Origin: an uncultured Croceitalea sp.
Lineage (GTDB): Bacteria > Bacteroidota > Bacteroidia > Flavobacteriales > Flavobacteriaceae
Assembly: GCA_947495075.1 (NCBI GenBank)
Contig: CANLXH010000001.1
Span: forward strand, 682,001 to 746,000
Direction: 5' to 3'
Length of the DNA stretch: 64,000 nucleotides
Position numbers and translations under genes: made by a program. Shown one piece after another: positions 1 to 64,000 of the stretch. The notes under the pieces were generated by a model. That model did no database searches. It was not told where the DNA came from and saw only the letters and a list, made by a program, of their open reading frames with translations. How positions within the stretch are numbered: position 1 is the stretch's first letter; each line of letters opens with the position of its first letter.

Positions 1-1
1 T

Positions 2-298
2 AAACCTGAAGATGTACATATTAGAGAAGGTGAAATCTATTACTTACCACCAAATATTCCACATTCTCCTCAGCGTGGAGCAAATACGGTAGGTTTGGTC
101 ATAGAACAAAAGCGGACTGTGGGGATGATGGATGGTCTAGCATGGTTTTGCGAAAATTGTGATAATGAGTTATATCGAGAACCATTTAAGTTAGATAATA
201 TAGAAACGGATATGCCCATAATTTTTGATAAGTTCTATTCCAATAAAGAACTCTTAACCTGTGATAATTGTGGTACAGTAATGCAATCACCTAAATAA
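2..298 (+). CDS. nbaC: 3-hydroxyanthranilate 3,4-dioxygenase, C-terminal part
   Basis: The reading frame is open from base 2, so the gene starts left of the window. About 98 residues are visible. They contain the end of a cupin barrel (PPNIPHSPQR, with a His typical of metal-binding cupins) and a C-terminal rubredoxin-like iron site made of two CxxC pairs, CENC and CDNC. That tail is characteristic of bacterial and fungal 3-hydroxyanthranilate dioxygenases. The enzyme opens the ring of 3-hydroxyanthranilate to give 2-amino-3-carboxymuconate semialdehyde (ACMS). It lies 34 bases upstream of the decarboxylase that uses this product, in a five-gene run on the same strand. Confidence 0.93.
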   Translation, partial: KPEDVHIREGEIYYLPPNIPHSPQRGANTVGLVIEQKRTVGMMDGLAWFCENCDNELYREPFKLDNIETDMPIIFDKFYSNKELLTCDNCGTVMQSPK

Positions 299-332
299 CC
301 AGAAGTAAGAACGCGTATAATACTAGAATTCC

Positions 333-1403
333 ATGAGAATTAACGGACATTCACATTTATTACCTTATCCAGAGCAGATTCCTGCCTATTTAAAAGAAAA
401 AGAAATCTTTTGGATAGATGAGGATAGGCAACATATGCTTCAAAAAGGATGGAAACGCCCTGTTACTGATTCTAGTTTTTTCTTGGAAGAGAAGTTACAA
501 TGGATGGAACGTAATAAAATTGACCATGCCGTGGTGCTAAACCTTTCTCAATTATATGGGAATGGATTACGTATACGTGACATGAAATACGCGTTACGTT
601 TCCAGAACGATTTTAATAGTCAGGTACAAAACAATCATCCAACTAAATTTACTTGCGGTTTTGTAGTACATGCTGGTTTTATAGATGGAGCTTGTTGGGA
701 GATAGAACGCTGCGTTGAGGAATTAGGAATGCAAGTTCTTTGTTTACCAACCCATTACATGGATTCTGTAGGTACCTGGAGGGGTATTTTTGATAAGGAA
801 ACGGCACCTATTTTTGAGTTGGCTAACAAATACAAATTGGCGATAGAGATACACCCTTATGATGGTGAAAAGTTTATCCACTTAGAGAATCAGTCTTGGC
901 GCTTTCATTTGATATGGATGCTGGCACAGTGCGCAGATGCCTATCACTTTTATACTTTGGATGGTCTGTATGAAAAATACCCTGACATTCGTGTTTGTTT
1001 TGCACATGGCGGACAGTTAAATCATCTTAATATTGGCCGTAGAACCCAAGGTTTTGATGGAAGACCAGACCTTTTTAAAGGTCAGACTAGACCTCGTAAG
1101 GCTTTAGGGCATCCAAATATCTTTTTTGATACACTAGTTCACGATACCATTTCTTTTGAGTTGATGGTGCGTCGTCAAAAAGGAACGGACCAACTTATTT
1201 TAGGTTTGGATGATCCCTATCCTTTAGGAGAAATGGAAAGTGAAGCACAGTCTTCTTATCCAGGAAAATTATTAGACTTAGCTGTGGAGGAAGAAATTAT
1301 TACTAAAAAGCAACATAGTGAAATTTGGGATAAGAATGTAGTACGATGGTTATGTGGAGACAATAGTGAGATTTTTTATAAAAGAGTGAAGCAAACCAAA
1401 TGA
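333..1403 (+). CDS. nbaD: ACMS decarboxylase (amidohydrolase family)
   Basis: A 356-residue amidohydrolase-fold protein. It has an N-terminal HxH metal pair (H6, H8), further candidate ligands in IEIHPYDG (about residue 174) and CFAHGGQ (about 225), and an Asp in GLDDPYPLGE (about 292). The last motif resembles that of 2-amino-3-carboxymuconate-6-semialdehyde decarboxylases. The predicted reaction removes CO2 from ACMS to give 2-aminomuconate semialdehyde, which diverts the pathway from quinolinate/NAD synthesis to full degradation. It overlaps kynU by four bases (ATGA), so translation is probably coupled. Assignment rests on motifs plus its place between ring-cleavage and kynureninase genes; it is slightly longer than the usual roughly 335 residues. 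Confidence 0.88.
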   Translation: MRINGHSHLLPYPEQIPAYLKEKEIFWIDEDRQHMLQKGWKRPVTDSSFFLEEKLQWMERNKIDHAVVLNLSQLYGNGLRIRDMKYALRFQNDFNSQVQNNHPTKFTCGFVVHAGFIDGACWEIERCVEELGMQVLCLPTHYMDSVGTWRGIFDKETAPIFELANKYKLAIEIHPYDGEKFIHLENQSWRFHLIWMLAQCADAYHFYTLDGLYEKYPDIRVCFAHGGQLNHLNIGRRTQGFDGRPDLFKGQTRPRKALGHPNIFFDTLVHDTISFELMVRRQKGTDQLILGLDDPYPLGEMESEAQSSYPGKLLDLAVEEEIITKKQHSEIWDKNVVRWLCGDNSEIFYKRVKQTK

Positions 1404-2659
1404 AGCAGACAGTAGCGTACGCAAAGGAATTGGATGGCAAAGATGAACTAAAAAAATTCCGAGATAAATTCCATATTCCATTACAAGAAAATGGAGAAGA
1501 ACATATTTATCTATGTGGAAATTCATTAGGGCTTCAACCTAAAACGACTAAAGTTTATATTAAGCAAGAATTAGACGATTGGGCAGCATATGGCGTAGAA
1601 GGGCATTTACATGCTAAAAACCCTTGGTTGCCTTATCACGAATATTTAAATGATACTATGGCTAAGGTTGTAGGCGCTAAACCTATAGAAGTTGTAGTAA
1701 TGAATACGCTTAGTGTTAATCTACACTTATTAATGGCAACGTTTTATAGACCTACGAAAGAACGTTATAAGATTTTAATTGAGTCAGACGCTTTTCCCTC
1801 AGACCGTTATGCAGTAGAATCACAGTTAAAATTTCATGGTTATGCCGATGGATTAGTAGAACTGAAACCTCGAGAAGGTGAAACATTGCTCAGGCATGAT
1901 GATATTGAAGCGAAAATTGAAGCCCAAGGAGATGAAATAGCTTTAATATTGATAGGTTGCCCAAACTATTATACGGGTCAGGTTTTTAATATTAAGCGCA
2001 TAGCAGAATTAGGTCACAAAAAAGGTTGCATGGTAGGAATAGATTTAGCACATGGAGCCGGAAATCTAAAACTGGAATTGCATGATTCAGAAATAGATTT
2101 TGCCGCGTGGTGTACGTATAAATATTTGAATAGTGGGCCAGGAAGCGTTGGAGGTTGTTTTATTCATGAGAGACATGCTAAAGCTTATGATTTACCAAGA
2201 TTTGCTGGTTGGTGGGGACATGATAAAGAAACACGTTTTGGAATGCGGGATGATTTTAACCCAATTCCCGGTGCGGAAGGCTGGCAATTAAGTAACCCTC
2301 CTATTTTATCGTTAGCAGCAATAAAAGCTTCGTTAGATATTTTTGGGGAAGTAGGAATGGAAGTACTTCGTAAAAAATCTGTTGAACTTACAGGCTATTT
2401 AGAAAACCTATTAAAGGAACTTTTAGCAAGTGAGGTAGAAATTATTACTCCAAAAAATCCAGAGGAACGGGGTTGTCAACTTTCATTACAACTTGTAAGT
2501 GGTTACGGGAAGCAGGTTTTTAAAGCGATAACAAAAAGAGGAGTGATTGCGGATTGGCGGGAACCAAATGTAATACGTATTGCACCAGCTCCGCTGTACA
2601 ACTCTTTTGAAGATGTTTTCAAATTTGTTTCAATTTTAAAAGAAGAACTACAAAAATAA
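1400..2659 (+). CDS. kynU: kynureninase
   Basis: A 419-residue fold-type I PLP enzyme of normal family length. The segment DLAHGAGN and the following TYKYLNSGPG, with the probable Schiff-base lysine near residue 240, match kynureninases closely. It cleaves kynurenine or 3-hydroxykynurenine to anthranilate or 3-hydroxyanthranilate plus alanine. The start ATG overlaps the stop of the ACMS decarboxylase gene, and the stop is two bases before the kmo start, so the genes form one transcription unit. The neighbouring monooxygenase and dioxygenase imply that 3-hydroxykynurenine is the physiological substrate. Confidence 0.96.
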   Translation: MKQTVAYAKELDGKDELKKFRDKFHIPLQENGEEHIYLCGNSLGLQPKTTKVYIKQELDDWAAYGVEGHLHAKNPWLPYHEYLNDTMAKVVGAKPIEVVVMNTLSVNLHLLMATFYRPTKERYKILIESDAFPSDRYAVESQLKFHGYADGLVELKPREGETLLRHDDIEAKIEAQGDEIALILIGCPNYYTGQVFNIKRIAELGHKKGCMVGIDLAHGAGNLKLELHDSEIDFAAWCTYKYLNSGPGSVGGCFIHERHAKAYDLPRFAGWWGHDKETRFGMRDDFNPIPGAEGWQLSNPPILSLAAIKASLDIFGEVGMEVLRKKSVELTGYLENLLKELLASEVEIITPKNPEERGCQLSLQLVSGYGKQVFKAITKRGVIADWREPNVIRIAPAPLYNSFEDVFKFVSILKEELQK

Positions 2660-2661
2660 GA

Positions 2662-4014
2662 ATGGCGAAAAAAGAAAAGATTTTAATAGTTGGCGCTGGG
2701 TTATGTGGTTCTTTATTAGCCATTCGCATGGCACAAAGAGGTTATGAAGTGGAAGTACACGAGCAACTTCCAGATATGAGAAAAACACCATTAGCTGGTG
2801 GTCGCTCTATCAATTTAGCATTGTCAGACAGGGGTTTAAAAGCTATAAAAAGTGCAGGATTTAAAGAAGAGATACTAGAGGAATGTATTGGTATGGAAGG
2901 CCGTATGATTCATGGAGTAGATGGCGAAGAGAGATTCTCTAAATACAGTGGTCGTAAAGGAGAAAAAATAAATTCTGTTTCAAGAACAGGTTTAAATATA
3001 ACCTTGTTAGACAAAGCCGATGAATTTGATAATGTTATTATTCACTTCAATTCCAAATGCCAAGGAATAGATTTAGATAATGCTATTGGGTCATTTATAG
3101 ATGCAAACGGTACTAAAATAGAAGTTAAAGCAGATGTTATTCTAGGAACAGACGGTGCCGGTTCTGCGGTCCGGAAAAGCATGATGGCAAGAACTCCAGA
3201 ATTGCTGTTCAATTTTTCACAAAATTTTCTAAGGTCTGGCTATAAAGAATTAGAAATTCCTGCTGCTGAAGATGGTGGTTATCGCTTAGATAAAAATGCA
3301 CTTCATATTTGGCCCAGAGGAAAATTTATGATGATTGCCTTGCCAAACTTAGACGGTAGTTTTACGGTAACCATGTTCCACTCTTATGAAGGCAAGAGCG
3401 GTTTTAATACCTTGGACACAGAAGAAAAAGTAATGGCCTTTTTCAAGAAGTTTTATCCAGATACATTACAACACTTCCCAAATTTAACAGAGGAGTATTT
3501 TAATAATCCCGTTGGAATGCTTGGAACTATAAAATGTTATCCATGGCAGGCTTTTGGGAAAACACTTATTATGGGAGATGCAGCCCATGCCATAGTTCCA
3601 TTTTATGGACAAGGGATGAACGCTTCTTTTGAGGATGTTCGTATTTTTGACGAAATGGTTGAGGAGTATAATGGTGATTGGGAAACTATATTTAAAGTAT
3701 TTCAAGACGAACGTGTCAATAACGCGAATGCGATTGCAGATTTAGCAGTGGATAATTTTTACGAAATGCAAGACAAAGTAGCGGATGAGTCATTTATCAG
3801 AAAACGGAAAATAGAAATGCAATTAGAGCAAACCTATCCTGATTATTACTCTAAATATTCGTTGGTTACTTTCCAAGAAGATTTACCATATAAACAAGCC
3901 ATGCTTCTAGGAAGAGCACAAGACAATTTGTTGTTAGAGATTTGTTCAAAACCAGATTGGGAAAATATTCCATTAGATAAAATATATATGCAAATAAAGG
4001 CATTACAAGTTTAG
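2662..4014 (+). CDS. kmo: kynurenine 3-monooxygenase
   Basis: A 450-residue FAD-dependent aromatic hydroxylase. It opens with the dinucleotide-binding motif GAGLCGS (residues 10-16), has the DG motif in LGTDGAGSAVR and the GD motif in MGDAAHAIVPFYGQGMN near residue 303. The latter is nearly diagnostic of kynurenine 3-monooxygenase. It hydroxylates kynurenine with NADPH and O2. It sits two bases after kynU and 19 bases before a RidA-type gene. C-terminal residues include a hydrophobic stretch, but no clear membrane anchor as in the eukaryotic enzyme. Confidence 0.95.
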   Translation: MAKKEKILIVGAGLCGSLLAIRMAQRGYEVEVHEQLPDMRKTPLAGGRSINLALSDRGLKAIKSAGFKEEILEECIGMEGRMIHGVDGEERFSKYSGRKGEKINSVSRTGLNITLLDKADEFDNVIIHFNSKCQGIDLDNAIGSFIDANGTKIEVKADVILGTDGAGSAVRKSMMARTPELLFNFSQNFLRSGYKELEIPAAEDGGYRLDKNALHIWPRGKFMMIALPNLDGSFTVTMFHSYEGKSGFNTLDTEEKVMAFFKKFYPDTLQHFPNLTEEYFNNPVGMLGTIKCYPWQAFGKTLIMGDAAHAIVPFYGQGMNASFEDVRIFDEMVEEYNGDWETIFKVFQDERVNNANAIADLAVDNFYEMQDKVADESFIRKRKIEMQLEQTYPDYYSKYSLVTFQEDLPYKQAMLLGRAQDNLLLEICSKPDWENIPLDKIYMQIKALQV

Positions 4015-4033
4015 ATAAAAGTGATTTTATACT

Positions 4034-4447
4034 ATGAATAGTAAAACGATAAAAGATAAAGCAAAACCTTTAGGAAACTATCCTCATATAAAAAGGGTAG
4101 GGGATTACATTTTTGTTTCGGGTACAAGTAGCCGTAGACCAGATAATACCCATATTGGAGCAACACAAAAAGAAGATGGGAGCTGGGATTTAGATATTAG
4201 TTTACAAACTGAAGCTGTTATCAAGAATATAGAAGCACTAATTAAAAATAAGGATGCAAGCTTGGCAGATGTAGTGGATATCACCACTTTTTTGGTAGAC
4301 ATGAAAGATTTTAAAGATTATAATAAAGTGTATGGACAGTTTTTTGATACTTCTGGACCCACGCGGACTACAGTGGCTGTTCATCAGTTACCACACCCAA
4401 ACTTGCTTATTGAAATAAAAGCGCTTGTTTATAAGCCATTAAAATAG
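4034..4447 (+). CDS. RidA-family protein, probable 2-aminomuconate deaminase
   Basis: A 137-residue YjgF/YER057c/UK114 (RidA) protein. The conserved Arg in GPTRTTVAV (about residue 108) and the closing LLIEIKALVYK are family marks. Generic RidA proteins hydrolyse reactive enamines and imines. As the last gene of a kynurenine degradation operon, this one is better read as the 2-aminomuconate deaminase that makes 4-oxalocrotonate, as in the nitrobenzoate and aminophenol clusters of pseudomonads. The two-residue-longer loops and context support this but do not prove it; housekeeping RidA activity is the alternative. The 2-aminomuconate semialdehyde dehydrogenase is not in the window and may lie upstream. 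Confidence 0.85.
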   Translation: MNSKTIKDKAKPLGNYPHIKRVGDYIFVSGTSSRRPDNTHIGATQKEDGSWDLDISLQTEAVIKNIEALIKNKDASLADVVDITTFLVDMKDFKDYNKVYGQFFDTSGPTRTTVAVHQLPHPNLLIEIKALVYKPLK

Positions 4448-4487
4448 CTTTTAAACTTTAATTTGCTTGTTGATAAGCTTTCATAGC

Positions 4488-4522
4488 TTTTTGTAAGGTT
4501 TTATGCAAAAAACCTACTTTTG
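4488..4522 (+). promoter_or_regulatory. predicted promoter of trxB
   Basis: TACTTTTG at 4515-4522 fits the Bacteroidota -7 consensus TAnnTTTG exactly. A TTTTTG stretch at 4488-4493 fits the -33 TTG element with a spacing of 21 bases. The ATG of trxB is 31 bases downstream. This would be the main vegetative sigma factor (SigABfr-type) promoter separating trxB from the kynurenine operon. Confidence 0.6.
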
Positions 4523-4553
4523 TTAGTATTGAATTTCATAGGATATTTTAATT

Positions 4554-5522
4554 ATGTCAGAACAAATAGAAAGATTAAAAACATTAATTATTGGGTCTGG
4601 ACCTGCTGGATACACAGCAGCTATTTATGCTGCACGAGCAGACTTAAAACCAGTAATGTATACAGGTATGGAGCCTGGTGGGCAATTGACCACGACTACT
4701 GAGGTTGATAATTTTCCAGGATATCCTGAAGGAATAGATGGTCCTACCATGATGGTACAGTTACAACAACAAGCAGAACGTTTTGGTACAGAAGTGAGAA
4801 TTGGAATGGTTACTTCAGTAGACTTTAGCGATAAAGTAGGAGGAATACATAAAGTTATTGTGGACAATAATAAAACAATTGAAGCTGAAAGTATTATAAT
4901 TTCTACTGGAGCTACAGCAAAATATTTGAATATTCCTAGTGAACAAAAATTGCGAGGAGGAGGAGTTTCGGCCTGTGCAGTTTGTGACGGATTTTTTTAC
5001 AAAGGACAAGACGTCGCCATTGTTGGTGCAGGTGATACGGCTGCAGAAGAAGCTTCATATTTAGCGAATATCTGTAATAAGGTGACCATGTTGGTTAGAA
5101 AAGACCACATGCGCGCTTCAAAAGCTATGCAACACCGTGTTAATAGTTTAAAGAATATAGAGATTCGTTATAATACAGAAGTGGAAGAAGTATTAGGAGA
5201 CCAAGTTGTAGAAGGTCTTAGAATGATAAATAACCAAACTAGTGACAAAGAGGATATTAAAATTACAGGTCTATTTATCGCAATTGGACACAAACCAAAT
5301 ACAGATGTTTTTAAAGGGCAGATAGATATGGATGATACTGGTTATATTTTGACCGAAGGTAAATCTACTAAAACTAGCAAGCCAGGAGTATTTGCTAGCG
5401 GTGATGTTCAAGATAAAGAATATAGGCAAGCTGTAACTGCTGCTGGTACAGGTTGTATGGCAGCACTTGATGCTGAACGTTACTTAGCAGCTGTAGAATC
5501 TAAAGAAGAGATTTCGGTCTAA
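4554..5522 (+). CDS. trxB: thioredoxin-disulfide reductase
   Basis: A 322-residue low-molecular-weight flavoprotein reductase. FAD motif GSGPAGYTAA lies at residues 14-23, the redox pair CAVC at C141/C144, the NADPH-binding motif GAGDTAAEEA follows, and the C-terminal FAD motif is in FASGDVQD. It transfers electrons from NADPH to thioredoxin in the cytoplasm. It has its own predicted promoter and a strong terminator directly after the stop, so it appears monocistronic. Confidence 0.96.
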   Translation: MSEQIERLKTLIIGSGPAGYTAAIYAARADLKPVMYTGMEPGGQLTTTTEVDNFPGYPEGIDGPTMMVQLQQQAERFGTEVRIGMVTSVDFSDKVGGIHKVIVDNNKTIEAESIIISTGATAKYLNIPSEQKLRGGGVSACAVCDGFFYKGQDVAIVGAGDTAAEEASYLANICNKVTMLVRKDHMRASKAMQHRVNSLKNIEIRYNTEVEEVLGDQVVEGLRMINNQTSDKEDIKITGLFIAIGHKPNTDVFKGQIDMDDTGYILTEGKSTKTSKPGVFASGDVQDKEYRQAVTAAGTGCMAALDAERYLAAVESKEEISV

Positions 5523-5541
5523 GCAACAAACAACTAATAAT

Positions 5542-5575
5542 AGAAAAAGCCACATTACTAAATGTGGCTTTTTCT
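5542..5575. terminator. bidirectional terminator between trxB and a convergent gene
   Basis: A perfect 15-bp inverted repeat (AGAAAAAGCCACATT and its complement) with a four-base loop. The stem starts with an A run and ends in a T run, so it can act on both strands. It sits between the trxB stop at 5522 and the stop of the minus-strand gene at 5577. Confidence 0.9.
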
Positions 5576-5576
5576 A

Positions 5577-6023
5577 TTAATCTATTCTTATATAGTTTTC
5601 AGAATGAACGCGATAGCCTTCGCTATCTAAAGTTATTTGACTAAAAGAATCATTGTTGAAAATCAGTTCAAATTCAAATACCTCGATGCTATCCATCATT
5701 TCCATCATTGATGAAGAACCATATTCAAGAGTTTCAAAAAGTCTATCTTCAGTAGTTTTATAAGATCCGTAACCAAACCACTCTGCTGAGACAGATGGTA
5801 CAATACGAGTCCACATTACCTTGTTATTATTATACATTTTAATTTGACGGCCACCAGTATCTTTTTCTATGATAGTATCTGTAATATTCGTACCATCATA
5901 AATATAATGGCTAATTAATTCCCAAGTCCCGTTAATAGTTTTTTGTTCTTTTATTTTTGAATTAGGAACAGTAGCAGAAATAGTAATAAATAGTAATAGA
6001 ATTATTCCAAGAAAACTTTTCAT
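5577..6023 (-). CDS. secreted lipocalin-like protein, copy 1
   Basis: A 148-residue protein with a signal peptide (about residues 1-20) and one small domain that starts with GTWELISH and contains KMYNNNKVMW, GYGSYKTTEDRLFETLEYG and a final SENYIRID. The pattern resembles the short lipocalin-like (DUF4488-type) proteins exported by Bacteroidota, which form a calycin-like barrel with no known ligand. The next gene (6252-6701) is a clear paralogue, with the same motifs in the same order. I cannot assign a ligand or role. Each copy has a long leader, so they need not be cotranscribed. Confidence 0.8.
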   Translation of the reverse strand: MKSFLGIILLLFITISATVPNSKIKEQKTINGTWELISHYIYDGTNITDTIIEKDTGGRQIKMYNNNKVMWTRIVPSVSAEWFGYGSYKTTEDRLFETLEYGSSSMMEMMDSIEVFEFELIFNNDSFSQITLDSEGYRVHSENYIRID

Positions 6024-6251
6024 AATATAACTTTAAAATTTATTTTGAGTAGGTAGAATGCAATTTAGCTATATTATTTGAACGAAAATTCTTTCAAATA
6101 TTGTTGTAAAGTAGTAAAAATTTAATAATTAATTCTAATTTTTTGATTTAAGAATGATATTATACCTAATCCTTGGATTTACTTGGCTAATTTTCTGTGC
6201 TAATATGATACCCTTTATTCAAGGTCAATCATACTTTAAAATATCAGAAAA

Positions 6252-6701
6252 CTAATCTATTCTTCTATAATTTTCTGAAAAGGTTCTATTGCCTTCTTCG
6301 TCAATATTAATTTGACTATAGCTATTGTCCTTTAATACTAAATCAAAAGTAAATACACGCATAGTATCCATGGCTTTCATCATTTCAGCATCTCCATATT
6401 CCAAAGTTTCAATTAATTGATCATCTGTAATTTTATAGGAGCCGTAACCGAACCTACCATTAGGTTCTTTAGGTACATAGCGAGACCACATTATTTTACC
6501 ATTATAATACATTTTAACCTGTCGGTAACCTGCTTCTTTTGCAAGGGTGTCCGAGACATTTTCACCATCATCATAATTATAGAAACTTTCTAATTCCCAG
6601 GTACCTTCTATGGAGTGATATGCATTGGGTTTAGCAGAAGTAAGTACGGCGAAAGATACCAGTACTAACATTAAAAAAAGTGAGGAGAGTAATCTTTTCA
6701 T
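6252..6701 (-). CDS. secreted lipocalin-like protein, copy 2
   Basis: A 149-residue paralogue of the protein at 5577-6023. I place the start at 6701, where the peptide MKRLLSSLFLMLVLVSF begins a normal signal sequence; an in-frame ATG 15 codons upstream would put a charged extension before it. Shared marks are GTWELESF, MYYNGKIMWSRYVP, GYGSYKITDDQLIETLEYG and the end SENYRRID. The pair probably arose by local duplication. Function unknown; a ligand-binding exported barrel is the best guess. Confidence 0.8.
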   Translation of the reverse strand: MKRLLSSLFLMLVLVSFAVLTSAKPNAYHSIEGTWELESFYNYDDGENVSDTLAKEAGYRQVKMYYNGKIMWSRYVPKEPNGRFGYGSYKITDDQLIETLEYGDAEMMKAMDTMRVFTFDLVLKDNSYSQINIDEEGNRTFSENYRRID

Positions 6702-6822
6702 GGTCGAGAGTTTTAAGTGAAAAAATAAAGTCCTTTTAAGGTACAAAAAATACTTAAACCCTTAGTTATGAAGAGAATAAATTAGATGTTTTGCATAATG
6801 ATATATTGATAAGACTACCTTA

Positions 6823-6853
6823 AATAAAAAAACCTCAAGACTTGCTTGAGGTT
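6823..6853 (-). terminator. terminator after the head-GIN gene
   Basis: Inverted repeat AACCTCAAG (6831-6839) and CTTGAGGTT (6845-6853) with a five-base loop, followed on the minus strand by a run of seven T. It lies 24 bases after the stop of the gene ending at 6878. Confidence 0.85.
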
Positions 6854-6877
6854 CTAATTGGTTAGGTTAATAGTTTT

Positions 6878-7597
6878 CTAATACTTGTGTACGCTTCCTG
6901 AAACCGACTTTTTCTTTGATACCTCTGGGTTACCTGAATAAGAAATATCCGCTCCGCTACTCGCATCTGCGGTCAAAGCTTCAGATACATTAACCGATAT
7001 GTCCGAACCACTGCTCGCATTTGCGTTACAACGCTTTGCCAACAAGCTACGTGCTTTAATATCTGCTCCGCTGCTAGCATCTGCATAAAGGGCATCTGTT
7101 TGTCCAGAAATCTTAATATCTGCTCCGCTGCTAGCATCAGCTTCAACCTCTGCTGCAATTACCTCAACTTCTATATCGGAACCACTACTTGCATCTAAAT
7201 CTAGCTTTTGTGCTTTAATTTCATTTTGACCAATTAAATCTGCACCGCTAGAGCTTTCTAATACTGTTATTTCTGGAAGTGATACATAAATATTTTTAGT
7301 AGCCCTACCTATATTTTCTAAGGTGTGGATTCTTAGTTTACCGTCTCTAATATCTGTAGCAATAAGTTCTATTACATTCTCGTCTGCTTCTACTAAAATT
7401 TTGAAGTCATCCCCTTGAGTTACAAAAACATCAAGTCCTTCTGCTGCTGATATTTCAGTAAAATCTTCGGTTACTTTTCTGGTTTCTTCTGCTACTACGC
7501 CGTTCCCTTTTTTGCCATCACCAAAGTTAATATTAACGCAGGATGAAGCGAATAGCGCCAGTACCAAGCCAATTGCAATTCTTACTAATGTTGTCAT
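6878..7597 (-). CDS. head-GIN domain lipoprotein
   Basis: A 239-residue lipoprotein; the lipobox is in LFASSCVN with the acylated Cys near residue 20. The rest is a right-handed beta-helix-like solenoid of the head-GIN domain family (DUF2807), marked by about seven copies of ASSGADI or ASSGSDI spaced roughly 17-20 residues. Such proteins are common surface or periplasmic proteins in Bacteroidota, often next to PspC and PadR genes as here. Its molecular role is not established. A terminator at 7651-7686 separates it from the PspC gene, so it likely has its own promoter. Confidence 0.88.
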   Translation of the reverse strand: MTTLVRIAIGLVLALFASSCVNINFGDGKKGNGVVAEETRKVTEDFTEISAAEGLDVFVTQGDDFKILVEADENVIELIATDIRDGKLRIHTLENIGRATKNIYVSLPEITVLESSSGADLIGQNEIKAQKLDLDASSGSDIEVEVIAAEVEADASSGADIKISGQTDALYADASSGADIKARSLLAKRCNANASSGSDISVNVSEALTADASSGADISYSGNPEVSKKKSVSGSVHKY

Positions 7598-7650
7598 GAT
7601 TGTTGTTTTTTTAAGATTGATTAAAATTCGTGTTTTAGTTTGTTTTTATT

Positions 7651-7686
7651 AAAAAAGGGTCACCCAACTGTCGTATTGGATGACCC
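7651..7686 (-). terminator. terminator after the PspC-domain gene
   Basis: Stem GGGTCAcCCAA (7657-7667) with TTGGaTGACCC (7676-7686), one mismatch, followed on the minus strand by six T. It lies 12 bases after the stop of the gene ending at 7698. Confidence 0.8.
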
Positions 7687-7697
7687 AGTTGTTGTTA

Positions 7698-9431
7698 TTA
7701 ATTTTCTTCAGCTTTTATTTGAACTCCATCTTTATCAATTTTCATTTCAAAAGAGTCTTGTTCATCACTAATATTGATGTCTACTCCATCTTCATTGATG
7801 ATAATTTTTCCATTTCCATCGTCATCATCATACCAATCGTCAACTTCTTTATCTGGACATTTATGACATTTTAGTTCGCCATCTTCACCCATTAACCAAG
7901 TATGATCTGCAATACTACTTCTGTAATAGTCACGGTCATTTTTAGTACTTCTTCCAATATGCCCTCTTGTAGTGTCATCAAAAGATATATAACTGCCAGA
8001 AGGTATATAAATGGTAGAACGCACTTCTTGTTGCCTTGCTTTATTTTTGGTTGAGGTAGTTAAAAAATCATCCAAAACAATTTCATTACCTGTTACTGCA
8101 TACGCATAAGAAACTGCTTTCGCTTTATCTCTAGCGACTTTAAACGTACTACCATGACTGTCTTTGCGCACATTTATATAAACAATAGAATCATCAGACT
8201 TTTTAATATTAAAACGTACATCGTCTGACACTAAGATTGGTTTGTCATTCTGATCATAAGATAATGTCATACGACCAAAATGAATTCTATCTGACCCATA
8301 ATCGTATTCATTCTCATTCATTCGAATACGAATGGTATCATTTAAATCTGCAACTACTATTTCAGACTTTTCATTGATGCTACCAACAGTTGCAAATTCA
8401 GCTGCTTGGCGTATTCCTAGTGCAGTTAAAACTCCAATCGAAATTAACCATAATCCCAGTAAAGAGAATTTAGCAATGTTTCCTATAGATTTAAGGTTGG
8501 TAACTAGAATTTTTAACCCTAAATACAACACAAAGAAAAATGGTATCCCAACAGCAAAAAATAAGAGCAATGAAATAAGCCACACTGGTGAACCAGATGT
8601 ATTTACTATTTCATAGAAATCTACCCCAGGAAAATGTACTGCGTCAATTATTCCAACTGAGAATAGTGCAATGAATAAACCAATAAGACTTGTTGCACCG
8701 ATAATGATTAATAATATACCAATGAACTTACCAAATACTTTAAAAAAGAACATGATAATATCACCTATGGTATCAAAAAAGGTTTTGGAGCCGCTTTTAA
8801 CCTTATTGCCTACTTTTTCGTAGTCTACACTTTTTACTGCGTCAGAAACATCATCAAACCCCTCTTTAACTTTGCGTTCTATATTGCTGATGTTGATAGG
8901 CTTTCCCGTCATATCCAACTTTTGCGAAGTTGAAGATGCTTCAGGAACTAAAATCCATAGTAAAATATATGCTATAAAACCAAATCCGGTAAATACACCT
9001 AAAAGGATAAATATTAGTCTAATCCATAAAGCATCAAAACCTAGATAGTATTCTAAACCAGAACATACCCCACCAATGTACTTTTGGTCCATATCACGGT
9101 ACAATTTCTTAGTTTTTCTTTCAGACCTTGGTTGTGAGGATTTTGGTTGATCTTCAAAAATATCTTCGTCGACCATATAATCTTCTGGTTGACCCATAAT
9201 AGTGATTACTTCATCTACTTCTTTTTGGGTAATCACCTGGCGGTCATTCTCCATTTTCTCTAGAAAAAGTTCTGCTACACGAGCTTCAATATCTGCTATA
9301 ATTTCATCGCTTCCTGCGGTACCTGAGAATGATCTTTTTATAGACTCTAAGTAGCGCCTAAGCTTATTATACGCCTCATCATCTATGTGAAAGAGGGTAT
9401 TTGCTAGATTTATATTTACTGTCTTGTTCAT
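7698..9431 (-). CDS. PspC-domain membrane protein
   Basis: A 577-residue membrane protein. Residues 1-75 form a helical domain (MNKTVNINLANTLFHIDDEA onwards) usual before Bacteroidota PspC domains. Residues about 107-168 are the PspC domain: KKLYRDMDQKYIGGVCSGL followed by a hydrophobic pair ending in LWILVPEA. Further membrane helices occupy about 225-350, and the C-terminal part is an exported or periplasmic beta-rich region with an acidic tail (WYDDDDGN). The gene overlaps the PadR gene by four bases (ATGA on the minus strand). PspC domains are linked to envelope stress sensing; the PadR partner probably represses the pair. Confidence 0.92.
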   Translation of the reverse strand: MNKTVNINLANTLFHIDDEAYNKLRRYLESIKRSFSGTAGSDEIIADIEARVAELFLEKMENDRQVITQKEVDEVITIMGQPEDYMVDEDIFEDQPKSSQPRSERKTKKLYRDMDQKYIGGVCSGLEYYLGFDALWIRLIFILLGVFTGFGFIAYILLWILVPEASSTSQKLDMTGKPINISNIERKVKEGFDDVSDAVKSVDYEKVGNKVKSGSKTFFDTIGDIIMFFFKVFGKFIGILLIIIGATSLIGLFIALFSVGIIDAVHFPGVDFYEIVNTSGSPVWLISLLLFFAVGIPFFFVLYLGLKILVTNLKSIGNIAKFSLLGLWLISIGVLTALGIRQAAEFATVGSINEKSEIVVADLNDTIRIRMNENEYDYGSDRIHFGRMTLSYDQNDKPILVSDDVRFNIKKSDDSIVYINVRKDSHGSTFKVARDKAKAVSYAYAVTGNEIVLDDFLTTSTKNKARQQEVRSTIYIPSGSYISFDDTTRGHIGRSTKNDRDYYRSSIADHTWLMGEDGELKCHKCPDKEVDDWYDDDDGNGKIIINEDGVDINISDEQDSFEMKIDKDGVQIKAEEN

Positions 9432-9772
9432 TTTGCTGCTGATTGTTTTGTGTTGGTTACTAAGTTTACTGCATTTCTAAGTTCATCCCAGGTGCCATTG
9501 AGTTCATTAAGAAACAACTGCCCAGTTTCTGTGAGTGCGTAATATTTGCGTGGCGGTCCAGAAGTGGATTCTTCCCAACGGTAGTTGAGTAACCCTGCAT
9601 TCTTAAGCCTAGTTAATAGAGGGTAAATGGTACCCTCTACTACCAGCATCTTAGCGTCTTTTAAAGCTCCTAGAATCTCAGAAGCATATTTATCTTTATC
9701 CTTTAGAATAGACAAGATGCAATACTCTAGAACCCCTTTACGCATTTGTGCCTTTGTATTTTCTATATTCAT
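9428..9772 (-). CDS. PadR-family transcriptional regulator
   Basis: A 114-residue winged-helix protein. The sequence runs MRKGVLEYCILSIL, EGTIYPLLTRLKNAGLL (recognition helix and wing) and SGPPRKYYALTETGQ, all typical of PadR. It is the first gene of a two-gene unit with the PspC protein, coupled by a four-base overlap. Small PadR proteins of this type usually autoregulate and respond to membrane or small-molecule signals; the effector is unknown. Confidence 0.94.
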   Translation of the reverse strand: MNIENTKAQMRKGVLEYCILSILKDKDKYASEILGALKDAKMLVVEGTIYPLLTRLKNAGLLNYRWEESTSGPPRKYYALTETGQLFLNELNGTWDELRNAVNLVTNTKQSAAK

Positions 9773-9811
9773 AATTTCATAGGTCTATTAAATTAACTGT
9801 TCGTTTTTTGC

Positions 9812-9850
9812 TTCCGTGCCGTTTCGCTGTGATGAGCAGCGAACACGGAA
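9812..9850. repeat. imperfect inverted repeat upstream of padR
   Basis: Arms TTCCGTG-ccgt-TTCGCTG (9812-9829) and CAGCGAA-CACGGAA (9837-9850) pair over 14 bp with a four-base bulge and a seven-base loop. It is 56 bases before DUF4870 ends and about 40 bases before the padR start, so it is in the padR leader. No T run follows on the minus strand, so it is not a canonical terminator for the upstream gene. It could be an operator or RNA element. Confidence 0.5.
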
Positions 9851-9905
9851 ACGTTTTTTTGGTTGATTGATGTTTTTTCGTTTTTTGATTGATGATTAAA
9901 CTCCT

Positions 9906-10388
9906 TTACTTTATAAATTTTATTGTGAATGGGTATTTAAAAGTCTGGCCTTCATTTGTTCGTATGGTTGCTAAAATGCTATAAACAACATTCACAATGA
10001 CGAGTCCGGCTTGTAGCACCCCAGTAATTCCTGCGGGCCATAACCAACGACCAAACCGGAAATCATCACTGCTAATATGTATGTCTAAATTGTTTAGGTT
10101 ACTTAATCCGTGTAAACCAAAAAAGTTGCCATCAAAAAGGTCTGGTAAGAATCCCACAAAAAAAGGAATGCTTATTAAGCCAATTAAAATAGAGTACAGC
10201 AACATACTAATTTGAAAATTCAATGCTTGCTTACCATTATAATCTACAAATCCATGTTCTTTTTTGTTTGCCGTCCAAAGAATTAGTGGAAAAATAAAAT
10301 TACCAAAAGGAACAAAATACTTCGAAAATGTAGAAGCATGTATAATGGCAGATAAATTTCGTTCGTGCTTGGTTAATGATTCTGTCAT
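9906..10388 (-). CDS. DUF4870 membrane protein
   Basis: A 160-residue protein with the DUF4870 layout: an N-terminal segment ERNLSAIIHASTFSKYFVPFGNFIFPLI, then HGFVDYNGKQALNFQISMLLYS, two or three more helices and a short cytosolic tail. Membrane-spanning segments lie at about 24-40, 57-78 and 115-140. The family is widespread and without a defined function. A central insert rich in Phe, Asp and Leu (about 80-110) separates the helices. It is upstream of the padR-pspC pair on the same strand. Confidence 0.88.
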   Translation of the reverse strand: MTESLTKHERNLSAIIHASTFSKYFVPFGNFIFPLILWTANKKEHGFVDYNGKQALNFQISMLLYSILIGLISIPFFVGFLPDLFDGNFFGLHGLSNLNNLDIHISSDDFRFGRWLWPAGITGVLQAGLVIVNVVYSILATIRTNEGQTFKYPFTIKFIK

Positions 10389-10559
10389 GATTTTTTGATT
10401 GATGTTTATTAAATAAAAATAGCTTACCTAATAGCTTACGATACAAATATATATCCAAAAGATGGTACTATGCAACACATAGTACTTAATATTAACATTT
10501 AATTAACGTATCGAAGTAGAGAGTATTTTAATTACTTTTGAAAATCTTATAAAGTAATT

Positions 10560-11015
10560 ATGGTCGTAAGTACTAGTAAATTCAACCTATTTACCTTTTT
10601 TAAATTACCTTCTGCATGGTGGTGTGGCGTGCGTTTAAAACACTTGGATAAAAATAGATCAATAGTTACTGTAACGCATAGATGGTTTAACCAGAACCCA
10701 TTTAAATCTATGTTTTGGGCAGTTCAAGGCATGGCTGCGGAGCTAACAACTGGTGCAATGGTTATAAACCAAATTAAAAATAGTGGTCACAAAATTTCAA
10801 TGCTTGTACAGAATAATAATGCTAATTTCTCAAAAAAAGCTACCGGGAAAATTACTTTTACATGTGAAGATGGGCATTTAATAGAAGAAGCTTTACAAAA
10901 AGCTATTGCTACGGGAGATGGACAAACAATTTGGATGAAGTCTATAGGAGTAAACAAAGATGGGGTAGTAGTGTCTACTTTTAATTTTGAGTGGACTGTT
11001 AGGTTAAAGAGTTAG
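10560..11015 (+). CDS. DUF4442 hotdog-fold thioesterase-like protein
   Basis: A 151-residue protein with the DUF4442 pattern: FFKLPSAWWCGVRLKHLD, THRWFNQNPFKSMFWAVQGMAAELTTG and a final FNFEWTVR. The central helix with AVQGMAAE is the hotdog helix that carries the acidic residue in PaaI-type thioesterases. A role as an acyl-CoA thioesterase is plausible but the substrate is unknown. A TAnnTTTG-like box at 10533-10540 precedes the ATG by 20 bases, though no clear -33 TTG accompanies it. Confidence 0.85.
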   Translation: MVVSTSKFNLFTFFKLPSAWWCGVRLKHLDKNRSIVTVTHRWFNQNPFKSMFWAVQGMAAELTTGAMVINQIKNSGHKISMLVQNNNANFSKKATGKITFTCEDGHLIEEALQKAIATGDGQTIWMKSIGVNKDGVVVSTFNFEWTVRLKS

Positions 11016-11087
11016 ACAATTTTAGTGATTTCGTAATCTTTTTAGTATTTTCAAAATCAAATTTAAAATTCAACAATAAAATTAGAT

Positions 11088-11417
11088 ATGGGAAAATTTG
11101 AAATTAAAACCGGAAGCTCAGGTAAAACAATGTTTAACCTTAAAGCAGGTAATGGACAAGTTATATTAACAAGCCAGTCTTACGAGAGCAAAGATGGTTG
11201 CAAAAATGGTATTGAGTCCGTTAAGAAAAATTCACAAGACGATGCACGTTTTGATCGTAAAGTAGCAAAAGACGGAAGTCCGTTTTTTACATTAACCTCT
11301 ACTAATGGTCAAATAATTGGCAAGAGCGAAATGTATTCTTCTAATGATGCTATGGAAAACGGAATTGCTTCAGTTAAGAAAAATGCTCCAGATGCTGCTG
11401 TAGATGATAATTCTTAA
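11088..11417 (+). CDS. YegP-family (UPF0339/DUF1508) protein
   Basis: A 109-residue protein made of two tandem repeats of about 50 residues. Each has a beta hairpin opening (GKFEIKTGSSGKTMFNLKAGNGQVI and the matching second copy FFTLTSTNGQIIGKSE) and ends in a helix with NGIESVKKN or NGIASVKKN. This is the YegP fold. Function is unknown; homologues are small cytosolic proteins in many bacteria. A terminator follows immediately. Confidence 0.93.
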   Translation: MGKFEIKTGSSGKTMFNLKAGNGQVILTSQSYESKDGCKNGIESVKKNSQDDARFDRKVAKDGSPFFTLTSTNGQIIGKSEMYSSNDAMENGIASVKKNAPDAAVDDNS

Positions 11418-11445
11418 ATAACATATTATATTAATTTTTGATACT

Positions 11446-11469
11446 AGCAGCCTTTTGGGCTGCTTTTTT
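11446..11469 (+). terminator. terminator after the yegP-like gene
   Basis: Stem AGCAGCC (11446-11452) and GGCTGCT (11458-11464) with a five-base loop and a run of six T. It is 28 bases after the stop at 11417. Confidence 0.9.
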
Positions 11470-11543
11470 GTTCTGTCTTATTGTATCATGTAACAAAACA
11501 CAAACTTTATCAACTTATAATTATCAACAAAAAACTAAAATAA

Positions 11544-12341
11544 ATGAATGCACACGAAATAGACTACGAAATTTTTGGAGAAGAAATGCAATATGTGGAA
11601 TTAGAGCTAGACCCACAAGAAGCTGTAGTAGCAGAAGCTGGTAGCTTTATGATGATGGATACAGGGATTAAGATGGATACTATATTTGGCGATGGTTCCA
11701 ATCAAGATAAAGGTGTTTTAGGTAAAATATTTTCTGCAGGTAAACGTATGCTTACGGGTGAAAGCCTTTTTATGACAGCTTTTTTAAATATTGGTCAAGG
11801 TAAAAAGAAAGTAAGCTTTGCTTCGCCTTATCCCGGTAAAATACTTCCTATAGATTTATCTGAAAAAGAAGGAAAGTTTATCTGTCAAAAAGATGCTTTT
11901 TTATGTGCCGCAAAAGGAGTTTCTGTCGGTATCGAGTTTTCAAAAAGATTAGGTCGTGGACTTTTTGGTGGGGAAGGTTTTATTATGCAAAAATTAGAAG
12001 GGGATGGTATGGCGTTTGTTCATGCGGGAGGTACTATGGCCAAAAGGGAATTAGCGGCTGGTGAAGTCCTAAAAGTAGATACGGGCTGCATTGTTGGATT
12101 TTCACATACTGTTGATTATGATATAGAATTTGTCGGTGGAATTAAAAATACCGTTTTTGGTGGTGAAGGCCTATTCTTTGCTACGTTAAGAGGCCCAGGA
12201 ACCGTATATGTACAATCGCTACCATTTAGCAGATTGGCAGGTCGTGTATTAGCAGCGATACCAAGAGGAGGTAAAGACAAGGGTGAAGGTAGTATTTTGG
12301 GAACTTTAGGAGATATTGCAATGGGTGACCGCGGATTTTAG
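11544..12341 (+). CDS. TIGR00266 / AIM24-family protein
   Basis: A 265-residue protein of the AIM24-like family (TIGR00266). It starts [21 protein letters not shown], has the Gly-rich core [18 protein letters not shown] and the pattern [20 protein letters not shown], then [23 protein letters not shown] at the end. The fold is a trimeric jelly-roll-like beta protein; no activity is known. It has no signal peptide or membrane segment. The first of two intergenic repeat elements starts directly after its stop. Confidence 0.93.
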
Positions 12342-12384
12342 CCCCACCCCTAAATCCCCTCCCCAAAGGGAAGGGACTTTTTAT
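12342..12384 (+). repeat. CCCCTAAATCCCCTCCCC-type intergenic element
   Basis: Directly after the stop codon lies a C-rich then G-rich stretch (CCCCACCCCTAAATCCCC, then TCCCCAAAGGGAAGGG) followed by a T run. The arms can pair as CCCTCCC with GGGAAGGG, so it can serve as terminator. From general knowledge, near-identical elements recur in intergenic regions of many Bacteroidota genomes; its minus-strand translation gives the familiar spurious peptide SPFPLGRGFRGG. Confidence 0.65.
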
Positions 12385-12472
12385 TGACTCTAATATCTCA
12401 AGTATACTGCCTTGCATTATTGTCAATGGCTTCTTTAAAAGACGATATTTTAAGAACTTATTTTGAATGCCA

Positions 12473-12542
12473 CTGTCAGTTCGAGCGGAGTCGAGAAAGT
12501 GTTAGGAACACTAGAGCATCTCGATTCCGCTCGATGTGACAG
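12473..12542. repeat. 70-base palindromic intergenic element
   Basis: Outer arms are CTGTCAgTTCGAGCGGAgTCGAGA read from 12473 (24 bases) and its near-complement at 12519-12542 (TCTCGATTCCGCTCGATGTG then ACAG), with few mismatches. An inner hairpin AGTGTT/AACACT (12498-12512) sits in the loop. The whole element folds as one long nested stem. It matches, by memory, a family of palindromic repeats dispersed between genes in Flavobacteriia. It lies just upstream of the DUF2461 gene. Confidence 0.75.
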
Positions 12543-12583
12543 CTTTTCTATTTAACTTCGCAGCGCTAATTTTGTATTATCAA

Positions 12584-13237
12584 ATGGATTTTAAAAACCA
12601 GATTACCTTTCTAAAAACACTTCAAAAGAATAACAATAAAGAATGGATGGATGCCAATCGTAAATGGTATAAAGAAGTGCGTGATGATTTTATTGGGTGG
12701 CTAGATGCTATGAACACCAAGCTGGCAGCTATTGACGACGAATATTATGATACTCCTGGTAAAAAAGGTATCAATCGCATCAATAACAACTTAATGTTCC
12801 ACCCTAATAAACCTATTTATAAGGACCATTTTGGAGCAGGATTGGATAAACGTCCTAATACAGGAGATTTTTATATAGAAATTGGCATTGACCGCTCTAT
12901 GTTTGCAGGTGGCTTATGGCGACCAGACCCAAAAAGACTTAGAAGTATTCGAGACGCCATTGATTACAACGGAGAAGAGTTGAAAAAAATCCTGAATAAA
13001 AAATCCTTCAAAAATACTTTTGGAGGTTTGTATGAAGATGTAAAGCTTACGAATGCTCCTAAGGGATTTTCAAATGACCATCCATATATAGATTTGCTGC
13101 GCAACAAGACGTTTGCTGTAGCTATGGAGTTCTCTACAAAAGAAGTATTAAAAGATGACTTTGATAAAAAAGTCATTAAAGTGTATAAAGAAATGTTACC
13201 GTTTCGTAGGTATTTAAATGAGGCGGTTACGGTTTAA
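12584..13237 (+). CDS. DUF2461 (TIGR02453) protein
   Basis: I choose the ATG at 12584, giving 217 residues starting MDFKNQITFLKTLQKNNNKE; the longer frame would start inside the palindromic repeat. The DUF2461 hallmarks are present: NKEWMDANRKWYKE, FHPNKPIYKDHFGAGLDK and FYIEIGIDRSMFAGGLWRPDP. The family is widespread in bacteria and fungi with unknown function. The gene ends two bases before the end of a convergent, apparently frameshifted gene. Confidence 0.9.
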   Translation: MDFKNQITFLKTLQKNNNKEWMDANRKWYKEVRDDFIGWLDAMNTKLAAIDDEYYDTPGKKGINRINNNLMFHPNKPIYKDHFGAGLDKRPNTGDFYIEIGIDRSMFAGGLWRPDPKRLRSIRDAIDYNGEELKKILNKKSFKNTFGGLYEDVKLTNAPKGFSNDHPYIDLLRNKTFAVAMEFSTKEVLKDDFDKKVIKVYKEMLPFRRYLNEAVTV

Positions 13238-13239
13238 GT

Positions 13240-13753
13240 TTAGTTGATTTTTATTTTCGTAATTGTTAATTCTGCCCTCCAAGCTGTAATTTGTTTTTCT
13301 CCACCCCAATATGATTTAGACCGAATTGTTAATTGTATTAAATCTTTGGCATCCGCAGATATTGTCTCATATATTCTTTTTTCATTTTTCAAATGCTGGA
13401 AATTTTTTATTCAAGAACCTAAATATTTTATTTGGTAGATTATTTAAATCGGAGTTTAGTGACAAGCATATTGAAATATGACCATTGTTTATTGACTTTA
13501 CCAATTGATAAAAGTTTCCGTAACCAATTATCAGATAATTTAATCCTCCGCAATCTATATTTCCTCGTTGCGTAACTAAAGTTAACAATGTTGGGTTTAC
13601 TAATAATTCTTCATATTTATCGGTTTCGTTTGAAGAGCTATTCAATGTTATTTCTTTTTGCTTAAAAACAAGATTTTGGTTGGAATATAATGCTGCATAT
13701 CGTATCTCTACAAACTTTTCAAATAAAGTATCTATTATAACTTCTTTATTCAT
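13240..13753 (-). pseudogene. conserved-type hypothetical gene with a frameshift
   Basis: The first frame runs from 13753 to a stop at 13382 (123 residues, MNKEVIIDTLFEKFVEIRYA onwards, with DCGGLNYLIIGYGNFYQLV). Removing one A from the homopolymer opposite T6 at 13403-13408 joins it to a second frame that continues without stops to 13240. The continuation reads ISADAKDLIQLTIRSKSYWG then GEKQITAWRAELTITKIKIN and ends tail-to-tail with the DUF2461 gene. The rebuilt protein would have about 169 residues, no signal peptide and no family I recognise. The junction is either a real frameshift, a sequencing error or, less likely, programmed slippage. Confidence 0.65.
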
Positions 13754-13771
13754 AATCTTTTCATTTTAAAA

Positions 13772-14848
13772 TTACTTTGTCCCTAAAGATTTAACCAGCA
13801 GGGTATTTGCAATAGGGTCAATACTAGATTGTGTTCTTGAGGTATTCGCAAGAATAATACTTACAGCCTTTTTTTCTGGAACAACAAAAAGAAACGAAGT
13901 ACATCCTGTCTGTGCCCCTGGATGCCCCATAATACCACCAACGTTAGGTTTCGGATTATATAAAAACCAACCAAAACCATAAGAATTGTTTTCCTTTTCT
14001 AAACTATGATGTTGTCTCATTAAGGTTAAGGTTTCCTTTTTAACAAAAGTATTGGCAATTATCGCATTTCCAAATTTGAGCATATCGATAAGTGTAGTAT
14101 AGAAACCTCCTGCTGGCAGTCTATTACTTAAATTGTTCTCTTTTGCAGGTTTGGCTTTTCCTTTACCGTTGTTACGATGATACAACTTTGACTCATTTTC
14201 TAATATTTCTCCAAATTTTTCCACACCAGTATTGGTCATTCCCGCTTTTTCGAAAATATGTTCTTTCATATAGTCTTCAAATGTTTCTCCAGTAATATTT
14301 TCCATAATTGCACCGAGTACTGTGTATCCGTATGTCGTGTATGAATATTGCGTACCTGGTTCAAATAATAAGTCACGGTCTTTAAATAAGCTTAAAGCAT
14401 CATAAAGAGTAGGATACTGTATTGTCGTGTTAGATTCACGACCATCTTTATATCCAGAGATACCAGAAGTATGTGATAATAGATGTCTTACAGTAATTTG
14501 CGTTTTTTTATGTTTAGGATAATCAGGAATATAGGTTTGGATAGGCGCATCTAAATCCACTTTTCCTTGTTCTACCAATTGCATAACCGCTAATGCAGTC
14601 ATTGTTTTTGCAATGGAACCCATCCGTATTTTGGTTTCGAATTCAAATGGTTTCTTTGTATTTTCATCTGCATAACCGGCAACAACTTTTTCAATAGTTT
14701 TACCATCTATTGAATATGCAGCGCCAACACCCATAACCATTTTATCAGCAACTATTTTGTCGAGTTGAGTTTGTATCATATTATCTTTTTCTTGTGCTAT
14801 ACAGTAAAAAGCTATAAATGATGTAATAAGGATAATGTATTTTTTCAT
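13772..14848 (-). CDS. secreted serine hydrolase, beta-lactamase family
   Basis: A 358-residue class C beta-lactamase/penicillin-binding-like protein. Signal peptide at about 1-19 (ends CIAQ). The catalytic SxxK is S78-I-A-K81 in MGSIAKTMTALAVMQLVEQG. The second motif is in PGTQYSYTTYGYTVLG, with Thr where many relatives have Asn or Ser. The third motif is HPGAQTG near residue 307. Family members include esterases, D-aminopeptidases and peptidases; substrate is unknown. The LytTR regulator gene is 60 bases upstream on the same strand and may control it. Confidence 0.9.
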   Translation of the reverse strand: MKKYIILITSFIAFYCIAQEKDNMIQTQLDKIVADKMVMGVGAAYSIDGKTIEKVVAGYADENTKKPFEFETKIRMGSIAKTMTALAVMQLVEQGKVDLDAPIQTYIPDYPKHKKTQITVRHLLSHTSGISGYKDGRESNTTIQYPTLYDALSLFKDRDLLFEPGTQYSYTTYGYTVLGAIMENITGETFEDYMKEHIFEKAGMTNTGVEKFGEILENESKLYHRNNGKGKAKPAKENNLSNRLPAGGFYTTLIDMLKFGNAIIANTFVKKETLTLMRQHHSLEKENNSYGFGWFLYNPKPNVGGIMGHPGAQTGCTSFLFVVPEKKAVSIILANTSRTQSSIDPIANTLLVKSLGTK

Positions 14849-14908
14849 TTCATTTCGATTTTAAAGTTGAAACAAATCTAGAATTGCGATTTAGAATAAT
14901 CCCTATGT

Positions 14909-15703
14909 TTATTGGGTTTGGGACGAATCACTAGCTTTTTGTGGTGAATGGGTGTGAATAGCAAATACATCTTTCCTATAGTTCTTGGAAACTGGCACTT
15001 CCATTTGAGTTAAGTGAATGGTACTGCTGTTTTTCCAATCTTTAAAATGAGAAGGATTAATAAGATATGAACGGTGTACTTTTAACAAACTTGGTACTTG
15101 TGGATGAATATTCTTTAACGTTATACGTAATAATTTTTTATGCAGTTCATTATGTATAAGATATGATATTTCTACATAATTATCTGCACTTGAGATACAT
15201 ATTAAGTCTGAAGCATTTATCTGTAATACATCTAACTTGTTATCTCCATTAAGTATAACCTTATTTGATTTTTGTTGTATTGCTTTTTTATTAAGAAACC
15301 ATCTAGTAAATAATAGTATGGGCAGTAAAATCAGAAAAATGGGGTAGTAGACTTCGAATGCAAATTTTGTAAAAGAATATTCTCCATTGATTATGCCAGA
15401 TTTATAGTAAAAATAACTTCCTACTAAAACAACGCTATTGAATAAAATGACAACAAGTATTTCTAAAAATAGCGTCCATTTATCTAATTTTTTAAAAACC
15501 CAATTTTGAAATGGAATCAAAACAATATATCCTATAAAAGAAATAACACCATAGAACGGCATAATTTCCAATCTAATGGAAATGGGAAGTTCTGCTATAT
15601 CAAAAGGCGCAATAAGTACTAAAAAAACAACCAGCCAAAGAGCTATTATTAATGCTACTAAAAGGTGATGTTTATATGATGTATTTAATCGTAGTGGAGA
15701 CAT
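14909..15703 (-). CDS. membrane-bound LytTR transcriptional regulator
   Basis: A 264-residue protein with four predicted helices (about 12-36, 46-66, 74-98 and 110-132) followed by a C-terminal LytTR DNA-binding domain (about 150-250: LDVLQINASDLICISSADNY, then LKVHRSYLINPSHF). There is no receiver domain, so it is a one-component membrane regulator of the type common in Bacteroidota. It lies upstream of the serine hydrolase gene and may sense an envelope signal. A 205-base region separates it from the divergent Nudix gene. Confidence 0.9.
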   Translation of the reverse strand: MSPLRLNTSYKHHLLVALIIALWLVVFLVLIAPFDIAELPISIRLEIMPFYGVISFIGYIVLIPFQNWVFKKLDKWTLFLEILVVILFNSVVLVGSYFYYKSGIINGEYSFTKFAFEVYYPIFLILLPILLFTRWFLNKKAIQQKSNKVILNGDNKLDVLQINASDLICISSADNYVEISYLIHNELHKKLLRITLKNIHPQVPSLLKVHRSYLINPSHFKDWKNSSTIHLTQMEVPVSKNYRKDVFAIHTHSPQKASDSSQTQ

Positions 15704-15908
15704 TTTAACTCAAATTATAATACAATATCTTTAATGAACTATACTGGTTTATTTAATTCAATTTCTTTTAATACTAATTCAATATAATAGAGTGTAAATC
15801 GCCAATGTTTACAACATTAAATGCTTAAACCTAACAGTTTGATAAATATACAGATATCCGTTAAATGAGAAAGACCTTAATTCTATACCTTTAGTTTCAA
15901 TCTAAACA

Positions 15909-16502
15909 ATGTTGATTTTGAAGAACCAGAACATAAAGAATATAAAAAAAGAACTCTTATCAGATAACTGGTATACTCTTAATAAGTTCACCTTTGATTA
16001 CCAAAAAAAAGATGGTAGTTGGGAAACCCAACATCGTGAAGCCTATGACCGCGGTAATGGCGCAGGTATTCTATTGTACAATAAGGATAAAGGAATGGTT
16101 GTATTAACAAGACAGTTTAGAATGCCAACCTATGTGAACGGTAATGATGATGGAATGATGATAGAGGTTTGTGCAGGTCTTTTAGACGGTGATAATCCTG
16201 AAGATTGTATTAAAAAAGAAACCGAAGAAGAAACGGGATATAAAATTGATAATGTAGAACGTGTTTTTGAAACCTATATGTCGCCAGGTTCGGTAACTGA
16301 AATTTTATATCTATTTATTGGCGCTTATGAAGAACAGATGAAAATAAGTGAGGGTGGTGGAGTAGAAGATGAGACAGAGAATATTGAGGTTTTAGAGCTG
16401 CCGTTTACCAAAGCTTTAGAAATGATGAAGTCCGGTGAGATTAATGATGCGAAAACAATACTCTTGTTGCAATACGCGCAAGTAAATTCGTTATTTGAGT
16501 AA
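15909..16502 (+). CDS. Nudix hydrolase, NudK-like
   Basis: A 197-residue Nudix protein. The Nudix helix is KKETEEETGYKI near residues 103-115, preceded by MMIEVCAGLLDGDNPEDCI and followed by YMSPGSVTEILYLFIGAY. This arrangement and length resemble GDP-mannose pyrophosphatase NudK, which hydrolyses GDP-mannose to GMP and mannose 1-phosphate. ADP-ribose pyrophosphatase activity is the main alternative. The next gene, an MsrA homologue, starts 21 bases downstream. Confidence 0.9.
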   Translation: MLILKNQNIKNIKKELLSDNWYTLNKFTFDYQKKDGSWETQHREAYDRGNGAGILLYNKDKGMVVLTRQFRMPTYVNGNDDGMMIEVCAGLLDGDNPEDCIKKETEEETGYKIDNVERVFETYMSPGSVTEILYLFIGAYEEQMKISEGGGVEDETENIEVLELPFTKALEMMKSGEINDAKTILLLQYAQVNSLFE

Positions 16503-16523
16503 GCCTTTTACGACTATATAGGA

Positions 16524-17045
16524 ATGGAGAAAATAACTAAAATAGGCTTTGGAGGTGGTTGCCATTGGTGTACGGAAGCCGTTTTTCAATCGCTTAGAGG
16601 GGTATACAAAGTAGAACAAGGTTTTATAGCGCAGGAAGATAAGGACGGTTCTTTTTCCGAAGCGGTAATTGTAAGCTACAATGCGGAAGAAATACCCTTA
16701 AAAGTTCTGATTGAAGTTCATTTAAATACTCATAAGAGTACCTCTGCCCATTCTATGAGGACAAAATACCGTTCGGCTATTTATACTTTCAATGAGAGTA
16801 TGTTCAAGTCTACGGTATCATGTTTAGAGGAATTACAATCTGGTTTTGACCAAAAGCTTATTACCCAAGTTTATTCTTTTAAAGAATTTAAACACTCAAA
16901 AGAAGAATTCCATAACTACTTCTATTCAAACCCAGAGAAGCCATTTTGTAAAACCTATATTAAACCAAAACTAAAATTATTACTTAAAGAATTTGCCAAG
17001 CATGCTGATGCAAACAAAATTAATATGCATCATAAATTAATTTAA
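16524..17045 (+). CDS. msrA: MsrA-like peptide methionine sulfoxide reductase
   Basis: A 173-residue MsrA-fold protein. The active-site motif is GGCHWCTEAVF with candidate catalytic C13; most MsrA proteins have Phe in place of His14. The second signature is TKYRSAIYTF, but the usual HdPTTlNrQG stretch is reduced to HKSTSAHSM. These changes suggest a divergent subfamily. It would reduce methionine-S-sulfoxide in proteins using thioredoxin, which fits the trxB nearby only loosely. Its last 26 bases overlap the end of the convergent carboxypeptidase gene. Confidence 0.85.
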   Translation: MEKITKIGFGGGCHWCTEAVFQSLRGVYKVEQGFIAQEDKDGSFSEAVIVSYNAEEIPLKVLIEVHLNTHKSTSAHSMRTKYRSAIYTFNESMFKSTVSCLEELQSGFDQKLITQVYSFKEFKHSKEEFHNYFYSNPEKPFCKTYIKPKLKLLLKEFAKHADANKINMHHKLI

Positions 17046-18354
17046 GTGTTTTTTCTATTTGTATACGTACCTCTTTAGAGGGAATTCTAAAATGGTTATT
17101 CATAAAACTGAAGATAAAAGTCTTACCAGTTTTTGTTTTTAAATACCCGCATAGATTATAGGTATTACCCATAGAACCCGATTTGGCAAAAATAAAATGA
17201 TTGGTTGTTGAATTTAGGCTTTTTATTGTTCCGTTACTATCCCAAGCGGGAAGTATGGTAAACAAGCGTTGCCTATCTAGTTCACTATAAAGTTTGTGCA
17301 GTAGGCTAACCATAGATTCTGGCGTAAACAAATTATATCTAGAAAGTCCAGAACCATCTACCCATCGAGGTTCCTGTTTCAAATCCGAAAGATATTTTTC
17401 TAGTACATAATCCTTTGCAATATCAAAACTTAGAGTATCTGATAATGTAGAAGAAGCAACAAGCATCATTTGTTCTGCCAAGAAATTATCGCTTTCATAA
17501 AGCATTCTTTTATAGATAGAATCTGTAGCAATTCCATGTAGTACTTCATACGTTTTGTTATGTGGTTTTTTTGAAAGAAAGATTTCTTTTTTTAGCTTTT
17601 GTTGAAGCAAGCTTTTAGTGAGTTCATTACTTGTAATAAAAGGAATTTGTAGCGTATCTTTTAGAACCTGTGGTATGGTAAATTCATTTTTATATAATTC
17701 TCTTAGTTTATCTGGTTTGCCACGTTTTATGTATCTGATAAAATCATTTGGAGAAACATTAAGTTTACTCTTCTCCTGTATGGTTACAACATTTCCATAC
17801 AAGGGCATAGGGCCCAATTCTGGAGAAAAATAATATTGATAATCTTCCCAGGCCCAACCTGGTCTAAATTTTTCATCTTCAAAATTATTTAGATATAGTA
17901 CAATAGGCTTTGTAGTATTTCTTAAGAAGGATAATACCGTACTATCTTTAAAATACGGATGAAACCAAGAAGGGTCACCAGTGCCTTGTATATATAAAGA
18001 ATCAGTACTCTCAAAATACTTTAAGCTGGGCAACTTTTTTCCTAAAAGCTTATTAGCAGTGTAAAAAGTAAAAAGTTTAGCAGTACTAGCTGGGATAAAA
18101 TATTTATTGGAATTTTTAGCTATAATAGTATCTTTTGTTTCCGAATCAACCAACAAAAGGCCGGTAAACTGATTACTAAGTTGTTCATTCTCAAGTTCTA
18201 TTTGTATTTCTCTTTTAACCTTGTGTACTCTTGTCGAGGTACATGCCGTAAGTACCATGACAAAAACTGTAAATAGTGCTATTTTGAATATAACTAACTG
18301 GTTTAAAATAACTTGAAAAATGTACTTTATAGACTTTAACAACAATTTATCCAA
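17020..18354 (-). CDS. dacB: PBP4-type D-alanyl-D-alanine carboxypeptidase
   Basis: A 444-residue peptidase S13-like lipoprotein. The lipobox is VLTACTS (Cys near 38). Active-site motifs are S90-T-A-K93 in IPASTAKLF, the SxN motif in YESDNFLAEQ near 287, and K-S-G in FAKSGSMGNTYN near 390. It should cleave or crosslink peptidoglycan stem peptides in the periplasm. The N-terminus is uncertain: an in-frame TAA lies just upstream and no ATG precedes the lipoprotein signal, so I use the TTG at 18354; other TTG codons follow. The 3' end overlaps msrA by 26 bases. Confidence 0.88.
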   Translation of the reverse strand: MDKLLLKSIKYIFQVILNQLVIFKIALFTVFVMVLTACTSTRVHKVKREIQIELENEQLSNQFTGLLLVDSETKDTIIAKNSNKYFIPASTAKLFTFYTANKLLGKKLPSLKYFESTDSLYIQGTGDPSWFHPYFKDSTVLSFLRNTTKPIVLYLNNFEDEKFRPGWAWEDYQYYFSPELGPMPLYGNVVTIQEKSKLNVSPNDFIRYIKRGKPDKLRELYKNEFTIPQVLKDTLQIPFITSNELTKSLLQQKLKKEIFLSKKPHNKTYEVLHGIATDSIYKRMLYESDNFLAEQMMLVASSTLSDTLSFDIAKDYVLEKYLSDLKQEPRWVDGSGLSRYNLFTPESMVSLLHKLYSELDRQRLFTILPAWDSNGTIKSLNSTTNHFIFAKSGSMGNTYNLCGYLKTKTGKTFIFSFMNNHFRIPSKEVRIQIEKTLKLIYDAY

Positions 18355-18441
18355 TATTTAACTGTTATAATAATTCAAGATATACCTTTTATAGGTAACT
18401 TAGTACAGAACCTAATAACATAAATAATCATTTTTGACATT

Positions 18442-18639
18442 ATGGCTAGAGCTATGTTAGAATATACCAAGACTGTTTTGCAAAAAGTTAGTTTTGACGC
18501 GAGATTATTCGCAAAAGAAGTAAAAAAAGCTATCTCCATGTTATTACCACAGGAGATTGAAGAATTAAAAATCTGGTTAAAACAGTTTATAGATGATAAA
18601 CCAGAATTACATCACAGTTTACTATTGTTAAAAGCATAA
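18442..18639 (+). CDS. conserved small protein (65 residues)
   Basis: A 65-residue helical protein starting MARAMLEYTKTVLQKVSFDA with ISMLLPQEIEELKIWLKQFI further on. I recall near-identical short proteins in other Flavobacteriia, where they are unnamed. No signal peptide, no membrane segment, no cysteines. It stands alone with a strong terminator two bases after the stop. Function unknown. Confidence 0.82.
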   Translation: MARAMLEYTKTVLQKVSFDARLFAKEVKKAISMLLPQEIEELKIWLKQFIDDKPELHHSLLLLKA

Positions 18640-18641
18640 AT

Positions 18642-18667
18642 AAAGCCACCCAAACGGGTGGCTTTTT
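18642..18667 (+). terminator. terminator after the 65-residue gene
   Basis: Perfect 10-bp stem AAAGCCACCC (18642-18651) and GGGTGGCTTT (18656-18665) with a four-base loop and a run of T. Confidence 0.93.
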
Positions 18668-18717
18668 AATTCTATAGGCAATTTTCTATAATTTTTGCTT
18701 CTAAACTATAAATCAAA

Positions 18718-19103
18718 ATGAGGTACATCTGCCTATTTTTTGTACTATTTAATTTAAGTTGCTCTAAAAATAAGATTGAAGCAGTAGCGCTTTCAGGGAC
18801 CAATATTTTAGGAAAATGGTAACTTGAAGCTACCAAGATAAGCCCTGGAGGACCTGTGGATTGGTCTAGTGTTACCAAATGTTACTAAATGGGCCTATTC
18901 TTGAGTTTAAACCCAATGGTTTTATAGAAGTGGGTAATTCTAAAAATGGTCAGACGGGTATTTATAAAGCTGAAGAAAATGATATTTCAATACGCTTTTT
19001 GGAAACAAGTAATTACACAGGTTCTGTAGAAGAAGGTAAGCTTGTTTTAGGGTTTGTAGGCTGTATAGAAGAATGTTCTTTTCGTTACAGACGTATAAAC
19101 TAA
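18718..19103 (+). pseudogene. disrupted lipocalin-like lipoprotein gene
   Basis: An ATG at 18718 starts a lipoprotein signal (MRYICLFFVLFNLSCSKNK, Cys15). The frame then reads SGTNILGKW, a TAA at 18820-18822, and LEATKISPGGPVDWSSVT. The rest of the protein continues in another frame from about 18879: NGPILEFKPNGFIEVGNSKN, then KLVLGFVGCIEECSFRYRRI. The two interruptions are a nonsense codon where Gln (CAA) would give GKWQLEA, and a frameshift next to an imperfect 10-base tandem duplication (TTACCAAATG TTACTAAATG). The intact product would be a lipocalin-like lipoprotein of about 125 residues. Two independent lesions make true decay likely. Confidence 0.8.
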
Positions 19104-19108
19104 TATCC

Positions 19109-20047
19109 TTATTTGTTTAACGGGCTTATGATTTTCACATCTTGAAAAGTAATAGCGCCACGAACAATAGAGGCAATTACATCTTTTAATGCTTCGGTTA
19201 TTTGAATCTTTAATTCACTTTTATGATATATCAAACTAATTTCACGGGCAGGGGATGGTTTTTTAAAATGCTTTAGATTTTGTTTCTTTTTATCGTCGAG
19301 CTCCAAAGTGTTTAAATAGGGAAGAAGCGTCATACCCATACCCTCGTTAGAAAGGTTGACCAAAGTCTCAAAACTCCCACTTTCAATTTGAAAATGATCT
19401 GTAGTTTTATTTTTTGGCGATTTACAAAGATTTATGACCCCATCTCTAAAGCAATGCCCGTCTTGGAGCAGTAGCACGTCATTTATTTCCAAATCATCCG
19501 TAGCTAGTTCTTTTGAACTGGAAAGGCGATGATTAGGCGGTATGTAACCCACAAAAGGCTCATAATACAATGGTCTTTCCTTAATAAATTCTATCTCTAA
19601 CGGAGTAGCGGCTATTGCCGCATCTATATGCCCGTCTTGAATATTTCTAATTAGAGTATCTGTAGCTTGTTCCTTTATAATTAGATTTACTTTTGGATAT
19701 TTTTTAATAAAAGTAGGCAGAAACATAGGAAGTAAAGTAGGCATTACTGTAGGGATTATGCCTAGGGTAAAGTCACCGCCTATAAAACCTTTGTCCTGAT
19801 CAACAATGTCTTTAATACGTTCTGCTTCCGCAACAATATTTTTGGCCTGAGCTACTATTTTCTTTCCTACTTCGGTAATAGCGATAGGTTTTTTACTTCT
19901 ATCAAAAAGTAATACATCCAGTTCATCTTCCAACTTTTGTACTTGCATACTTAAAGTTGGTTGGGTAACAAAGCTCTTTTGTGCCGCAAGTGTAAAATTT
20001 TGATATTCAGCAACTGCTAAAACATATTGTAATTGGGTAATAGTCAT
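19109..20047 (-). CDS. oxyR: OxyR-type LysR regulator
   Basis: A 312-residue LysR-family regulator. The N-terminal helix-turn-helix reads MTITQLQYVLAVAEYQNFTL and STQPTLSMQ-like text. The effector domain contains DGHCFRDGVINLC, with two cysteines about nine residues apart near residues 197-206, matching the peroxide-sensing pair of OxyR. It is expected to activate catalase, peroxiredoxin and related genes on oxidation by hydrogen peroxide. No obvious target gene adjoins it; sodC, msrA and trxB lie elsewhere in the window. Confidence 0.93.
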   Translation of the reverse strand: MTITQLQYVLAVAEYQNFTLAAQKSFVTQPTLSMQVQKLEDELDVLLFDRSKKPIAITEVGKKIVAQAKNIVAEAERIKDIVDQDKGFIGGDFTLGIIPTVMPTLLPMFLPTFIKKYPKVNLIIKEQATDTLIRNIQDGHIDAAIAATPLEIEFIKERPLYYEPFVGYIPPNHRLSSSKELATDDLEINDVLLLQDGHCFRDGVINLCKSPKNKTTDHFQIESGSFETLVNLSNEGMGMTLLPYLNTLELDDKKKQNLKHFKKPSPAREISLIYHKSELKIQITEALKDVIASIVRGAITFQDVKIISPLNK

Positions 20048-20263
20048 CAGCTATAACTTTAAAGAATAAAAATACAAAAAACTATCAGTAAAACTTATGA
20101 TAAATATCAATTATATCTTATGACTCGTTATGTAAAGAGATAAAAATAATAAACTTAAATAGTAAAGGTTTAATGCACAATAGCACTAAAGGAGAATGTT
20201 TTTTGTGAGAATTAATTTTATTCCAAATTCAAATACGTTCTAACAGTAAAAAAGTATAAAACA

Positions 20264-20291
20264 AAAAACCCAACAAATTTGCTGGGTTTTT
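20264..20291 (-). terminator. terminator after the DUF2141 gene
   Basis: Stem AAAAACCCA (20264-20272) and TGGGTTTTT (20283-20291), preceded by an A run that becomes a T run on the minus strand. It is 22 bases after the stop at 20314. Confidence 0.82.
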
Positions 20292-20313
20292 CTTGATTGA
20301 TGAATAGTTTATA

Positions 20314-20733
20314 CTAGAATCTTATCGCTAGATTTAAGTCTTTGTTTGCTACTTCAAATTTTGAATCTGTAAAAGATGGTGGCCCCATTGCCATGACATT
20401 ACCAGAAACTCCATAGCTTTCTTTAGGCATTCCGTTAGCTTCAAAATCCATTCTTTTATTGTCATTTTCATCGTGTAATACCATAACAGCATATGTGCCA
20501 GGGGTAATATCTTTAAAAGTGACTGTTACAGCTCCTTTTACAGCTTTTTCTTGTAAATCGATTACGCCTGGACCTTTCATAAAAGTTTCGTTGTTATGGA
20601 GAGAAATTAATACGTTCCCATTATCGTTTAAAACATTTTCAACAGTAACCGTTACAGTTACTTTTTCTTCTTCTTGTGCTTGTGTAGTGAAAGCAATTAA
20701 AAATATTCCCAAAGCAAACCCTAGATTTTTCAT
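20314..20733 (-). CDS. exported DUF2141 protein
   Basis: A 139-residue protein with a signal peptide (about 1-19, ends TQAQ). The mature part is one immunoglobulin-like beta domain with the DUF2141 pattern VTVTVENVLNDNGNVLISLH and YAVMVLHDENDNKRMDFEAN, followed by GMPKESYGVSGN. Acidic DENDNKRMD may bind calcium. The family is secreted and uncharacterised. It appears to be transcribed alone. Confidence 0.92.
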   Translation of the reverse strand: MKNLGFALGIFLIAFTTQAQEEEKVTVTVTVENVLNDNGNVLISLHNNETFMKGPGVIDLQEKAVKGAVTVTFKDITPGTYAVMVLHDENDNKRMDFEANGMPKESYGVSGNVMAMGPPSFTDSKFEVANKDLNLAIRF

Positions 20734-20982
20734 TTTGTTTTATTTTGATTGTTAATGATGGCTCAAAGTTGCAGTAAGGCTATTGGATTTTATAATTGAT
20801 CTTACTCAATTGTAGATAATCTTATCTGAATTGTAATAGGGATTCATTTTGCCATCTTTTTAAAGGCTTATTGTTATGAAGTGTACATTTTTATCAAAGT
20901 TTCCTCTTGTAATTTGGATACTTTGGTTTATACCCTAAAGACAATCTCCATTTAATAATAAATTCAAGTCATTTTGTCCCTA

Positions 20983-21465
20983 TTAAAAAGTAAGTGCCAT
21001 TTGTACATCTGACCTTTCATAAGGAGTTGCTACTCCTTCGATTTTTTTAAATCCCAGTTTTTCATACAAGCGTATTGCTGGGATTAATGAGTGATGAGTT
21101 TCTAAAAATAGATTTTTGGCACCTAATTCTTTTGCCTTTTTAATTATAGTAGTACCAAGTATATGACCTATGCCTTTTCCATGTGCTTCTGGTGAAACAC
21201 CCATTTTAGAAAGCTCATAATCATAGCCTGTATTTTGCATCTTAATGAGCGCACAGACACCCACAGGCTTATTGTTTTGTAAAGCTATTGCAATGTACCC
21301 CCCAGTATCTAAAATATAACTTTTTGGATTGTCAAGTAATTTGTAGTCGGCTTCTTCCATTTTAAAGTAGAGTTCAATCCACCATTGATTCAATTTTTTG
21401 AATGCTTTGGAGTATTTCTCTTCAAACGGAACAATAGTAATATGTTCTGAATTTAATGAGCCCAA
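20983..21465 (-). CDS. GNAT-family N-acetyltransferase
   Basis: A 160-residue acetyltransferase. The acetyl-CoA binding motif A is ELSKMGVSPEAHGKGIGHIL near residues 83-103, and the C-terminal LYEKLGFKKIEG is usual. The frame opens with a TTG at 21465 (MGSLNSEHITIVPFEE); the next Met is at residue 37, too late for a complete domain, so TTG seems to be used. It starts four bases after the stop of the membrane-protein gene, in a three-gene unit with the PaiB-like protein. Substrate unknown. Confidence 0.88.
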   Translation of the reverse strand: MGSLNSEHITIVPFEEKYSKAFKKLNQWWIELYFKMEEADYKLLDNPKSYILDTGGYIAIALQNNKPVGVCALIKMQNTGYDYELSKMGVSPEAHGKGIGHILGTTIIKKAKELGAKNLFLETHHSLIPAIRLYEKLGFKKIEGVATPYERSDVQMALTF

Positions 21466-21468
21466 ATT

Positions 21469-21843
21469 TTAGGAAGATAATAGATTGCGTTTACTTACTA
21501 TTTCTACCAGCCAATAAATTAATTGCCCTATTCCACTAACAAATACGAATAGTAAAATCCAGACTATTAATAAGTTGTTTTCTTTTAGGTTGGGATTTTG
21601 CACGGCGTGGACAATGTAGAAAATAAGACTGCCAAAAGAAATTAAGATGGTCAAAACAATAAAGGCAAAAAACCACACAACATTTCCAAGGATTAAAGAA
21701 GCAGAAGTATTTCCGTTTGCTTCAAAGTCATCGATATTTGAAAATATGGAGAAAATGAATAAAAAGTAAACTATAAAAAATCCAAAGAACACTATGATAG
21801 GGGCCAAGGCAAAAAAAGCTTGCCAGAATTTATTGTTTAACAT
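21469..21843 (-). CDS. small membrane protein, unrecognised
   Basis: A 124-residue protein with three strongly hydrophobic segments (about 6-34, 47-78 and 90-118) and short polar links containing DDFEANGNTS and NPNLKENN. I do not recognise a family with confidence. It lies between the PaiB-like gene (11-base gap) and the GNAT gene (4-base gap) and is probably cotranscribed with both. Confidence 0.78.
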   Translation of the reverse strand: MLNNKFWQAFFALAPIIVFFGFFIVYFLFIFSIFSNIDDFEANGNTSASLILGNVVWFFAFIVLTILISFGSLIFYIVHAVQNPNLKENNLLIVWILLFVFVSGIGQLIYWLVEIVSKRNLLSS

Positions 21844-21854
21844 AATTACTTAGT

Positions 21855-22463
21855 TTAAGTTGATTGTTTCTTTATATGTCTTGCAATTTCTTTAGATGTT
21901 ACATCTCCTTTATTTAAGTTCTTAATTATCTCAGCATGGTCTTTCGGTCTTGTTTGGGAAAGTTTAAAGGCGGCCTGTATGTCTGTTACCTCAATCTTAA
22001 ATCCCACAACACCCTTTACCTGCCGTAATGTCTTTGCAGACATATCATTCAGAGATATAGGATTTTTAGAGCTTTTCTCATGTTTGTTAACCAACTTATG
22101 GAGAGAATCCATTACCGCTTCCTCACTAAGAATAGTTAATTTACCATATACATGTACAGCGATATAATCCCAAGTTGGTACTTCTTCCTCTTTATACCAA
22201 GAAGAAGAAATATAGGAATGTGGTCCATTAAAAATGCATAATACCTTAGGCTCTTTTTCAAACTCTTTCCACTGGGGATTAGCTCTTGAAATATGACTTA
22301 CCAGAATGTCTTTTCCATTTTCATCAATGTCTAGTTCTAGAGGAATATGAGTTGCCCAAGGCTTTCCATCTACCTGATTAATTAGAATTCCAAAGCTATT
22401 CTCTTTAATAAATTTCTTAACCTCTTCTAGGTTTTCATTTTTATAATAATGAGGAATATACAT
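21855..22463 (-). CDS. PaiB-like FMN-binding protein
   Basis: A 202-residue protein of the FMN_bind_2 / PaiB family. Typical text is MYIPHYYKNENLEEVKKFI, GKPWATHIPLEL, SHISRANPQWKEF, FNGPHSYISSSWY and VPTWDYIAVHVYGK. It adopts a split-barrel flavin-binding fold. Bacillus PaiB was described as a repressor of sporulation genes, but most homologues probably act as flavin-dependent enzymes or sensors. In Bacillus it is paired with the acetyltransferase PaiA, and here too a GNAT gene follows two genes downstream. Confidence 0.92.
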   Translation of the reverse strand: MYIPHYYKNENLEEVKKFIKENSFGILINQVDGKPWATHIPLELDIDENGKDILVSHISRANPQWKEFEKEPKVLCIFNGPHSYISSSWYKEEEVPTWDYIAVHVYGKLTILSEEAVMDSLHKLVNKHEKSSKNPISLNDMSAKTLRQVKGVVGFKIEVTDIQAAFKLSQTRPKDHAEIIKNLNKGDVTSKEIARHIKKQST

Positions 22464-22499
22464 AGCTGCTTAAACTCTCTACATTTTAAAATTCTACTA

Positions 22500-25400
22500 T
22501 TAGTTTTTTGTTTTAACTGGATATGGAGCTCTTTTTATTTGTTTAAGTGGATTCTCCTTAAGCTGTTTCATTGCAATTTCGATTGCCTTTTCTAATTGTG
22601 GATCTTGCCCTTTAATAACTAGTTCTGGTAATTGTTCAACTTCTACATCTGGTGGTACACCTTCATTTTCTACCCTAAATCCATTTTCTGTGTAAAAAGC
22701 TACGTTTGGCGCAGTTACAATTCCGCCATCAATAAATTCTGGATAACCTAAGACACCAACAAGTCCACCCCAGGTTCGCTTACCTACGATTGTTCCCAAT
22801 TTAAACTTTTTGAACATCCAAGGAAGGTAGTCACCGCCAGATCCGGCAGTTTCATCTACTATCATGACTTTTGGACCTTGAATAGATGCACTAGGGGATT
22901 TTAAATCTTTTCCATATCTAAAGTTCCAATATGCTTGTTCCGGGCGTTTAAGAATGTCTATGTAGTAATCTGCTAATGAGCCTCCTCCATTAAAGCGTTC
23001 ATCTATAATTATTGCTTTTTTATTCGCTTGAGGATAGAAATAGCGTTTAAAATATTCAAATCCGGCAACAGAAGTATTTGGTACATAAACATAGGCTACA
23101 TCGCCATTAGTAGCTTCATGTACTTTCTTCATATTACCTTCTACCCAATCTCTATTTCTGATAGCCCATTCTGTTCGTAATGGAGTTACTTTAAATGTCT
23201 TTGAACTAGAACCATTGGAATTTTTGCTTATCGTTATATCTACTAGTTTGTTTGCTGTGTTCTCAAAAAAGCTATAGAGATTATCCGAGCCAGATACATT
23301 TTTTCCATTAACTGATATGATATAATCTCCTTCTGAAATATCAATGCCGGGTTCCGTAAGTGGAGACCTTAATTCTGGAGTCCAATTTAGTCCACCGTAA
23401 ATTTTCTTTATTTGGTAACGATTGTTTTTTACAACATAATCGGCTCCAAGAAGACCGCCAGAGATACGTTCTGGATTATTAAGTGCATCTCCATCGCTAT
23501 TGAAACGGTGATGCCCGACAGCTAATTCACTAAACATCCACCGCATCACACGATACAAATCATCTTTGCAAGAAGCATGAGCAATTAATGGTTCATATTT
23601 TAGCTTCATGGCGTCCCAATCAACACCATGCATTCCAGGATCGTAAAAATAGTCTCGATTAACTCTCCAAGCTTCATTAAATATATTCTTCCACTCGTCT
23701 CTAGGGTTAATTTTTACAGATACACCATTTAGGTTAATAGGTGCTTCTTTTGATTTAGTTCCTACATCTGAAACATACCAAGAACCATTTGCCTGGTATA
23801 GCATTTTTTTACCACCATCAGCAATTTTATACTGATTTAATTCCATGAGTTCTTCGGCTTCTTTCTTTTCAAAAGTAAACTTGAATAGTTTGGATTTTCT
23901 GGAGTGAAAAGAGGAAGCCGCGTAATACAGTTCTCCTTCTTTTATAGAAGATAAATCATCATAAACTCCAGCTTCAATAGGTAAAGCCAACATTCTATTT
24001 TGAATACCACTCCAATCTATTTTTAAAAGCTTTTCGCTGCTTTTGCCATCCTTTTTTGATGCTCCATCAGCAGATTCTTTTTCCTCTTCTGTTCCTTTTT
24101 CCTCATCATTATCCTTCTTTAAGGGGGAAATCACATCTTTTTGAAGTGTAATTACATAGATAGAATTGGTTAATTCTTTATCAATATTGGATTGGTCAAA
24201 CCAGTTTACTAATGGACCAGCATCTGTGGAGGCAGTAAGATATACATACTTTCCGCTAGGGTCAAAAGTTGGTTGCGTTACATTAGAAAGACCATCTGTA
24301 AGTTCATAAGACTTATTTTCAGTTAGAGAATATAGAAAGGCTTTCTCAAAATTTGTGTCTATTATTTTAGTGTAAGCTATCCAGTTAGAATCAAAAGACC
24401 AATCACTAAATAAATCACGCATATCACCAGGGAAAAACATATCATCCTGTGCAATCTTTGTTATCTTTTGAGTAGCAATATCTGTAACATATAAATTACG
24501 TCCATTATCTACGTAGCTTACCTTTTTACTATCTGGTGACCAATGAATATTAGAGTAAAACCCAGTACCATTTAAAGTGATTTTTTTAACGCCCTTAGAG
24601 GATATGTTTTGAATGTGCATCGCATATTCTCCCGAAGCATCAGAGAAATAAGCTACCTGCTTACCATCTGGTGACCAATTTGGAAATTTTTCATGAACTC
24701 CAGTTGTAGCTGTCATATTATTTTGATCTCCTTTTTTAGCGGGAATAGTAATAATATCACCCCTAAAATCTAAAGCTACTCTAGCACCAGAAGGAGATAT
24801 GCTAGCTGATCTTGCATAGCGTTCTCCTGATACGTATCGTTCTCTTAAGCCTAATAAATCGGTAGTAATAGTTAAACTTAATTTTTTATCATTACCCGAG
24901 TTCATATCATAAATATGCAGTATACCTGCATTTTCATAGATTATAGAATTTTTATGTGATTTTATGTTTGTCACAGGAAAGTCCTTATAATCAGTATGTT
25001 TTGTTACTTTTTTTGAAGTTGTATTGTAGCTATAGAGGTTGAACTCGCCATCACGGTCGCTTCTAAAAAATACGCTTTCATCAATCCATTGTGGTTGTGT
25101 GTCATTACTACCATCTTGAGGTTTTGGTATTTCAGTTACTTTATGATTAGCTGTGTTATAAACCCAAATACGTGAAATCCTACCACCGCGATAATGCTTC
25201 CATTGGGTAAAAGCGTCAAAAATAGGAGTATAGGCTATGTGTTGACTATCGTCTGAATAAGAAGCCCAAAATGCATTAGGAATATCTAATTGAGTGGTTG
25301 TACCACCATTAATAGAAACTGTATATAATTGAAAATAGCGATTGGTATGTGAATTACGTCTAGATGCAAAGAGTATATTTTTACCATCTGGAGTAAAATC

Positions 25401-25757
25401 GCGTACCAAATCATTATAGGGATGCCATGTTAGGCGTTTTGGAACGCCACCAGCTGTTGGAACAATAAAAACATCAGAATTACCGTCATATTCAGCGTTA
25501 AACGCAATCATAGAACCATCGGGTGAAAAGATAGGACTAGATTCCACTCCTTCATCAATAGTTAATCTTTTAGGATTTGAACCATCTCTATTAGCAACCC
25601 ACAGGTCTTGTGCGTAAACAAAAGCAATATGATTATCGCTTAAAGCAGGTTGATGCATTAGTTTTGTTTCACTTTGTGCATACCCTGTAGTACCTAACAG
25701 TAAAGTGGTAATATAAAAGGTTAGAATTGCAAAGATGTTTGATGTTTGTTGTTTCAT
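22500..25757 (-). CDS. tricorn-type S41 protease
   Basis: A 1085-residue exported protein. Signal peptide about 1-27. Residues about 35-530 form TolB/WD40-like propeller blades (repeated PDG-x-x-I/V-AF motifs such as FSPDGSMIAF). A Lys/Glu-rich linker follows (about 545-575), then a tricorn core domain, a PDZ domain around 790-880 (GDYIISVNGKNV) and the S41 peptidase domain. The nucleophile is probably Ser near 968 in DETAGSGGDYLPW. It likely trims oligopeptides in the periplasm. The order matches tricorn protease homologues of Bacteroidota. Confidence 0.95.
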   Translation of the reverse strand: MKQQTSNIFAILTFYITTLLLGTTGYAQSETKLMHQPALSDNHIAFVYAQDLWVANRDGSNPKRLTIDEGVESSPIFSPDGSMIAFNAEYDGNSDVFIVPTAGGVPKRLTWHPYNDLVRDFTPDGKNILFASRRNSHTNRYFQLYTVSINGGTTTQLDIPNAFWASYSDDSQHIAYTPIFDAFTQWKHYRGGRISRIWVYNTANHKVTEIPKPQDGSNDTQPQWIDESVFFRSDRDGEFNLYSYNTTSKKVTKHTDYKDFPVTNIKSHKNSIIYENAGILHIYDMNSGNDKKLSLTITTDLLGLRERYVSGERYARSASISPSGARVALDFRGDIITIPAKKGDQNNMTATTGVHEKFPNWSPDGKQVAYFSDASGEYAMHIQNISSKGVKKITLNGTGFYSNIHWSPDSKKVSYVDNGRNLYVTDIATQKITKIAQDDMFFPGDMRDLFSDWSFDSNWIAYTKIIDTNFEKAFLYSLTENKSYELTDGLSNVTQPTFDPSGKYVYLTASTDAGPLVNWFDQSNIDKELTNSIYVITLQKDVISPLKKDNDEEKGTEEEKESADGASKKDGKSSEKLLKIDWSGIQNRMLALPIEAGVYDDLSSIKEGELYYAASSFHSRKSKLFKFTFEKKEAEELMELNQYKIADGGKKMLYQANGSWYVSDVGTKSKEAPINLNGVSVKINPRDEWKNIFNEAWRVNRDYFYDPGMHGVDWDAMKLKYEPLIAHASCKDDLYRVMRWMFSELAVGHHRFNSDGDALNNPERISGGLLGADYVVKNNRYQIKKIYGGLNWTPELRSPLTEPGIDISEGDYIISVNGKNVSGSDNLYSFFENTANKLVDITISKNSNGSSSKTFKVTPLRTEWAIRNRDWVEGNMKKVHEATNGDVAYVYVPNTSVAGFEYFKRYFYPQANKKAIIIDERFNGGGSLADYYIDILKRPEQAYWNFRYGKDLKSPSASIQGPKVMIVDETAGSGGDYLPWMFKKFKLGTIVGKRTWGGLVGVLGYPEFIDGGIVTAPNVAFYTENGFRVENEGVPPDVEVEQLPELVIKGQDPQLEKAIEIAMKQLKENPLKQIKRAPYPVKTKN

Positions 25758-25807
25758 TTTATTGGTAATTAGTTGGATGTTTTAATTGATTGCTTGAAAA
25801 TAAGAAT

Positions 25808-25933
25808 TTAATCATCCTTTTCGGAGTTTTTACTTTCTTCTTTTTTTAGCTCTTTATATTTGGAGTAGAGTCGCACTCCAAGGCGTGCAAATAGAATAAT
25901 AGCAATAAGGGTTATAATATCAATTGTAGTCAT
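25808..25933 (-). CDS. small membrane protein, 41 residues
   Basis: A short frame starts at 25933 and reads MTTIDIITLIAIILFARLG, then a charged tail rich in Lys and Glu (YKELKKEES) ending at 25808. It has one membrane helix and a cytosolic tail. Its ATG overlaps the stop of the GH113-like gene as TAATG on the minus strand, which argues for translational coupling. Similar one-helix small proteins are often missed by annotation. Function unknown. Confidence 0.6.
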   Translation of the reverse strand: MTTIDIITLIAIILFARLGVRLYSKYKELKKEESKNSEKDD

Positions 25934-27327
25934 TACTCTTTTTGTTTTTCAACGGATTTGCCAAACCATTCTGCGATTACATTTTCCGCAGGTTTAAAGC
26001 GAGGAGAAAAATCTAAATTTTTAGCGGAACCTTCCTTTGTACTTCTGTGGTCCCATTGCCAAATATAAACTCCGGCAAACCAATCTTTAGCCCATAGCTG
26101 TTTAAATAATGCTTCAAAAGCAAGTTGTTGAGTTTTATCAGACTTCTTTTTATATAAAACGCCAAAGGTAGAACCCCATTCCCATGGTTTTATGGTGGAA
26201 GAAACATCGCTTCTGTACCCTACTTCAGTGAATAAAATGGGCTTGTTGTATTTTTGATGTAGTTGTTCTAATTTTTTAATGTGTCTAGCCCAACCTTTTT
26301 CTATTGTTTCCAAGTCTGGATTTTTACTTTTAGTTAAGGGAAAGTAAGCTTGTATTCCAATAAAATCTAGTTCAGCCCAAAAATCAATATACTCATATTC
26401 GTCATGCCAATTTGCTGCATAAGTTATTTTACCAGAATAAATACCTTTAACTTTTTTGATAAAGCTTTTCCAGCGTTGCGGTTGTTTTTTGATTGATGTT
26501 TTTAGCTCTGTACCTATGCAAAATAGTTCCACTCCGGTATGTTCTGCTAAGCGAGCGTAATACAGCATGTAATTTTCATAAGAATTAAACCAAGTATCCC
26601 ACTCTTCATCAGAATTTAGAGTAAGATTAGCACGCCAACCTTCAAAAGTCCATAAATGTGGTTTTAGTTGAACATGTAATCCTTTAGTATGCATATCCGC
26701 TATTGATTTGATAAATACAGAATCTCTAGCCAGCCAATTGGAGTTTTTACCCACTGGACGGCGCACCGTTTTGGAAGTTTCATCTTCTTGGTCAATAAAG
26801 GGTATAACTGCAACCCATTCTATATTGGTTTTTATAAGAGAGTCAATAGCATTAGATGTATTACTGGAACCCCAACCAAAAACACTCATGCCCCGATGCA
26901 TTTTATCTTTACTATAAAAGTCATTGGTTGTACCCTTAGGATTCATTACACTTTCTTTCCAATTAAAAGAATAGTTTTCGTTTATGTTTGCAAAAACGAG
27001 GGTTTTAAATATAATAATCGCTACCAGAACCGGCGAAAGAAACCGTAGTGTAAGTTGCTTCATAAAAATTTTGACCCCTTTCTTTTTATATACCCTAGCA
27101 AAGTATCTAATAATCCAAAAGAGAACTAGAATAAGGCAAAAGAGTATATGAATTGCTATAACAAAACTAGAGTTGGATAAAAATTCAAAGAAGAGGGTTG
27201 CCGATTCTAAAAATAAGCGCTTACCTCTTGTTAATCTTATGGTTACAAGAGTAAATACTCCAAGCCATGTAAAGAAATAAACAATAAGGATATTTCTAAT
27301 TTCACTTTTGATTGATGATTGACGCAT
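25933..27327 (-). CDS. membrane-anchored GH113-like glycoside hydrolase
   Basis: A 464-residue protein. Three hydrophobic segments occupy about 13-34, 43-73 and 92-115. The catalytic part from about 140 is a TIM barrel like GH113: MHRGMSVFGWG, QLKPHLWTFEGW, FCIGTELK (candidate acid/base Glu) and ILFTEVGYRS (candidate nucleophile Glu), ending in YIWQWDHR. GH113 enzymes are beta-mannanases, so cleavage of mannan is possible but unproven. An in-frame ATG at 27063 (MKQLTLRFLSPV) would give a shorter protein with one anchor; I keep the full frame since it is open and continuous. It is coupled to the 41-residue gene. Confidence 0.85.
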   Translation of the reverse strand: MRQSSIKSEIRNILIVYFFTWLGVFTLVTIRLTRGKRLFLESATLFFEFLSNSSFVIAIHILFCLILVLFWIIRYFARVYKKKGVKIFMKQLTLRFLSPVLVAIIIFKTLVFANINENYSFNWKESVMNPKGTTNDFYSKDKMHRGMSVFGWGSSNTSNAIDSLIKTNIEWVAVIPFIDQEDETSKTVRRPVGKNSNWLARDSVFIKSIADMHTKGLHVQLKPHLWTFEGWRANLTLNSDEEWDTWFNSYENYMLYYARLAEHTGVELFCIGTELKTSIKKQPQRWKSFIKKVKGIYSGKITYAANWHDEYEYIDFWAELDFIGIQAYFPLTKSKNPDLETIEKGWARHIKKLEQLHQKYNKPILFTEVGYRSDVSSTIKPWEWGSTFGVLYKKKSDKTQQLAFEALFKQLWAKDWFAGVYIWQWDHRSTKEGSAKNLDFSPRFKPAENVIAEWFGKSVEKQKE

Positions 27328-27396
27328 TTGGTATTAAAGATACAGAAATTAGATTTTTAGCCTATTACAATAATATTAAAAGGACTGGAAAAACTA

Positions 27397-28089
27397 CTAT
27401 TTGATAATCGTACTAGCTAACCGTTCTTCTATAACCTTCTCATTCTTTAGAGAAACATAATAGGAATGATTTTCAGCATCTAACGATACTGATTTTTCTA
27501 TTTCTTCATTTATAAAATGTATTGCTGAGCGGTCGTCACAGGCGTAACCATCAGAGAGATTGCCTTCTAAAATATTCTTATGATACAAAGGTCTCCTAGA
27601 TTTTTCCGAATTGTAATGAGGACAATGGCTTTTATTTATAAAAGACATGCCTTTTACAATACTTAATTTAGCAGGTCTTGAGTCGGTTGTTCCGCCATTT
27701 GTCCAACATAAAGAGCCAGCGCTGCCACCACCCATGATTACACCATTTTCATATGCTTTTTTTAATGCGATATCTATACCCTGAGCTTTCCAAATGGCAA
27801 GCATATTTAATGTGTTTCCACCACCTACAACAATAGCATCCATTGTATTTATGATTTCCTCAAAAGTCTCTTTTTGGTCATAAGAATTAATCCAAACTTT
27901 CAGTACATGTGGTTTAACATCAAGCTGATTACATACTTCATAAAAATGTTCTATATAACCTTCATTATCTCCACTTGCAGTAGGTATAAAACACATATTT
28001 GGTGTCTTTTTACCAGTAAGCTTCGCCATATAATTTAAAAAGGGCACTGTATGACGACCACTTCCATAAATTAATAATTGTCTCTTCAT
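27397..28089 (-). CDS. pepE: peptidase E (S51 family)
   Basis: A 230-residue S51 peptidase. The nucleophile elbow is GGGSAGSLCW near residue 119, preceded by VVGGGNTLNMLAIW and followed by a His in SHCPHYNSE. This family includes dipeptidase E (Asp-X dipeptides), cyanophycinase and isoaspartyl peptidases. Cytosolic, no signal peptide. Gene order with the upstream DEAD-box helicase (19-base gap) suggests cotranscription but no functional link. Confidence 0.9.
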   Translation of the reverse strand: MKRQLLIYGSGRHTVPFLNYMAKLTGKKTPNMCFIPTASGDNEGYIEHFYEVCNQLDVKPHVLKVWINSYDQKETFEEIINTMDAIVVGGGNTLNMLAIWKAQGIDIALKKAYENGVIMGGGSAGSLCWTNGGTTDSRPAKLSIVKGMSFINKSHCPHYNSEKSRRPLYHKNILEGNLSDGYACDDRSAIHFINEEIEKSVSLDAENHSYYVSLKNEKVIEERLASTIIK

Positions 28090-28107
28090 GCCAATTAAAA
28101 TAATAAA

Positions 28108-29403
28108 TTATTCATCTCTGGAACCAGAATTGTTACGGTTGTTATTGTTTCTATTTCTACTGTTTCTACCGCGATGATTTGAATTCCCAGATCTGTTACG
28201 ATTTCGGTTTCTATTTCTAGAAGAATTGGATTTTTTTTGCTTTTGAGGTTTTTCAGGTTCTTTAGAGTCATCAACATAAGGATGCTCCGTTATTTTGGGT
28301 ACTTCTTGCTTAATCAACTTTTCAATATCTCTTAAATATGCACGCTCTTCTACATCACAAAATGATATTGCAATACCGCTTGCGCTTGCACGACCAGTTC
28401 TACCAATACGATGCACGTAAGTTTCAGGAACATTGGGTAAATCGTAATTAATGACTAATGAGAGCTCTTCAACATCAATCCCACGAGCAGCAATATCAGT
28501 AGCTACTAAGACTTTTAATTTTCCGTCTTTAAAAGCGCCCAAGGCTTTTTGTCTAGCAGTTTGAGATTTATTACCGTGTATTGCAGCCGCTTCTATATCT
28601 GCTTGGGCTAATTTTTTTACGATTTTGTTAGCGCCATGCTTGGTTCTTGAGAAAACCAAAACAGACTCTTGCATTTTATCTTGAAGTAAATGCACCAAAA
28701 GTTTGGGTTTGTCAGTCTTGGATACTAAATAAACTCTTTGTTCCACTCGCTCCGCTGTAGCTTGTTGTGGTTTTATAGTTACTTGTTCAAAATCACCTAA
28801 AATCTTGCGAGATAACTCTACGATGGTTTTTGGCATTGTGGCAGAAAAGAAAAGCGATTGCCGTTTGGATGGAAGTTTTGCGATAATTTTTTTAATGTCA
28901 TGAATAAAGCCCATATCTAACATCTGGTCTGCTTCATCCAAAACAGCGTATTCTACATCTTTTAGCGAAATGAACCCTTGATTTATTAGGTCTAATAACC
29001 TTCCTGGAGTAGCTACTAAAATATCAACGCCACCCCTTAAGGTGTTTACTTGCTTTCCTTGTTTTACACCACCAAATATTACGGTATTTCTTAGCCCAGT
29101 ATGTTTACCGTATGCTGTAAAACTCTCCCCAATTTGTATGGCCAATTCACGTGTAGGCGTAACAACTAAGGCTTTTATCCTGTGTTTCCCTTGTTGTTGC
29201 TGTTTAGCAAGGTATAAGTGATGAAGAATTGGAATTCCAAAAGCCGCTGTTTTACCAGTTCCCGTTTGCGCTACACCTAATAAATCTTTCCTTTTAAGAA
29301 GAATAGGTATTGCTTGTGATTGTATGGGAGTAGGATTGGTATAGCCTTGGGTTTCTAAGGCTTTTAGTATTGGTTCGGCTAGACCAAGGTCTTTAAATGT
29401 CAT
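28108..29403 (-). CDS. rhlE: DEAD-box RNA helicase, RhlE-like
   Basis: A 431-residue helicase with all core motifs: Q motif [10 protein letters not shown], Walker [43 protein letters not shown] and HRIGRTGRA. The C-terminal 55 residues are basic and low in complexity (RNRNRNR and GNSNHRGRN), a flexible RNA-binding tail usual in RhlE of Bacteroidota. It unwinds short RNA duplexes in ribosome assembly or RNA decay and is often cold-induced. Assigned as RhlE-type by core sequence and tail. Confidence 0.94.
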
Positions 29404-29535
29404 AGTATTTTGTAAGCGGCGAAGTTACTGGAATTTGTGACAATCCAGTCGCATAAACTTACAGTTGAGTAATTCTTATTGTTTAAAAAATACCCATTTG
29501 TAGATTTTTGGCTTGTCAATCAAAAATAAGCAGTC

Positions 29536-31698
29536 ATGAAAAACCAAATTACTTTTATTATTTGTTTGCTATTGGTTAGTGTTTCATCAGCACAATTAAG
29601 AGTCAATGGAATAGTTACAGATAAATCAGACACTCCAATTTTTGGAGCTAATGTTTACCTAGAAGGTACTTATGATGGGTCTTCAACAGACGAGAATGGT
29701 AAATTCTCTTTCGAAACCACAGAAACAGGAACACAAACATTGGTAATCTCCATGTTGTCTTATGAATCGCATTATGAAATGGGCGACGTTTCCTATTTTA
29801 AAGATATTAGCATTCAACTGGTAGAAGCTGTAAACTCACTCAATGGGGTTACCCTAATGGCAGGAACTTTTGAAGCTGGAGATAACTCTAAAGTATCAGT
29901 TTTAAAACCTTTAGATATTGTCACTACTGCTGGTGCTGCTGGAGATTTTGTAGCTGCGTTACAAACTTTGCCAGGTACAACAACCGTTAACGAAGATGGT
30001 CGTTTATTTGTGCGTGGCGGTGATGCCAGTGAAACGCAAGTTTTTATAGATGGTCTAAGGGTCTTTCAGCCATTTAATGCAACAGCTAATAATATTCCAA
30101 CTAGAGGTCGGTTTTCACCCTTTTTATTCAAAGGAATTACATTTAGTACAGGGGGTTATTCTGCAGAATATGGACAAGCTTTATCGAGTGTACTTTTATT
30201 AAATACTATAGATGTTCCAGAGCAAGAAAAGACAGATATTTCAATTATGTCTGTGGGTGGTGGAATAGGACATACTAAAATATGGGGAAATCAATCTTTA
30301 AGTTTCAATACGTCTTACGTTAATTTAGCACCATATGAGGCATTGATTCCTTCAAACCAAGGTGTGCGTTGGAATAGCCCCTATGAGTCTATTTCTGGAG
30401 AGGCAGTTTTTAGAAATAAAAGCGATAATGGCATTTTTAAATTATACACAGGATTTAATCATGCAGACTTAGATATTGAGCAAGAAAATATCAATTTTGA
30501 AGATTTTGTACGATTTCAACTAACTAACAATAACTTATATTTTAATTCTTCGTATAAACATTTTTTTAAAAGCAATTGGACCTTAACCTCGGGAGCAAGC
30601 GTTTCTTGGGATGCTAATGATATTGGATTATTGGATAATATTATTGATGTTAAGGAAACAGGTTCACATTTAAAATTGAAGCTTAAAAAAGGTTTTAGCA
30701 ATCGATTTAATCTAAGCTTTGGTGCAGAACTATTTAACCTTGACTATGAAGAAACTTTCAAAGCACCAAATGATTCTGAGTTTAAAAGCAATTATGACGA
30801 CCAGTTGGTAGCTGGTTTTGTTGAGGGAGATATTTTCTTTAGCAATAAGTTTGCTATGAAATTGGACGCAAGGGTTGAAAATACATCAGTACTTGATGAT
30901 TTCTCTTTTTCTCCTCGTGTTTCTTTAGCCTACCAGAGTAGTGAAAAAGGTCAATTTTCATTTGCTTATGGTGATTTTTATCAAAACCCACAAAACAATA
31001 TTTTGGGTTATAATCAAGATTTAGAACCCCAAAAAACTTCACATTATATTCTTAACTATCAGTATTTAGATAATGGAAAAACCTTTAGAGTCGAAGCATA
31101 TTATAAAGACTATGATAACCTACTAAAGTTTGATACAGAACTACCGCAATTTAACTCTCAATTTAACAACCTTGGGAGTGGTTATGCTAGTGGTTTGGAT
31201 ATTTTTTGGCGGGATAATAAAAGTATAAAAAACCTTGATTACTGGGTTTCTTATAGCTACTTGAACACAGAAAGAGACTTTAGAAATTTTGAAGAACGGG
31301 CTACTCCAAACTTTGCTGCCAAACATAACCTCTCTATTATTACCAAGAAATGGGTGAACAAATTACGCTCCCAGGTAGGTTTATCTTATAACTATGCTTC
31401 CGGCAGACCATACAACAACCCTAATACAACAGAATTTTTAGCAGAGAAGACAAAGGCTTTTAATAACCTAAGTTTTAATTGGGCTTATTTAATAGACCAG
31501 CAAAAGATTCTCTATTTCTCAATCAACAATGTACTTGGGTTTAATAATATAAACAACTATCAATACGCAGATACTCCCAATGTAAATGGAGTTTTTGATA
31601 GACAAACAATTAGACCGGCAGCCGATAGCTTTTTCTTTGTAGGGTTCTTTTGGACTATTAGTACAGATAAAAAGAGCAATCAGCTAGATAATTTATAG
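29536..31698 (+). CDS. TonB-dependent receptor
   Basis: A 720-residue outer-membrane protein with a signal peptide (1-19), a carboxypeptidase-like regulatory domain (about 20-105: VNGIVTDKSDTPIFGANVYL), a plug domain (about 120-230: GGDASETQVFIDGLRVFQPF) and a beta barrel closing with FFVGFFWTIS. It is of the CarboxypepD_reg-like, plug-containing type without a SusD partner. The substrate is unknown. It is the first gene of a run that includes the TPR-like secreted protein and the 2TM/LytS/LytTR genes. Confidence 0.93.
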   Translation: MKNQITFIICLLLVSVSSAQLRVNGIVTDKSDTPIFGANVYLEGTYDGSSTDENGKFSFETTETGTQTLVISMLSYESHYEMGDVSYFKDISIQLVEAVNSLNGVTLMAGTFEAGDNSKVSVLKPLDIVTTAGAAGDFVAALQTLPGTTTVNEDGRLFVRGGDASETQVFIDGLRVFQPFNATANNIPTRGRFSPFLFKGITFSTGGYSAEYGQALSSVLLLNTIDVPEQEKTDISIMSVGGGIGHTKIWGNQSLSFNTSYVNLAPYEALIPSNQGVRWNSPYESISGEAVFRNKSDNGIFKLYTGFNHADLDIEQENINFEDFVRFQLTNNNLYFNSSYKHFFKSNWTLTSGASVSWDANDIGLLDNIIDVKETGSHLKLKLKKGFSNRFNLSFGAELFNLDYEETFKAPNDSEFKSNYDDQLVAGFVEGDIFFSNKFAMKLDARVENTSVLDDFSFSPRVSLAYQSSEKGQFSFAYGDFYQNPQNNILGYNQDLEPQKTSHYILNYQYLDNGKTFRVEAYYKDYDNLLKFDTELPQFNSQFNNLGSGYASGLDIFWRDNKSIKNLDYWVSYSYLNTERDFRNFEERATPNFAAKHNLSIITKKWVNKLRSQVGLSYNYASGRPYNNPNTTEFLAEKTKAFNNLSFNWAYLIDQQKILYFSINNVLGFNNINNYQYADTPNVNGVFDRQTIRPAADSFFFVGFFWTISTDKKSNQLDNL

Positions 31699-31793
31699 GA
31701 TACAGTTCATCCTACAGATTCAACAATTGAGTTAGAAGCATTTAAAAAAGAAATAAAATCACAGCAATTTTGAACAAACAAAAACGAACAGTC

Positions 31794-32417
31794 ATGAAAA
31801 AAGCAATTCTATTTTTATTATTTGTAGCAGTAACCAATTTAAGCGCCTAAGATCAATACACTAAAGGTATGCAGAAAGCAATGGACTTATGGTCCGAACA
31901 AAAGATTGTAGAAGCATCGAATATGTTTGAACGTATTGCTACTGCAGAAATGGATAATTGGCTTCCTTATTACTATGTGGCTATGGTAAATACAACTGCT
32001 TCATTTGGGGAGAAAGATGAGAAAAAATTGAAACAACAGCTGGAAAAAGCTAAAGAGTATATTGATATTGCTAAGAATATTTCTCCAGACAATGCCGAAA
32101 TACTAGTACAAGAGGCAATGATAAATACGGCATGGATGGCATTTGATTCAGCTACTTATGGAATGACGCTTTCTGGAAAGAACTTTCAATTGTATAAAAA
32201 AGCAGCAGAATTGGCACCGGAGAATCCAAGGGTTGTATTTGGACAAGCAGAATGGAATATGGGAGCAGCTCGTTACTTTGGTAAAGATGTTACTCCCTAT
32301 TGTATGGATATAAAAAAGTCTTTAGAACTTTTTGCTACTTTTAAGCCAGAATCGCAGTTTCATCCTAATTGGGGGCAAGAGCGTGCTGAGCAAGTTGTAA
32401 AAGATTGTAAATCATAG
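31794..32417 (+). pseudogene. exported TPR-like protein gene with an in-frame stop
   Basis: The ATG at 31794 begins a good signal peptide (MKKAILFLLFVAVTNLSA). The next codon, 31848-31850, is TAA, then the frame runs on as DQYTKGMQKAMDLWSEQKIV to 32417 with no further stop. A CAA there would give the common signal end SAQDQYTKG, so one C-to-T change explains it. The mature part (about 185 residues) is helical and tetratricopeptide-like (AKEYIDIAKNISPDNAEILV). A Met at 31869 could restart translation without export. It ends three bases before the kinase gene. Loss, read error or restart are all open. Confidence 0.8.
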
Positions 32418-32420
32418 TTT

Positions 32421-33743
32421 ATGAAGAGTTTTATCAAGGTTCTTAAAGTATCGTTGTTGATTACAATCTTCATTTCTTTAATGAACCTTTTTATTTTTAC
32501 TGATGGCAATTATAGCGTGGATAATGTTATTCGTCAAATTATTATCAGTTTTATCTTCTCTTTAGGACTTACTGCTGCTAATTCTTACTATTATGATGGT
32601 ATAAGCATTCGCTACGATTGGGAAAAAGACCCAAAAAAAAGATTGTGGTTTGGCGCTATAGGTTCTATTGTAGTTACTCTTATAGTTTTTGCCATTCTTA
32701 GGTATTTAATGACACTTTATTATACCGGGAGGTCTGTAAGTGAGTTTGTTGAAAAAGAAGAAGCCAGTCCTTATATTATTGCGATTGTAATTACTTTAAT
32801 AGTATCACTCTTCATCCACGCCTTCTATTTTTATAGAGCACTCCAGAAAAAACAAGTTAAAGAACAAAAAATAATTGCTGGTACAGCATCTGCCCGTTTT
32901 GATGCTTTAAAAAACCAATTAGACCCTCACTTTTTATTCAATAGTTTAAACGTGCTTACAAGCCTTATTGAGGAGGACCCTGACCAGGCTCAAAAGTTCA
33001 CAACTTCTTTATCTAAGGTCTATCGCTATGTCCTGGAGCAAAAAAATAAAGATTTAGTTACGGTGAATGAGGAGCTGGATTTTGCTAGGACTTATGTACG
33101 TCTTTTAAAAATGCGTTTTGAAGACAGTATCGTTTTTGATATTCCAGAAACATCTCTTAATCCTGAAGCTAAAATAGTGCCACTTTCACTTCAGTTATTA
33201 CTAGAGAATGCTGTTAAGCATAACATTGTTACATCATCCAAACCATTACACATTAGGGTATTTGAGGAAAATGGGAATCTGGTAGTTAAGAATAACCTTC
33301 AAGAAAAACAGGTAGTTAGAAAAAGCAGCGGAGTAGGTCTGCAGAATATAGAACAGCGCTATAATATCCTCTCAGATAGAAAAGTAGTTATTCAAAAATC
33401 CATAAAAGATTTTAGCGTTTCTCTTCCCATGTTGAGTAAAAAGATTTCCGTGCTAGAAACACAGGAAACACATATTGAAGAAAAAAGATATTTAAAAGCT
33501 AAAGAGCGCGTGGATGCAATTAAAGGCTTTTATGGCAACCTCACTTCGTATTTAATTGTTATTCCTTTTCTATGGTGGTTAAATTATAGAACCACCGATT
33601 TTCTTTGGGCCTTCTTTCCAACTCTTGGTTGGGGATTTGGTTTAACCATGCATGCTATGGAAGCTTTTGGCTACAATCCACTTTGGGGTAAACGTTGGGA
33701 AGAAAAGAAGATTAAAGAGTTAATGGAAAAAGAGGATTTTTAA
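32421..33743 (+). CDS. LytS-type sensor histidine kinase with C-terminal 2TM domain
   Basis: A 440-residue protein. Four helices (about 7-29, 34-56, 72-97, 114-139) precede a His_kinase/HATPase region: H-box QLDPHFLFNSLNVL (about 172-185), N-box LLENAVKHN, and G-box SGVGLQNIEQRYN (about 303-315). From residue about 357 a 2TM domain follows (YLKAKERVDAIKGFYG, GWGFGLTMHAMEAFG, WEEKKIKELM). It therefore has six helices, with the kinase core between two membrane parts, which is unusual. The last gene of the run is its probable LytTR response regulator. Confidence 0.93.
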   Translation: MKSFIKVLKVSLLITIFISLMNLFIFTDGNYSVDNVIRQIIISFIFSLGLTAANSYYYDGISIRYDWEKDPKKRLWFGAIGSIVVTLIVFAILRYLMTLYYTGRSVSEFVEKEEASPYIIAIVITLIVSLFIHAFYFYRALQKKQVKEQKIIAGTASARFDALKNQLDPHFLFNSLNVLTSLIEEDPDQAQKFTTSLSKVYRYVLEQKNKDLVTVNEELDFARTYVRLLKMRFEDSIVFDIPETSLNPEAKIVPLSLQLLLENAVKHNIVTSSKPLHIRVFEENGNLVVKNNLQEKQVVRKSSGVGLQNIEQRYNILSDRKVVIQKSIKDFSVSLPMLSKKISVLETQETHIEEKRYLKAKERVDAIKGFYGNLTSYLIVIPFLWWLNYRTTDFLWAFFPTLGWGFGLTMHAMEAFGYNPLWGKRWEEKKIKELMEKEDF

Positions 33744-33798
33744 ATTAGTAAGCTGCAAGCAAATGTGGGTTGAGGTTAGGAATTTATAAGTTTTATTT

Positions 33799-33880
33799 TC
33801 AACCTTCAACCTTCAACCTTCAACCTTCAACCTTCAACCTTCAACCTTCAACCTTCAATCTTCAACCTTCAACCTTCAAC
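33799..33880. repeat. heptanucleotide tandem repeat
   Basis: Eleven tandem copies of TCAACCT plus a partial copy. One copy is TCAATCT (33855-33861); the rest are identical. It sits in the gap between the kinase gene and the first separate 2TM gene. Because seven is not a multiple of three, the array cycles through all frames; the apparent frame 33770-33970 is a by-product. Slippage would change the spacing of the operon. Confidence 0.97.
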
Positions 33881-33996
33881 TCTTTTCACAATCCATCCAT
33901 CAAAAATCACAACTCAGTCATACAGTTTTTTAAAACCCTTTTGGTATTCGGAGATTTGGTATGTAATTAAAAACAATCATAATAAAACATATCATC

Positions 33997-34275
33997 ATGT
34001 ATAATAGAGACGAGGATAAGTATCAAAAAGCAAAAAAAAGAGTAGAAGAAATAAAAGGTTTTTACAGCAACCTAATAACGTACTTAATTGTTATTCCTCT
34101 TTTAGGATATTTAAACTATAGGACAACAGATTTTCCTTGGGCTATATTCCCAGCTGTAGGCTGGGGTCTAGGGCTTTTATTTCATGGAATATGCGCCTTT
34201 GGTTTTAACCCTTTTTTAGGCAGAGACTGGGAAGAACGTAAAATGAAAGAATTAATGAATAGTGACGAATTTTAA
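33997..34275 (+). CDS. 2TM-domain protein, copy 1
   Basis: A 92-residue protein consisting of one 2TM domain (PF13239-like): basic amphipathic start YQKAKKRVEEIKGFYSNL, helix 1 (LITYLIVIPLLGYLNY), a short loop, helix 2 with GWGLGLLFHGICAFG, and a cytosolic end WEERKMKELM. It is closest to the C-terminal domain of the kinase at 32421, including the LNYRTTDF loop, suggesting that this copy derives from it or the reverse. Function unknown; likely a membrane partner of the kinase. Confidence 0.9.
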   Translation: MYNRDEDKYQKAKKRVEEIKGFYSNLITYLIVIPLLGYLNYRTTDFPWAIFPAVGWGLGLLFHGICAFGFNPFLGRDWEERKMKELMNSDEF

Positions 34276-34324
34276 TTTATCAATAATAGATGCCCAGTTA
34301 AGCTGAGCATAAAAAATAAAACTC

Positions 34325-34612
34325 ATGGAATCAAATATAAACGAAACAAAATATAGGAGAGCTCAAGATAGAGTGGCCAAATTAAAACGATTTTATGGAC
34401 GAGTTTTTAGAGGTGTATTGGCAATTATTATAACAGGAGCCATAAACTACTATCTTAACGAATGGACGCATCCATGGTTCTTATGGGTTGTTTTTGGTGT
34501 AGGTTTAAGTCTTTCATTAAAAGCATTTAGACTTTTTGGCACTCATCTTTTATTCGGAAAAGATTGGGAAGAACGAAAAGTGAAAGAATTAATGGATAAG
34601 GATGTTTTTTAA
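34325..34612 (+). CDS. 2TM-domain protein, copy 2 (divergent)
   Basis: A 95-residue 2TM protein: YRRAQDRVAKLKRFYGRV, helix 1 (about 34-52), loop ending HPWFLW, helix 2 and WEERKVKELM. In helix 2 the His found in the other copies (GxGLxxHA) is absent; the text reads VGLSLSLKAFRLFG. The start differs from copies 1 and 3 mainly in helix 1. It lies 49 bases after copy 1 and 45 bases before copy 3. The missing residue may mean loss of ligand binding or a regulatory partner role. Confidence 0.88.
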   Translation: MESNINETKYRRAQDRVAKLKRFYGRVFRGVLAIIITGAINYYLNEWTHPWFLWVVFGVGLSLSLKAFRLFGTHLLFGKDWEERKVKELMDKDVF

Positions 34613-34657
34613 ACAATTTGTAATTTTAAATCAATCAGTCAATCAAAGCATACGATA

Positions 34658-34960
34658 ATGGAAATTAATAGAAACGAAAACAAATACATTAGAGCACGGG
34701 AGCGGGTTGAAGAGCTTAAAAAGTTTTACGGTCACGTAACTTCATATGTATTAGTAATAGGGGGTCTTGCTGCACTAAATTATTGGACCGATGGATGGCG
34801 TTATATGTGGTTCTTGTGGGCAGCCTTAGGATGGGGAATCGGACTTATTGCACATGCGATTGGGACATTTGGTCTAAACCCTTTCTTTGGAAAAGACTGG
34901 GAGAAAAGAAAGATTCAGGAATATATGGAGAAGCAAGAAGATAATGAAAAATGGAGGTAA
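34658..34960 (+). CDS. 2TM-domain protein, copy 3
   Basis: A 100-residue 2TM protein: YIRARERVEELKKFYGHVTS, helix 1 (SYVLVIGGLAALNY), loop with DGWRYMWFLW, helix 2 with GWGIGLIAHAIGTFG, and WEKRKIQEYMEKQ. Its end overlaps the longest frame of the next gene, but I place that gene's start three bases after this stop. It shares the double pattern FYGH and HA with copies 5 and 6. Confidence 0.9.
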   Translation: MEINRNENKYIRARERVEELKKFYGHVTSYVLVIGGLAALNYWTDGWRYMWFLWAALGWGIGLIAHAIGTFGLNPFFGKDWEKRKIQEYMEKQEDNEKWR

Positions 34961-34962
34961 TC

Positions 34963-35283
34963 ATGGATGATACTAAAGATAAATATACAAGAGCGAAAAA
35001 AAGGGTAGATGAGCTAAAAGGATTTTACATACATGCTTCAATTTATACCATTATAAATGCATTTATTTTAGTTAATATATTCATTCAAAGCGGATACGAT
35101 GGTCAAGGTTTTTGGCAGATAGAACATTTCTTTACCCTATTTTTCTGGGGAATTGGATTGTTTTTTCATGCTGCAAAGGTGTTTAGGCTAAATCCTTTTT
35201 TCAATAAAGATTGGGAAAAGCGCCAGATTGAAAAATACATGGAAAAAGATAAGGAAGATGCTGAAAAATTTACAAAAAGATGA
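34963..35283 (+). CDS. 2TM-domain protein, copy 4
   Basis: A 106-residue 2TM protein: YTRAKKRVDELKGFYIHAS, helix 1, an extended loop (SGYDGQGFWQIEHF), helix 2 with FWGIGLFFHAAKVFR and WEKRQIEKYMEKD. An earlier ATG at 34951 lies inside the previous gene. I prefer the ATG at 34963: a GGAGG sequence eight bases upstream makes an unusual Shine-Dalgarno for this phylum. Its stop overlaps the next start by four bases (ATGA). Confidence 0.87.
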   Translation: MDDTKDKYTRAKKRVDELKGFYIHASIYTIINAFILVNIFIQSGYDGQGFWQIEHFFTLFFWGIGLFFHAAKVFRLNPFFNKDWEKRQIEKYMEKDKEDAEKFTKR

Positions 35284-35633
35284 GTAAAGATTCTGTGATA
35301 AAAGATCAATTGGCAAAGGCAAAGAAAAGAGTAGAAACATTAAAGAATTTTTATAAACATCTCACTGTTTATGTAGTGGTGAATGGTTTTCTACTTTTAG
35401 TTGCTAAAAGAGTAACGTTTATTTTTTTGAGTAAAGAAGCACTAGGTAATCCAGGGTTTTTAGAATGGATAGATTGGAATGTTTATGGTACACCTATAAT
35501 CTGGGGATTAGCACTGCTGCTGCATGCGGCTTATGTTTTCATATCCAGTCCTTTTAAAAAATGGGAAGAACGTCAAATCCAAAGCTATATTAGAAAAGAT
35601 AGGGAGGAAACTGAAAAGTTTACAAGAAAATGA
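35280..35633 (+). CDS. 2TM-domain protein, copy 5
   Basis: A 117-residue 2TM protein: LAKAKKRVETLKNFYKHLT, helix 1 (VYVVVNGFLLLVAK), a loop of about 25 residues containing GNPGFLEWIDW, helix 2 with IIWGLALLLHAAYVF, and WEERQIQSYIRKDREETEKF. It overlaps copy 4 and copy 6 by four bases each. The longer loop puts it with copies 4 and 6 in a sub-group. Confidence 0.9.
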   Translation: MSKDSVIKDQLAKAKKRVETLKNFYKHLTVYVVVNGFLLLVAKRVTFIFLSKEALGNPGFLEWIDWNVYGTPIIWGLALLLHAAYVFISSPFKKWEERQIQSYIRKDREETEKFTRK

Positions 35634-35965
35634 GAAAAGAATCAAGTACAGCTAACCGTTATCAAAAAGCCCAAAAAAGAGTCAAAGAACTAAAAGGTTT
35701 TTACAATCATTTAAAAATCTTTGCTATCGTCAATACGTTATTATACCTAGTCAAAAGCGGAGCACTAAATCCATTGATGCCTAAAGGATTCCCTACCGAA
35801 TCTTATTATTTTGATTGGATACACATTAACTTTTTAATTTGGGGTTTAATGATTGTAGCACATGCTCTAATCTTATATAGACATAAATTACCTTTCCTTA
35901 AAAAATGGGAAGAAAAACAGATTCAAAAGTATATTGAAAAAGATAAACAAGAAACTGAAAAATAA
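35630..35965 (+). CDS. 2TM-domain protein, copy 6
   Basis: A 111-residue 2TM protein: YQKAQKRVKELKGFYNHLK, helix 1 (FAIVNTLLYLVKSG), a loop of about 28 residues with TESYYFDWIH, helix 2 with IWGLMIVAHALILYR, and WEEKQIQKYIEKDKQETEK. Start overlaps copy 5 by four bases; its stop is 29 bases before the response regulator. Copies 4-6 share the acidic-basic tail KDxEETEKF, absent from copies 1-3. Confidence 0.9.
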   Translation: MRKESSTANRYQKAQKRVKELKGFYNHLKIFAIVNTLLYLVKSGALNPLMPKGFPTESYYFDWIHINFLIWGLMIVAHALILYRHKLPFLKKWEEKQIQKYIEKDKQETEK

Positions 35966-35994
35966 CTATAGCTTTAAACTCTTAGAAAGATAAA

Positions 35995-36750
35995 ATGAAA
36001 GCAATCATCATTGAAGACGAAAAACCAGCAGCAAGAAGATTAGGAAGATTATTAGGTCAACTTAATGTAAATGTGTCAACAATGCTACATTCTGTTGAAG
36101 AATCCATTGAGTGGTTTCAGAATAATGAACATCCCGAACTTATTTTTTTAGACATTCAACTTTCGGATGGACTTTCATTTGAAATTTTTGATGTTATTGA
36201 AGTTAGAAGTGCGATTATTTTTACCACTGCATTTGATGAATATGCACTACAAGCATTCAAGCTAAATAGCATTGATTATTTGTTAAAACCTATTGATGAT
36301 GAAGAACTTGAAAAAGCAGTAAAACAGTACCGAGATTTTAAGCCTGAAAAAGAGCGAATTTCAGTTGATTTTGAAGATATAAAAAAGCTACTTGTAAACC
36401 CACTTGAAAGGGAGTATAAAAAAAGGTTTACTACTAGGGTAGGGCAGCACTTAAAAATTATAAATGCCGATGAGGTAGAATGTTTTTTTAGTGAAAATAA
36501 AGGTACTTATGCCGCAACTCTAGATGGTAGAAATTATTTGCTTGATACCACATTGGAAAATTTAGAAGAGGAGTTATCTCCTAAAATGTTCTTTAGAGTA
36601 AGTAGAAAATTTTACGTAAACATTAACCACATCAACGACATCATTTCTTATACAAATTCTAGGCTTCAAATCAAGTTAAATCACTTTAAGGAGCAAGAAA
36701 TCATAGTAAGTAGGGAGCGAGTTAAAGATTTCAAGCTTTGGTTGGAATAA
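35995..36750 (+). CDS. LytTR response regulator
   Basis: A 251-residue response regulator. The receiver domain (about 1-120) has the acid pair at EDE (residues 7-9), the phospho-acceptor in LIFLDIQLSDG (Asp near 53), Thr in FTTAFDEYAL and Lys in SIDYLLKPI. The C-terminal LytTR DNA-binding domain covers about 150-250. It ends the run of 2TM genes and is probably phosphorylated by the LytS-type kinase at 32421. Targets are unknown; the operon's own promoter or the TonB receptor gene are natural candidates. Confidence 0.94.
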   Translation: MKAIIIEDEKPAARRLGRLLGQLNVNVSTMLHSVEESIEWFQNNEHPELIFLDIQLSDGLSFEIFDVIEVRSAIIFTTAFDEYALQAFKLNSIDYLLKPIDDEELEKAVKQYRDFKPEKERISVDFEDIKKLLVNPLEREYKKRFTTRVGQHLKIINADEVECFFSENKGTYAATLDGRNYLLDTTLENLEEELSPKMFFRVSRKFYVNINHINDIISYTNSRLQIKLNHFKEQEIIVSRERVKDFKLWLE

Positions 36751-36827
36751 TAGTATTTAAAAACCTGATTTACATTTATTTAATTACTTATATAGATTTT
36801 TCTTATAGTCGACTTTTTAACTAAAAT

Positions 36828-38021
36828 CTATGAATTTTCTTCAATCCTATTATCATCAAAAGCAGACGGTAACAACTTAGGAATTAGTTTTATAAATATA
36901 GGTAATAAAACGGCACCTCCCGGTAAAATAAAAATGGCAAGAGAAGGTATAGATTTAAAAATATCAATTAATTGAGATTGTATTTTTTTTCGCTCTTCTT
37001 CATTTAATTCCTTGGTTGTAGATTTGGTTAAAAGTAAAACCAGTTCCTTGCTTTCCAATAATTCTTTTTTTAGTCGCTTACTGTTTCTTAGAATTATTTT
37101 ACTAACACTTTTAATCATTCCATCGTAGAATTTGGAAGCTAAATTTGTATCTTTTAAATAGGGTATTTTTTCATGATTTTTTTCAAAGAAAATGCGCACA
37201 TTTTTTAGTGCGATTTCTATGGTGTTTTTATCGCGATTTAAGTCCTTTCCTAATCCATAAATATATTCCGATTCTGTGTAGTCTAAAGAGTGGTCTTCCC
37301 AAACTGTTAAGCAGGCAATGTCTAATAAATATTTTTTTTCACAATCTGTAAAGTTAGATTGTAACATATCTATATAGCTGCCATTAAAATTTGTGGTACT
37401 AGCATCTACATAAGTTAACGATGATGCTAAAAGTTGAATTAACTTGGCATCAGACTTACTAGTCTCTTTAGAATTTAGTGCTTGATAAGCGATATTGACG
37501 GTTATGTATTCTAGTAATTGTGCATGTTTTATAAGGTTATACCTATTGGTTAAATAAGCTCTAAATAGTAAAACATCAATAAAAAGAAGAGAATTTGTAA
37601 GGCTATTGCCAAATGCTCTATTAAATATGTTACCATTTAGATAAATTCTAGAATCTATAAGCTTTTCAAGTTGTGCGTCTGTCTTTTTGCCAGTGAGTAT
37701 TTTGTTGAGGAAGGATATTTTACCTAAATCTAACATATTATAATAATCAAACACTGTATCGACAAAATCTTCAAAGTTGTTGTTTTTGGTATCGAATCTG
37801 TACGAATAGAATAAGGCTGACAGCAAATTTATTTTGGCAACTTCATCTTCAGATAACTCATGTTCTGTTTCAATAAAAGAAGGGACCGCCAAATGTATTC
37901 CATAAATAAATCCATTTACTAGTAGGTCTTGATAGAGAGAATCAAAATTTGCATAAGAGTTAGAGTATTCGCTAGATAAAGAGCCAAATTTTGATATCCA
38001 TCCTGAGGCTGAAGGGTTCAT
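36828..38021 (-). CDS. LETM1-related protein
   Basis: I place the start at 38021 (MNPSASGWISKFGSLSSEY), giving 397 residues; a longer frame adds a hydrophobic decapeptide without support. The protein is largely helical and resembles the LETM1-related proteins of Flavobacteriia described in connection with biofilm. The C-terminal segment (ERKKIQSQLIDIFKSIPSLA, then a hydrophobic stretch with PGGAVLLPIF) is LETM1-like: one or two membrane-associated helices. Function in bacteria is unknown. Confidence in the family name is moderate. Confidence 0.72.
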   Translation of the reverse strand: MNPSASGWISKFGSLSSEYSNSYANFDSLYQDLLVNGFIYGIHLAVPSFIETEHELSEDEVAKINLLSALFYSYRFDTKNNNFEDFVDTVFDYYNMLDLGKISFLNKILTGKKTDAQLEKLIDSRIYLNGNIFNRAFGNSLTNSLLFIDVLLFRAYLTNRYNLIKHAQLLEYITVNIAYQALNSKETSKSDAKLIQLLASSLTYVDASTTNFNGSYIDMLQSNFTDCEKKYLLDIACLTVWEDHSLDYTESEYIYGLGKDLNRDKNTIEIALKNVRIFFEKNHEKIPYLKDTNLASKFYDGMIKSVSKIILRNSKRLKKELLESKELVLLLTKSTTKELNEEERKKIQSQLIDIFKSIPSLAIFILPGGAVLLPIFIKLIPKLLPSAFDDNRIEENS

Positions 38022-38202
38022 GAGGTAGGTAATTAAAATCAAAGAAAACAAAAATATAGGACTCCACCTATATTTCTATCTAAAGACTAGTATTCTTTAG
38101 GTTAAGAACGACCTTAATATAATTTTAACATTTTAAAACCAAACCCCATATTTCAATAGTGCGTAGGTAAAGCTGTATTAATCTTCAAAAAAACAATTTA
38201 AA

Positions 38203-38925
38203 ATGAAAAAAACAACCAAAATCATTACTGGAGTAGGGTTAATGGCCTTAGCTATCGGAATTTTTGTAGCAGCGGATCATATAGATGCTCCAGCAAGTAT
38301 GGGCACTACAGCAGACATTGCTGACTATTTTGCTTTTGAACCTTCTTTAGACTCGGATAATACTGTGTTTATTGTTGACTTACAGTCAAATGTACTTGAT
38401 GGATTGGCCTTTGGAACATTTGATGAGGATGTATTAACAGAAATCAATATAGATTTAGATGGAGATTTTGTAGAAGACATGGTTATACAAGCTATTCCAA
38501 GAGATGGTAGAATGTATTTCTTTGGCCCTGTTGCACCAAACCAAACAGGTTTAAACAGTGAAGTATTAGTAGATTTCCCTCTCGGCGATGTAGAGATTTC
38601 CACTACTACTGCTATAACAGAAACTACAGCAGATGGGGTTTCACTTTTTGCTGGTCCACGCCAAGACCCTTTCTTTTTTGACTTTTTTCAGTTCAATGCT
38701 GTAATTGACCCAGATATAAACTCTGCCGTTGGAGGATTTAAACCTGCAGATGACCCTAATACTACAGATGACGATGCTGATGCTGCGGTGGACACTTTTG
38801 ATGGCTCTAACACAATGGCTTTAGCTATTGAGATTCCTAACAGTATGCTAGGTACTGCGACAGGGGTAAATTTCTTCAATATTCCTGTTTATAAGACATG
38901 GATTACAACTAATAGAAAACGATAA
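38203..38925 (+). CDS. exported DUF4331 protein
   Basis: A 240-residue protein with a signal segment (1-24) followed by DHIDAPASMGTTADIADYFA, the start of the DUF4331 domain. This motif (SDHADSP-like in many homologues) places aspartates and histidine near the mature N-terminus. The domain is about 220 residues and ends KTWITTNRKR. Function unknown; the family is exported and often clustered in pairs, as here with the next gene (23-base gap). Confidence 0.87.
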   Translation: MKKTTKIITGVGLMALAIGIFVAADHIDAPASMGTTADIADYFAFEPSLDSDNTVFIVDLQSNVLDGLAFGTFDEDVLTEINIDLDGDFVEDMVIQAIPRDGRMYFFGPVAPNQTGLNSEVLVDFPLGDVEISTTTAITETTADGVSLFAGPRQDPFFFDFFQFNAVIDPDINSAVGGFKPADDPNTTDDDADAAVDTFDGSNTMALAIEIPNSMLGTATGVNFFNIPVYKTWITTNRKR

Positions 38926-38948
38926 CTTCAATTTAAAACATAGATAAA

Positions 38949-39635
38949 ATGAAACTGTATAATATAAAATTTGTATTCATGTCTTTGGTAATAGCATTTA
39001 CAATAACTTCTTGTAATAATGACGACGAAGGTGTGATAGATGATGATGTGACTGGTATGGATGACGATATGATGGTTATTGAGCCAGATTTTTCTGGAAC
39101 TTTTGCTCAAGTAGATTTTATGGGAAGGCCCGGAATTAATACCACTTTAAGTGTTGGTGATGTAAAAGATATGCATAATGTAGCTATACCTTCAGAGATG
39201 GCAGCTACCTTTCAAGCAGGTTTTGAAGCAAGACTAGAGCAATATCATGATGTATATGCAATGAAATTAGGCGCTGATCCTGCCGCGGTAAATTATGAAA
39301 ATAATATTCTTGGTCTAACAGCGGCCCAATTAACAGGCTACTTAGCTAGTGATGTTTTAGAAGTTGCACCTAATGCACCAACTACATATTTTAATCCGGG
39401 TACAGATGCAGATATGGATGGGAGAATTTTAGTTCCAGATGGTGATGAAGTTGCTTTAACAGGTAGGTTGTTATCTGATGATATCATAGATGTCTCTTTG
39501 ATTCTTTTCTTTGGAGGAGCAGATGGGACTCGTTTTGATGGTAACAATGGAACGCCGCAATTAACTAGTGATGGAGTGAGTTTAACTGCTGATAATATCA
39601 CAACAACTTTCCCATATATTGGGGCTCCTGAGTAA
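38949..39635 (+). CDS. DUF4331-like lipoprotein
   Basis: A 228-residue lipoprotein. The lipobox is in FTITSCNND (Cys near 22) and an acidic linker DDEGVIDDDVTGMDDDMM follows. The folded part starts FSGTFAQVDFMGRPGINTTL and resembles the second half of DUF4331 proteins. It lies directly after the exported DUF4331 gene and before a TPR lipoprotein, making a likely three-gene unit. The pair may act together on the cell surface; the substrate is unknown. Confidence 0.82.
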   Translation: MKLYNIKFVFMSLVIAFTITSCNNDDEGVIDDDVTGMDDDMMVIEPDFSGTFAQVDFMGRPGINTTLSVGDVKDMHNVAIPSEMAATFQAGFEARLEQYHDVYAMKLGADPAAVNYENNILGLTAAQLTGYLASDVLEVAPNAPTTYFNPGTDADMDGRILVPDGDEVALTGRLLSDDIIDVSLILFFGGADGTRFDGNNGTPQLTSDGVSLTADNITTTFPYIGAPE

Positions 39636-39718
39636 AATACAATGCTATGAAAAGGAGTTGGAGGGGAGCTACGATAGGTTCCCTTCCTTTTTTATTATAA
39701 CAACTAAAAAGCTATTCA

Positions 39719-41002
39719 ATGAAAAATATAATCTATTTACTAATTCCACTGTTTGTTATCTCTTGCGGTAATAAAAGCACCAAATTTGTTACGGACGCGA
39801 GTGATTATAATAAATATTTAATAGGTGAGCCATCAGAAACAACATCTAAATATTTTGAATTATGGAACTCAAAAATAAAACAGGATAGCATACAATTATT
39901 AAGTTTTGGTAATGTAGCAGGAGAATATAGTAGCTATTTTAAAAAAACTGGAGATATAAAATATTTAAAAAAAGCAGAGAAAGCATTAGCTAAGGCTGTT
40001 GAAATTGCGAACATTGGTAAATCTGGCTACAGAAAAGCACTAGCAAGAAATTATATTTCGCAGCATCGTTTTAAAGAAGCGCTTGTGTTAGCTAAAGAAG
40101 CTAATAAACTCGGTGGGGGTCGCAAAGAAACAAGAAGTTTACTTTTTGATGTCCATATGGAACTTGGCAACTATAAGCTTGCAGAAAAATACTTGGATAG
40201 TATAAAGAATATGTCAGATTTTGGATATTTAATACGTGTAGCAAAATGGAATGACTACAAAGGCAACCTAGATACTACCATAAAGTTTATGGAAAAAGCT
40301 ATGCAAAAAGCGGAGTCTTCTAAAAACAGAACATTAAGACTATGGTCATATTCCAATATAGCCGATTATTATGGGCATGCAGGTAGAATAAAAGATTCTT
40401 ATGTACATTATTTAAAAACATTAGAATTAGATCCACAGAATGCATATGCTAAAAAAGGACTTGCATGGATAGTTTTTTCTCATGAAAAAAATGGAGAAGA
40501 AGCATTACGCATACTGGACAATATAACCGAAAACTATAGTGCTCCTGGTTATTATTTATTTAAAGCAGAAATTGCTGAATTTATGAATAATCAAATAGCA
40601 ATGACATTTAATATGGATAAATACTATACAATGGTTTTAACCAATGCAGATTCATATGGAGCAATGTACAATGCCTACAATGTAGAATTCTACTTAAATT
40701 ATTCAAAACAATATGAAAAAGCATTGAATCTTGCTTTAAAAGAAGTAATAAGCAGACCTACGGCGGAAACATATGGGCTTTTAGCAAATACTTACCATAA
40801 GATGGGAAAAGATAAAGCAGCATTAAAAATTGTAGAAGACCACATTATAAATAAAACTTTTGAACCAGCCATTTTATATACTGCTGCAGAAATTTATAAA
40901 GCGAATAATAAGATGCATAGGGTTTCTGCTTTAAAACAAGAATTAATGGAAGCAGTTTATGAATTAGGACCTAGCTATGAAAGGGAGATTTCACAATTAT
41001 AA
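39719..41002 (+). CDS. TPR lipoprotein
   Basis: A 427-residue lipoprotein (FVISCGNKS, Cys near 16) with about eight tetratricopeptide-like units, for example YLKKAEKALAKAVEIANIG and YVHYLKTLELDPQNAYAKKG. It follows the DUF4331 pair. TPR lipoproteins usually act as scaffolds in the periplasm or on the outer membrane. A clear terminator follows at 41083. Confidence 0.85.
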   Translation: MKNIIYLLIPLFVISCGNKSTKFVTDASDYNKYLIGEPSETTSKYFELWNSKIKQDSIQLLSFGNVAGEYSSYFKKTGDIKYLKKAEKALAKAVEIANIGKSGYRKALARNYISQHRFKEALVLAKEANKLGGGRKETRSLLFDVHMELGNYKLAEKYLDSIKNMSDFGYLIRVAKWNDYKGNLDTTIKFMEKAMQKAESSKNRTLRLWSYSNIADYYGHAGRIKDSYVHYLKTLELDPQNAYAKKGLAWIVFSHEKNGEEALRILDNITENYSAPGYYLFKAEIAEFMNNQIAMTFNMDKYYTMVLTNADSYGAMYNAYNVEFYLNYSKQYEKALNLALKEVISRPTAETYGLLANTYHKMGKDKAALKIVEDHIINKTFEPAILYTAAEIYKANNKMHRVSALKQELMEAVYELGPSYEREISQL

Positions 41003-41347
41003 TTATAGTATTTTTTAGAAAACACCTTTAAGTTTTAGGTTAGTAAAAGTTTGATTGTAGGATGTTTAGTTGTTTTTAAGTTACGCCCCAATTCTAATGG
41101 GGCGTTCTTTATTTGGTTTATTCGATAAAGTGTAAAACCTACTATATTAATGTTTTGTATATAAAGGAAAACCGAATCTTTATGTATTACTTTTTAGTTA
41201 TTTGTTTGGCAATTAGTATGGTTACATTATTGTCCAAAACTTATTTTGCTAATAAATCTTTAAAGGCATTTCTGCGTTCAATCTGCTCTGATGAATAAAT
41301 AGAAAAGAAATCAGATTAAATTGTTATGGAGTATGTAACTTGGCTAT
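41003..41347. other. 345-base gap with a terminator, no convincing gene
   Basis: The first third holds the terminator of the TPR gene. A short open frame of 38 codons from 41182 (MYYFLVICLAISMVTLLSK onwards) encodes one hydrophobic helix, but it has no supporting context, and I do not call it. Promoter elements for the Omp85-like gene at 41348 are not obvious. Confidence 0.6.
41083..41109 (+). terminator. terminator after the TPR lipoprotein gene
   Basis: Stem ACGCCCCA (41083-41090) and TGGGGCGT (41098-41105), seven-base loop, followed by a short T-rich stretch. Confidence 0.85.
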
Positions 41348-42451
41348 ATGAGAAAAGAGTATATCCTTTTCATTAGTATACTTTGTTGTTTCTATGGTCG
41401 AGAACTACAAGGGCAAGATAATACTACTCCTGCGCCACAAGACTCTACTAAAAATTTCAATTTAACTGCACTGCCAGTTGTTTTTTATCTACCAGAGACA
41501 GGATTAGGTTTTGGAGGGCTTAGTATTGGCACTTTTAGATTTAAAGATGAACCACTGGAAAGTAGACCGTCATCTGCTCAATTAGGTATCAGTTATACCA
41601 CAAAAAATCAGTTACTTATTTTTGCTCCCTACGAGTTGTATTGGAATGACGAAAAATGGCGAATTGTTGGTGAGCTAGGATTTTACAAATATTTCTATAA
41701 TTTTTATGGACTTGGTATTAACTCTAATGAAGAAGATTTTGATACCTATGATGTAACTTTTCCAAGATTTAGATTTTCTGCTCTAAAAGAAGTTTTTCCC
41801 TACATTTCAGTTGGTGTAGGCTACGAACTAGATATTTTTTCTAACCTAGGTGTTACAGAAGGAGGAATTTTAGAAGCCTCAAATGTAATTGGGAAAGAAG
41901 GTGGAGGTACTGTTTCAAATATTGGGTTACAAGCTTTCTATGATACGCGTGATGATATTTTTTTTCCTACCAAAGGATTTTTTATTCAAGGAAGTGTTTT
42001 TACTGCGGCTAAATTTTTAGGTTCGTCATTTTCTTATTCAAAATTTAGCTTAGATAATAGGTATTACCAAAAGATTAAAGGGAGGCATATTTTGGCTTCT
42101 AATTTATTTGTTGCTAATAATGGGAGTGGAACTCCTTTTTTTGATTTAAATAGATTAGGGACTAATAGAACTAGAGGTTTTAATGACAGGCGTTATCAAG
42201 ATAATGCAGAACTTAGTTTTGCAACCGAGTATCGTTTTCCTATTTCGGGGAGATTTGGAGGTGTTGTTTTTGCTTCTACCGGAACAGTTTCTCAGAGTTT
42301 TAATGATTTATTTAAGTCTAAATATAGAAGTGCAGCCGGTTTAGGAGTCCGGTATATTATTAATAAAAAAGACGGTATACCCATTCGTATAGATTATGGA
42401 TATACCGCCGAAGGTGGAAATGTCTATTTCACGATACGTGAAGCATTTTAA
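41348..42451 (+). CDS. Omp85-like outer-membrane protein
   Basis: A 367-residue protein with a signal peptide (1-21) and no POTRA domain, then a 16-stranded surface-antigen type barrel. Marks are YDTRDDIFFPTKGFFIQGS, the lid motif LGTNRTRGFNDRRYQDNAEL (RGF) near residue 278 and a final FTIREAF ending in an aromatic residue. It resembles the short BamA/TamA-like barrels of Bacteroidota. Its role may be export or patatin-linked; the isolated location gives no clue. Confidence 0.88.
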   Translation: MRKEYILFISILCCFYGRELQGQDNTTPAPQDSTKNFNLTALPVVFYLPETGLGFGGLSIGTFRFKDEPLESRPSSAQLGISYTTKNQLLIFAPYELYWNDEKWRIVGELGFYKYFYNFYGLGINSNEEDFDTYDVTFPRFRFSALKEVFPYISVGVGYELDIFSNLGVTEGGILEASNVIGKEGGGTVSNIGLQAFYDTRDDIFFPTKGFFIQGSVFTAAKFLGSSFSYSKFSLDNRYYQKIKGRHILASNLFVANNGSGTPFFDLNRLGTNRTRGFNDRRYQDNAELSFATEYRFPISGRFGGVVFASTGTVSQSFNDLFKSKYRSAAGLGVRYIINKKDGIPIRIDYGYTAEGGNVYFTIREAF

Positions 42452-42459
42452 TCCATTAA

Positions 42460-43248
42460 TTATAAATCGATAAAATTATCTAGGTCTAGTGTCCAATCAT
42501 AATTTTTATAGGTGATATTTACTCCTTTGGTGTTTGGTATTATACCTTCGCCTTTTAATATTTTCTTTACACCACCTTTACCGCCAAAATCTCCTCTAAA
42601 CCAACTAAATAAAGAAGTTACAGCAACCTCGTTTTTATTAGAGTCATAATCTGAGGTTCTTTTTAAATATACTTTGGTTCCTTTTTTAAGCTGCTCCCTT
42701 ATGCGTTTTGGAGTATAAATAGCTACAGGAGGACAATCTTTAGCACCGCAATTAAGTGCAAAGTGAATGCGATAATCTCTTTTTTTAACTCGTAATTTTC
42801 GTTCAAATTTATCTGGAAACCAAGTTCTAAAGTATCCCAGACCTACATCCCATTGCGATTTTCTAATGATACCGTGTTCAATTTTGCCAAAAGCCACAGT
42901 TTCACCAGCAATTGTAATTTGTTCTTTAGAGAAGAAGTCTCTTCTATCATTATAATATTCAGGATGTTCTTTAAGAATAACCTGGATGTAGGCATTGTAG
43001 ATATTTATCCAAAAAGCAAACTTCTGCTCATCGGTAGTTAATGCAGTACTTAGTTCCTCTAAAGATACTGTTGCTAATTTATCTTGGATGCCTTTTGTTT
43101 CTTTTCCATCTCTAGCAAATTCTATAAATTGTTCAGAAATCTTGTTAAAATCTGTGGTTTCTACTCCAGAGCTTTTAAAGGGAGCCTCTTTTACTTTACA
43201 ACAGCTTAGCAACGTTAAAAAAACTAAAGCAATTAAATTATTTTTCAT
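42460..43248 (-). CDS. DUF547 lipoprotein
   Basis: A 262-residue lipoprotein (TLLSCCKV, Cys near 16/17). DUF547 marks are KFAFWINIYNAYIQVILKEHP, FGKIEHGIIRKS, RIHFALNCGAKDCPP and FSWFRGDFGG. The Cys/His in NCGAKDCPP resemble a papain-like active centre; peptidase activity has been proposed for the family but not shown here. It is convergent with the Omp85-like gene (8-base gap). Confidence 0.9.
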   Translation of the reverse strand: MKNNLIALVFLTLLSCCKVKEAPFKSSGVETTDFNKISEQFIEFARDGKETKGIQDKLATVSLEELSTALTTDEQKFAFWINIYNAYIQVILKEHPEYYNDRRDFFSKEQITIAGETVAFGKIEHGIIRKSQWDVGLGYFRTWFPDKFERKLRVKKRDYRIHFALNCGAKDCPPVAIYTPKRIREQLKKGTKVYLKRTSDYDSNKNEVAVTSLFSWFRGDFGGKGGVKKILKGEGIIPNTKGVNITYKNYDWTLDLDNFIDL

Positions 43249-43388
43249 CGTTTTTCTTGTTAGATTCGTTCATATGTACGGAAAAAACTATTTAAGGGTT
43301 TCGTCGTTAATTAATAGTCAATCTTTCAAACTTGTTGCTCAAACCTAAAGATATTAAATTACGTAAGTAGCTTAAAGTTTACTAGATT

Positions 43389-44108
43389 ATGATTAGTGTA
43401 ATTATTCCCGCACATAACGAAAAAGAAAATTTACTTCAACTCCTTCCTGTATTATTCAGTTTGGCTGCTAGTCATGATGTTGAGGTTATAGTTTGCTTAT
43501 CTAGAGATACTAATGATAACTCTGATAAAATCAATGGCTTTAATCAGCTAAGACATGTTAGTTGTAATAAAAAAGGTAGAGCGGTTCAAATGAATGGGGG
43601 TGCACAGAAAGCGAAAGGTGATATTTTAGTTTTTTTACATGCAGATGTAAAACCTCCAGAAAACTTTTTTAGAGATATTAAACAAACTATTGACCAAGGC
43701 AATGATGCTGGTTTTTTCTCTTACAAATTTGATAAGGAGAACTTCTTTTTAAATCTAAATGCGTCCTTTACTACTAAGGACGGTATTTTTACTGGTGGAG
43801 GGGATCAATGTCTCTTTATAAAAAAAGAAACCTTCGATGAGCTTGGAGGTTTTAATGAGAAGCAAGTACTCATGGAAGATTTTGAATTCTTTAAAAGAAT
43901 GAAACGCAAAGGAGTATCATATAAAATCGTGAATAATGATTTAATAGTTTCCTCAAGGAAATATGACAATAATTCTTACTTAAGAGTAAACCTGACTAAT
44001 TTTTTACTAGTTATTCTATTTAAATTAGGGTATAAAGCAGAAAAGCTAAAAAAACTACATAATAGTCTTTTACGTCTACCTTATCAAAACAATATTCAGA
44101 AGGTTTGA
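43389..44108 (+). CDS. family 2 glycosyltransferase (TIGR04283)
   Basis: A 239-residue GT2 enzyme, matching the TIGR04283 group: MISVIIPAHNEKENLLQLLP, ALHADVKPP-like text FLHADVKPPENFF (metal DxD region), GGGDQCLFIKKETFDELGGF and EDFEFFKRMKRKG. Members are found near arsenosugar or carotenoid genes. No membrane segment. The VOC gene begins within its stop codon (TTGA), so the two are translated together. The acceptor is unknown. Confidence 0.9.
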   Translation: MISVIIPAHNEKENLLQLLPVLFSLAASHDVEVIVCLSRDTNDNSDKINGFNQLRHVSCNKKGRAVQMNGGAQKAKGDILVFLHADVKPPENFFRDIKQTIDQGNDAGFFSYKFDKENFFLNLNASFTTKDGIFTGGGDQCLFIKKETFDELGGFNEKQVLMEDFEFFKRMKRKGVSYKIVNNDLIVSSRKYDNNSYLRVNLTNFLLVILFKLGYKAEKLKKLHNSLLRLPYQNNIQKV

Positions 44109-45097
44109 GCTATACTATAAACGGTATCCAACAAATAGGCATTGGTGTTGATGATGCTAAAACTGTATTTAATTGGTATAAAAATAACCTTGGCTTTGAT
44201 ATTTTAGTCTTTGAGGATAAATCTGAAGCTAAGTTAATGACAAAGTATACCAATAATGAAGTTATGCGGAGGTATGCTCTTTTATCTATGAATATGTTGG
44301 GTGGTGGTGGTATAGAAATTTGGCAGTTCACTAATAGAACCCCCAAAACTCAGATAAAACCATTTAAACTAGGAGACCTAGGTATTAATGTAATGAAACT
44401 CCGCACAACTAACATTGGCGAGAAAACTTATATAGAAGACCCTTGGGGTAATTGGATACATTTGGTTAAGGATGACTACATTTTTTGTGATACAAAAAGA
44501 GGTCAAGGTGGAGTTTTAGGAGCCATTTTAGGCGTATCTAATATGGAAAAATCCATAGAATTTTATAGTACTATTTTTGGATTCGATAAAGTATGCTTAG
44601 ATGCAGTAGGAGTATTTAAAGAGTTTAAGGAGCTTCCGGGTGGTAATTCCAGATTTAGAAGAGTTTTACTTAGTAGAAGTGAAAAGAAAGTAGGTGGCTT
44701 TGGTAAATTATTCGGTCCCATACAATTGGAACTTATTCAAGATTTGGATAATGTACATTCTAAAATATATAAGGATAGGTTGTGGGGAGATTTGGGTTAC
44801 ATTCATTTGTGTTTTGATGTTGCTGGAATGGATAATCTTAAAAAAGCATCAGAAAGGATAGGGTATTCTTTTACTGTAGATAGTTCAAATAGTTTTAATA
44901 TGGGTGAGGCTGCAGGACGATTTGGATATATTGAGGATCCAGATGGTACTTTAATAGAAATGGTAGAAACGCACAAGGTTCCAATACTAAAAAAGCTAGG
45001 AATTTTCATTAATTTAAAAAAGAGAAATCCTGAAAAACCCTTACCAAATTGGATTGTTAAAGCGATGAAGATTCATCGTAAAGTAGAGGATTTATAA
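44105..45097 (+). CDS. two-domain VOC-family protein
   Basis: A 330-residue protein with two vicinal-oxygen-chelate domains. Domain 1 (about 1-125): INGIQQIGIGVDDAKTVFNW with the final IEDPWGNWIHLV. Domain 2 (about 140-300): AILGVSNMEKSIEFYSTIFG and YIEDPDGTLIEMVET. It uses a TTG start at 44105 that overlaps the TGA stop of the glycosyltransferase (TTGA). A glyoxalase, dioxygenase or isomerase activity is possible; metal residues (H/E) are only partly clear. Confidence 0.87.
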   Translation: MSYTINGIQQIGIGVDDAKTVFNWYKNNLGFDILVFEDKSEAKLMTKYTNNEVMRRYALLSMNMLGGGGIEIWQFTNRTPKTQIKPFKLGDLGINVMKLRTTNIGEKTYIEDPWGNWIHLVKDDYIFCDTKRGQGGVLGAILGVSNMEKSIEFYSTIFGFDKVCLDAVGVFKEFKELPGGNSRFRRVLLSRSEKKVGGFGKLFGPIQLELIQDLDNVHSKIYKDRLWGDLGYIHLCFDVAGMDNLKKASERIGYSFTVDSSNSFNMGEAAGRFGYIEDPDGTLIEMVETHKVPILKKLGIFINLKKRNPEKPLPNWIVKAMKIHRKVEDL

Positions 45098-45099
45098 TA

Positions 45100-45285
45100 C
45101 TAACTTTTCTGTGTGATATTTCTAATTAACCCTATTCCAGAGAAGAAAAATAATATACCTAAAGCACCATAAATAACCATAGCCCTGATATTTTCACTAT
45201 TATTTCCATATAAGATTGCAGTATATATTAACCCACCGATGCCCGCTAAGGTTAATATAGAACCAAAAATTTTCTTTATATCCAT
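45100..45285 (-). CDS. small two-helix membrane protein
   Basis: A 61-residue protein: MDIKKIFGSILTLAGIGGLI, a polar loop YGNNSENIRAMV, a second helix ILFFFSGIGLIRN, and a basic end. Two membrane helices with a very short loop. I recall similar small proteins in Flavobacteriia, without a named function. It ends two bases from the convergent VOC stop and its start is 22 bases downstream of the cysteine hydrolase stop on the same strand, so it may be cotranscribed with that gene. Confidence 0.75.
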   Translation of the reverse strand: MDIKKIFGSILTLAGIGGLIYTAILYGNNSENIRAMVIYGALGILFFFSGIGLIRNITQKS

Positions 45286-45307
45286 GGATGAAAAATACTA
45301 AAAAATA

Positions 45308-45883
45308 TCAATTTGAATCTAGTTTGGAAAGTAAATCATCAGTATTAAGAACGGTAGCAAATTCTCCATTAAGACTAGCAAGAGCGGTTTGATGTATAAG
45401 TTCTGCATTAAATTTTTCTCCATTTAAGCCAATTCTATCAAAAGTTGCTGTGGCATCAGAAATCAAGAAGGTCTCAAAATCCAGATTGCCAGCCATTCTT
45501 GTAGTGGTAGAAATACAATGGTTAGTAGTTAAGCCAGCTATCACAAGTGTTGAAATTTCCTTTTCTCTAAGTTTTTGTTCTAAGTTGGTGCCAATAAAAG
45601 CACTATTTACATCTTTTACAATTACAGGCTCTTTAGGGTTAGGTTTTATTAGATCTTGTAATTCAAATCCAGGTTTTGAAGGATGTAAAGGTGAATCTGG
45701 GTCTTGGGACCCATGCATAATATGAAAAACCGGAAGACCAAGATTGCGCCATTTTTCAAGTAGTAAAGAGCATTTTAACTCTGCATCTTTGTTGTTTCTA
45801 TTGCCACCCCAGTGTTCTTCATTTTCAAATCCTTTTTGGATGTCTACTAATAGAAGAGCAGGTTTTTTTTGGATAAAGTTCAT
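45308..45883 (-). CDS. cysteine hydrolase (isochorismatase-like)
   Basis: A 191-residue isochorismatase-fold hydrolase. The catalytic triad is visible: Asp in ALLLVDIQKGF (D13), Lys in PVIVKDVNSAF and Cys in GLTTNHCISTTTRMA. This family includes nicotinamidases and other amide hydrolases. Substrate unknown; nicotinamidase cannot be claimed because the metal-site residues are not all recognisable. Five bases separate it from the anti-sigma gene. Confidence 0.92.
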   Translation of the reverse strand: MNFIQKKPALLLVDIQKGFENEEHWGGNRNNKDAELKCSLLLEKWRNLGLPVFHIMHGSQDPDSPLHPSKPGFELQDLIKPNPKEPVIVKDVNSAFIGTNLEQKLREKEISTLVIAGLTTNHCISTTTRMAGNLDFETFLISDATATFDRIGLNGEKFNAELIHQTALASLNGEFATVLNTDDLLSKLDSN

Positions 45884-45888
45884 CTATT

Positions 45889-46680
45889 CTATGTGGTTAT
45901 TGCACCTAAGGTATATAATTGTTCTAATGTAGGAGATTTACTTCCGCCTTCTGGTTCTAGGGTAATTCCAAACGCTTCGGTTTCATTAGCATTAGGTAAT
46001 TCAAAAACTCGATTTTCGTTATTCATAAAGTCATCTAAGAGTCCAACACTGGTCGGCGTTAGCGGGTTTAGTTTAAGCGACCAAACTTGATACGTAAAAC
46101 CAGGTGGTGGTTCCGGTAAACCTTGAGCGTCTATAAATACCTTTTGTTGCTCCTTGTTCCAATATGCTTTTGCAAAAGAAGTAGGGGAGATTGTTTGTCC
46201 TCCAAGAGAGACAACAGTCACGTTTTTATCACGAAGTTGGTTTAGTATATTGTTTTTATCTGTTACTTCCCCTCTAATGTCAAGTATTTGTTCTTCAAGT
46301 GTCTGTTTTTCTCCGCTTGTTATTTCAATTTCAGATTTTAACTTGTCATTTTCTAAATACATCCAGATTAAACCAACTGCAAAAATAATAGATGCTGCCC
46401 ACCCTAAATAACTTGTCCAAGGGGTTGTCTTTATTTCTTTGGTTTGTATTGAGACTACTTTACCTACTCTTGATTTAACTTTTTTAAAGCTATTTTTGGC
46501 TAAACCAGGAGAAGATTTTTCGCTTATTACAAGAATACTTGCTTCTATTGCCTCTATTTCAGCTTTAATTTCAGGATACTTTTGGGCATAGCCATGTATC
46601 TCTAGATTTTGCTCTTCAGAGAGTATTCCTGCAACATAAAGTTCCAGAATTCCAGATGCTATGTACTTCTTGACATCCAT
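45889..46680 (-). CDS. anti-sigma factor
   Basis: A 263-residue protein; I start it at 46680 (MDVKKYIASGILELYVAG), because the ATG overlaps the sigma stop as TAATG. The N-terminal 90 residues form a helical anti-sigma domain (EEQNLEIHGYAQKYPEIKAE), a single membrane helix lies near 110-127 (YLGWAASIIFAVGLIWMY), and a coiled coil precedes an RskA-like C-terminal periplasmic domain (VSLGGQTISPTSFAKAYWNK). It should bind the sigma factor encoded upstream. Confidence 0.92.
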   Translation of the reverse strand: MDVKKYIASGILELYVAGILSEEQNLEIHGYAQKYPEIKAEIEAIEASILVISEKSSPGLAKNSFKKVKSRVGKVVSIQTKEIKTTPWTSYLGWAASIIFAVGLIWMYLENDKLKSEIEITSGEKQTLEEQILDIRGEVTDKNNILNQLRDKNVTVVSLGGQTISPTSFAKAYWNKEQQKVFIDAQGLPEPPPGFTYQVWSLKLNPLTPTSVGLLDDFMNNENRVFELPNANETEAFGITLEPEGGSKSPTLEQLYTLGAITT

Positions 46681-47225
46681 TATATATTCATATTTTCTCT
46701 TATTTGAGAAATACAACTTCTATTGCGTGTTTTTACAGTACCTATAGGTATATCTAATTCTTCTGCAGCTTCTTTTTGGGTAAAACCCTGAAAATAAAGC
46801 AAACTGATTATCTGAACACATTTTTCTTTTAGATTGATTAGTAAATTTTTAAGACCAATGGTGTCCATTTTTCCTTCCAAATCTTCACTACCTTCCAAAA
46901 TACCTACGAAGTATTCTGTGCTTAGGTTTTTCTTTTGTTGCTTATGAGATTTAGACCTCACTTCATCGATGGCGGCATTACGTGCTATATTCAAAAGCCA
47001 AGTAAAAAAACGTCCTTTAGAAGAATTATAGCTTTCTGATTTCTCCCAAATTTTCACAAAAACATCTTGGCAAATTTCCTGTGCGCGTTCAGGATTACGA
47101 ATTATAGTATTTATAACACCATAAATATTTTCAGAATACATAGCATACAGTTTTTCAAAAGCAGAAACTTCCTTATTTTGAAATTTTTGTATGAGTAATT
47201 CTAATTCCATATACTTACTTAACAA
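46680..47225 (-). CDS. ECF-type RNA polymerase sigma factor
   Basis: A 181-residue sigma-70 family protein. Region 2 is AFEKLYAMYSENIYGVINTI with FFTWLLNIARNAAIDEVRSK, and region 4 is LLYFQGFTQKEAAEELDIPI followed by GTVKTRNRSC. It resembles the sigma factor of the SigK-RskA pairing of Bacteroidota. It is coupled to its anti-sigma gene. The inducing signal and regulon are not visible; sodC upstream could belong to it. Confidence 0.94.
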   Translation of the reverse strand: MLSKYMELELLIQKFQNKEVSAFEKLYAMYSENIYGVINTIIRNPERAQEICQDVFVKIWEKSESYNSSKGRFFTWLLNIARNAAIDEVRSKSHKQQKKNLSTEYFVGILEGSEDLEGKMDTIGLKNLLINLKEKCVQIISLLYFQGFTQKEAAEELDIPIGTVKTRNRSCISQIRENMNI

Positions 47226-47230
47226 ATATA

Positions 47231-47260
47231 AAAAAGGCTCCTGTTAAGAAGCCTTTTTTT
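47231..47260 (-). terminator. terminator after sodC
   Basis: Stem AAAAAGGCT (47231-47239) and AGCCTTTTT (47250-47258). On the minus strand the stem is followed by a T run, 19 bases past the sodC stop. It separates sodC from the sigma gene. Confidence 0.83.
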
Positions 47261-47278
47261 ATCGTTTTTAAAATATTA

Positions 47279-47866
47279 TTATTGAATAATACCTGTGCAT
47301 GCGACTCTTGCGCCAGCTGCACCACTTGGCTGTGAAGTAAAATCATCGACTCCTTGGTGTACAATTACTGCTTTACCAACAATATTTTTAGTTTCATCAT
47401 CACATCCAATGCACCACTCGCTCGTTTCAAATTCTACTTTGGCATTTCCTTCGGCATTAGCATCAAAATTCCCAATATCACCTTTGTGGTATCCACCTTC
47501 AGCACCCCATGCAGCATGAGGCTGAAAAGTTGGATTCCAATGTCCTCCGGTAGATTTTCCGTCAGCAGATGAACAATCTGCTTTTTCATGAATATGTATC
47601 GCATGTTTGCCCTCGGTTAGACCAGAAAGGGAAGCCATCATTTTTACTTCGCCATTTTCTTCTGTAAAAGTAACTTCTCCACTAATACCACTATCATTTT
47701 TAGGTTCCATTTGAAACTTGATAGATTCAACTTGTACTTCTTTAACTACTTTTTCAACTGCCTCTTCCACCTCTTCAGAAGCATTTTCAGTTTCTTTTTT
47801 GACTTCCTTGCAACTAAATGCGGTGAATAATAAGAGGACCAAAGGAAGTGCAATTAATTTTTTCAT
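47279..47866 (-). CDS. sodC: Cu,Zn superoxide dismutase
   Basis: A 195-residue lipoprotein (FTAFSCKEV, Cys near 19) with an acidic linker (SEEVEEAVEK). The SodC domain has copper/zinc ligands in HAIHIHEKADCSS, GGHWNP, HAAWGAEGGYHKGDIGN and VIVHQGVDDF, and the disulfide cysteines in ADCSS and RVACTG. It removes superoxide in the periplasm or on the surface. All ligand motifs are intact. Confidence 0.96.
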   Translation of the reverse strand: MKKLIALPLVLLLFTAFSCKEVKKETENASEEVEEAVEKVVKEVQVESIKFQMEPKNDSGISGEVTFTEENGEVKMMASLSGLTEGKHAIHIHEKADCSSADGKSTGGHWNPTFQPHAAWGAEGGYHKGDIGNFDANAEGNAKVEFETSEWCIGCDDETKNIVGKAVIVHQGVDDFTSQPSGAAGARVACTGIIQ

Positions 47867-47955
47867 CGTAAGTGTTTTTTATAGGTTTGGCACTAATTTA
47901 CAGAATATATCTACAGTGTCAATATTTTTGATTGTATCTAAGTTTATTTAGAAAC

Positions 47956-47985
47956 AAAAAAGGCCATCTATTGATGACCTTTTTT
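47956..47985 (-). terminator. terminator after the M16 protease gene
   Basis: Stem AAAAAAGGcCATC (47956-47968) and GATGaCCTTTTTT (47973-47985), one mismatch and a four-base loop, with a T run on either strand. It is 17 bases after the minus-strand stop at 48002. Confidence 0.82.
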
Positions 47986-48001
47986 CTATGATAAAATAAT
48001 A

Positions 48002-50836
48002 CTATTTTGTTTCTTCTGGCATTAAGATACCTAAGAAATAATTTTCGTCAAGGTAAGTTTTGGCAACTTTCTGCAATTCACTTGGTTTTAAGTTATTTAT
48101 TTTGTCTTCATATAAAAGCATTGAATTTGGGTCTCTATCTTCTTGATGAGCTCTTAAGAGATTGTCTATCCAAAACTTATTGGTTTTAATTGTCTCTTTA
48201 CGTTGTACTAAATACGTCTCTTTAACTTTGGCCATGTCTTGCTCTGAAACGCCATCATTTTTTATTTTCTCTACTTCCGCTAATGCTGCAGCTACTAGTT
48301 TATCTACGTTTTCTGGTCCACATGGGAATGAAATACGAAATGTTAGATTTGAAAAAGACATTTTACTTAAGCTTCCACGTGCTCCAACACCATAAACCCC
48401 ACCTTCTTCTTCACGTAGTTTTTCAACTAATTTAATAGTCAAAACCTCGCCTAATGCACCAACTGCCAATGCTGTATTACCATCGTAAGGAATCTCTTCT
48501 TCCCAAACTATAGATACGTTACTTTTAGGGTCTTTACCTCGGTTTACAACATGTTTTTGAAATGTATCTTTTCTTCTAAACTTTGTTGGGATAAACTTTT
48601 CATTACTATTTGTCCCTGGTAAAGAAGCTAAGTATTTCTTGGCAAAATCTATAACGTTAGCTTCATCTACGTTACCTACTAAGAAATAGTTGAAATCCCC
48701 AGCATCTGCGAAGCGTTCTTGATATTTTTTATAGGCTAAATCATAATCGGCAGCATCCATTTTTTCAGCAGTAGGAAAACCAGTATATCTAGAATTCCCT
48801 TCATTTCTTATTTTTCCAATTTGGTCTTGAAAATAGAATTGTGGATTAGCCATAAGATTACCTAAGAAGCTTTTTTGCTTTGTAATAAAGGAGTTATAAG
48901 CTTCATTATCCTTATTTAATGCGGTAAAATAAAGATGTACCATTTGGAATAACGTTTCCAAATCTTTTGGCGCAGCTGAACCTCTAAAGTTTTCACTGAA
49001 ACTTCCAATCGATGGTGAAACATTAGCAATCTTACCGCTCATGAATTTATTAATATCTGTTAATGACAAACCACCAATACCGGCTTGTGAAAGACCACCA
49101 TTTGCAAAAGATGTAGCTATAAAATCTTTATCAGAATATAAACTTGTACCACCCGGGCTATAAGCTCTAAATAAAACTTCATCATTTTTAAAATCAGTCT
49201 TTTTGTAGGTTAAGGTAGCACCGTTACTTAAAATTAGTGTCGTAGTACCTAATTTAGTATTCTGAGTTGTTTTTGTAATTGCACCCGGAGTTGGTATTTT
49301 TTCAATTAATTCTGTTCTTACTGCTTCATCTTCGTAGCCTTTAAGATCAGCGGTCTCGATTTCTTTTAAAAGCACCTTTACTTCGTCTTCTGTTACTTGT
49401 TTTAAACCTTCTTTCTCTGGACCGGTTAAAATAATAACCCTGTTATCGTCATGTAAAAAGTCATTAATCAATGCGCTAATTTCTTTTAATTGAATAGTAG
49501 GTAACAGCTTTTTAGTCATATCAAAAGACCATTCGATCCCTGGGATGGGATTATTGTCTAAATAATTACTCACATATGAACCGACTATTCTTCCACTTTC
49601 TTGTTTATCTCTATCATTAAATTGCTTTTCTAGACGAGCTAAAAGATTTTTTTTGGCACGATCAAATTCTCCTTTTTGAAACCCGAAGCGCTTTACTCTT
49701 TCGTTCTCTTCTAAAATAGCACGAAGACCTTTAAGCTGTCCATCAGGACTTGTGTTTGCTATTGATTGATATGCATTTTTGGTTCTAGCAAATGTGCCTC
49801 TATAATATGAAAAACCAAAGACAAAAGGAGGATTAGCACTGTTCCTTAATTCACTTAATCGATTATTAATAAGTGTAGAAAACAAGTCTTTAACAAGCGA
49901 TTCACGATAGTCACTAACTGTTTTAACCTCTGGTGCTTCATATCTATCTTTATACATCACCTGTACACGACTAAAAGCTGCTTCTTTGTCTGAAGCTATG
50001 GCTATAAAAGTTTCCTCATGGTTAGGTAATTCGTAAGCCTCTCTTTTTACAGGATTTTTTGCTTCTGGAATTCCTGAAAAATGGTCTTTGATTTTTTTCT
50101 CCATAGTTGCCACATCTAAATCTCCAACGGCAACAACTGCCATTAAATCTGGGCGATACCATGTATTGTAATAATCGCGAACATCATCGTAAGAAAAATT
50201 TTCTAAGTTTTCTTTGGTACCTATAGGAAGGCGGTCTGCGTATTTAGAACCATACATCATTTTAGGGAGCGTAATGCGCTGCATACGTTCATTAGCACCA
50301 AGTCTAAGACGTAATTCTTCTAGAACAACCCCTCGTTCACCATCAATCGCCTCTTCTGATAAAGTAGTATTATGTGCCCAATCTTCTAATATCTGAAAAC
50401 CTTTTTCCAGTTTTTCTGGGTCATCACTGGGAATCGGCAAAATGTATACTGTTTCATCAAAACTGGTATAAGCATTTAAATCTGCACCAAATTTGACACC
50501 AATGCTCTGCAAATAATCGACAAGGTCGTTTTTTTCAAAATTCTTTGTGCCGTTAAAATTCATATGTTCCATGAAATGAGCCAGACCTAATTGGCGTTCA
50601 GTTTCCATGATAGAACCTGCATTTACGGCTAGGCGCAACTCTACTTTATCTTCAGGCTTTCCGTTATTTCTGATGTAATAGGTTAAACCGTTATCAAGTT
50701 TACCAACTTTGACATTGGGGTCGGTTGGTATATTCCCTTCAGGAATAGCAGTGTTTTGTAACCCAGTATCGGTTTGAGCGAAAGTACTTACAGCAAATAA
50801 AAAAAGGATGCTGAAAGCTTTTAAACAATATGTCAT
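48002..50836 (-). CDS. M16-family zinc metalloprotease
   Basis: A 944-residue exported insulinase-type protease. Signal peptide 1-20. The inverted zinc motif HxxEH is H87-F-M-E90-H91, with a downstream Glu in DGERGVVLEELR. Two homologous halves follow, the second (about 520-940) without zinc ligands but with the FRISFPCGPE and ARGSL-type text of the C-terminal domain. It probably degrades oligopeptides in the periplasm. Full length and intact. Confidence 0.95.
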   Translation of the reverse strand: MTYCLKAFSILFLFAVSTFAQTDTGLQNTAIPEGNIPTDPNVKVGKLDNGLTYYIRNNGKPEDKVELRLAVNAGSIMETERQLGLAHFMEHMNFNGTKNFEKNDLVDYLQSIGVKFGADLNAYTSFDETVYILPIPSDDPEKLEKGFQILEDWAHNTTLSEEAIDGERGVVLEELRLRLGANERMQRITLPKMMYGSKYADRLPIGTKENLENFSYDDVRDYYNTWYRPDLMAVVAVGDLDVATMEKKIKDHFSGIPEAKNPVKREAYELPNHEETFIAIASDKEAAFSRVQVMYKDRYEAPEVKTVSDYRESLVKDLFSTLINNRLSELRNSANPPFVFGFSYYRGTFARTKNAYQSIANTSPDGQLKGLRAILEENERVKRFGFQKGEFDRAKKNLLARLEKQFNDRDKQESGRIVGSYVSNYLDNNPIPGIEWSFDMTKKLLPTIQLKEISALINDFLHDDNRVIILTGPEKEGLKQVTEDEVKVLLKEIETADLKGYEDEAVRTELIEKIPTPGAITKTTQNTKLGTTTLILSNGATLTYKKTDFKNDEVLFRAYSPGGTSLYSDKDFIATSFANGGLSQAGIGGLSLTDINKFMSGKIANVSPSIGSFSENFRGSAAPKDLETLFQMVHLYFTALNKDNEAYNSFITKQKSFLGNLMANPQFYFQDQIGKIRNEGNSRYTGFPTAEKMDAADYDLAYKKYQERFADAGDFNYFLVGNVDEANVIDFAKKYLASLPGTNSNEKFIPTKFRRKDTFQKHVVNRGKDPKSNVSIVWEEEIPYDGNTALAVGALGEVLTIKLVEKLREEEGGVYGVGARGSLSKMSFSNLTFRISFPCGPENVDKLVAAALAEVEKIKNDGVSEQDMAKVKETYLVQRKETIKTNKFWIDNLLRAHQEDRDPNSMLLYEDKINNLKPSELQKVAKTYLDENYFLGILMPEETK

Positions 50837-50905
50837 GAATTAGCTTTTTTATGTAGCTTGGAATATAAAGCTTAATTCTATAAAAGTGTGAAATTTATAT
50901 GATTT

Positions 50906-51390
50906 TTAATGAGACTTTAGCATTTCTCTAGGGTCTCGAATACCACGTTTTAGATTCTCACAAAGAAGCAATGTTTTGTCTATTCTTGTCTGTGAGTTTT
51001 TATAACGTGCAATGGCATATATTAGACCACGTTTCCTTCCGTTAGTAAGTGATTCAAAAATTTGATAGGCTTCATAATCACTTAACATTACAGCTTCAAA
51101 TTCTTCAGGGAGTTCTACACCGTATTTAGAGTTGTCCTCAAAGAATTGTAATTTAAAATAATCATTCGGAAAAATGCCTAGTTCTTTTTGGTAGCGTTTA
51201 CCAAACATCATATAATAACTTCCATTTCTTTTTGAATGGCTCCATGAAACCAAAGTTCTCTTTCTTCAAAAGACGCTTTTACCTTTACCCTTTTTAAGTT
51301 TTTTTCAAGAAAGGGTTTAATAATATCATCTGGAAGTAATAATGAATAAAAATTTCCAGTTATTGAAACTTCAAAAACGGGACTTTCCAT
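50906..51390 (-). pseudogene. DUF1905/YdeI-like gene with a frameshift
   Basis: Two overlapping minus-strand frames complete each other. The first (51390-51208, 60 residues) reads MESPVFEVSITGNFYSLLLP and then SFEERELWFHGAIQK. The second (51253-50906) continues as NGSYYMMFGKRYQKELGI and ends with IARYKNSQTRIDK and IRDPREMLK, typical of YdeI/OmpD-associated proteins. Adding one A in the A5 run opposite 51229-51233 gives HGAIQKRNGSYYMM and a product of about 161 residues with a DUF1905 and a YdeI part. It starts inside the stop of the hydrolase-OsmC gene (TAATG). Real frameshift or homopolymer error. Confidence 0.78.
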
Positions 51391-52607
51391 TACTCCACCA
51401 ATCTTGTAATGACTTGGGTTTCGCTATGCAAGGTTTTGTGTACAGGGCATTTATCTGCAATTTGCATAATTCTAGCTTTTTGCTTTTCATCTAAATCTCC
51501 GATGATTCTTATCTCCCTTTCAAATGTGTCTATTTTTGCTGAACTATCTTCACAGTTTTCACAATCCTTGGCATGGGAATTACTGTAAGAAGTATGGACT
51601 TCTACATTATCTACTTGCCAGTCTTTTCGTTTGGCATACATCTGAATTGTCATAACTGTACACGCAGACAAACCTGCAGAAACATATTCATATGGAGAAG
51701 GACCAAAATCATTACCTCCAAAATTTGTTGGTTCATCTGCCGTCATGTAATGATTACCTACTTTAAGCTTTGTTGTAAAACCATCTTCTGCATCTAAACT
51801 TGCGGCAACTTGATGTTTAGTCTTTAAATTATTATCTGGGGTATCACAATTCAGATATCTTTTTGCCCATGCTGCGATTACATCGCCAACATAAATAGAA
51901 TCCTCTTTTCTTGTCAATAAATGGTCAGCGCCATCTAAAGACACAAAACTTTTAGGGTGGTGCGCGGCAACATAAATTTCTTCAGCATTTTTGATGCCAA
52001 CGGTATCATCTTGTGGAGAATGCATCACAAGCAATGGTTTTCTTAAATTTTTTGCTGTTTCGGGTAAAGATTTGGTTTCTAAATCATCTATAAACTGTTT
52101 TTTTATTTTAAAATCGCGACCGCCAAGATTTATTACAGCCTCTCCTTCTTTTTTAATTTCTTCAAGACCACTCTTTAAAAGGTGTTTTACATGAATTGGA
52201 TTAGATGGAGCACCAACAGTTGCTACGGCTTGGACTGAAGGAATTTCGCTAGCTGCAAATATTATTGCGGCACCGCCCAAGGAATGTCCAATAAGGAGGG
52301 TAGGAGCTTGGTAGTTACTTTTTAAAAAATCGGCTGCAGCTACTAAATCTTCTACATTACCGGAGAAGTTTGTATCTGCAAAATCCCCATCGCTCTCTCC
52401 CAAACCTGTAAAATCAAAACGGAGTACTCCAAAGCCATTATAAGTAAGTGATTTACTAATATTTTTTACTGCTAGTAAGTTCTTGTTGCAGGTAAAACAA
52501 TGTGCAAAAAGCACATAATTATAAGGATGTCTATCTGCGGGTAATTCTAAACGGCCAATTAGTGACTGCCCATTTTTATTTTTAAAAGTTACTTTTTGAA
52601 GATTCAT
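51390..52607 (-). CDS. alpha/beta hydrolase-OsmC fusion
   Basis: I start at 52607 (MNLQKVTFKNKNGQSLIG), giving 405 residues; the longer frame adds an unlikely leader. Residues 1-250 are an alpha/beta hydrolase with nucleophile elbow GHSLGGAA. Residues about 265-405 are an OsmC-like domain with Cys residues in SAGLSACTVMTIQ and DKCPVHKTLH, the pair that reduces hydroperoxides. Fusions of this kind are a known group. It may act on an ester or peroxide in the cytosol. It overlaps the next gene as TAATG. Confidence 0.92.
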   Translation of the reverse strand: MNLQKVTFKNKNGQSLIGRLELPADRHPYNYVLFAHCFTCNKNLLAVKNISKSLTYNGFGVLRFDFTGLGESDGDFADTNFSGNVEDLVAAADFLKSNYQAPTLLIGHSLGGAAIIFAASEIPSVQAVATVGAPSNPIHVKHLLKSGLEEIKKEGEAVINLGGRDFKIKKQFIDDLETKSLPETAKNLRKPLLVMHSPQDDTVGIKNAEEIYVAAHHPKSFVSLDGADHLLTRKEDSIYVGDVIAAWAKRYLNCDTPDNNLKTKHQVAASLDAEDGFTTKLKVGNHYMTADEPTNFGGNDFGPSPYEYVSAGLSACTVMTIQMYAKRKDWQVDNVEVHTSYSNSHAKDCENCEDSSAKIDTFEREIRIIGDLDEKQKARIMQIADKCPVHKTLHSETQVITRLVE

Positions 52608-52697
52608 TATATCCTTAATTTTTGAACAAGTTACTGTTTGCCAATACAACAATCAAGGTATAATAAATAGTGAGATGAATTTTATGCCAATAGATGA

Positions 52698-53372
52698 TTA
52701 TTCTTCTGATAGTGTATAGGTTCTAGACTGGGACAACTCGGTTTTTACACCATACTTTGATATGGCCTGCATTTGAAACTTATATTTTCCAGGTATTTTA
52801 AGTGTGATTGTATAACTTCTAGAAGCTGCGGGAATTTCTTTTTCAGAAACAATCATCTCACCATTATCATATAATCTAAACCCGGCTAGGTCATCTACCC
52901 TATCCGAATATTTCCAGCTTAAGGTTATATCATTATTTTCTCTAGAACCATTTAAATTATAGAGGGCAGGTAATTTTCTAGTAGGTACATAGATTTCTAT
53001 TGTATCACTTATGGGAGACCTTTCATAAGAATATTCCTTTTTATATTTTGCTTCAACTTGAAATTTATAATTCCTTCCAAATAGGCTAGGAGCAGGATGA
53101 TAGTAGCTATTTTTTCTAATATCTATGGAACCCTGTTGAGCTAATACATCGCTAAATACTGTGGCATATATTAAATACTCAAGTTCTGCTATATCATCAT
53201 GAGGTTCGTCTCCCCATGTTAAATGGATAAATTGCTTGTTATCTTTAGTAACAATTTCAGCCTTAAGATTTTCTGGTTTCTGGGTTAATTTTTTTATTTG
53301 CTCATCTGTTAATTTTTGTGCTGAAAGCCCAAAACCTAAAAGAATAAAAACTATAGTAGAAAGAATACGCAT
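52698..53372 (-). CDS. exported fibronectin type III-like protein
   Basis: A 224-residue protein with a signal peptide (1-18). The first half (about 30-115) and second half (about 130-220) each look like a fibronectin type III or related beta-sandwich fold: KAEIVTKDNKQFIHLTWGDE and NDITLSWKYSDRVDDLAGFR. The ends are conventional. No catalytic residues are visible. It is likely a secreted or periplasmic binding protein; role unknown. Confidence 0.75.
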   Translation of the reverse strand: MRILSTIVFILLGFGLSAQKLTDEQIKKLTQKPENLKAEIVTKDNKQFIHLTWGDEPHDDIAELEYLIYATVFSDVLAQQGSIDIRKNSYYHPAPSLFGRNYKFQVEAKYKKEYSYERSPISDTIEIYVPTRKLPALYNLNGSRENNDITLSWKYSDRVDDLAGFRLYDNGEMIVSEKEIPAASRSYTITLKIPGKYKFQMQAISKYGVKTELSQSRTYTLSEE

Positions 53373-53442
53373 TTTGATATTTTTTTTTGCTATAAAATAA
53401 CGTGCAACTTTTTTAAAACGTATATACTTAAATTGATAGCTG

Positions 53443-54138
53443 TTATTTTTTCTTCCGTAAATCCGGATTGAAAAAGAATCCTATCTGAAAACGGTCAAAA
53501 ACAGCATTGGAGAACTGATTTCTGAGCCACCCTAACTGCACACTACTGTTTTTGGTGATGTGAATACCTAAAGCTCCATACAAACGGTTCTGCCCAAACA
53601 GATTGTCCTGTAGGTTAATAAACAATTCATCATAGAAGTTCAAGAAGAAAGTATCTGTAAGTGGTAGGGTTGCTTGAATACGATATCGAGCTCGATGCTC
53701 TGTTCTGTCTAAATTTATTTCAGGGTCACTAAGAATATCTTTTTGTGATATAAAACGTTGTTCCAAGCGGTAACGGTGCTCAAACAAAAACTCCCAAACT
53801 TTATTCTTGAGAATAAACTGTTGAAAAATACGGTGTTCAATAGCATTAGCATCACTCAAGCTACCAACAAAAGTAGGATCTGTATCAATATATCCATACC
53901 CTAATGTAGCTATAGCATTTTCGTTTATGTGGTAGTTAGCTCCAGTCCTTAAAAGTAGTTGATTAAAATTACTGGAAGTTTCGTAATACCGAAATTGAGC
54001 TTCCGTATGTATGCTCCAACGTTCTGCAATTTTATTAGTACCAAAGTACATATACCAAATACCTGTTTCATTTTCACCTGGCTGTTGTGCTTGGATTGTA
54101 AGAGTTGTTAATAAAAAAAAAGTTAATAATTTTCTCAT
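53443..54138 (-). CDS. DUF2490 outer-membrane protein
   Basis: I start at 54138 (MRKLLTFFLLTTLTIQAQ), giving 231 residues with a signal peptide; the frame would otherwise begin seven codons earlier. The mature protein is a beta barrel of the DUF2490 type: TGIWYMYFGTNKIAERWSIH, GYGYIDTDP, EHRIFQQFIL, RYRLEQRF and RYRIQATLPL. Family members are uncharacterised outer-membrane proteins. It ends with a basic tail after RFQIGFFFNPD. Confidence 0.9.
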   Translation of the reverse strand: MRKLLTFFLLTTLTIQAQQPGENETGIWYMYFGTNKIAERWSIHTEAQFRYYETSSNFNQLLLRTGANYHINENAIATLGYGYIDTDPTFVGSLSDANAIEHRIFQQFILKNKVWEFLFEHRYRLEQRFISQKDILSDPEINLDRTEHRARYRIQATLPLTDTFFLNFYDELFINLQDNLFGQNRLYGALGIHITKNSSVQLGWLRNQFSNAVFDRFQIGFFFNPDLRKKK

Positions 54139-54155
54139 ATAATTACCTAATAAAA

Positions 54156-54183
54156 TCACCCTCCTAAAATAAAAGGAGGGTGA
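54156..54183 (-). terminator. terminator after the S9 peptidase gene
   Basis: Perfect 10-bp stem TCACCCTCCT (54156-54165) and AGGAGGGTGA (54174-54183), eight-base loop, with a T-rich stretch after it on the minus strand. It separates the S9 peptidase from the DUF2490 gene and is only 17 bases before the latter's start. Confidence 0.8.
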
Positions 54184-54208
54184 CTAATTATTCTTGTTTT
54201 TAAAAATA

Positions 54209-56131
54209 TTAAATATCTCCGTCTTTAATCGGAGTTACTTTTTCGCCTTTTAAGTGAATATCTAAAAATTCTAATACTTTACTGTAAGCCGTTATTTGAT
54301 TTTCTTTCTTTACAAAACCGTGCCCCTCATCTTCAAACAAAACGTATTCTACGGGGACCCCATTCTTGCGTACCCCAGCTACAATTTCATCTGATTCTAC
54401 TTGAAGTACTCTAGGGTCTTTGGAACCCTGAAGTACAATTAAGGGTTTGGTTACTTTGTCTGTATGGAATAGGGGAGATATTTTTTTTAAGCGAACAGAA
54501 TCTGCGCTATTGGGATTACCCAATTCTTTGTAAAGCGCTTCTTTTTGAGCCTCCCACCATGGCGGAATGCTTCTAAGAGTTCTAATCCAATTAGTTACTC
54601 CAAAGAGGTTTACGCCAACGTTAAACTCTTCAGGAGTATAGGTTAAAGCAGCCATAGTCATATAGCCTCCATAGGAACCACCTATGATTCCGATTTTGTT
54701 CTCGTCTATTTCAAGTTGCGAAGCCAACCAATTTTTACCCTCTACGCAATCTTTTAAATCTTTATCACCATGATTCAAATCATCCATTTGATAAAAAGTT
54801 TTACCGTAGCCGCTACTACCACGGTTATTTACAGCTAGAACGGCATAACCATGATTGACCATATATTGAAGGAATGAATTAAAACCTTGCCTAGATTGCC
54901 CTCCAGGACCACCATGAACCCAAACTAAAGCCGGCACTTTGCTTTCTGCGGATGCCTGATGAGGTTTGTAATAAATTGCAGGGATTTCAACCCCATCGAA
55001 AGAAGGGTAGCGAATTACCTCTGCATTTACCAAATCTTCTGGCTGTATTTCATGATTCAACACATCAGTTAGTTTGGTTTGTTTTTTACTTTCCAAATCG
55101 TAAACGAAAAGATTGGAAGGCGTATGTGAACCACCTGCATAAAAACGCATTGATTTTTCATCTCTAGAAAATGCTACGCTAGTGATATCCATATTTTCAA
55201 GGTCTGGCAGGTCAATATTCTTACCAGAAGCAACATTCATGACCTCAATGGTGTTTTTAGCGTCTTCATTAATATAGGTTACTCTATACTTTCCAGTTTC
55301 GGTAAAATAGCTTCCCATAATGTCCCAATCCTTAGACAATACTTTTTCACTTGTTCCATCGGCGATAGTATACTTCATTAACTGTGCAAACTCTCCACCG
55401 TCATCTGTTGTATAATATAAAACGCTACCATCGGGAGAATAATCTTGTGGACTATTGGCGCTTTGGTTTTTATTAATTTGAGTTATCGATTTGTCTTCCA
55501 TATTATATAGGAACAAATCAGAATCATTAGTATTAATTGGTTTTATTAAGGATAAATATTTTTTGTCTTTTGATAACCCACCAACAAAATACCCATCTTC
55601 ATTTTTAAACAACATTTTTGGAGTAAAGGTTTCTAAATCCATTTCATATAAATCACTATACCTAGCATCTCTTTTATTAGAAGAAAATAAGAAGCTTTCT
55701 TTATCATCTGTCCATCCAGAGAAGTTGGCTCTTGCTCCTTCAAAAGGAGTTAAATCTCTATGACTTCCGTCCTCTTCCCTAAGATAAATATGATAAATTT
55801 CATCGCCATTACCATCCATACGGAAAAGCATACGTTCATCATTTGGAAAATAGGAGGTTGCAAATACCGAAGAACTATCTGATGCTGTAATTGGCATTAT
55901 CTCTCCACCTTCAGTAGATACAGTATACATATTATATATTCCAGAGCGGTTGCTTGAAATCAATAATTTTGACTTGTCAGGAGAAAAACTTCCCCCACCT
56001 ATAGCTTCGTTATCCATCATTTGTGCGATGGTATAGGTTTTCATTGTGTCGACCACCGTTGGTGGTGCCTTTTCTTCCTTGCAACACCAGAAAAGGGTGA
56101 CCGCAAGTAGTATTAAAAGTGTTTTTTTCAT
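54209..56131 (-). CDS. S9-family peptidase, prolyl oligopeptidase type
   Basis: A 640-residue lipoprotein (LFWCCKEE, Cys near 16). Residues about 35-370 are a beta propeller with repeated YSPDGS-like blades. The alpha/beta hydrolase domain contains the nucleophile in IGGSYGGYMTM near 485, an Asp near 570 (QGSKDPRV) and a His in FEDEGHGFV near 602. It should cleave short peptides, such as dipeptides or acyl peptides, at the cell envelope. It is ten bases after the BNR protein's stop and probably cotranscribed. Confidence 0.94.
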   Translation of the reverse strand: MKKTLLILLAVTLFWCCKEEKAPPTVVDTMKTYTIAQMMDNEAIGGGSFSPDKSKLLISSNRSGIYNMYTVSTEGGEIMPITASDSSSVFATSYFPNDERMLFRMDGNGDEIYHIYLREEDGSHRDLTPFEGARANFSGWTDDKESFLFSSNKRDARYSDLYEMDLETFTPKMLFKNEDGYFVGGLSKDKKYLSLIKPINTNDSDLFLYNMEDKSITQINKNQSANSPQDYSPDGSVLYYTTDDGGEFAQLMKYTIADGTSEKVLSKDWDIMGSYFTETGKYRVTYINEDAKNTIEVMNVASGKNIDLPDLENMDITSVAFSRDEKSMRFYAGGSHTPSNLFVYDLESKKQTKLTDVLNHEIQPEDLVNAEVIRYPSFDGVEIPAIYYKPHQASAESKVPALVWVHGGPGGQSRQGFNSFLQYMVNHGYAVLAVNNRGSSGYGKTFYQMDDLNHGDKDLKDCVEGKNWLASQLEIDENKIGIIGGSYGGYMTMAALTYTPEEFNVGVNLFGVTNWIRTLRSIPPWWEAQKEALYKELGNPNSADSVRLKKISPLFHTDKVTKPLIVLQGSKDPRVLQVESDEIVAGVRKNGVPVEYVLFEDEGHGFVKKENQITAYSKVLEFLDIHLKGEKVTPIKDGDI

Positions 56132-56141
56132 TAGTTACTTT

Positions 56142-59100
56142 TTAATTGATTGTGAATGTTTCTGTTTCTTTAAAAGGAGATAGATTAAGTGCTTCTATCG
56201 ATTCACGATAGGCTTTCCATTTTTTATTAAAAAAGGAGTTCGTTTTATCCAAAGCTGATTTTAAATCATCTTCGGCATATTTAATAAGGTCTTTCTCCGT
56301 TTTTGTAAGGCCAGATTTTCTTGTTCCTACATAAAAACTGGCATTGCCGATACGTTGCATAACGTTAACCTCCGGATTACGGGTAATACCTTGTCTTTTA
56401 TCTTCTTTGCCAATATAAATTGCTATTACAGAATCTATAGCTTTTACAATATTACCAGAAGCTTTTATTTGGTCTTTGTATTTATCCTTATCCAAGGTTT
56501 TCATTTCCTTAGAGAATTTATTGGCCAAATCTTTATTCTTTACTAATTGCTTTACGGCATCTGCAGCTGTTTGAGTATAGTCTTCTAGTTTTTTACTATG
56601 CTCATAAATCTCATTGATTGAGGCTAAAGGAACATCCAATCTTGGGTCTGTTTTTACCGTAACGCTCGTAGAGTCTGAAGTTTCGCCAAAGCTCATCTTT
56701 ACTTTATAGGTACCCGGTTTAACCTCTACACCACCTCTTTCACGTTTGTTTTTACTTATTTTACGTGCAGGTCTGTCCGGTCCTTTTTCATCCATTCCCC
56801 AATAGATTCTATGGAACCCAGCTTTTTCTGGAGTTTTATACTTCAAGGTTCTGATTAAACGATTTCCATCATAAAAATCAAACTTAACGGAATCCTTTTT
56901 CTGAACCCCGGTTAATTCTTTTTTATCATCTGTTTTCTCATTTTCTTCTTTTTCGTTCTTATCCTTTTCATCATCATCTTTCTTATCTTTTTTCATGTCC
57001 TTTTTACCTTCTTTTAGGTAATAGGTAATCATTGCACCACCTTTTTTATTTTCGGCATTATACAAAGCATCACCGCCAAAACGACTCCCAGTTGGCTGCT
57101 GATAAGCAGCTTGATATGCAGTTGGGCTATCAAAAAGTTTGATGTCTTTACTAAGAATGGATTTGTTGGAGGCTAAAGCACGTAATGGACGAATATCATC
57201 TAACACCCAGGCAGCACGGCCAAATGTTCCAATTACTAAATCGTGCTCTCTTGGTTGAATTACTAAATCTTTAGTAGAAACTGTTGGAAAACCTTCGGTC
57301 CATTTTTGCCATTTATTTCCAGCATCAAAAGAAATATATAAACCATCATCCGTACCTAAGAATACTAAGTTTGAGTTTACAGGGTCTTCAACTATGGATA
57401 ATGTGTAACTTTCTACATCGTTTGCATCAACTATTCGAGTCCAAGTTTTACCATAATCCTTTGTGCGATAAGCATATGGCGTGTAGTTAAACCTACGGTA
57501 ATCGTTTGCAATCAATAAGGCTTCGCCTTTATTTTTCTTAGAAGCCTTTATTTGTGGAATCCAACTACCAGCAGGTAACCCTTTAATGTTTTTGGTAACA
57601 TCTGTCCAGTTAGCGCCTCCATTTTGAGTAATATGTACACGACCATCATCGGTACCCACCCAAAGCATATCTTTTTCGACAGGAGAGGGTTCTATGACTA
57701 AAATGGTACAGTGATTTTCCGCCCCTGTAGCATCCATAGTTAAGCCACCACTTTCACTTTGTTTTTGTTTTTCTGGATCATTAGTAGTTAAGTCCGGAGA
57801 GATAACTTCCCATGTTAAACCTTTATTGGTTGACTTATGTACAAACTGACTCCCAAAATAGACTGTGCTGTTATCATAGGGATCTTGACCAATTCCTGCA
57901 TTCCAATTAAAACGAAGTTTAGTTTCTGCATCTGGTGGAGTAGGACGTACGATATAATTATTACCGGTTTTCCAATCGTATCGAGATACAAAACCTTGTT
58001 GACTCATCGCGTAACCAAACTGATTATTATCTAAATCCGGTACCACATCAAAACCATCTCCAAAAGCGATTTCTTGCCAGTAACTATTCCGGATTCCCTG
58101 AGCTCTCCATACGTAAGCTGGTCCCCTCCATGACCCATTGTCCTGCATACCGCCATACACATTGTATGGATATTCATTGTCAACATTAATGTGGTAGAAC
58201 TGTGCAACCGGCAGGTTTCCAATAAAACGCCACGTTTTACCTCCATCTTTGGTAATATTCATACCTCCATCATTTCCGTCTATCATAAATTGCCCATTAT
58301 TTGGATGAATCCACCACGCGTGGTGGTCGGGGTGTACTCCATTATCCACGCCATAAGCCGGCATTAGCTGTGAAAAGTTTTTACCACCATCTTCAGATAC
58401 ATTTACATAGGTAAAAACTGAAAACAAACGGTTCTCGTTTTCTGGGTCTACGTGGATATCAGAATAGTAAAAAGGCCTATTACCAATATCGTTTTTATCA
58501 TTAATTTTTTTCCATTTAAAACCACCATCCTCAGATTTGTAAAGCGCATTTTTTTTAGCTTCGACCAGAGCGTACACAATGTTAGACTTATTTTTAGCTA
58601 TGGTAATACCAATACGCCCTAGTTCACCTTTAGGTAAACCATCTTCATCTGTTAGTCTCTTCCAAGTTTTACCACCATCATGCGTCATGTGTAAACCACT
58701 ACCTTCACCACCAGATTTAAAAAACCATGGGTCACGTTTGTGCTCCCACATAGCAGCTATCAATTTATTTGGATTTGTAGGGTCCATCACCAAATCTGCA
58801 ACCCCTGTCTTATTGTTTACAAAAAGAATTTTACTCCAAGTTTGCCCACCATCTGTAGTTTTATAAACGCCACGTTCTGGGTGAACACCCCATGGAGAAC
58901 CTATTGCACCCACATAAACAGTATTTGGATCCGTTGGATCGATTATAACACGGTGTATGTGACGCGTTTTTTCCAAGCCCATGGCTTTCCAGGTTTTACC
59001 ACCATCTAAAGATTTGTAAACTCCAAAACCACCATTTAAACTATTTCGTGGATTACCTTCACCAGTACCTACCCAAATTACCGATGGATTGGATTGTTGT

Positions 59101-59375
59101 ATCGCAACTGCGCCAATAGAAGCTGTTAGTTCTTTATCAAAAATTGGGTCCCATTTTATGCCACCAGAAGTAGATTTCCAAAGCCCACCGGAAGCGGTAC
59201 CCACATACATCACATCTGGATTATCCGTTACTACATCAATTGCGGTAACACGACCACTCATTCCACCAGGACCAATATTACGTGGTTTTAAGTCTTGGAC
59301 AAGGTCCATGGTAAATTCTTGAGCAAAAAAGGATGTTGATGCTAAAAGCATCAATAGCGTAAATAAATTCTTCAT
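56142..59375 (-). CDS. large exported BNR/VPS10-like propeller protein
   Basis: A 1077-residue protein with a signal peptide (1-18). About 15 Asp-box/BNR-type blades cover residues 30-720: repeated SxDGGxTW motifs such as KSLDGGKTWK, KTTDGGQTWS and THDGGKTWKR. A lysine/glutamate-rich linker (about 790-815) leads to a C-terminal helical part. It resembles sortilin VPS10 or exo-alpha-sialidase-like glycosyl hydrolases, but sialidase catalytic residues are not visible. It may bind glycans or peptides outside the cell. Confidence 0.88.
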   Translation of the reverse strand: MKNLFTLLMLLASTSFFAQEFTMDLVQDLKPRNIGPGGMSGRVTAIDVVTDNPDVMYVGTASGGLWKSTSGGIKWDPIFDKELTASIGAVAIQQSNPSVIWVGTGEGNPRNSLNGGFGVYKSLDGGKTWKAMGLEKTRHIHRVIIDPTDPNTVYVGAIGSPWGVHPERGVYKTTDGGQTWSKILFVNNKTGVADLVMDPTNPNKLIAAMWEHKRDPWFFKSGGEGSGLHMTHDGGKTWKRLTDEDGLPKGELGRIGITIAKNKSNIVYALVEAKKNALYKSEDGGFKWKKINDKNDIGNRPFYYSDIHVDPENENRLFSVFTYVNVSEDGGKNFSQLMPAYGVDNGVHPDHHAWWIHPNNGQFMIDGNDGGMNITKDGGKTWRFIGNLPVAQFYHINVDNEYPYNVYGGMQDNGSWRGPAYVWRAQGIRNSYWQEIAFGDGFDVVPDLDNNQFGYAMSQQGFVSRYDWKTGNNYIVRPTPPDAETKLRFNWNAGIGQDPYDNSTVYFGSQFVHKSTNKGLTWEVISPDLTTNDPEKQKQSESGGLTMDATGAENHCTILVIEPSPVEKDMLWVGTDDGRVHITQNGGANWTDVTKNIKGLPAGSWIPQIKASKKNKGEALLIANDYRRFNYTPYAYRTKDYGKTWTRIVDANDVESYTLSIVEDPVNSNLVFLGTDDGLYISFDAGNKWQKWTEGFPTVSTKDLVIQPREHDLVIGTFGRAAWVLDDIRPLRALASNKSILSKDIKLFDSPTAYQAAYQQPTGSRFGGDALYNAENKKGGAMITYYLKEGKKDMKKDKKDDDEKDKNEKEENEKTDDKKELTGVQKKDSVKFDFYDGNRLIRTLKYKTPEKAGFHRIYWGMDEKGPDRPARKISKNKRERGGVEVKPGTYKVKMSFGETSDSTSVTVKTDPRLDVPLASINEIYEHSKKLEDYTQTAADAVKQLVKNKDLANKFSKEMKTLDKDKYKDQIKASGNIVKAIDSVIAIYIGKEDKRQGITRNPEVNVMQRIGNASFYVGTRKSGLTKTEKDLIKYAEDDLKSALDKTNSFFNKKWKAYRESIEALNLSPFKETETFTIN

Positions 59376-59530
59376 TTGTTGGAAAGTTAATTAGTCGCCT
59401 AAAGATAAAGAAAAGGGATGTGCGTTTTCTTAAAAAGGTGTTAATAGGAATTAATGTTTTTGAAGAGAATTTGGTAACGAAAAATGAAAGTTAGCGTCTA
59501 CTATACCAAATCAATCAAAACCAAAGAATC

Positions 59531-60061
59531 ATGAGCCACAAACTAGGTCAAAATCGCCGTTTACTAATTACTACAATAGTGACACTTTTAATATGGGGTC
59601 ATATAGCCTGGGATTATTTCCATGGCGGTATTCCAACCCATTACTTGTTTCATGATGCAAACATGCCTGGTATTCCTAATTGGTTAGGAGGAATTGTGCT
59701 TCCCTTTTTTACGTATTTCTTATTATATCGGATGCATAAAAGAATAGATAGTCCCAATAGCAAAGAAAACGTACAACAAGTGGTTTTATCATTTTTAGCA
59801 TCTGCTTTAATAGCAATCTCCATATCTATTTGTTTTATGAACGAAATTGATGTTATAGACTATATCATGGTCGCGTTATTTATTCTAGCTTTTTTTAAAC
59901 CCCTATATAAAGCAGAATATTTATTGGGTTGGGTATTAGGTTCTTCATTTACTTTTGGCGCTATTATTCCTATAGGTTTTGGAAGTCTAATATGTTTACT
60001 CTTTTTTCTTTTTTACAAAGTTGGTAGTGGATTAGGTAGCTTGCTAAAAGCTAAAAATTAG
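59531..60061 (+). CDS. polytopic membrane protein, unrecognised
   Basis: A 176-residue protein with about five predicted helices (11-27, 50-65, 85-105, 110-128 and 135-165). Helix 1 is followed by DYFHGGIPTHYLFHDANMPG, which has several histidines and may bind a metal. It ends in a short basic tail. I do not recognise a family. No neighbour on the same strand is closer than 85 bases, so it is probably transcribed alone. Confidence 0.75.
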   Translation: MSHKLGQNRRLLITTIVTLLIWGHIAWDYFHGGIPTHYLFHDANMPGIPNWLGGIVLPFFTYFLLYRMHKRIDSPNSKENVQQVVLSFLASALIAISISICFMNEIDVIDYIMVALFILAFFKPLYKAEYLLGWVLGSSFTFGAIIPIGFGSLICLLFFLFYKVGSGLGSLLKAKN

Positions 60062-60146
60062 GTAATTTTTTTGAAAGTCCTGAAAAGTTCACTTCTTATA
60101 TTTTGAATTAGGAATTCTTACCTTGGTTGGGTATTAGGTTTCCTAA

Positions 60147-61247
60147 ATGAAAAGTAAAAACTTTATATATTATTGCAGTCTTATTTTTGTTTTTAGCTGT
60201 ACAGTGTTAAAAACTAGTTTGCCAGTTAATTCAAGTGGATTTGGTAATTCTCGCACCAAATTTGAACCCAAAGATGGCAATTGTCTTGTCTTTATTGGAC
60301 AAGATATGGCTGTTGTAGGAGGGTTAGATGATTATTCAAATGGATATTGCGATTATTTTAAAATTCCAGCGGGCATTACCATTTACACGGGGCTCGCAAA
60401 AGGAGGGGTATCTTATGGTCATTATTTTAAAGGTAATGATGGAATTAAGACTACTGTAAATTGGGGAGCAGGAGATACTTGCGGACAGTGCTATCTAGAA
60501 AATGACAATTTTAACAATAGTATGATAGCTGTAGGATTATCTATGGTTGATAATGAAAAGAAAATAGCTAAAGGGGAACATGATAAGCTAATAATAGAGC
60601 TAGCACAATGGATTAAGGACAGCGAACGTCCTATTTTTCTTCGAGTAGGTTATGAGTTTGATGGTTGGGATTGGAACCACTACAATAAAAAATACTATTT
60701 GGAAGCTTGGAAACGGATTCACACCATTTTTAAGGAAATGCAAGTGACTAATGTGGCTTTTGTATGGCAATCCAAAGGAACAGGTTCTAATCAAGAGGTA
60801 TTAGAAGAATGGTATCCTGGAGATGAATTGGTAGATTGGTGTGCCTATTCTTATTTTGGGAATCCAGACCAGGAGATGCTCACTTTTGCGCGAAGACATA
60901 ATAAGCCAGTTTTTATTGCTGAGGCTACGCCTGTTCTGGAACAAGGTGGGCTTTTTTTTAATGCTGACCTCTCAGATGAAGAAATAGCAAAACGAGTTTG
61001 GGAACAATGGTTTAAGGGTTTTATTGCAACTTTAAATACTAATAAAGACGCTATAAAAGCCTTTTCCTATATTAATGCAGATTGGTCTTCGCAACCCATG
61101 TGGACAAATAATCCAGTATTTCAAAAAGTGGATTCTCGAATTCAAGAAAGTGAATACCTTTCCAAAAGGTGGAAGGAAGAAATGGCGAATCCTAGGTATT
61201 TGCAAGCTTCTCCAGAGCTTTGGGAAAATTTAAAACTACAGAAGTAA
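60147..61247 (+). CDS. GH26-like glycoside hydrolase lipoprotein
   Basis: A 366-residue lipoprotein (FVFSCTVL, Cys near 13). A TIM barrel follows with GH26 features: FLRVGYEFDGWDWN (candidate acid/base Glu near 170), VAFVWQSKG, and FIAEATPVLEQ (candidate nucleophile Glu near 258). GH26 enzymes are mostly beta-mannanases or beta-1,3-xylanases, so a plant or algal polysaccharide substrate is likely. The assignment is by motif; families GH5 and GH113 look similar. Confidence 0.82.
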   Translation: MKSKNFIYYCSLIFVFSCTVLKTSLPVNSSGFGNSRTKFEPKDGNCLVFIGQDMAVVGGLDDYSNGYCDYFKIPAGITIYTGLAKGGVSYGHYFKGNDGIKTTVNWGAGDTCGQCYLENDNFNNSMIAVGLSMVDNEKKIAKGEHDKLIIELAQWIKDSERPIFLRVGYEFDGWDWNHYNKKYYLEAWKRIHTIFKEMQVTNVAFVWQSKGTGSNQEVLEEWYPGDELVDWCAYSYFGNPDQEMLTFARRHNKPVFIAEATPVLEQGGLFFNADLSDEEIAKRVWEQWFKGFIATLNTNKDAIKAFSYINADWSSQPMWTNNPVFQKVDSRIQESEYLSKRWKEEMANPRYLQASPELWENLKLQK

Positions 61248-61435
61248 AATTCCTATCCAATAGCTCTAAACATATAATTAAATAGCTGAAGTAGTTTATT
61301 CCGAGTAGGCATAGCTTTAAGATAGGACCCAATAGAGACCTTGATATCGCTTTGCACTTAATCGAAATATTGCGTCTAAATAAAATAAATGTAGCGTTAT
61401 ATGGTTCTTATACAACTAAATAAACCTACTTATAT

Positions 61436-63154
61436 ATGAAAAACTACTACCTATTAATTGTTTTAGTTTTGTTTACACTTGTAAGTTGTACAGACGAAAC
61501 AACAGTTTATGACCTACAAGACCAAGGTAGAGCACTCCTTTTAGAAGAAAATAATACGATACTGCAAAATTCGATTGCACCTGAGTCTAATGGCATTTTA
61601 CCTATTTATTTTGTACACGAAGATTATGATGAGAGTGGAATAGACAAAAATGGCAGTCTTAGTTTAAAAGCTCCTATAAAGAATAGAACAACAAGTACTA
61701 GAGAGAATACATCAAATGCAAGTAGCGATTTTCATCTAAATTTAGTTGGTCAAGTATCAAGTCCTAGTTTTGAAGGAGGTTCAAACCTTACTGCCACTCA
61801 CGTAGATTATCAAGATCAATTCGCTTATGTTTCATACAATACTATTGGGGAAACCTTTGCGGGAGCGGTTGACGTAATTGATTTAAGTGATCCGCTATCA
61901 CCTGTTTTAGCTTCAAGAATGTATATGTATAACAGAGATGCCAATGTTATTTTTTATGACAGTGGTTATGTTTATGTATTAGGAAATGTAGATACGGAAA
62001 AGGTTTTAGAAGCGACAGGAGAATCATTTATAGCGAAAATAGGTGTTCAAGATGGTTCCATTGATTTAAACAATTTGACTTACTTCTACCAGCAAGGGAA
62101 TACTGCAACCGGAATTACAAAAATGGGGAACTCGTTTTATGTTTCAAGCGGAACAGATGGAGTTATCGCAAAATATGATGGAGCTACTTTTTCAAAATCT
62201 AACGAAATTGCTTTTGATGATTTACGCTCGGTAACTTCTGAAAACGGAAAACTAGCAGTTTTAGATGCTAGTACCGGAGTTACAATAATGGATGGAGAAT
62301 TAAATGTAATATCAACTATAAATACTAGCACGAGTTTAGTTGAAGCTGCAAAGCGAACAATAGCTATTATGAATGGTAAGCTTATTGTAGCGGAAGGTGC
62401 ACAAGGAGCTGGAGTATATAATTTAGATACTGGAACATTAGAAGAACGTTTAGCTATTCTTATAGATCCTGAAAATATTTCCCCTTCTGATAAAGTGACT
62501 AATGCGGTATCTGTTAATGGTAATGCTACGTTGTTAGCAAATGGAGGAGCAGGTTTGGCTATTAAAGTAAAGAACCAATTAATAGACTTAATGGGTGTTG
62601 TAGAACTAAATGGTTCTATCAACTATGTTATTTCTGATGGAGATTACATATTTGCCGCTTCTGGGAATTCCGGTTTGCAAATCATTAATAAGATTAGAAC
62701 GGACGAAAGTACGGTTATTCCCGAGGGTAATTATCTTATCAAAGCAAGACATAGTGGTCGTGTAATAGGCTTGTCTAGTCTTTCTACAGCTGACGGAACT
62801 AATATTTCGCAGGAAAGTAGAGATGGACAGGGAGATAATGAGCAATGGAATTTAGAAATTCTTGACTCTGGAGCTTATGTAATCCGATCGTTATATTCAG
62901 ATAAGGTGGCTCAGAAATCGGAAACTTCAGGTACTGCCAATAATGTTCTACAATCAGAATATGTAGGAGATATTAGTCAGCAATGGGCTATAGAACCTGC
63001 CGCAGATGAGGGTTACTTTTATATAAGAAACCTAGATGATAATCAATACATGGATGTTTTTGGACGTAGAACTTCGGCTGGGACCAATATTATAACATGG
63101 CCATTCCATGGAAGAAATAATCAACAATGGCAACTAGAACTTATACCAGACTAA
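61436..63154 (+). CDS. LVIVD-repeat RICIN-domain lipoprotein
   Basis: A 572-residue lipoprotein (TLVSCTDE, Cys near 19). Residues about 100-420 are LVIVD-type propeller blades (VDYQDQFAYVSYNTIG, AVDVIDLSDPLSPVLASRMY). The C-terminal 140 residues are a ricin B-type lectin with three QxW motifs: DNEQWNLEI, SQQWAIEPA and NNQQWQLELIPD. It likely binds a polysaccharide at the cell surface. It follows the GH26-like gene by 188 bases, on the same strand. Confidence 0.88.
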   Translation: MKNYYLLIVLVLFTLVSCTDETTVYDLQDQGRALLLEENNTILQNSIAPESNGILPIYFVHEDYDESGIDKNGSLSLKAPIKNRTTSTRENTSNASSDFHLNLVGQVSSPSFEGGSNLTATHVDYQDQFAYVSYNTIGETFAGAVDVIDLSDPLSPVLASRMYMYNRDANVIFYDSGYVYVLGNVDTEKVLEATGESFIAKIGVQDGSIDLNNLTYFYQQGNTATGITKMGNSFYVSSGTDGVIAKYDGATFSKSNEIAFDDLRSVTSENGKLAVLDASTGVTIMDGELNVISTINTSTSLVEAAKRTIAIMNGKLIVAEGAQGAGVYNLDTGTLEERLAILIDPENISPSDKVTNAVSVNGNATLLANGGAGLAIKVKNQLIDLMGVVELNGSINYVISDGDYIFAASGNSGLQIINKIRTDESTVIPEGNYLIKARHSGRVIGLSSLSTADGTNISQESRDGQGDNEQWNLEILDSGAYVIRSLYSDKVAQKSETSGTANNVLQSEYVGDISQQWAIEPAADEGYFYIRNLDDNQYMDVFGRRTSAGTNIITWPFHGRNNQQWQLELIPD

Positions 63155-63159
63155 AGAAT

Positions 63160-63762
63160 TCAGTCATTCTTTTTAAATATTCCAAACAATTCACTCCCTT
63201 GTCTTGGTGGAATAGAGTTATAACACTTTTCCAAAGTGATGACTTCTAAATATTTACAGAGGTAATTTAGATATAGTTCTTTATCTCCACCAAAAGGACG
63301 CTTTTCCATATCACCCGTTAAGGGAACATCAAACCAAACGCCAACTAGTTTGCCCTTTGATTTTAAAAGTGCGTTCATATGCTTTGCATAAGCAAAACGG
63401 TTTTCGTCAGTTGGCACAAAAGAGCAAAAAAAGGTTTGCTCCAAAATAAGGTCGTATTGGTTTTGATGGTTAAAAAAGTCCTCATGCAATAATTGCGATT
63501 TAGGAAATTCTGAATTACGTTTTGCAAAAGCTTCTAGTGGAATAGGTGAGATGTCCATAATAAAAACATTGGTAAAACCTTGTTGCCATAGGTATTCTGC
63601 CTCATAGGCATTACCAGCACCAGGGATTAGAATTTTAATGGTCTTATCTTCTAATTGGTCTATATAGGTCTTTAGTGGGGTAGAAGGATATCCAATATCC
63701 CAACCCGTACGTTTTTCTTGGTAACGTTGTGTCCAGTAATTGTCTTCTATTTTGCTATTCAT
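63160..63762 (-). CDS. TPMT-like methyltransferase
   Basis: A 200-residue SAM-dependent methyltransferase of the thiopurine S-methyltransferase family. The N-terminal YWTQRYQEKRTGWDIGYPST is typical, motif I is ILIPGAGNAYEAEYLW, and EQTFFCSFVP follows. Bacterial members methylate selenium, tellurium or thiols. No signal peptide. It is five bases before the truncated amidohydrolase gene's stop on the same strand. Confidence 0.92.
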   Translation of the reverse strand: MNSKIEDNYWTQRYQEKRTGWDIGYPSTPLKTYIDQLEDKTIKILIPGAGNAYEAEYLWQQGFTNVFIMDISPIPLEAFAKRNSEFPKSQLLHEDFFNHQNQYDLILEQTFFCSFVPTDENRFAYAKHMNALLKSKGKLVGVWFDVPLTGDMEKRPFGGDKELYLNYLCKYLEVITLEKCYNSIPPRQGSELFGIFKKND

Positions 63763-63767
63763 TTATG

Positions 63768-64000
63768 TTAAAGAATTATCCCATCTTTCATCACAAATTC
63801 AATTTCTCTCATTTTAGTAATATCCTTTATAGGATTTCCTTTCACTGCTATTATATCTGCTAAAAACCCTTTTTTAAGTTGCCCTAAATTTTCAAAATGT
63901 AAGAGCTGTGCGTTTACCAAAGTAGCAGCTTGCAGCGCAGCTATAGGTGAAATTCCGTATTCTACCATCAATTCCAATTCCCGGTAGTTTTCTCCATGTG
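63768..64000 (-). CDS. amidohydrolase, C-terminal part
   Basis: The frame is open at the right edge, so the gene continues beyond 64000. The visible 77 residues (HGENYRELELMVEYGISPIA, then ALQAATLVNAQLLHFENLG, LKKGFLADIIAVKGNPIKDI and FVMKDGIIL) are the C-terminal end of an imidazolonepropionase/prolidase-type amidohydrolase. No metal ligands lie in this part. The substrate cannot be told from this fragment. Confidence 0.85.
   Translation of the reverse strand, partial: HGENYRELELMVEYGISPIAALQAATLVNAQLLHFENLGQLKKGFLADIIAVKGNPIKDITKMREIEFVMKDGIIL

Follow-up and report, generated by a model that had tools for sequence, protein, structure and literature searches.

2TM-domain proteins as candidate accessory subunits of a conserved flavobacterial two-component system with predicted feedback

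To our knowledge, no function has been assigned to the 2TM domain (PF13239), and a locus in which six separate genes for such proteins stand between a LytS-type histidine kinase and a LytTR response regulator therefore raises the question of what these proteins do there. The locus lies in a window of 64,000 nucleotides, the whole stretch of DNA analysed here, from an uncultured Croceitalea sp. (contig CANLXH010000001.1 of assembly GCA_947495075.1, positions 682,001 to 746,000, forward strand). The reading we favour, at a probability of about 0.55, is that of a two-component system conserved in flavobacteria, equipped with accessory membrane subunits and subject to feedback. No link of the 2TM domain or PF13239 to LytTR or histidine kinases was found in the open-access literature. 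In the excerpts consulted of a PSP survey (PMC11237479) and a Xanthomonas paper (PMC6337780), the wording "2TM domain" denotes other proteins, and those of PMC5989583, PMC10057207, PMC5395568, and PMC10197871 contained no functional link via DUF2141 or LytTR with Flavobacterium. A query for a GIN-domain protein in Flavobacteri gave no match in the open-access literature.

By their ORF coordinates and Pfam matches, all eight genes of the cluster lie on the plus strand, in agreement with the sequence-only reading: the kinase (440 amino acids, 32421..33743; Pfam, alignment, and structure model), the six free 2TM genes, and the regulator (35995..36750). The free genes, assigned by Pfam and a tree, are copy 1 (33997..34275), copy 2 (34325..34612), and copy 3 (34658..34960), of class I, and copy 4 (34951..35283, with a structure model in addition), copy 5 (35280..35633), and copy 6 (35630..35965), of class II. 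The genes had also been described as mostly overlapping or close, which is true of part of the series only, as the gap between the kinase and copy 1 measures 253 bp and overlap is confined to copies 3 to 6. Upstream on the same strand, a gene for a TonB-dependent receptor with a CarboxypepD_reg domain (29536..31698; Pfam) opens the unit, followed by a TPR-type gene with a likely start at 31794 (31794..32417; gene call and family profiles). An in-frame stop was read by eye in the latter gene at 31848-31850, within the apparent signal peptide. A profile search of the same genome gave one other PF13239 match, adjoining a DHFR gene on a different contig.

The kinase matched His_kinase (PF06580, E 3e-26) and, at residues 359-436, 2TM (PF13239, E 7e-29, 100.3 bits), which confirmed that a seventh 2TM domain is fused to it; N-terminal membrane helices are thus accompanied by a C-terminal class I 2TM tail. 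The H-box H170, the N-box N263, and G306 were invariant across 79 aligned sequences (alignment A2, from which two of 80 kinases, L162 and L172, were omitted). The best PDB matches in a fold search were histidine kinase regions, and as the structure model of the kinase had a pTM of 0.43, its helix packing was given no weight. All six free proteins matched PF13239 well above the Pfam cut-off of 24.8 bits (70.8-106.3 bits, E 1e-19 to 8e-31). For the class II protein, no solved relative was found either by sequence (one match, E 0.89) or by fold search (best E 5.1); the class II alignment (A3) comprised 67 homologues (100 listed among 153) and the window copy. The regulator combined Response_reg (PF00072), with receiver residues D53, T77, and K98, and LytTR (PF04397). 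Judged from their residues, the two proteins carry the phospho-acceptor features of LytS/LytTR systems, i.e., the kinase His with N- and G-boxes and the receiver Asp. As an equivalog of BtsR or LytR the regulator was rejected, since it scored 107 of 246 and 102 of 375 bits, respectively, under the NCBIfam cut-offs.

The arrangement turned out to be widespread in the family. A kinase-2TM cluster was present in 49 of 60 sampled Flavobacteriaceae genomes, where the 49 rest on retrieved kinase-2TM loci and the other 11 on having at most one PF13239 match, six of these having additionally been searched with the kinase alignment. Within the genus, the kinase-2TM gene and free 2TM genes were found in all eight genomes (in G001 on two contigs, the 2TM genes and the regulator being together and apart from the kinase), and the LytTR regulator came next after the 2TM genes in six of the eight; in G003 the contig ends before its position, and in G004, near a contig start, no regulator was seen beside the genes. 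At three loci (L037, L050, and L062) no LytTR regulator followed the 2TM genes within the stretch examined. In the order kept, the kinase bearing the class I tail comes first, between one and six free 2TM genes of either or both classes follow, and the LytTR regulator closes the series. One kinase (L034) bears two 2TM domains, and a locus outside the order (L087) is an operon of an unfused 2TM gene, a kinase, and a regulator. The proposal that the 2TM genes, the kinase, and the regulator form one system is upheld by this order, the kinase tail, these two loci, and the predicted sites described below. Scattered 2TM genes without such a link, named in the sequence-only reading as a sign of chance duplication, were not the pattern inside Flavobacteriaceae but were the pattern outside the order, where, as judged by our own profiles, a 2TM gene adjoined such kinase or regulator genes in one of 13 retrieved loci and was unlinked in 12. 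A co-loss of the tail and the free 2TM genes, considered for L273 and L274, the tail-less best kinase matches in genomes lacking the cluster, was set aside because the orthology of these kinases is uncertain.

The division of the copies into 1-3 and 4-6 proved to be real and old. In a tree of 2TM domains, class I, which includes the kinase tails and copies 1-3, was separated by an old bipartition from class II, which includes copies 4-6, and copy 1 clustered with the kinase tails. By tree and class scoring, the tail was of class I in every case. Class II was found at 140 of 146 distinct loci (154 minus eight with identical kinases); at five a lone free 2TM protein scored as class I, and one, split over contigs, had none adjacent. 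Class I preceded class II at 88 of 102 loci, the expectation being 30, and eight of 372 domains in the tree, five of them free copies, fell outside either class. The number of free copies ranged from 0 to 6 among the 146 loci, the smallest systems having a class I kinase tail and a single free 2TM protein. The existence of just two classes, and of systems with one free protein, lends no support to the idea of copies that each respond to a condition of their own. The suggested coupling of copy number to kinase type found no significant overall support, the Mantel correlation with kinase divergence being 0.04 (144 loci; 323 of 2000 permutations equally high), although copy number differed by 0.82 between nearest kinases and by 1.52 between random pairs.

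LytTR regulators bind direct repeats, for which a period of about 21 bp is expected. In the window, a direct repeat with a 21-bp period was present 61-78 bp upstream of five genes. Three of these predicted sites score above 28 bits: one 65 bp upstream of the receptor gene (29440..29470, plus strand, 30.5 bits), one about 71 bp upstream of a stand-alone DUF2141 gene (site 20804..20834, gene 20314..20733, both minus strand, 28.3 bits), and one about 65 bp upstream of a toastrack-type DUF2807 gene adjoining PspC and PadR genes (site 7662..7692, gene 6878..7597, both minus strand, 30.0 bits). The last two genes are predicted regulon members; as regards a PSP/Lia envelope-stress system, what was seen were PspC-toastrack and DUF2807 genes near the third site. 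The other two sites, on the plus strand, lie 61 bp upstream of the TPR start at 31794 (31702..31732, 17.8 bits, two mismatches to the pattern) and 78 bp upstream of copy 1 (33888..33918, 13.7 bits). Weak sites are unsafe on their own, because with two mismatches permitted the genome gave 11 matches against five in the control; the copy 1 site draws its support from conservation within the genus. The genome contains 22 LytTR matches by profile search, and the sites were assigned to the cluster regulator solely by linkage and co-occurrence.

The site pattern was written once 16 receptor promoters had been inspected, of which 12 belong to loci from outside the genus. With at most one mismatch, it gave 18 sites in the eight genus genomes and none in reversed controls, and all 18 precede receptor (5), TPR (2), DUF2141 (6), or DUF2807 (5) genes, whose names rest on similarity to window genes checked with Pfam. 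The best site in the gap between the kinase and the first 2TM gene scored 13.0-22.0 bits in all eight. Across the family, sites were found in 45 of 60 genomes (reversed control, 0 of 60), i.e., in 44 of 49 with the cluster versus one of 11 without it (Fisher p 4e-7); G010 had sites, and no kinase-2TM gene was found there by profile or kinase-alignment search. A stricter family pattern gave nine matches against five in the control.

A scoring matrix built from the genus sites alone was applied to 77 of 80 loci, three genus loci being excluded. The top site lay at most 260 bp upstream of a unit gene at 51 of the 77 (expected, 1.8), and at 40 of 65 once 12 previously viewed loci, with 11 matches, were removed; many other top sites fell between the kinase and the first 2TM gene, a category added post hoc. 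At 14 bits or more, the 77 loci yielded 107 matches, 96 of them upstream of a unit or DUF2141 gene and 11 elsewhere, compared with two in the reversed sequence over 1.036 Mb. Between the kinase and the first 2TM gene, a site was present at 32 of 80 named loci (at 28 of 43 where the gap measures at least 80 bp); the remaining 48 had no site of at least 12 bits there, the gap being shorter than 80 bp in 33. At four of the 80, neither the upstream genes nor the 2TM genes were preceded by a site of at least 12 bits. Downstream of the site, the consensus built from 68 top sites shows a TTTG-containing box, the exact TTTTG occurring at offset 35 in 20. The ACAnTT match peaked at a distance of 21 (4.54 of 5, compared with 0.44-2.13 at other distances from 12 to 33), which, since the search itself demanded 21-bp sites, means that no other spacing competes and is not an independent estimate.

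We also surveyed the genes behind the sites, taking L229-L256 as returned and hand-picking L257-L272 among off-cluster sites. Of the 48 rows, in which at least three sites are duplicated, 35 belonged to the profile families TBDR, TPR, DUF2141, kinase, and 2TM, three had no gene, and 10 comprised seven DUF2807 proteins called by eye (two flagged by motif) and three proteins of other kinds. The repeat thus precedes the receptor-DUF2141-TPR-kinase unit, separate DUF2141 and DUF2807 genes, and often the free 2TM genes too.

As predicted sites stand upstream of the 2TM genes and accompany the cluster across genomes, the system probably controls these genes directly. The phosphorylated regulator would occupy the repeats at a position immediately ahead of the promoter and activate the genes behind them, so that the system would make more regulator and more 2TM protein. 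Within the inner membrane, like-to-like contacts may then join the free 2TM proteins to the kinase tail; once bound, these proteins would set kinase activity, most likely as negative feedback by analogy with CpxP and CpxA or LiaF and LiaS. The likely signal is a perturbation of the inner membrane or the envelope, since the target genes encode envelope proteins, one of them within a PadR-PspC-toastrack cluster. A bolder and more tentative extension is that PF13239 proteins are interchangeable sensor subunits: the regulator would drive up to six tail-like proteins of two classes into mixed assemblies with the kinase tail, and lineages would tune gain, threshold, and adaptation by gene gain and loss, leaving the kinase unchanged. 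Across Flavobacteriaceae, the 2TM domain is thereby linked with a kinase and a regulator, with a defined predicted DNA site, and with a small regulon of envelope genes, which makes binding, regulon, and feedback directly testable. If the feedback reading is true, signalling here follows a design whose adjustable regulators are copies of the membrane tail of the sensor itself.

The same sites would also suit free 2TM proteins that are outputs stabilising or remodelling the inner membrane, the kinase tail being a non-binding sensor of the same fold; the 2TM genes have their own predicted site, like the envelope targets. That the domain can act without this kinase is indicated by its separation from such kinases at most retrieved loci outside the order and by another PF13239 branch, fused to DHFR or adjoining it. 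We nevertheless consider this reading unlikely, though the strongest of the alternatives, since copy 1 clusters with the kinase tails, a kinase with two 2TM domains exists, and the free genes have remained between kinase and regulator instead of dispersing.

LytTR Regulatory Systems, in which, according to the portions consulted of PMC6193735, the LytTR regulator shares its transcript with a membrane inhibitor and the promoter is immediately preceded by direct repeats, suggest another role: the 2TM proteins would tether and block the regulator at the membrane, the kinase providing a second input. The 2TM genes and the regulator form one predicted transcription unit with a repeat in front, and stay together away from the kinase in G001. 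This we regard as improbable, because the regulator carries D53 in a receiver domain and is paired with a cognate kinase, and because the protein to which the tail attaches a 2TM domain is the kinase rather than the regulator. The cluster resembles HdrRM and BrsRM, as far as these are described in the same portions, in having membrane proteins beside a LytTR regulator, upstream repeats, and predicted autoregulation; it differs in its kinase and receiver domain, for which reason membership was rejected, and probably also in its membrane proteins, which here are PF13239 members, from HdrM and BrsM.

A further point in favour of the conserved system comes from the closest relative found (L114), relative to which the kinase tail, the six 2TM genes, and the regulator form a tract that is mostly 94-100% identical and ends at the regulator stop, the flanks being 74-83% identical upstream and 66-86% downstream. 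A functionless series of chance tandem duplications, which the loosely inherited copy number might suggest, is ruled out for practical purposes by the two classes kept family-wide in fixed order and the dedicated predicted sites kept in the genus, together with six intact frames and, in the comparison with that relative, a dN/dS of 0 to 0.26 across the six copies (few substitutions, in a stretch that looks exchanged).

The feedback system favoured here shares with YpdA/YpdB, BtsS/BtsR, and LytS/LytR a PF06580 kinase with a multi-helix N terminus, a receiver-LytTR regulator, and direct repeats with a 21-bp period, and differs from them in the C-terminal 2TM tail, the one to six free 2TM genes in the operon, and a predicted regulon of its own. 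To the Pfam 2TM family, which the six proteins and the tail match over the cut-off, it adds a genetic context and a predicted regulator. In LiaFSR and CpxAR-CpxP, an accessory membrane or periplasmic protein is induced by the system's own regulator. The present system is likewise a two-component system whose accessory proteins are, by prediction, under their own regulator; unlike in those systems, these proteins are homologous to the kinase tail and number up to six, and LytTR replaces the helix-turn-helix regulator. Toastrack proteins are described as partners of envelope-stress systems in the excerpts of PMC11237479. In Flavobacterium johnsoniae, either FJOH_RS09515 (LytTR) or FJOH_RS09520 (kinase) was mutated in each of five coevolved lines, according to the excerpts of PMC10197871; we did not adopt them as the counterpart, since the two locus tags are adjacent, with no space for intervening 2TM genes, and the genes are probably another pair.

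In the sequence-only reading, a LytS-type kinase, six free 2TM genes and a LytTR regulator had been placed on one strand of the window, and all of them were indeed found there on the plus strand. The kinase (32421-33743, 440 residues) retains the H-, N- and G-box residues in an alignment and ends in a PF13239 2TM domain of about 80 residues; the six free 2TM genes (33997-35965), also PF13239, are followed by the regulator (35995-36750), which has receiver and LytTR domains and the phospho-acceptor pocket D53, T77, K98. Judged by sequence, the window system is a LytS/LytTR two-component system. Each 2TM protein of the window has two hydrophobic segments, and the counts of lysine plus arginine (7-8 before TM1, 0-1 in the loop, 4-10 after TM2) fit a cytoplasmic location of both termini. 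In the structure model of copy 4 (mean pLDDT 87.8, pTM 0.62), a long first helix continues into TM1, a short loop leads to TM2, and a further helix forms the C-terminus; sequence and fold searches found no solved relatives of this copy.

We then determined the distribution of the cluster. PF13239 matches were present in all eight genus genomes, in 56 of 60 from Flavobacteriaceae, 19 of 59 from Flavobacteriales and 26 of 118 from Bacteroidota, and the kinase-2TM cluster was counted in 49 of the 60 family genomes. The 19 comprised ten from Flavobacteriaceae (own genome included), eight from one other family and one below the Pfam cut-off. The check proposed in the sequence-only reading, a search for this gene order in other Bacteroidota, gave a mixed outcome: the kinase-2TM-regulator order is kept in Flavobacteriaceae and in that other family (8/8 fetched clusters), but beyond the order a kinase and a LytTR regulator adjoin a 2TM gene in only one of 13 fetched loci (L087, with an unfused 2TM-kinase-regulator arrangement). 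In a first set, 73 of 74 kinase-2TM loci had a free 2TM gene downstream, and the stretch included a LytTR regulator in 68; the six loci lacking the regulator were the split locus of genome G001, two loci close to or at a contig end (L012, L013) and three in which other genes follow (L037, L050, L062). The 80 named loci, which were retrieved with the kinase alignment and so chosen by kinase similarity, all had free 2TM genes, and 78 had a downstream receiver domain; the nearest named relative is an uncultured Croceitalea. In G001 the kinase lies on a separate contig from the 2TM-regulator unit, which adjoins an ORF that by eye is cas9-like (L010:1-1641 and L009). Genome G054, in which no free 2TM cluster was found, encodes a related kinase that lacks the 2TM tail (L273); there, a lipoprotein-like gene separates the kinase from a LytTR regulator, and a site scoring 13.6 bits precedes the kinase.

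The grouping of copies 1-3 against copies 4-6 was recovered in a tree of 372 domains, where copies 4-6 (class II) split from the kinase tails plus copies 1-3 (class I) with local support of 0.86 on one side and 0.92 on the other, and eight domains fell outside both; since the sequences are short, this is moderate evidence for two classes. The 146 distinct loci carried zero (1 locus), one (27), two (35), three (42), four (22), five (13) or six (6) free copies. Because part of these data also served to build the class models, and because related loci are not independent, the following figures are descriptive: all 147 kinase tails were assigned to class I, class II was present in 140 of the 146 loci, the 27 single-copy loci had class II only in 22 cases and class I in five, and all class I genes preceded all class II genes in 88 of the 102 loci with both, against 30.0 (sd 4.4) expected from random order. 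Conserved residues of class II are a His in the helix preceding TM1 (92%) and an Asn within TM1 (85%); those of class I are an invariant Trp and, where TM1 ends, an Asn (94-100%). In L124 (Flavobacteriaceae bacterium GF1), about 2.3 kb (between 7820 and 10139) lie between the kinase and the first free 2TM gene listed as class I.

A direct repeat, roughly ACAATTCAT-N12-ACAATTCGGT, was common to sixteen receptor promoters, and its period is that of LytTR targets, which PMC6193735 describes as 9-bp repeats with a 12-bp gap, that is, a 21-bp period. When at most one mismatch was allowed, three such sites were found in the own genome and none in the control; each lies within the window, one ahead of the receptor, one ahead of a stand-alone DUF2141 gene and one ahead of a DUF2807 gene. 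Two mismatches gave 11 matches versus 5 in the control, and among the eight extra ones only the match ahead of the TPR gene fits. In the eight genus genomes, all 18 sites preceded receptor, TPR, DUF2141 or DUF2807 genes, with none in the reversed control. The strict family-wide pattern gave nine matches (control, 5), all before genes of the receptor-DUF2141-TPR-kinase unit, including a short TPR-like ORF. The family-consensus pattern matched in 45 of 60 genomes and never in the control, and its site was present in 44 of 49 cluster-bearing genomes versus 1 of 11 without the cluster. The DUF2807 gene predicted as a target belongs to a PadR-PspC-toastrack cluster, and since DUF2807 is one of the toastrack domains with a link to envelope stress (PMC11237479), this predicted target points to a role in envelope homeostasis.

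The 2TM genes are themselves predicted targets. A site of 13.0-22.0 bits stands ahead of the first free 2TM gene in 8/8 genus genomes, at a distance of 65-81 bp in seven of them and 241 bp in the eighth; in the window it occupies 33888-33918, 78 bp before copy 1, and G001 keeps it although the contig that carries its 2TM genes is not that of the kinase. In the named loci, sites were counted from 12 bits upward, a threshold with a background of 6 matches in 1.036 Mb of reversed sequence when both strands are searched. Such a site lay between the kinase and the first 2TM gene in 32 of 80 loci, and in 28 of 43 where this gap measured 80 bp or more; in 71 loci one preceded the kinase or the genes upstream of it. 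Both positions were occupied in 27 and neither in four. In many loci the 2TM array therefore looks like a second transcription unit, controlled by the regulator encoded by its own last gene. Just upstream of the copy 1 site, window positions 33798-33874 hold eleven heptamer units (TTCAACC, one variant), an array also found in the closest relative L015 and absent from six other genus loci; it is conceivably a length-variable element close to the promoter.

In 52 of the 80 named loci, whose stretches end at 6.5 kb or at a contig end, at least one of the TPR (49), TonB-dependent receptor (22) and DUF2141 (16) families was found upstream of the kinase on the same strand. Of the 88 loci in the first set, 57 had TPR/DUF2141-type ORFs; receptor-type ORFs were present in 27 and lay upstream in 25. 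The window unit has the receptor and the TPR gene and lacks a DUF2141 gene at the unit position. Amidohydrolase and methyltransferase-like genes occasionally intervene among the 2TM genes or ahead of the regulator. The apparent signal peptide of the window TPR gene has an in-frame stop (31848-31850), reflecting either gene loss or a sequencing error; the gene is open in relatives L009, L013 and L015. A LETM1-like gene (36828-38051, -) and a DUF4331 gene (38203-38925, +) are conserved downstream neighbours in many loci.

Identity between the window and its closest relative in this comparison, L114, was 74-83% (300-bp steps) upstream of 33.0 kb, 93-99% over 33.6-36.6 kb and 66-86% further downstream. 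In 75-bp steps from 33.3 kb it was mostly 94-100%, with eight steps at 84-93%, and dropped to 70% at 36.75 kb, the regulator stop; a second genus member showed 73-86% over the high-identity stretch. The simplest reading of these profiles is that the tail, the 2TM array and the regulator were recently exchanged as one piece by homologous recombination; in this one case, the tract could match the gene boundaries by chance.

The conserved composition, the two 2TM classes, the sites and the site-cluster co-occurrence were computed directly. In the mechanism that we propose, the kinase would phosphorylate D53 of the regulator, which would bind upstream of the promoter and activate transcription; the kinase tail would contact the free 2TM proteins via 2TM-2TM pairing, the feedback would be negative, and envelope disturbance would be the signal. 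That the free 2TM proteins meet the kinase is argued, short of proof, by the tail being another copy of the same domain, by a double-2TM kinase (L034) and by the unfused L087 operon. Like the LytTR Regulatory Systems, LiaFSR and CpxAR-CpxP, the system has accessory proteins that it is predicted to control itself, but it is a member of none of them, and a search of the open-access literature found no description of a kinase-2TM-regulator system.

A separate 2TM-domain branch is associated with dihydrofolate reductase (L099:2306-3199 and L096:3059-3939). The two are fused in L099, and on contig C3 of the own genome a 2TM gene lies just upstream of, and overlaps, the dihydrofolate reductase gene, which suggests a membrane-tethered enzyme in Flavobacteriaceae.
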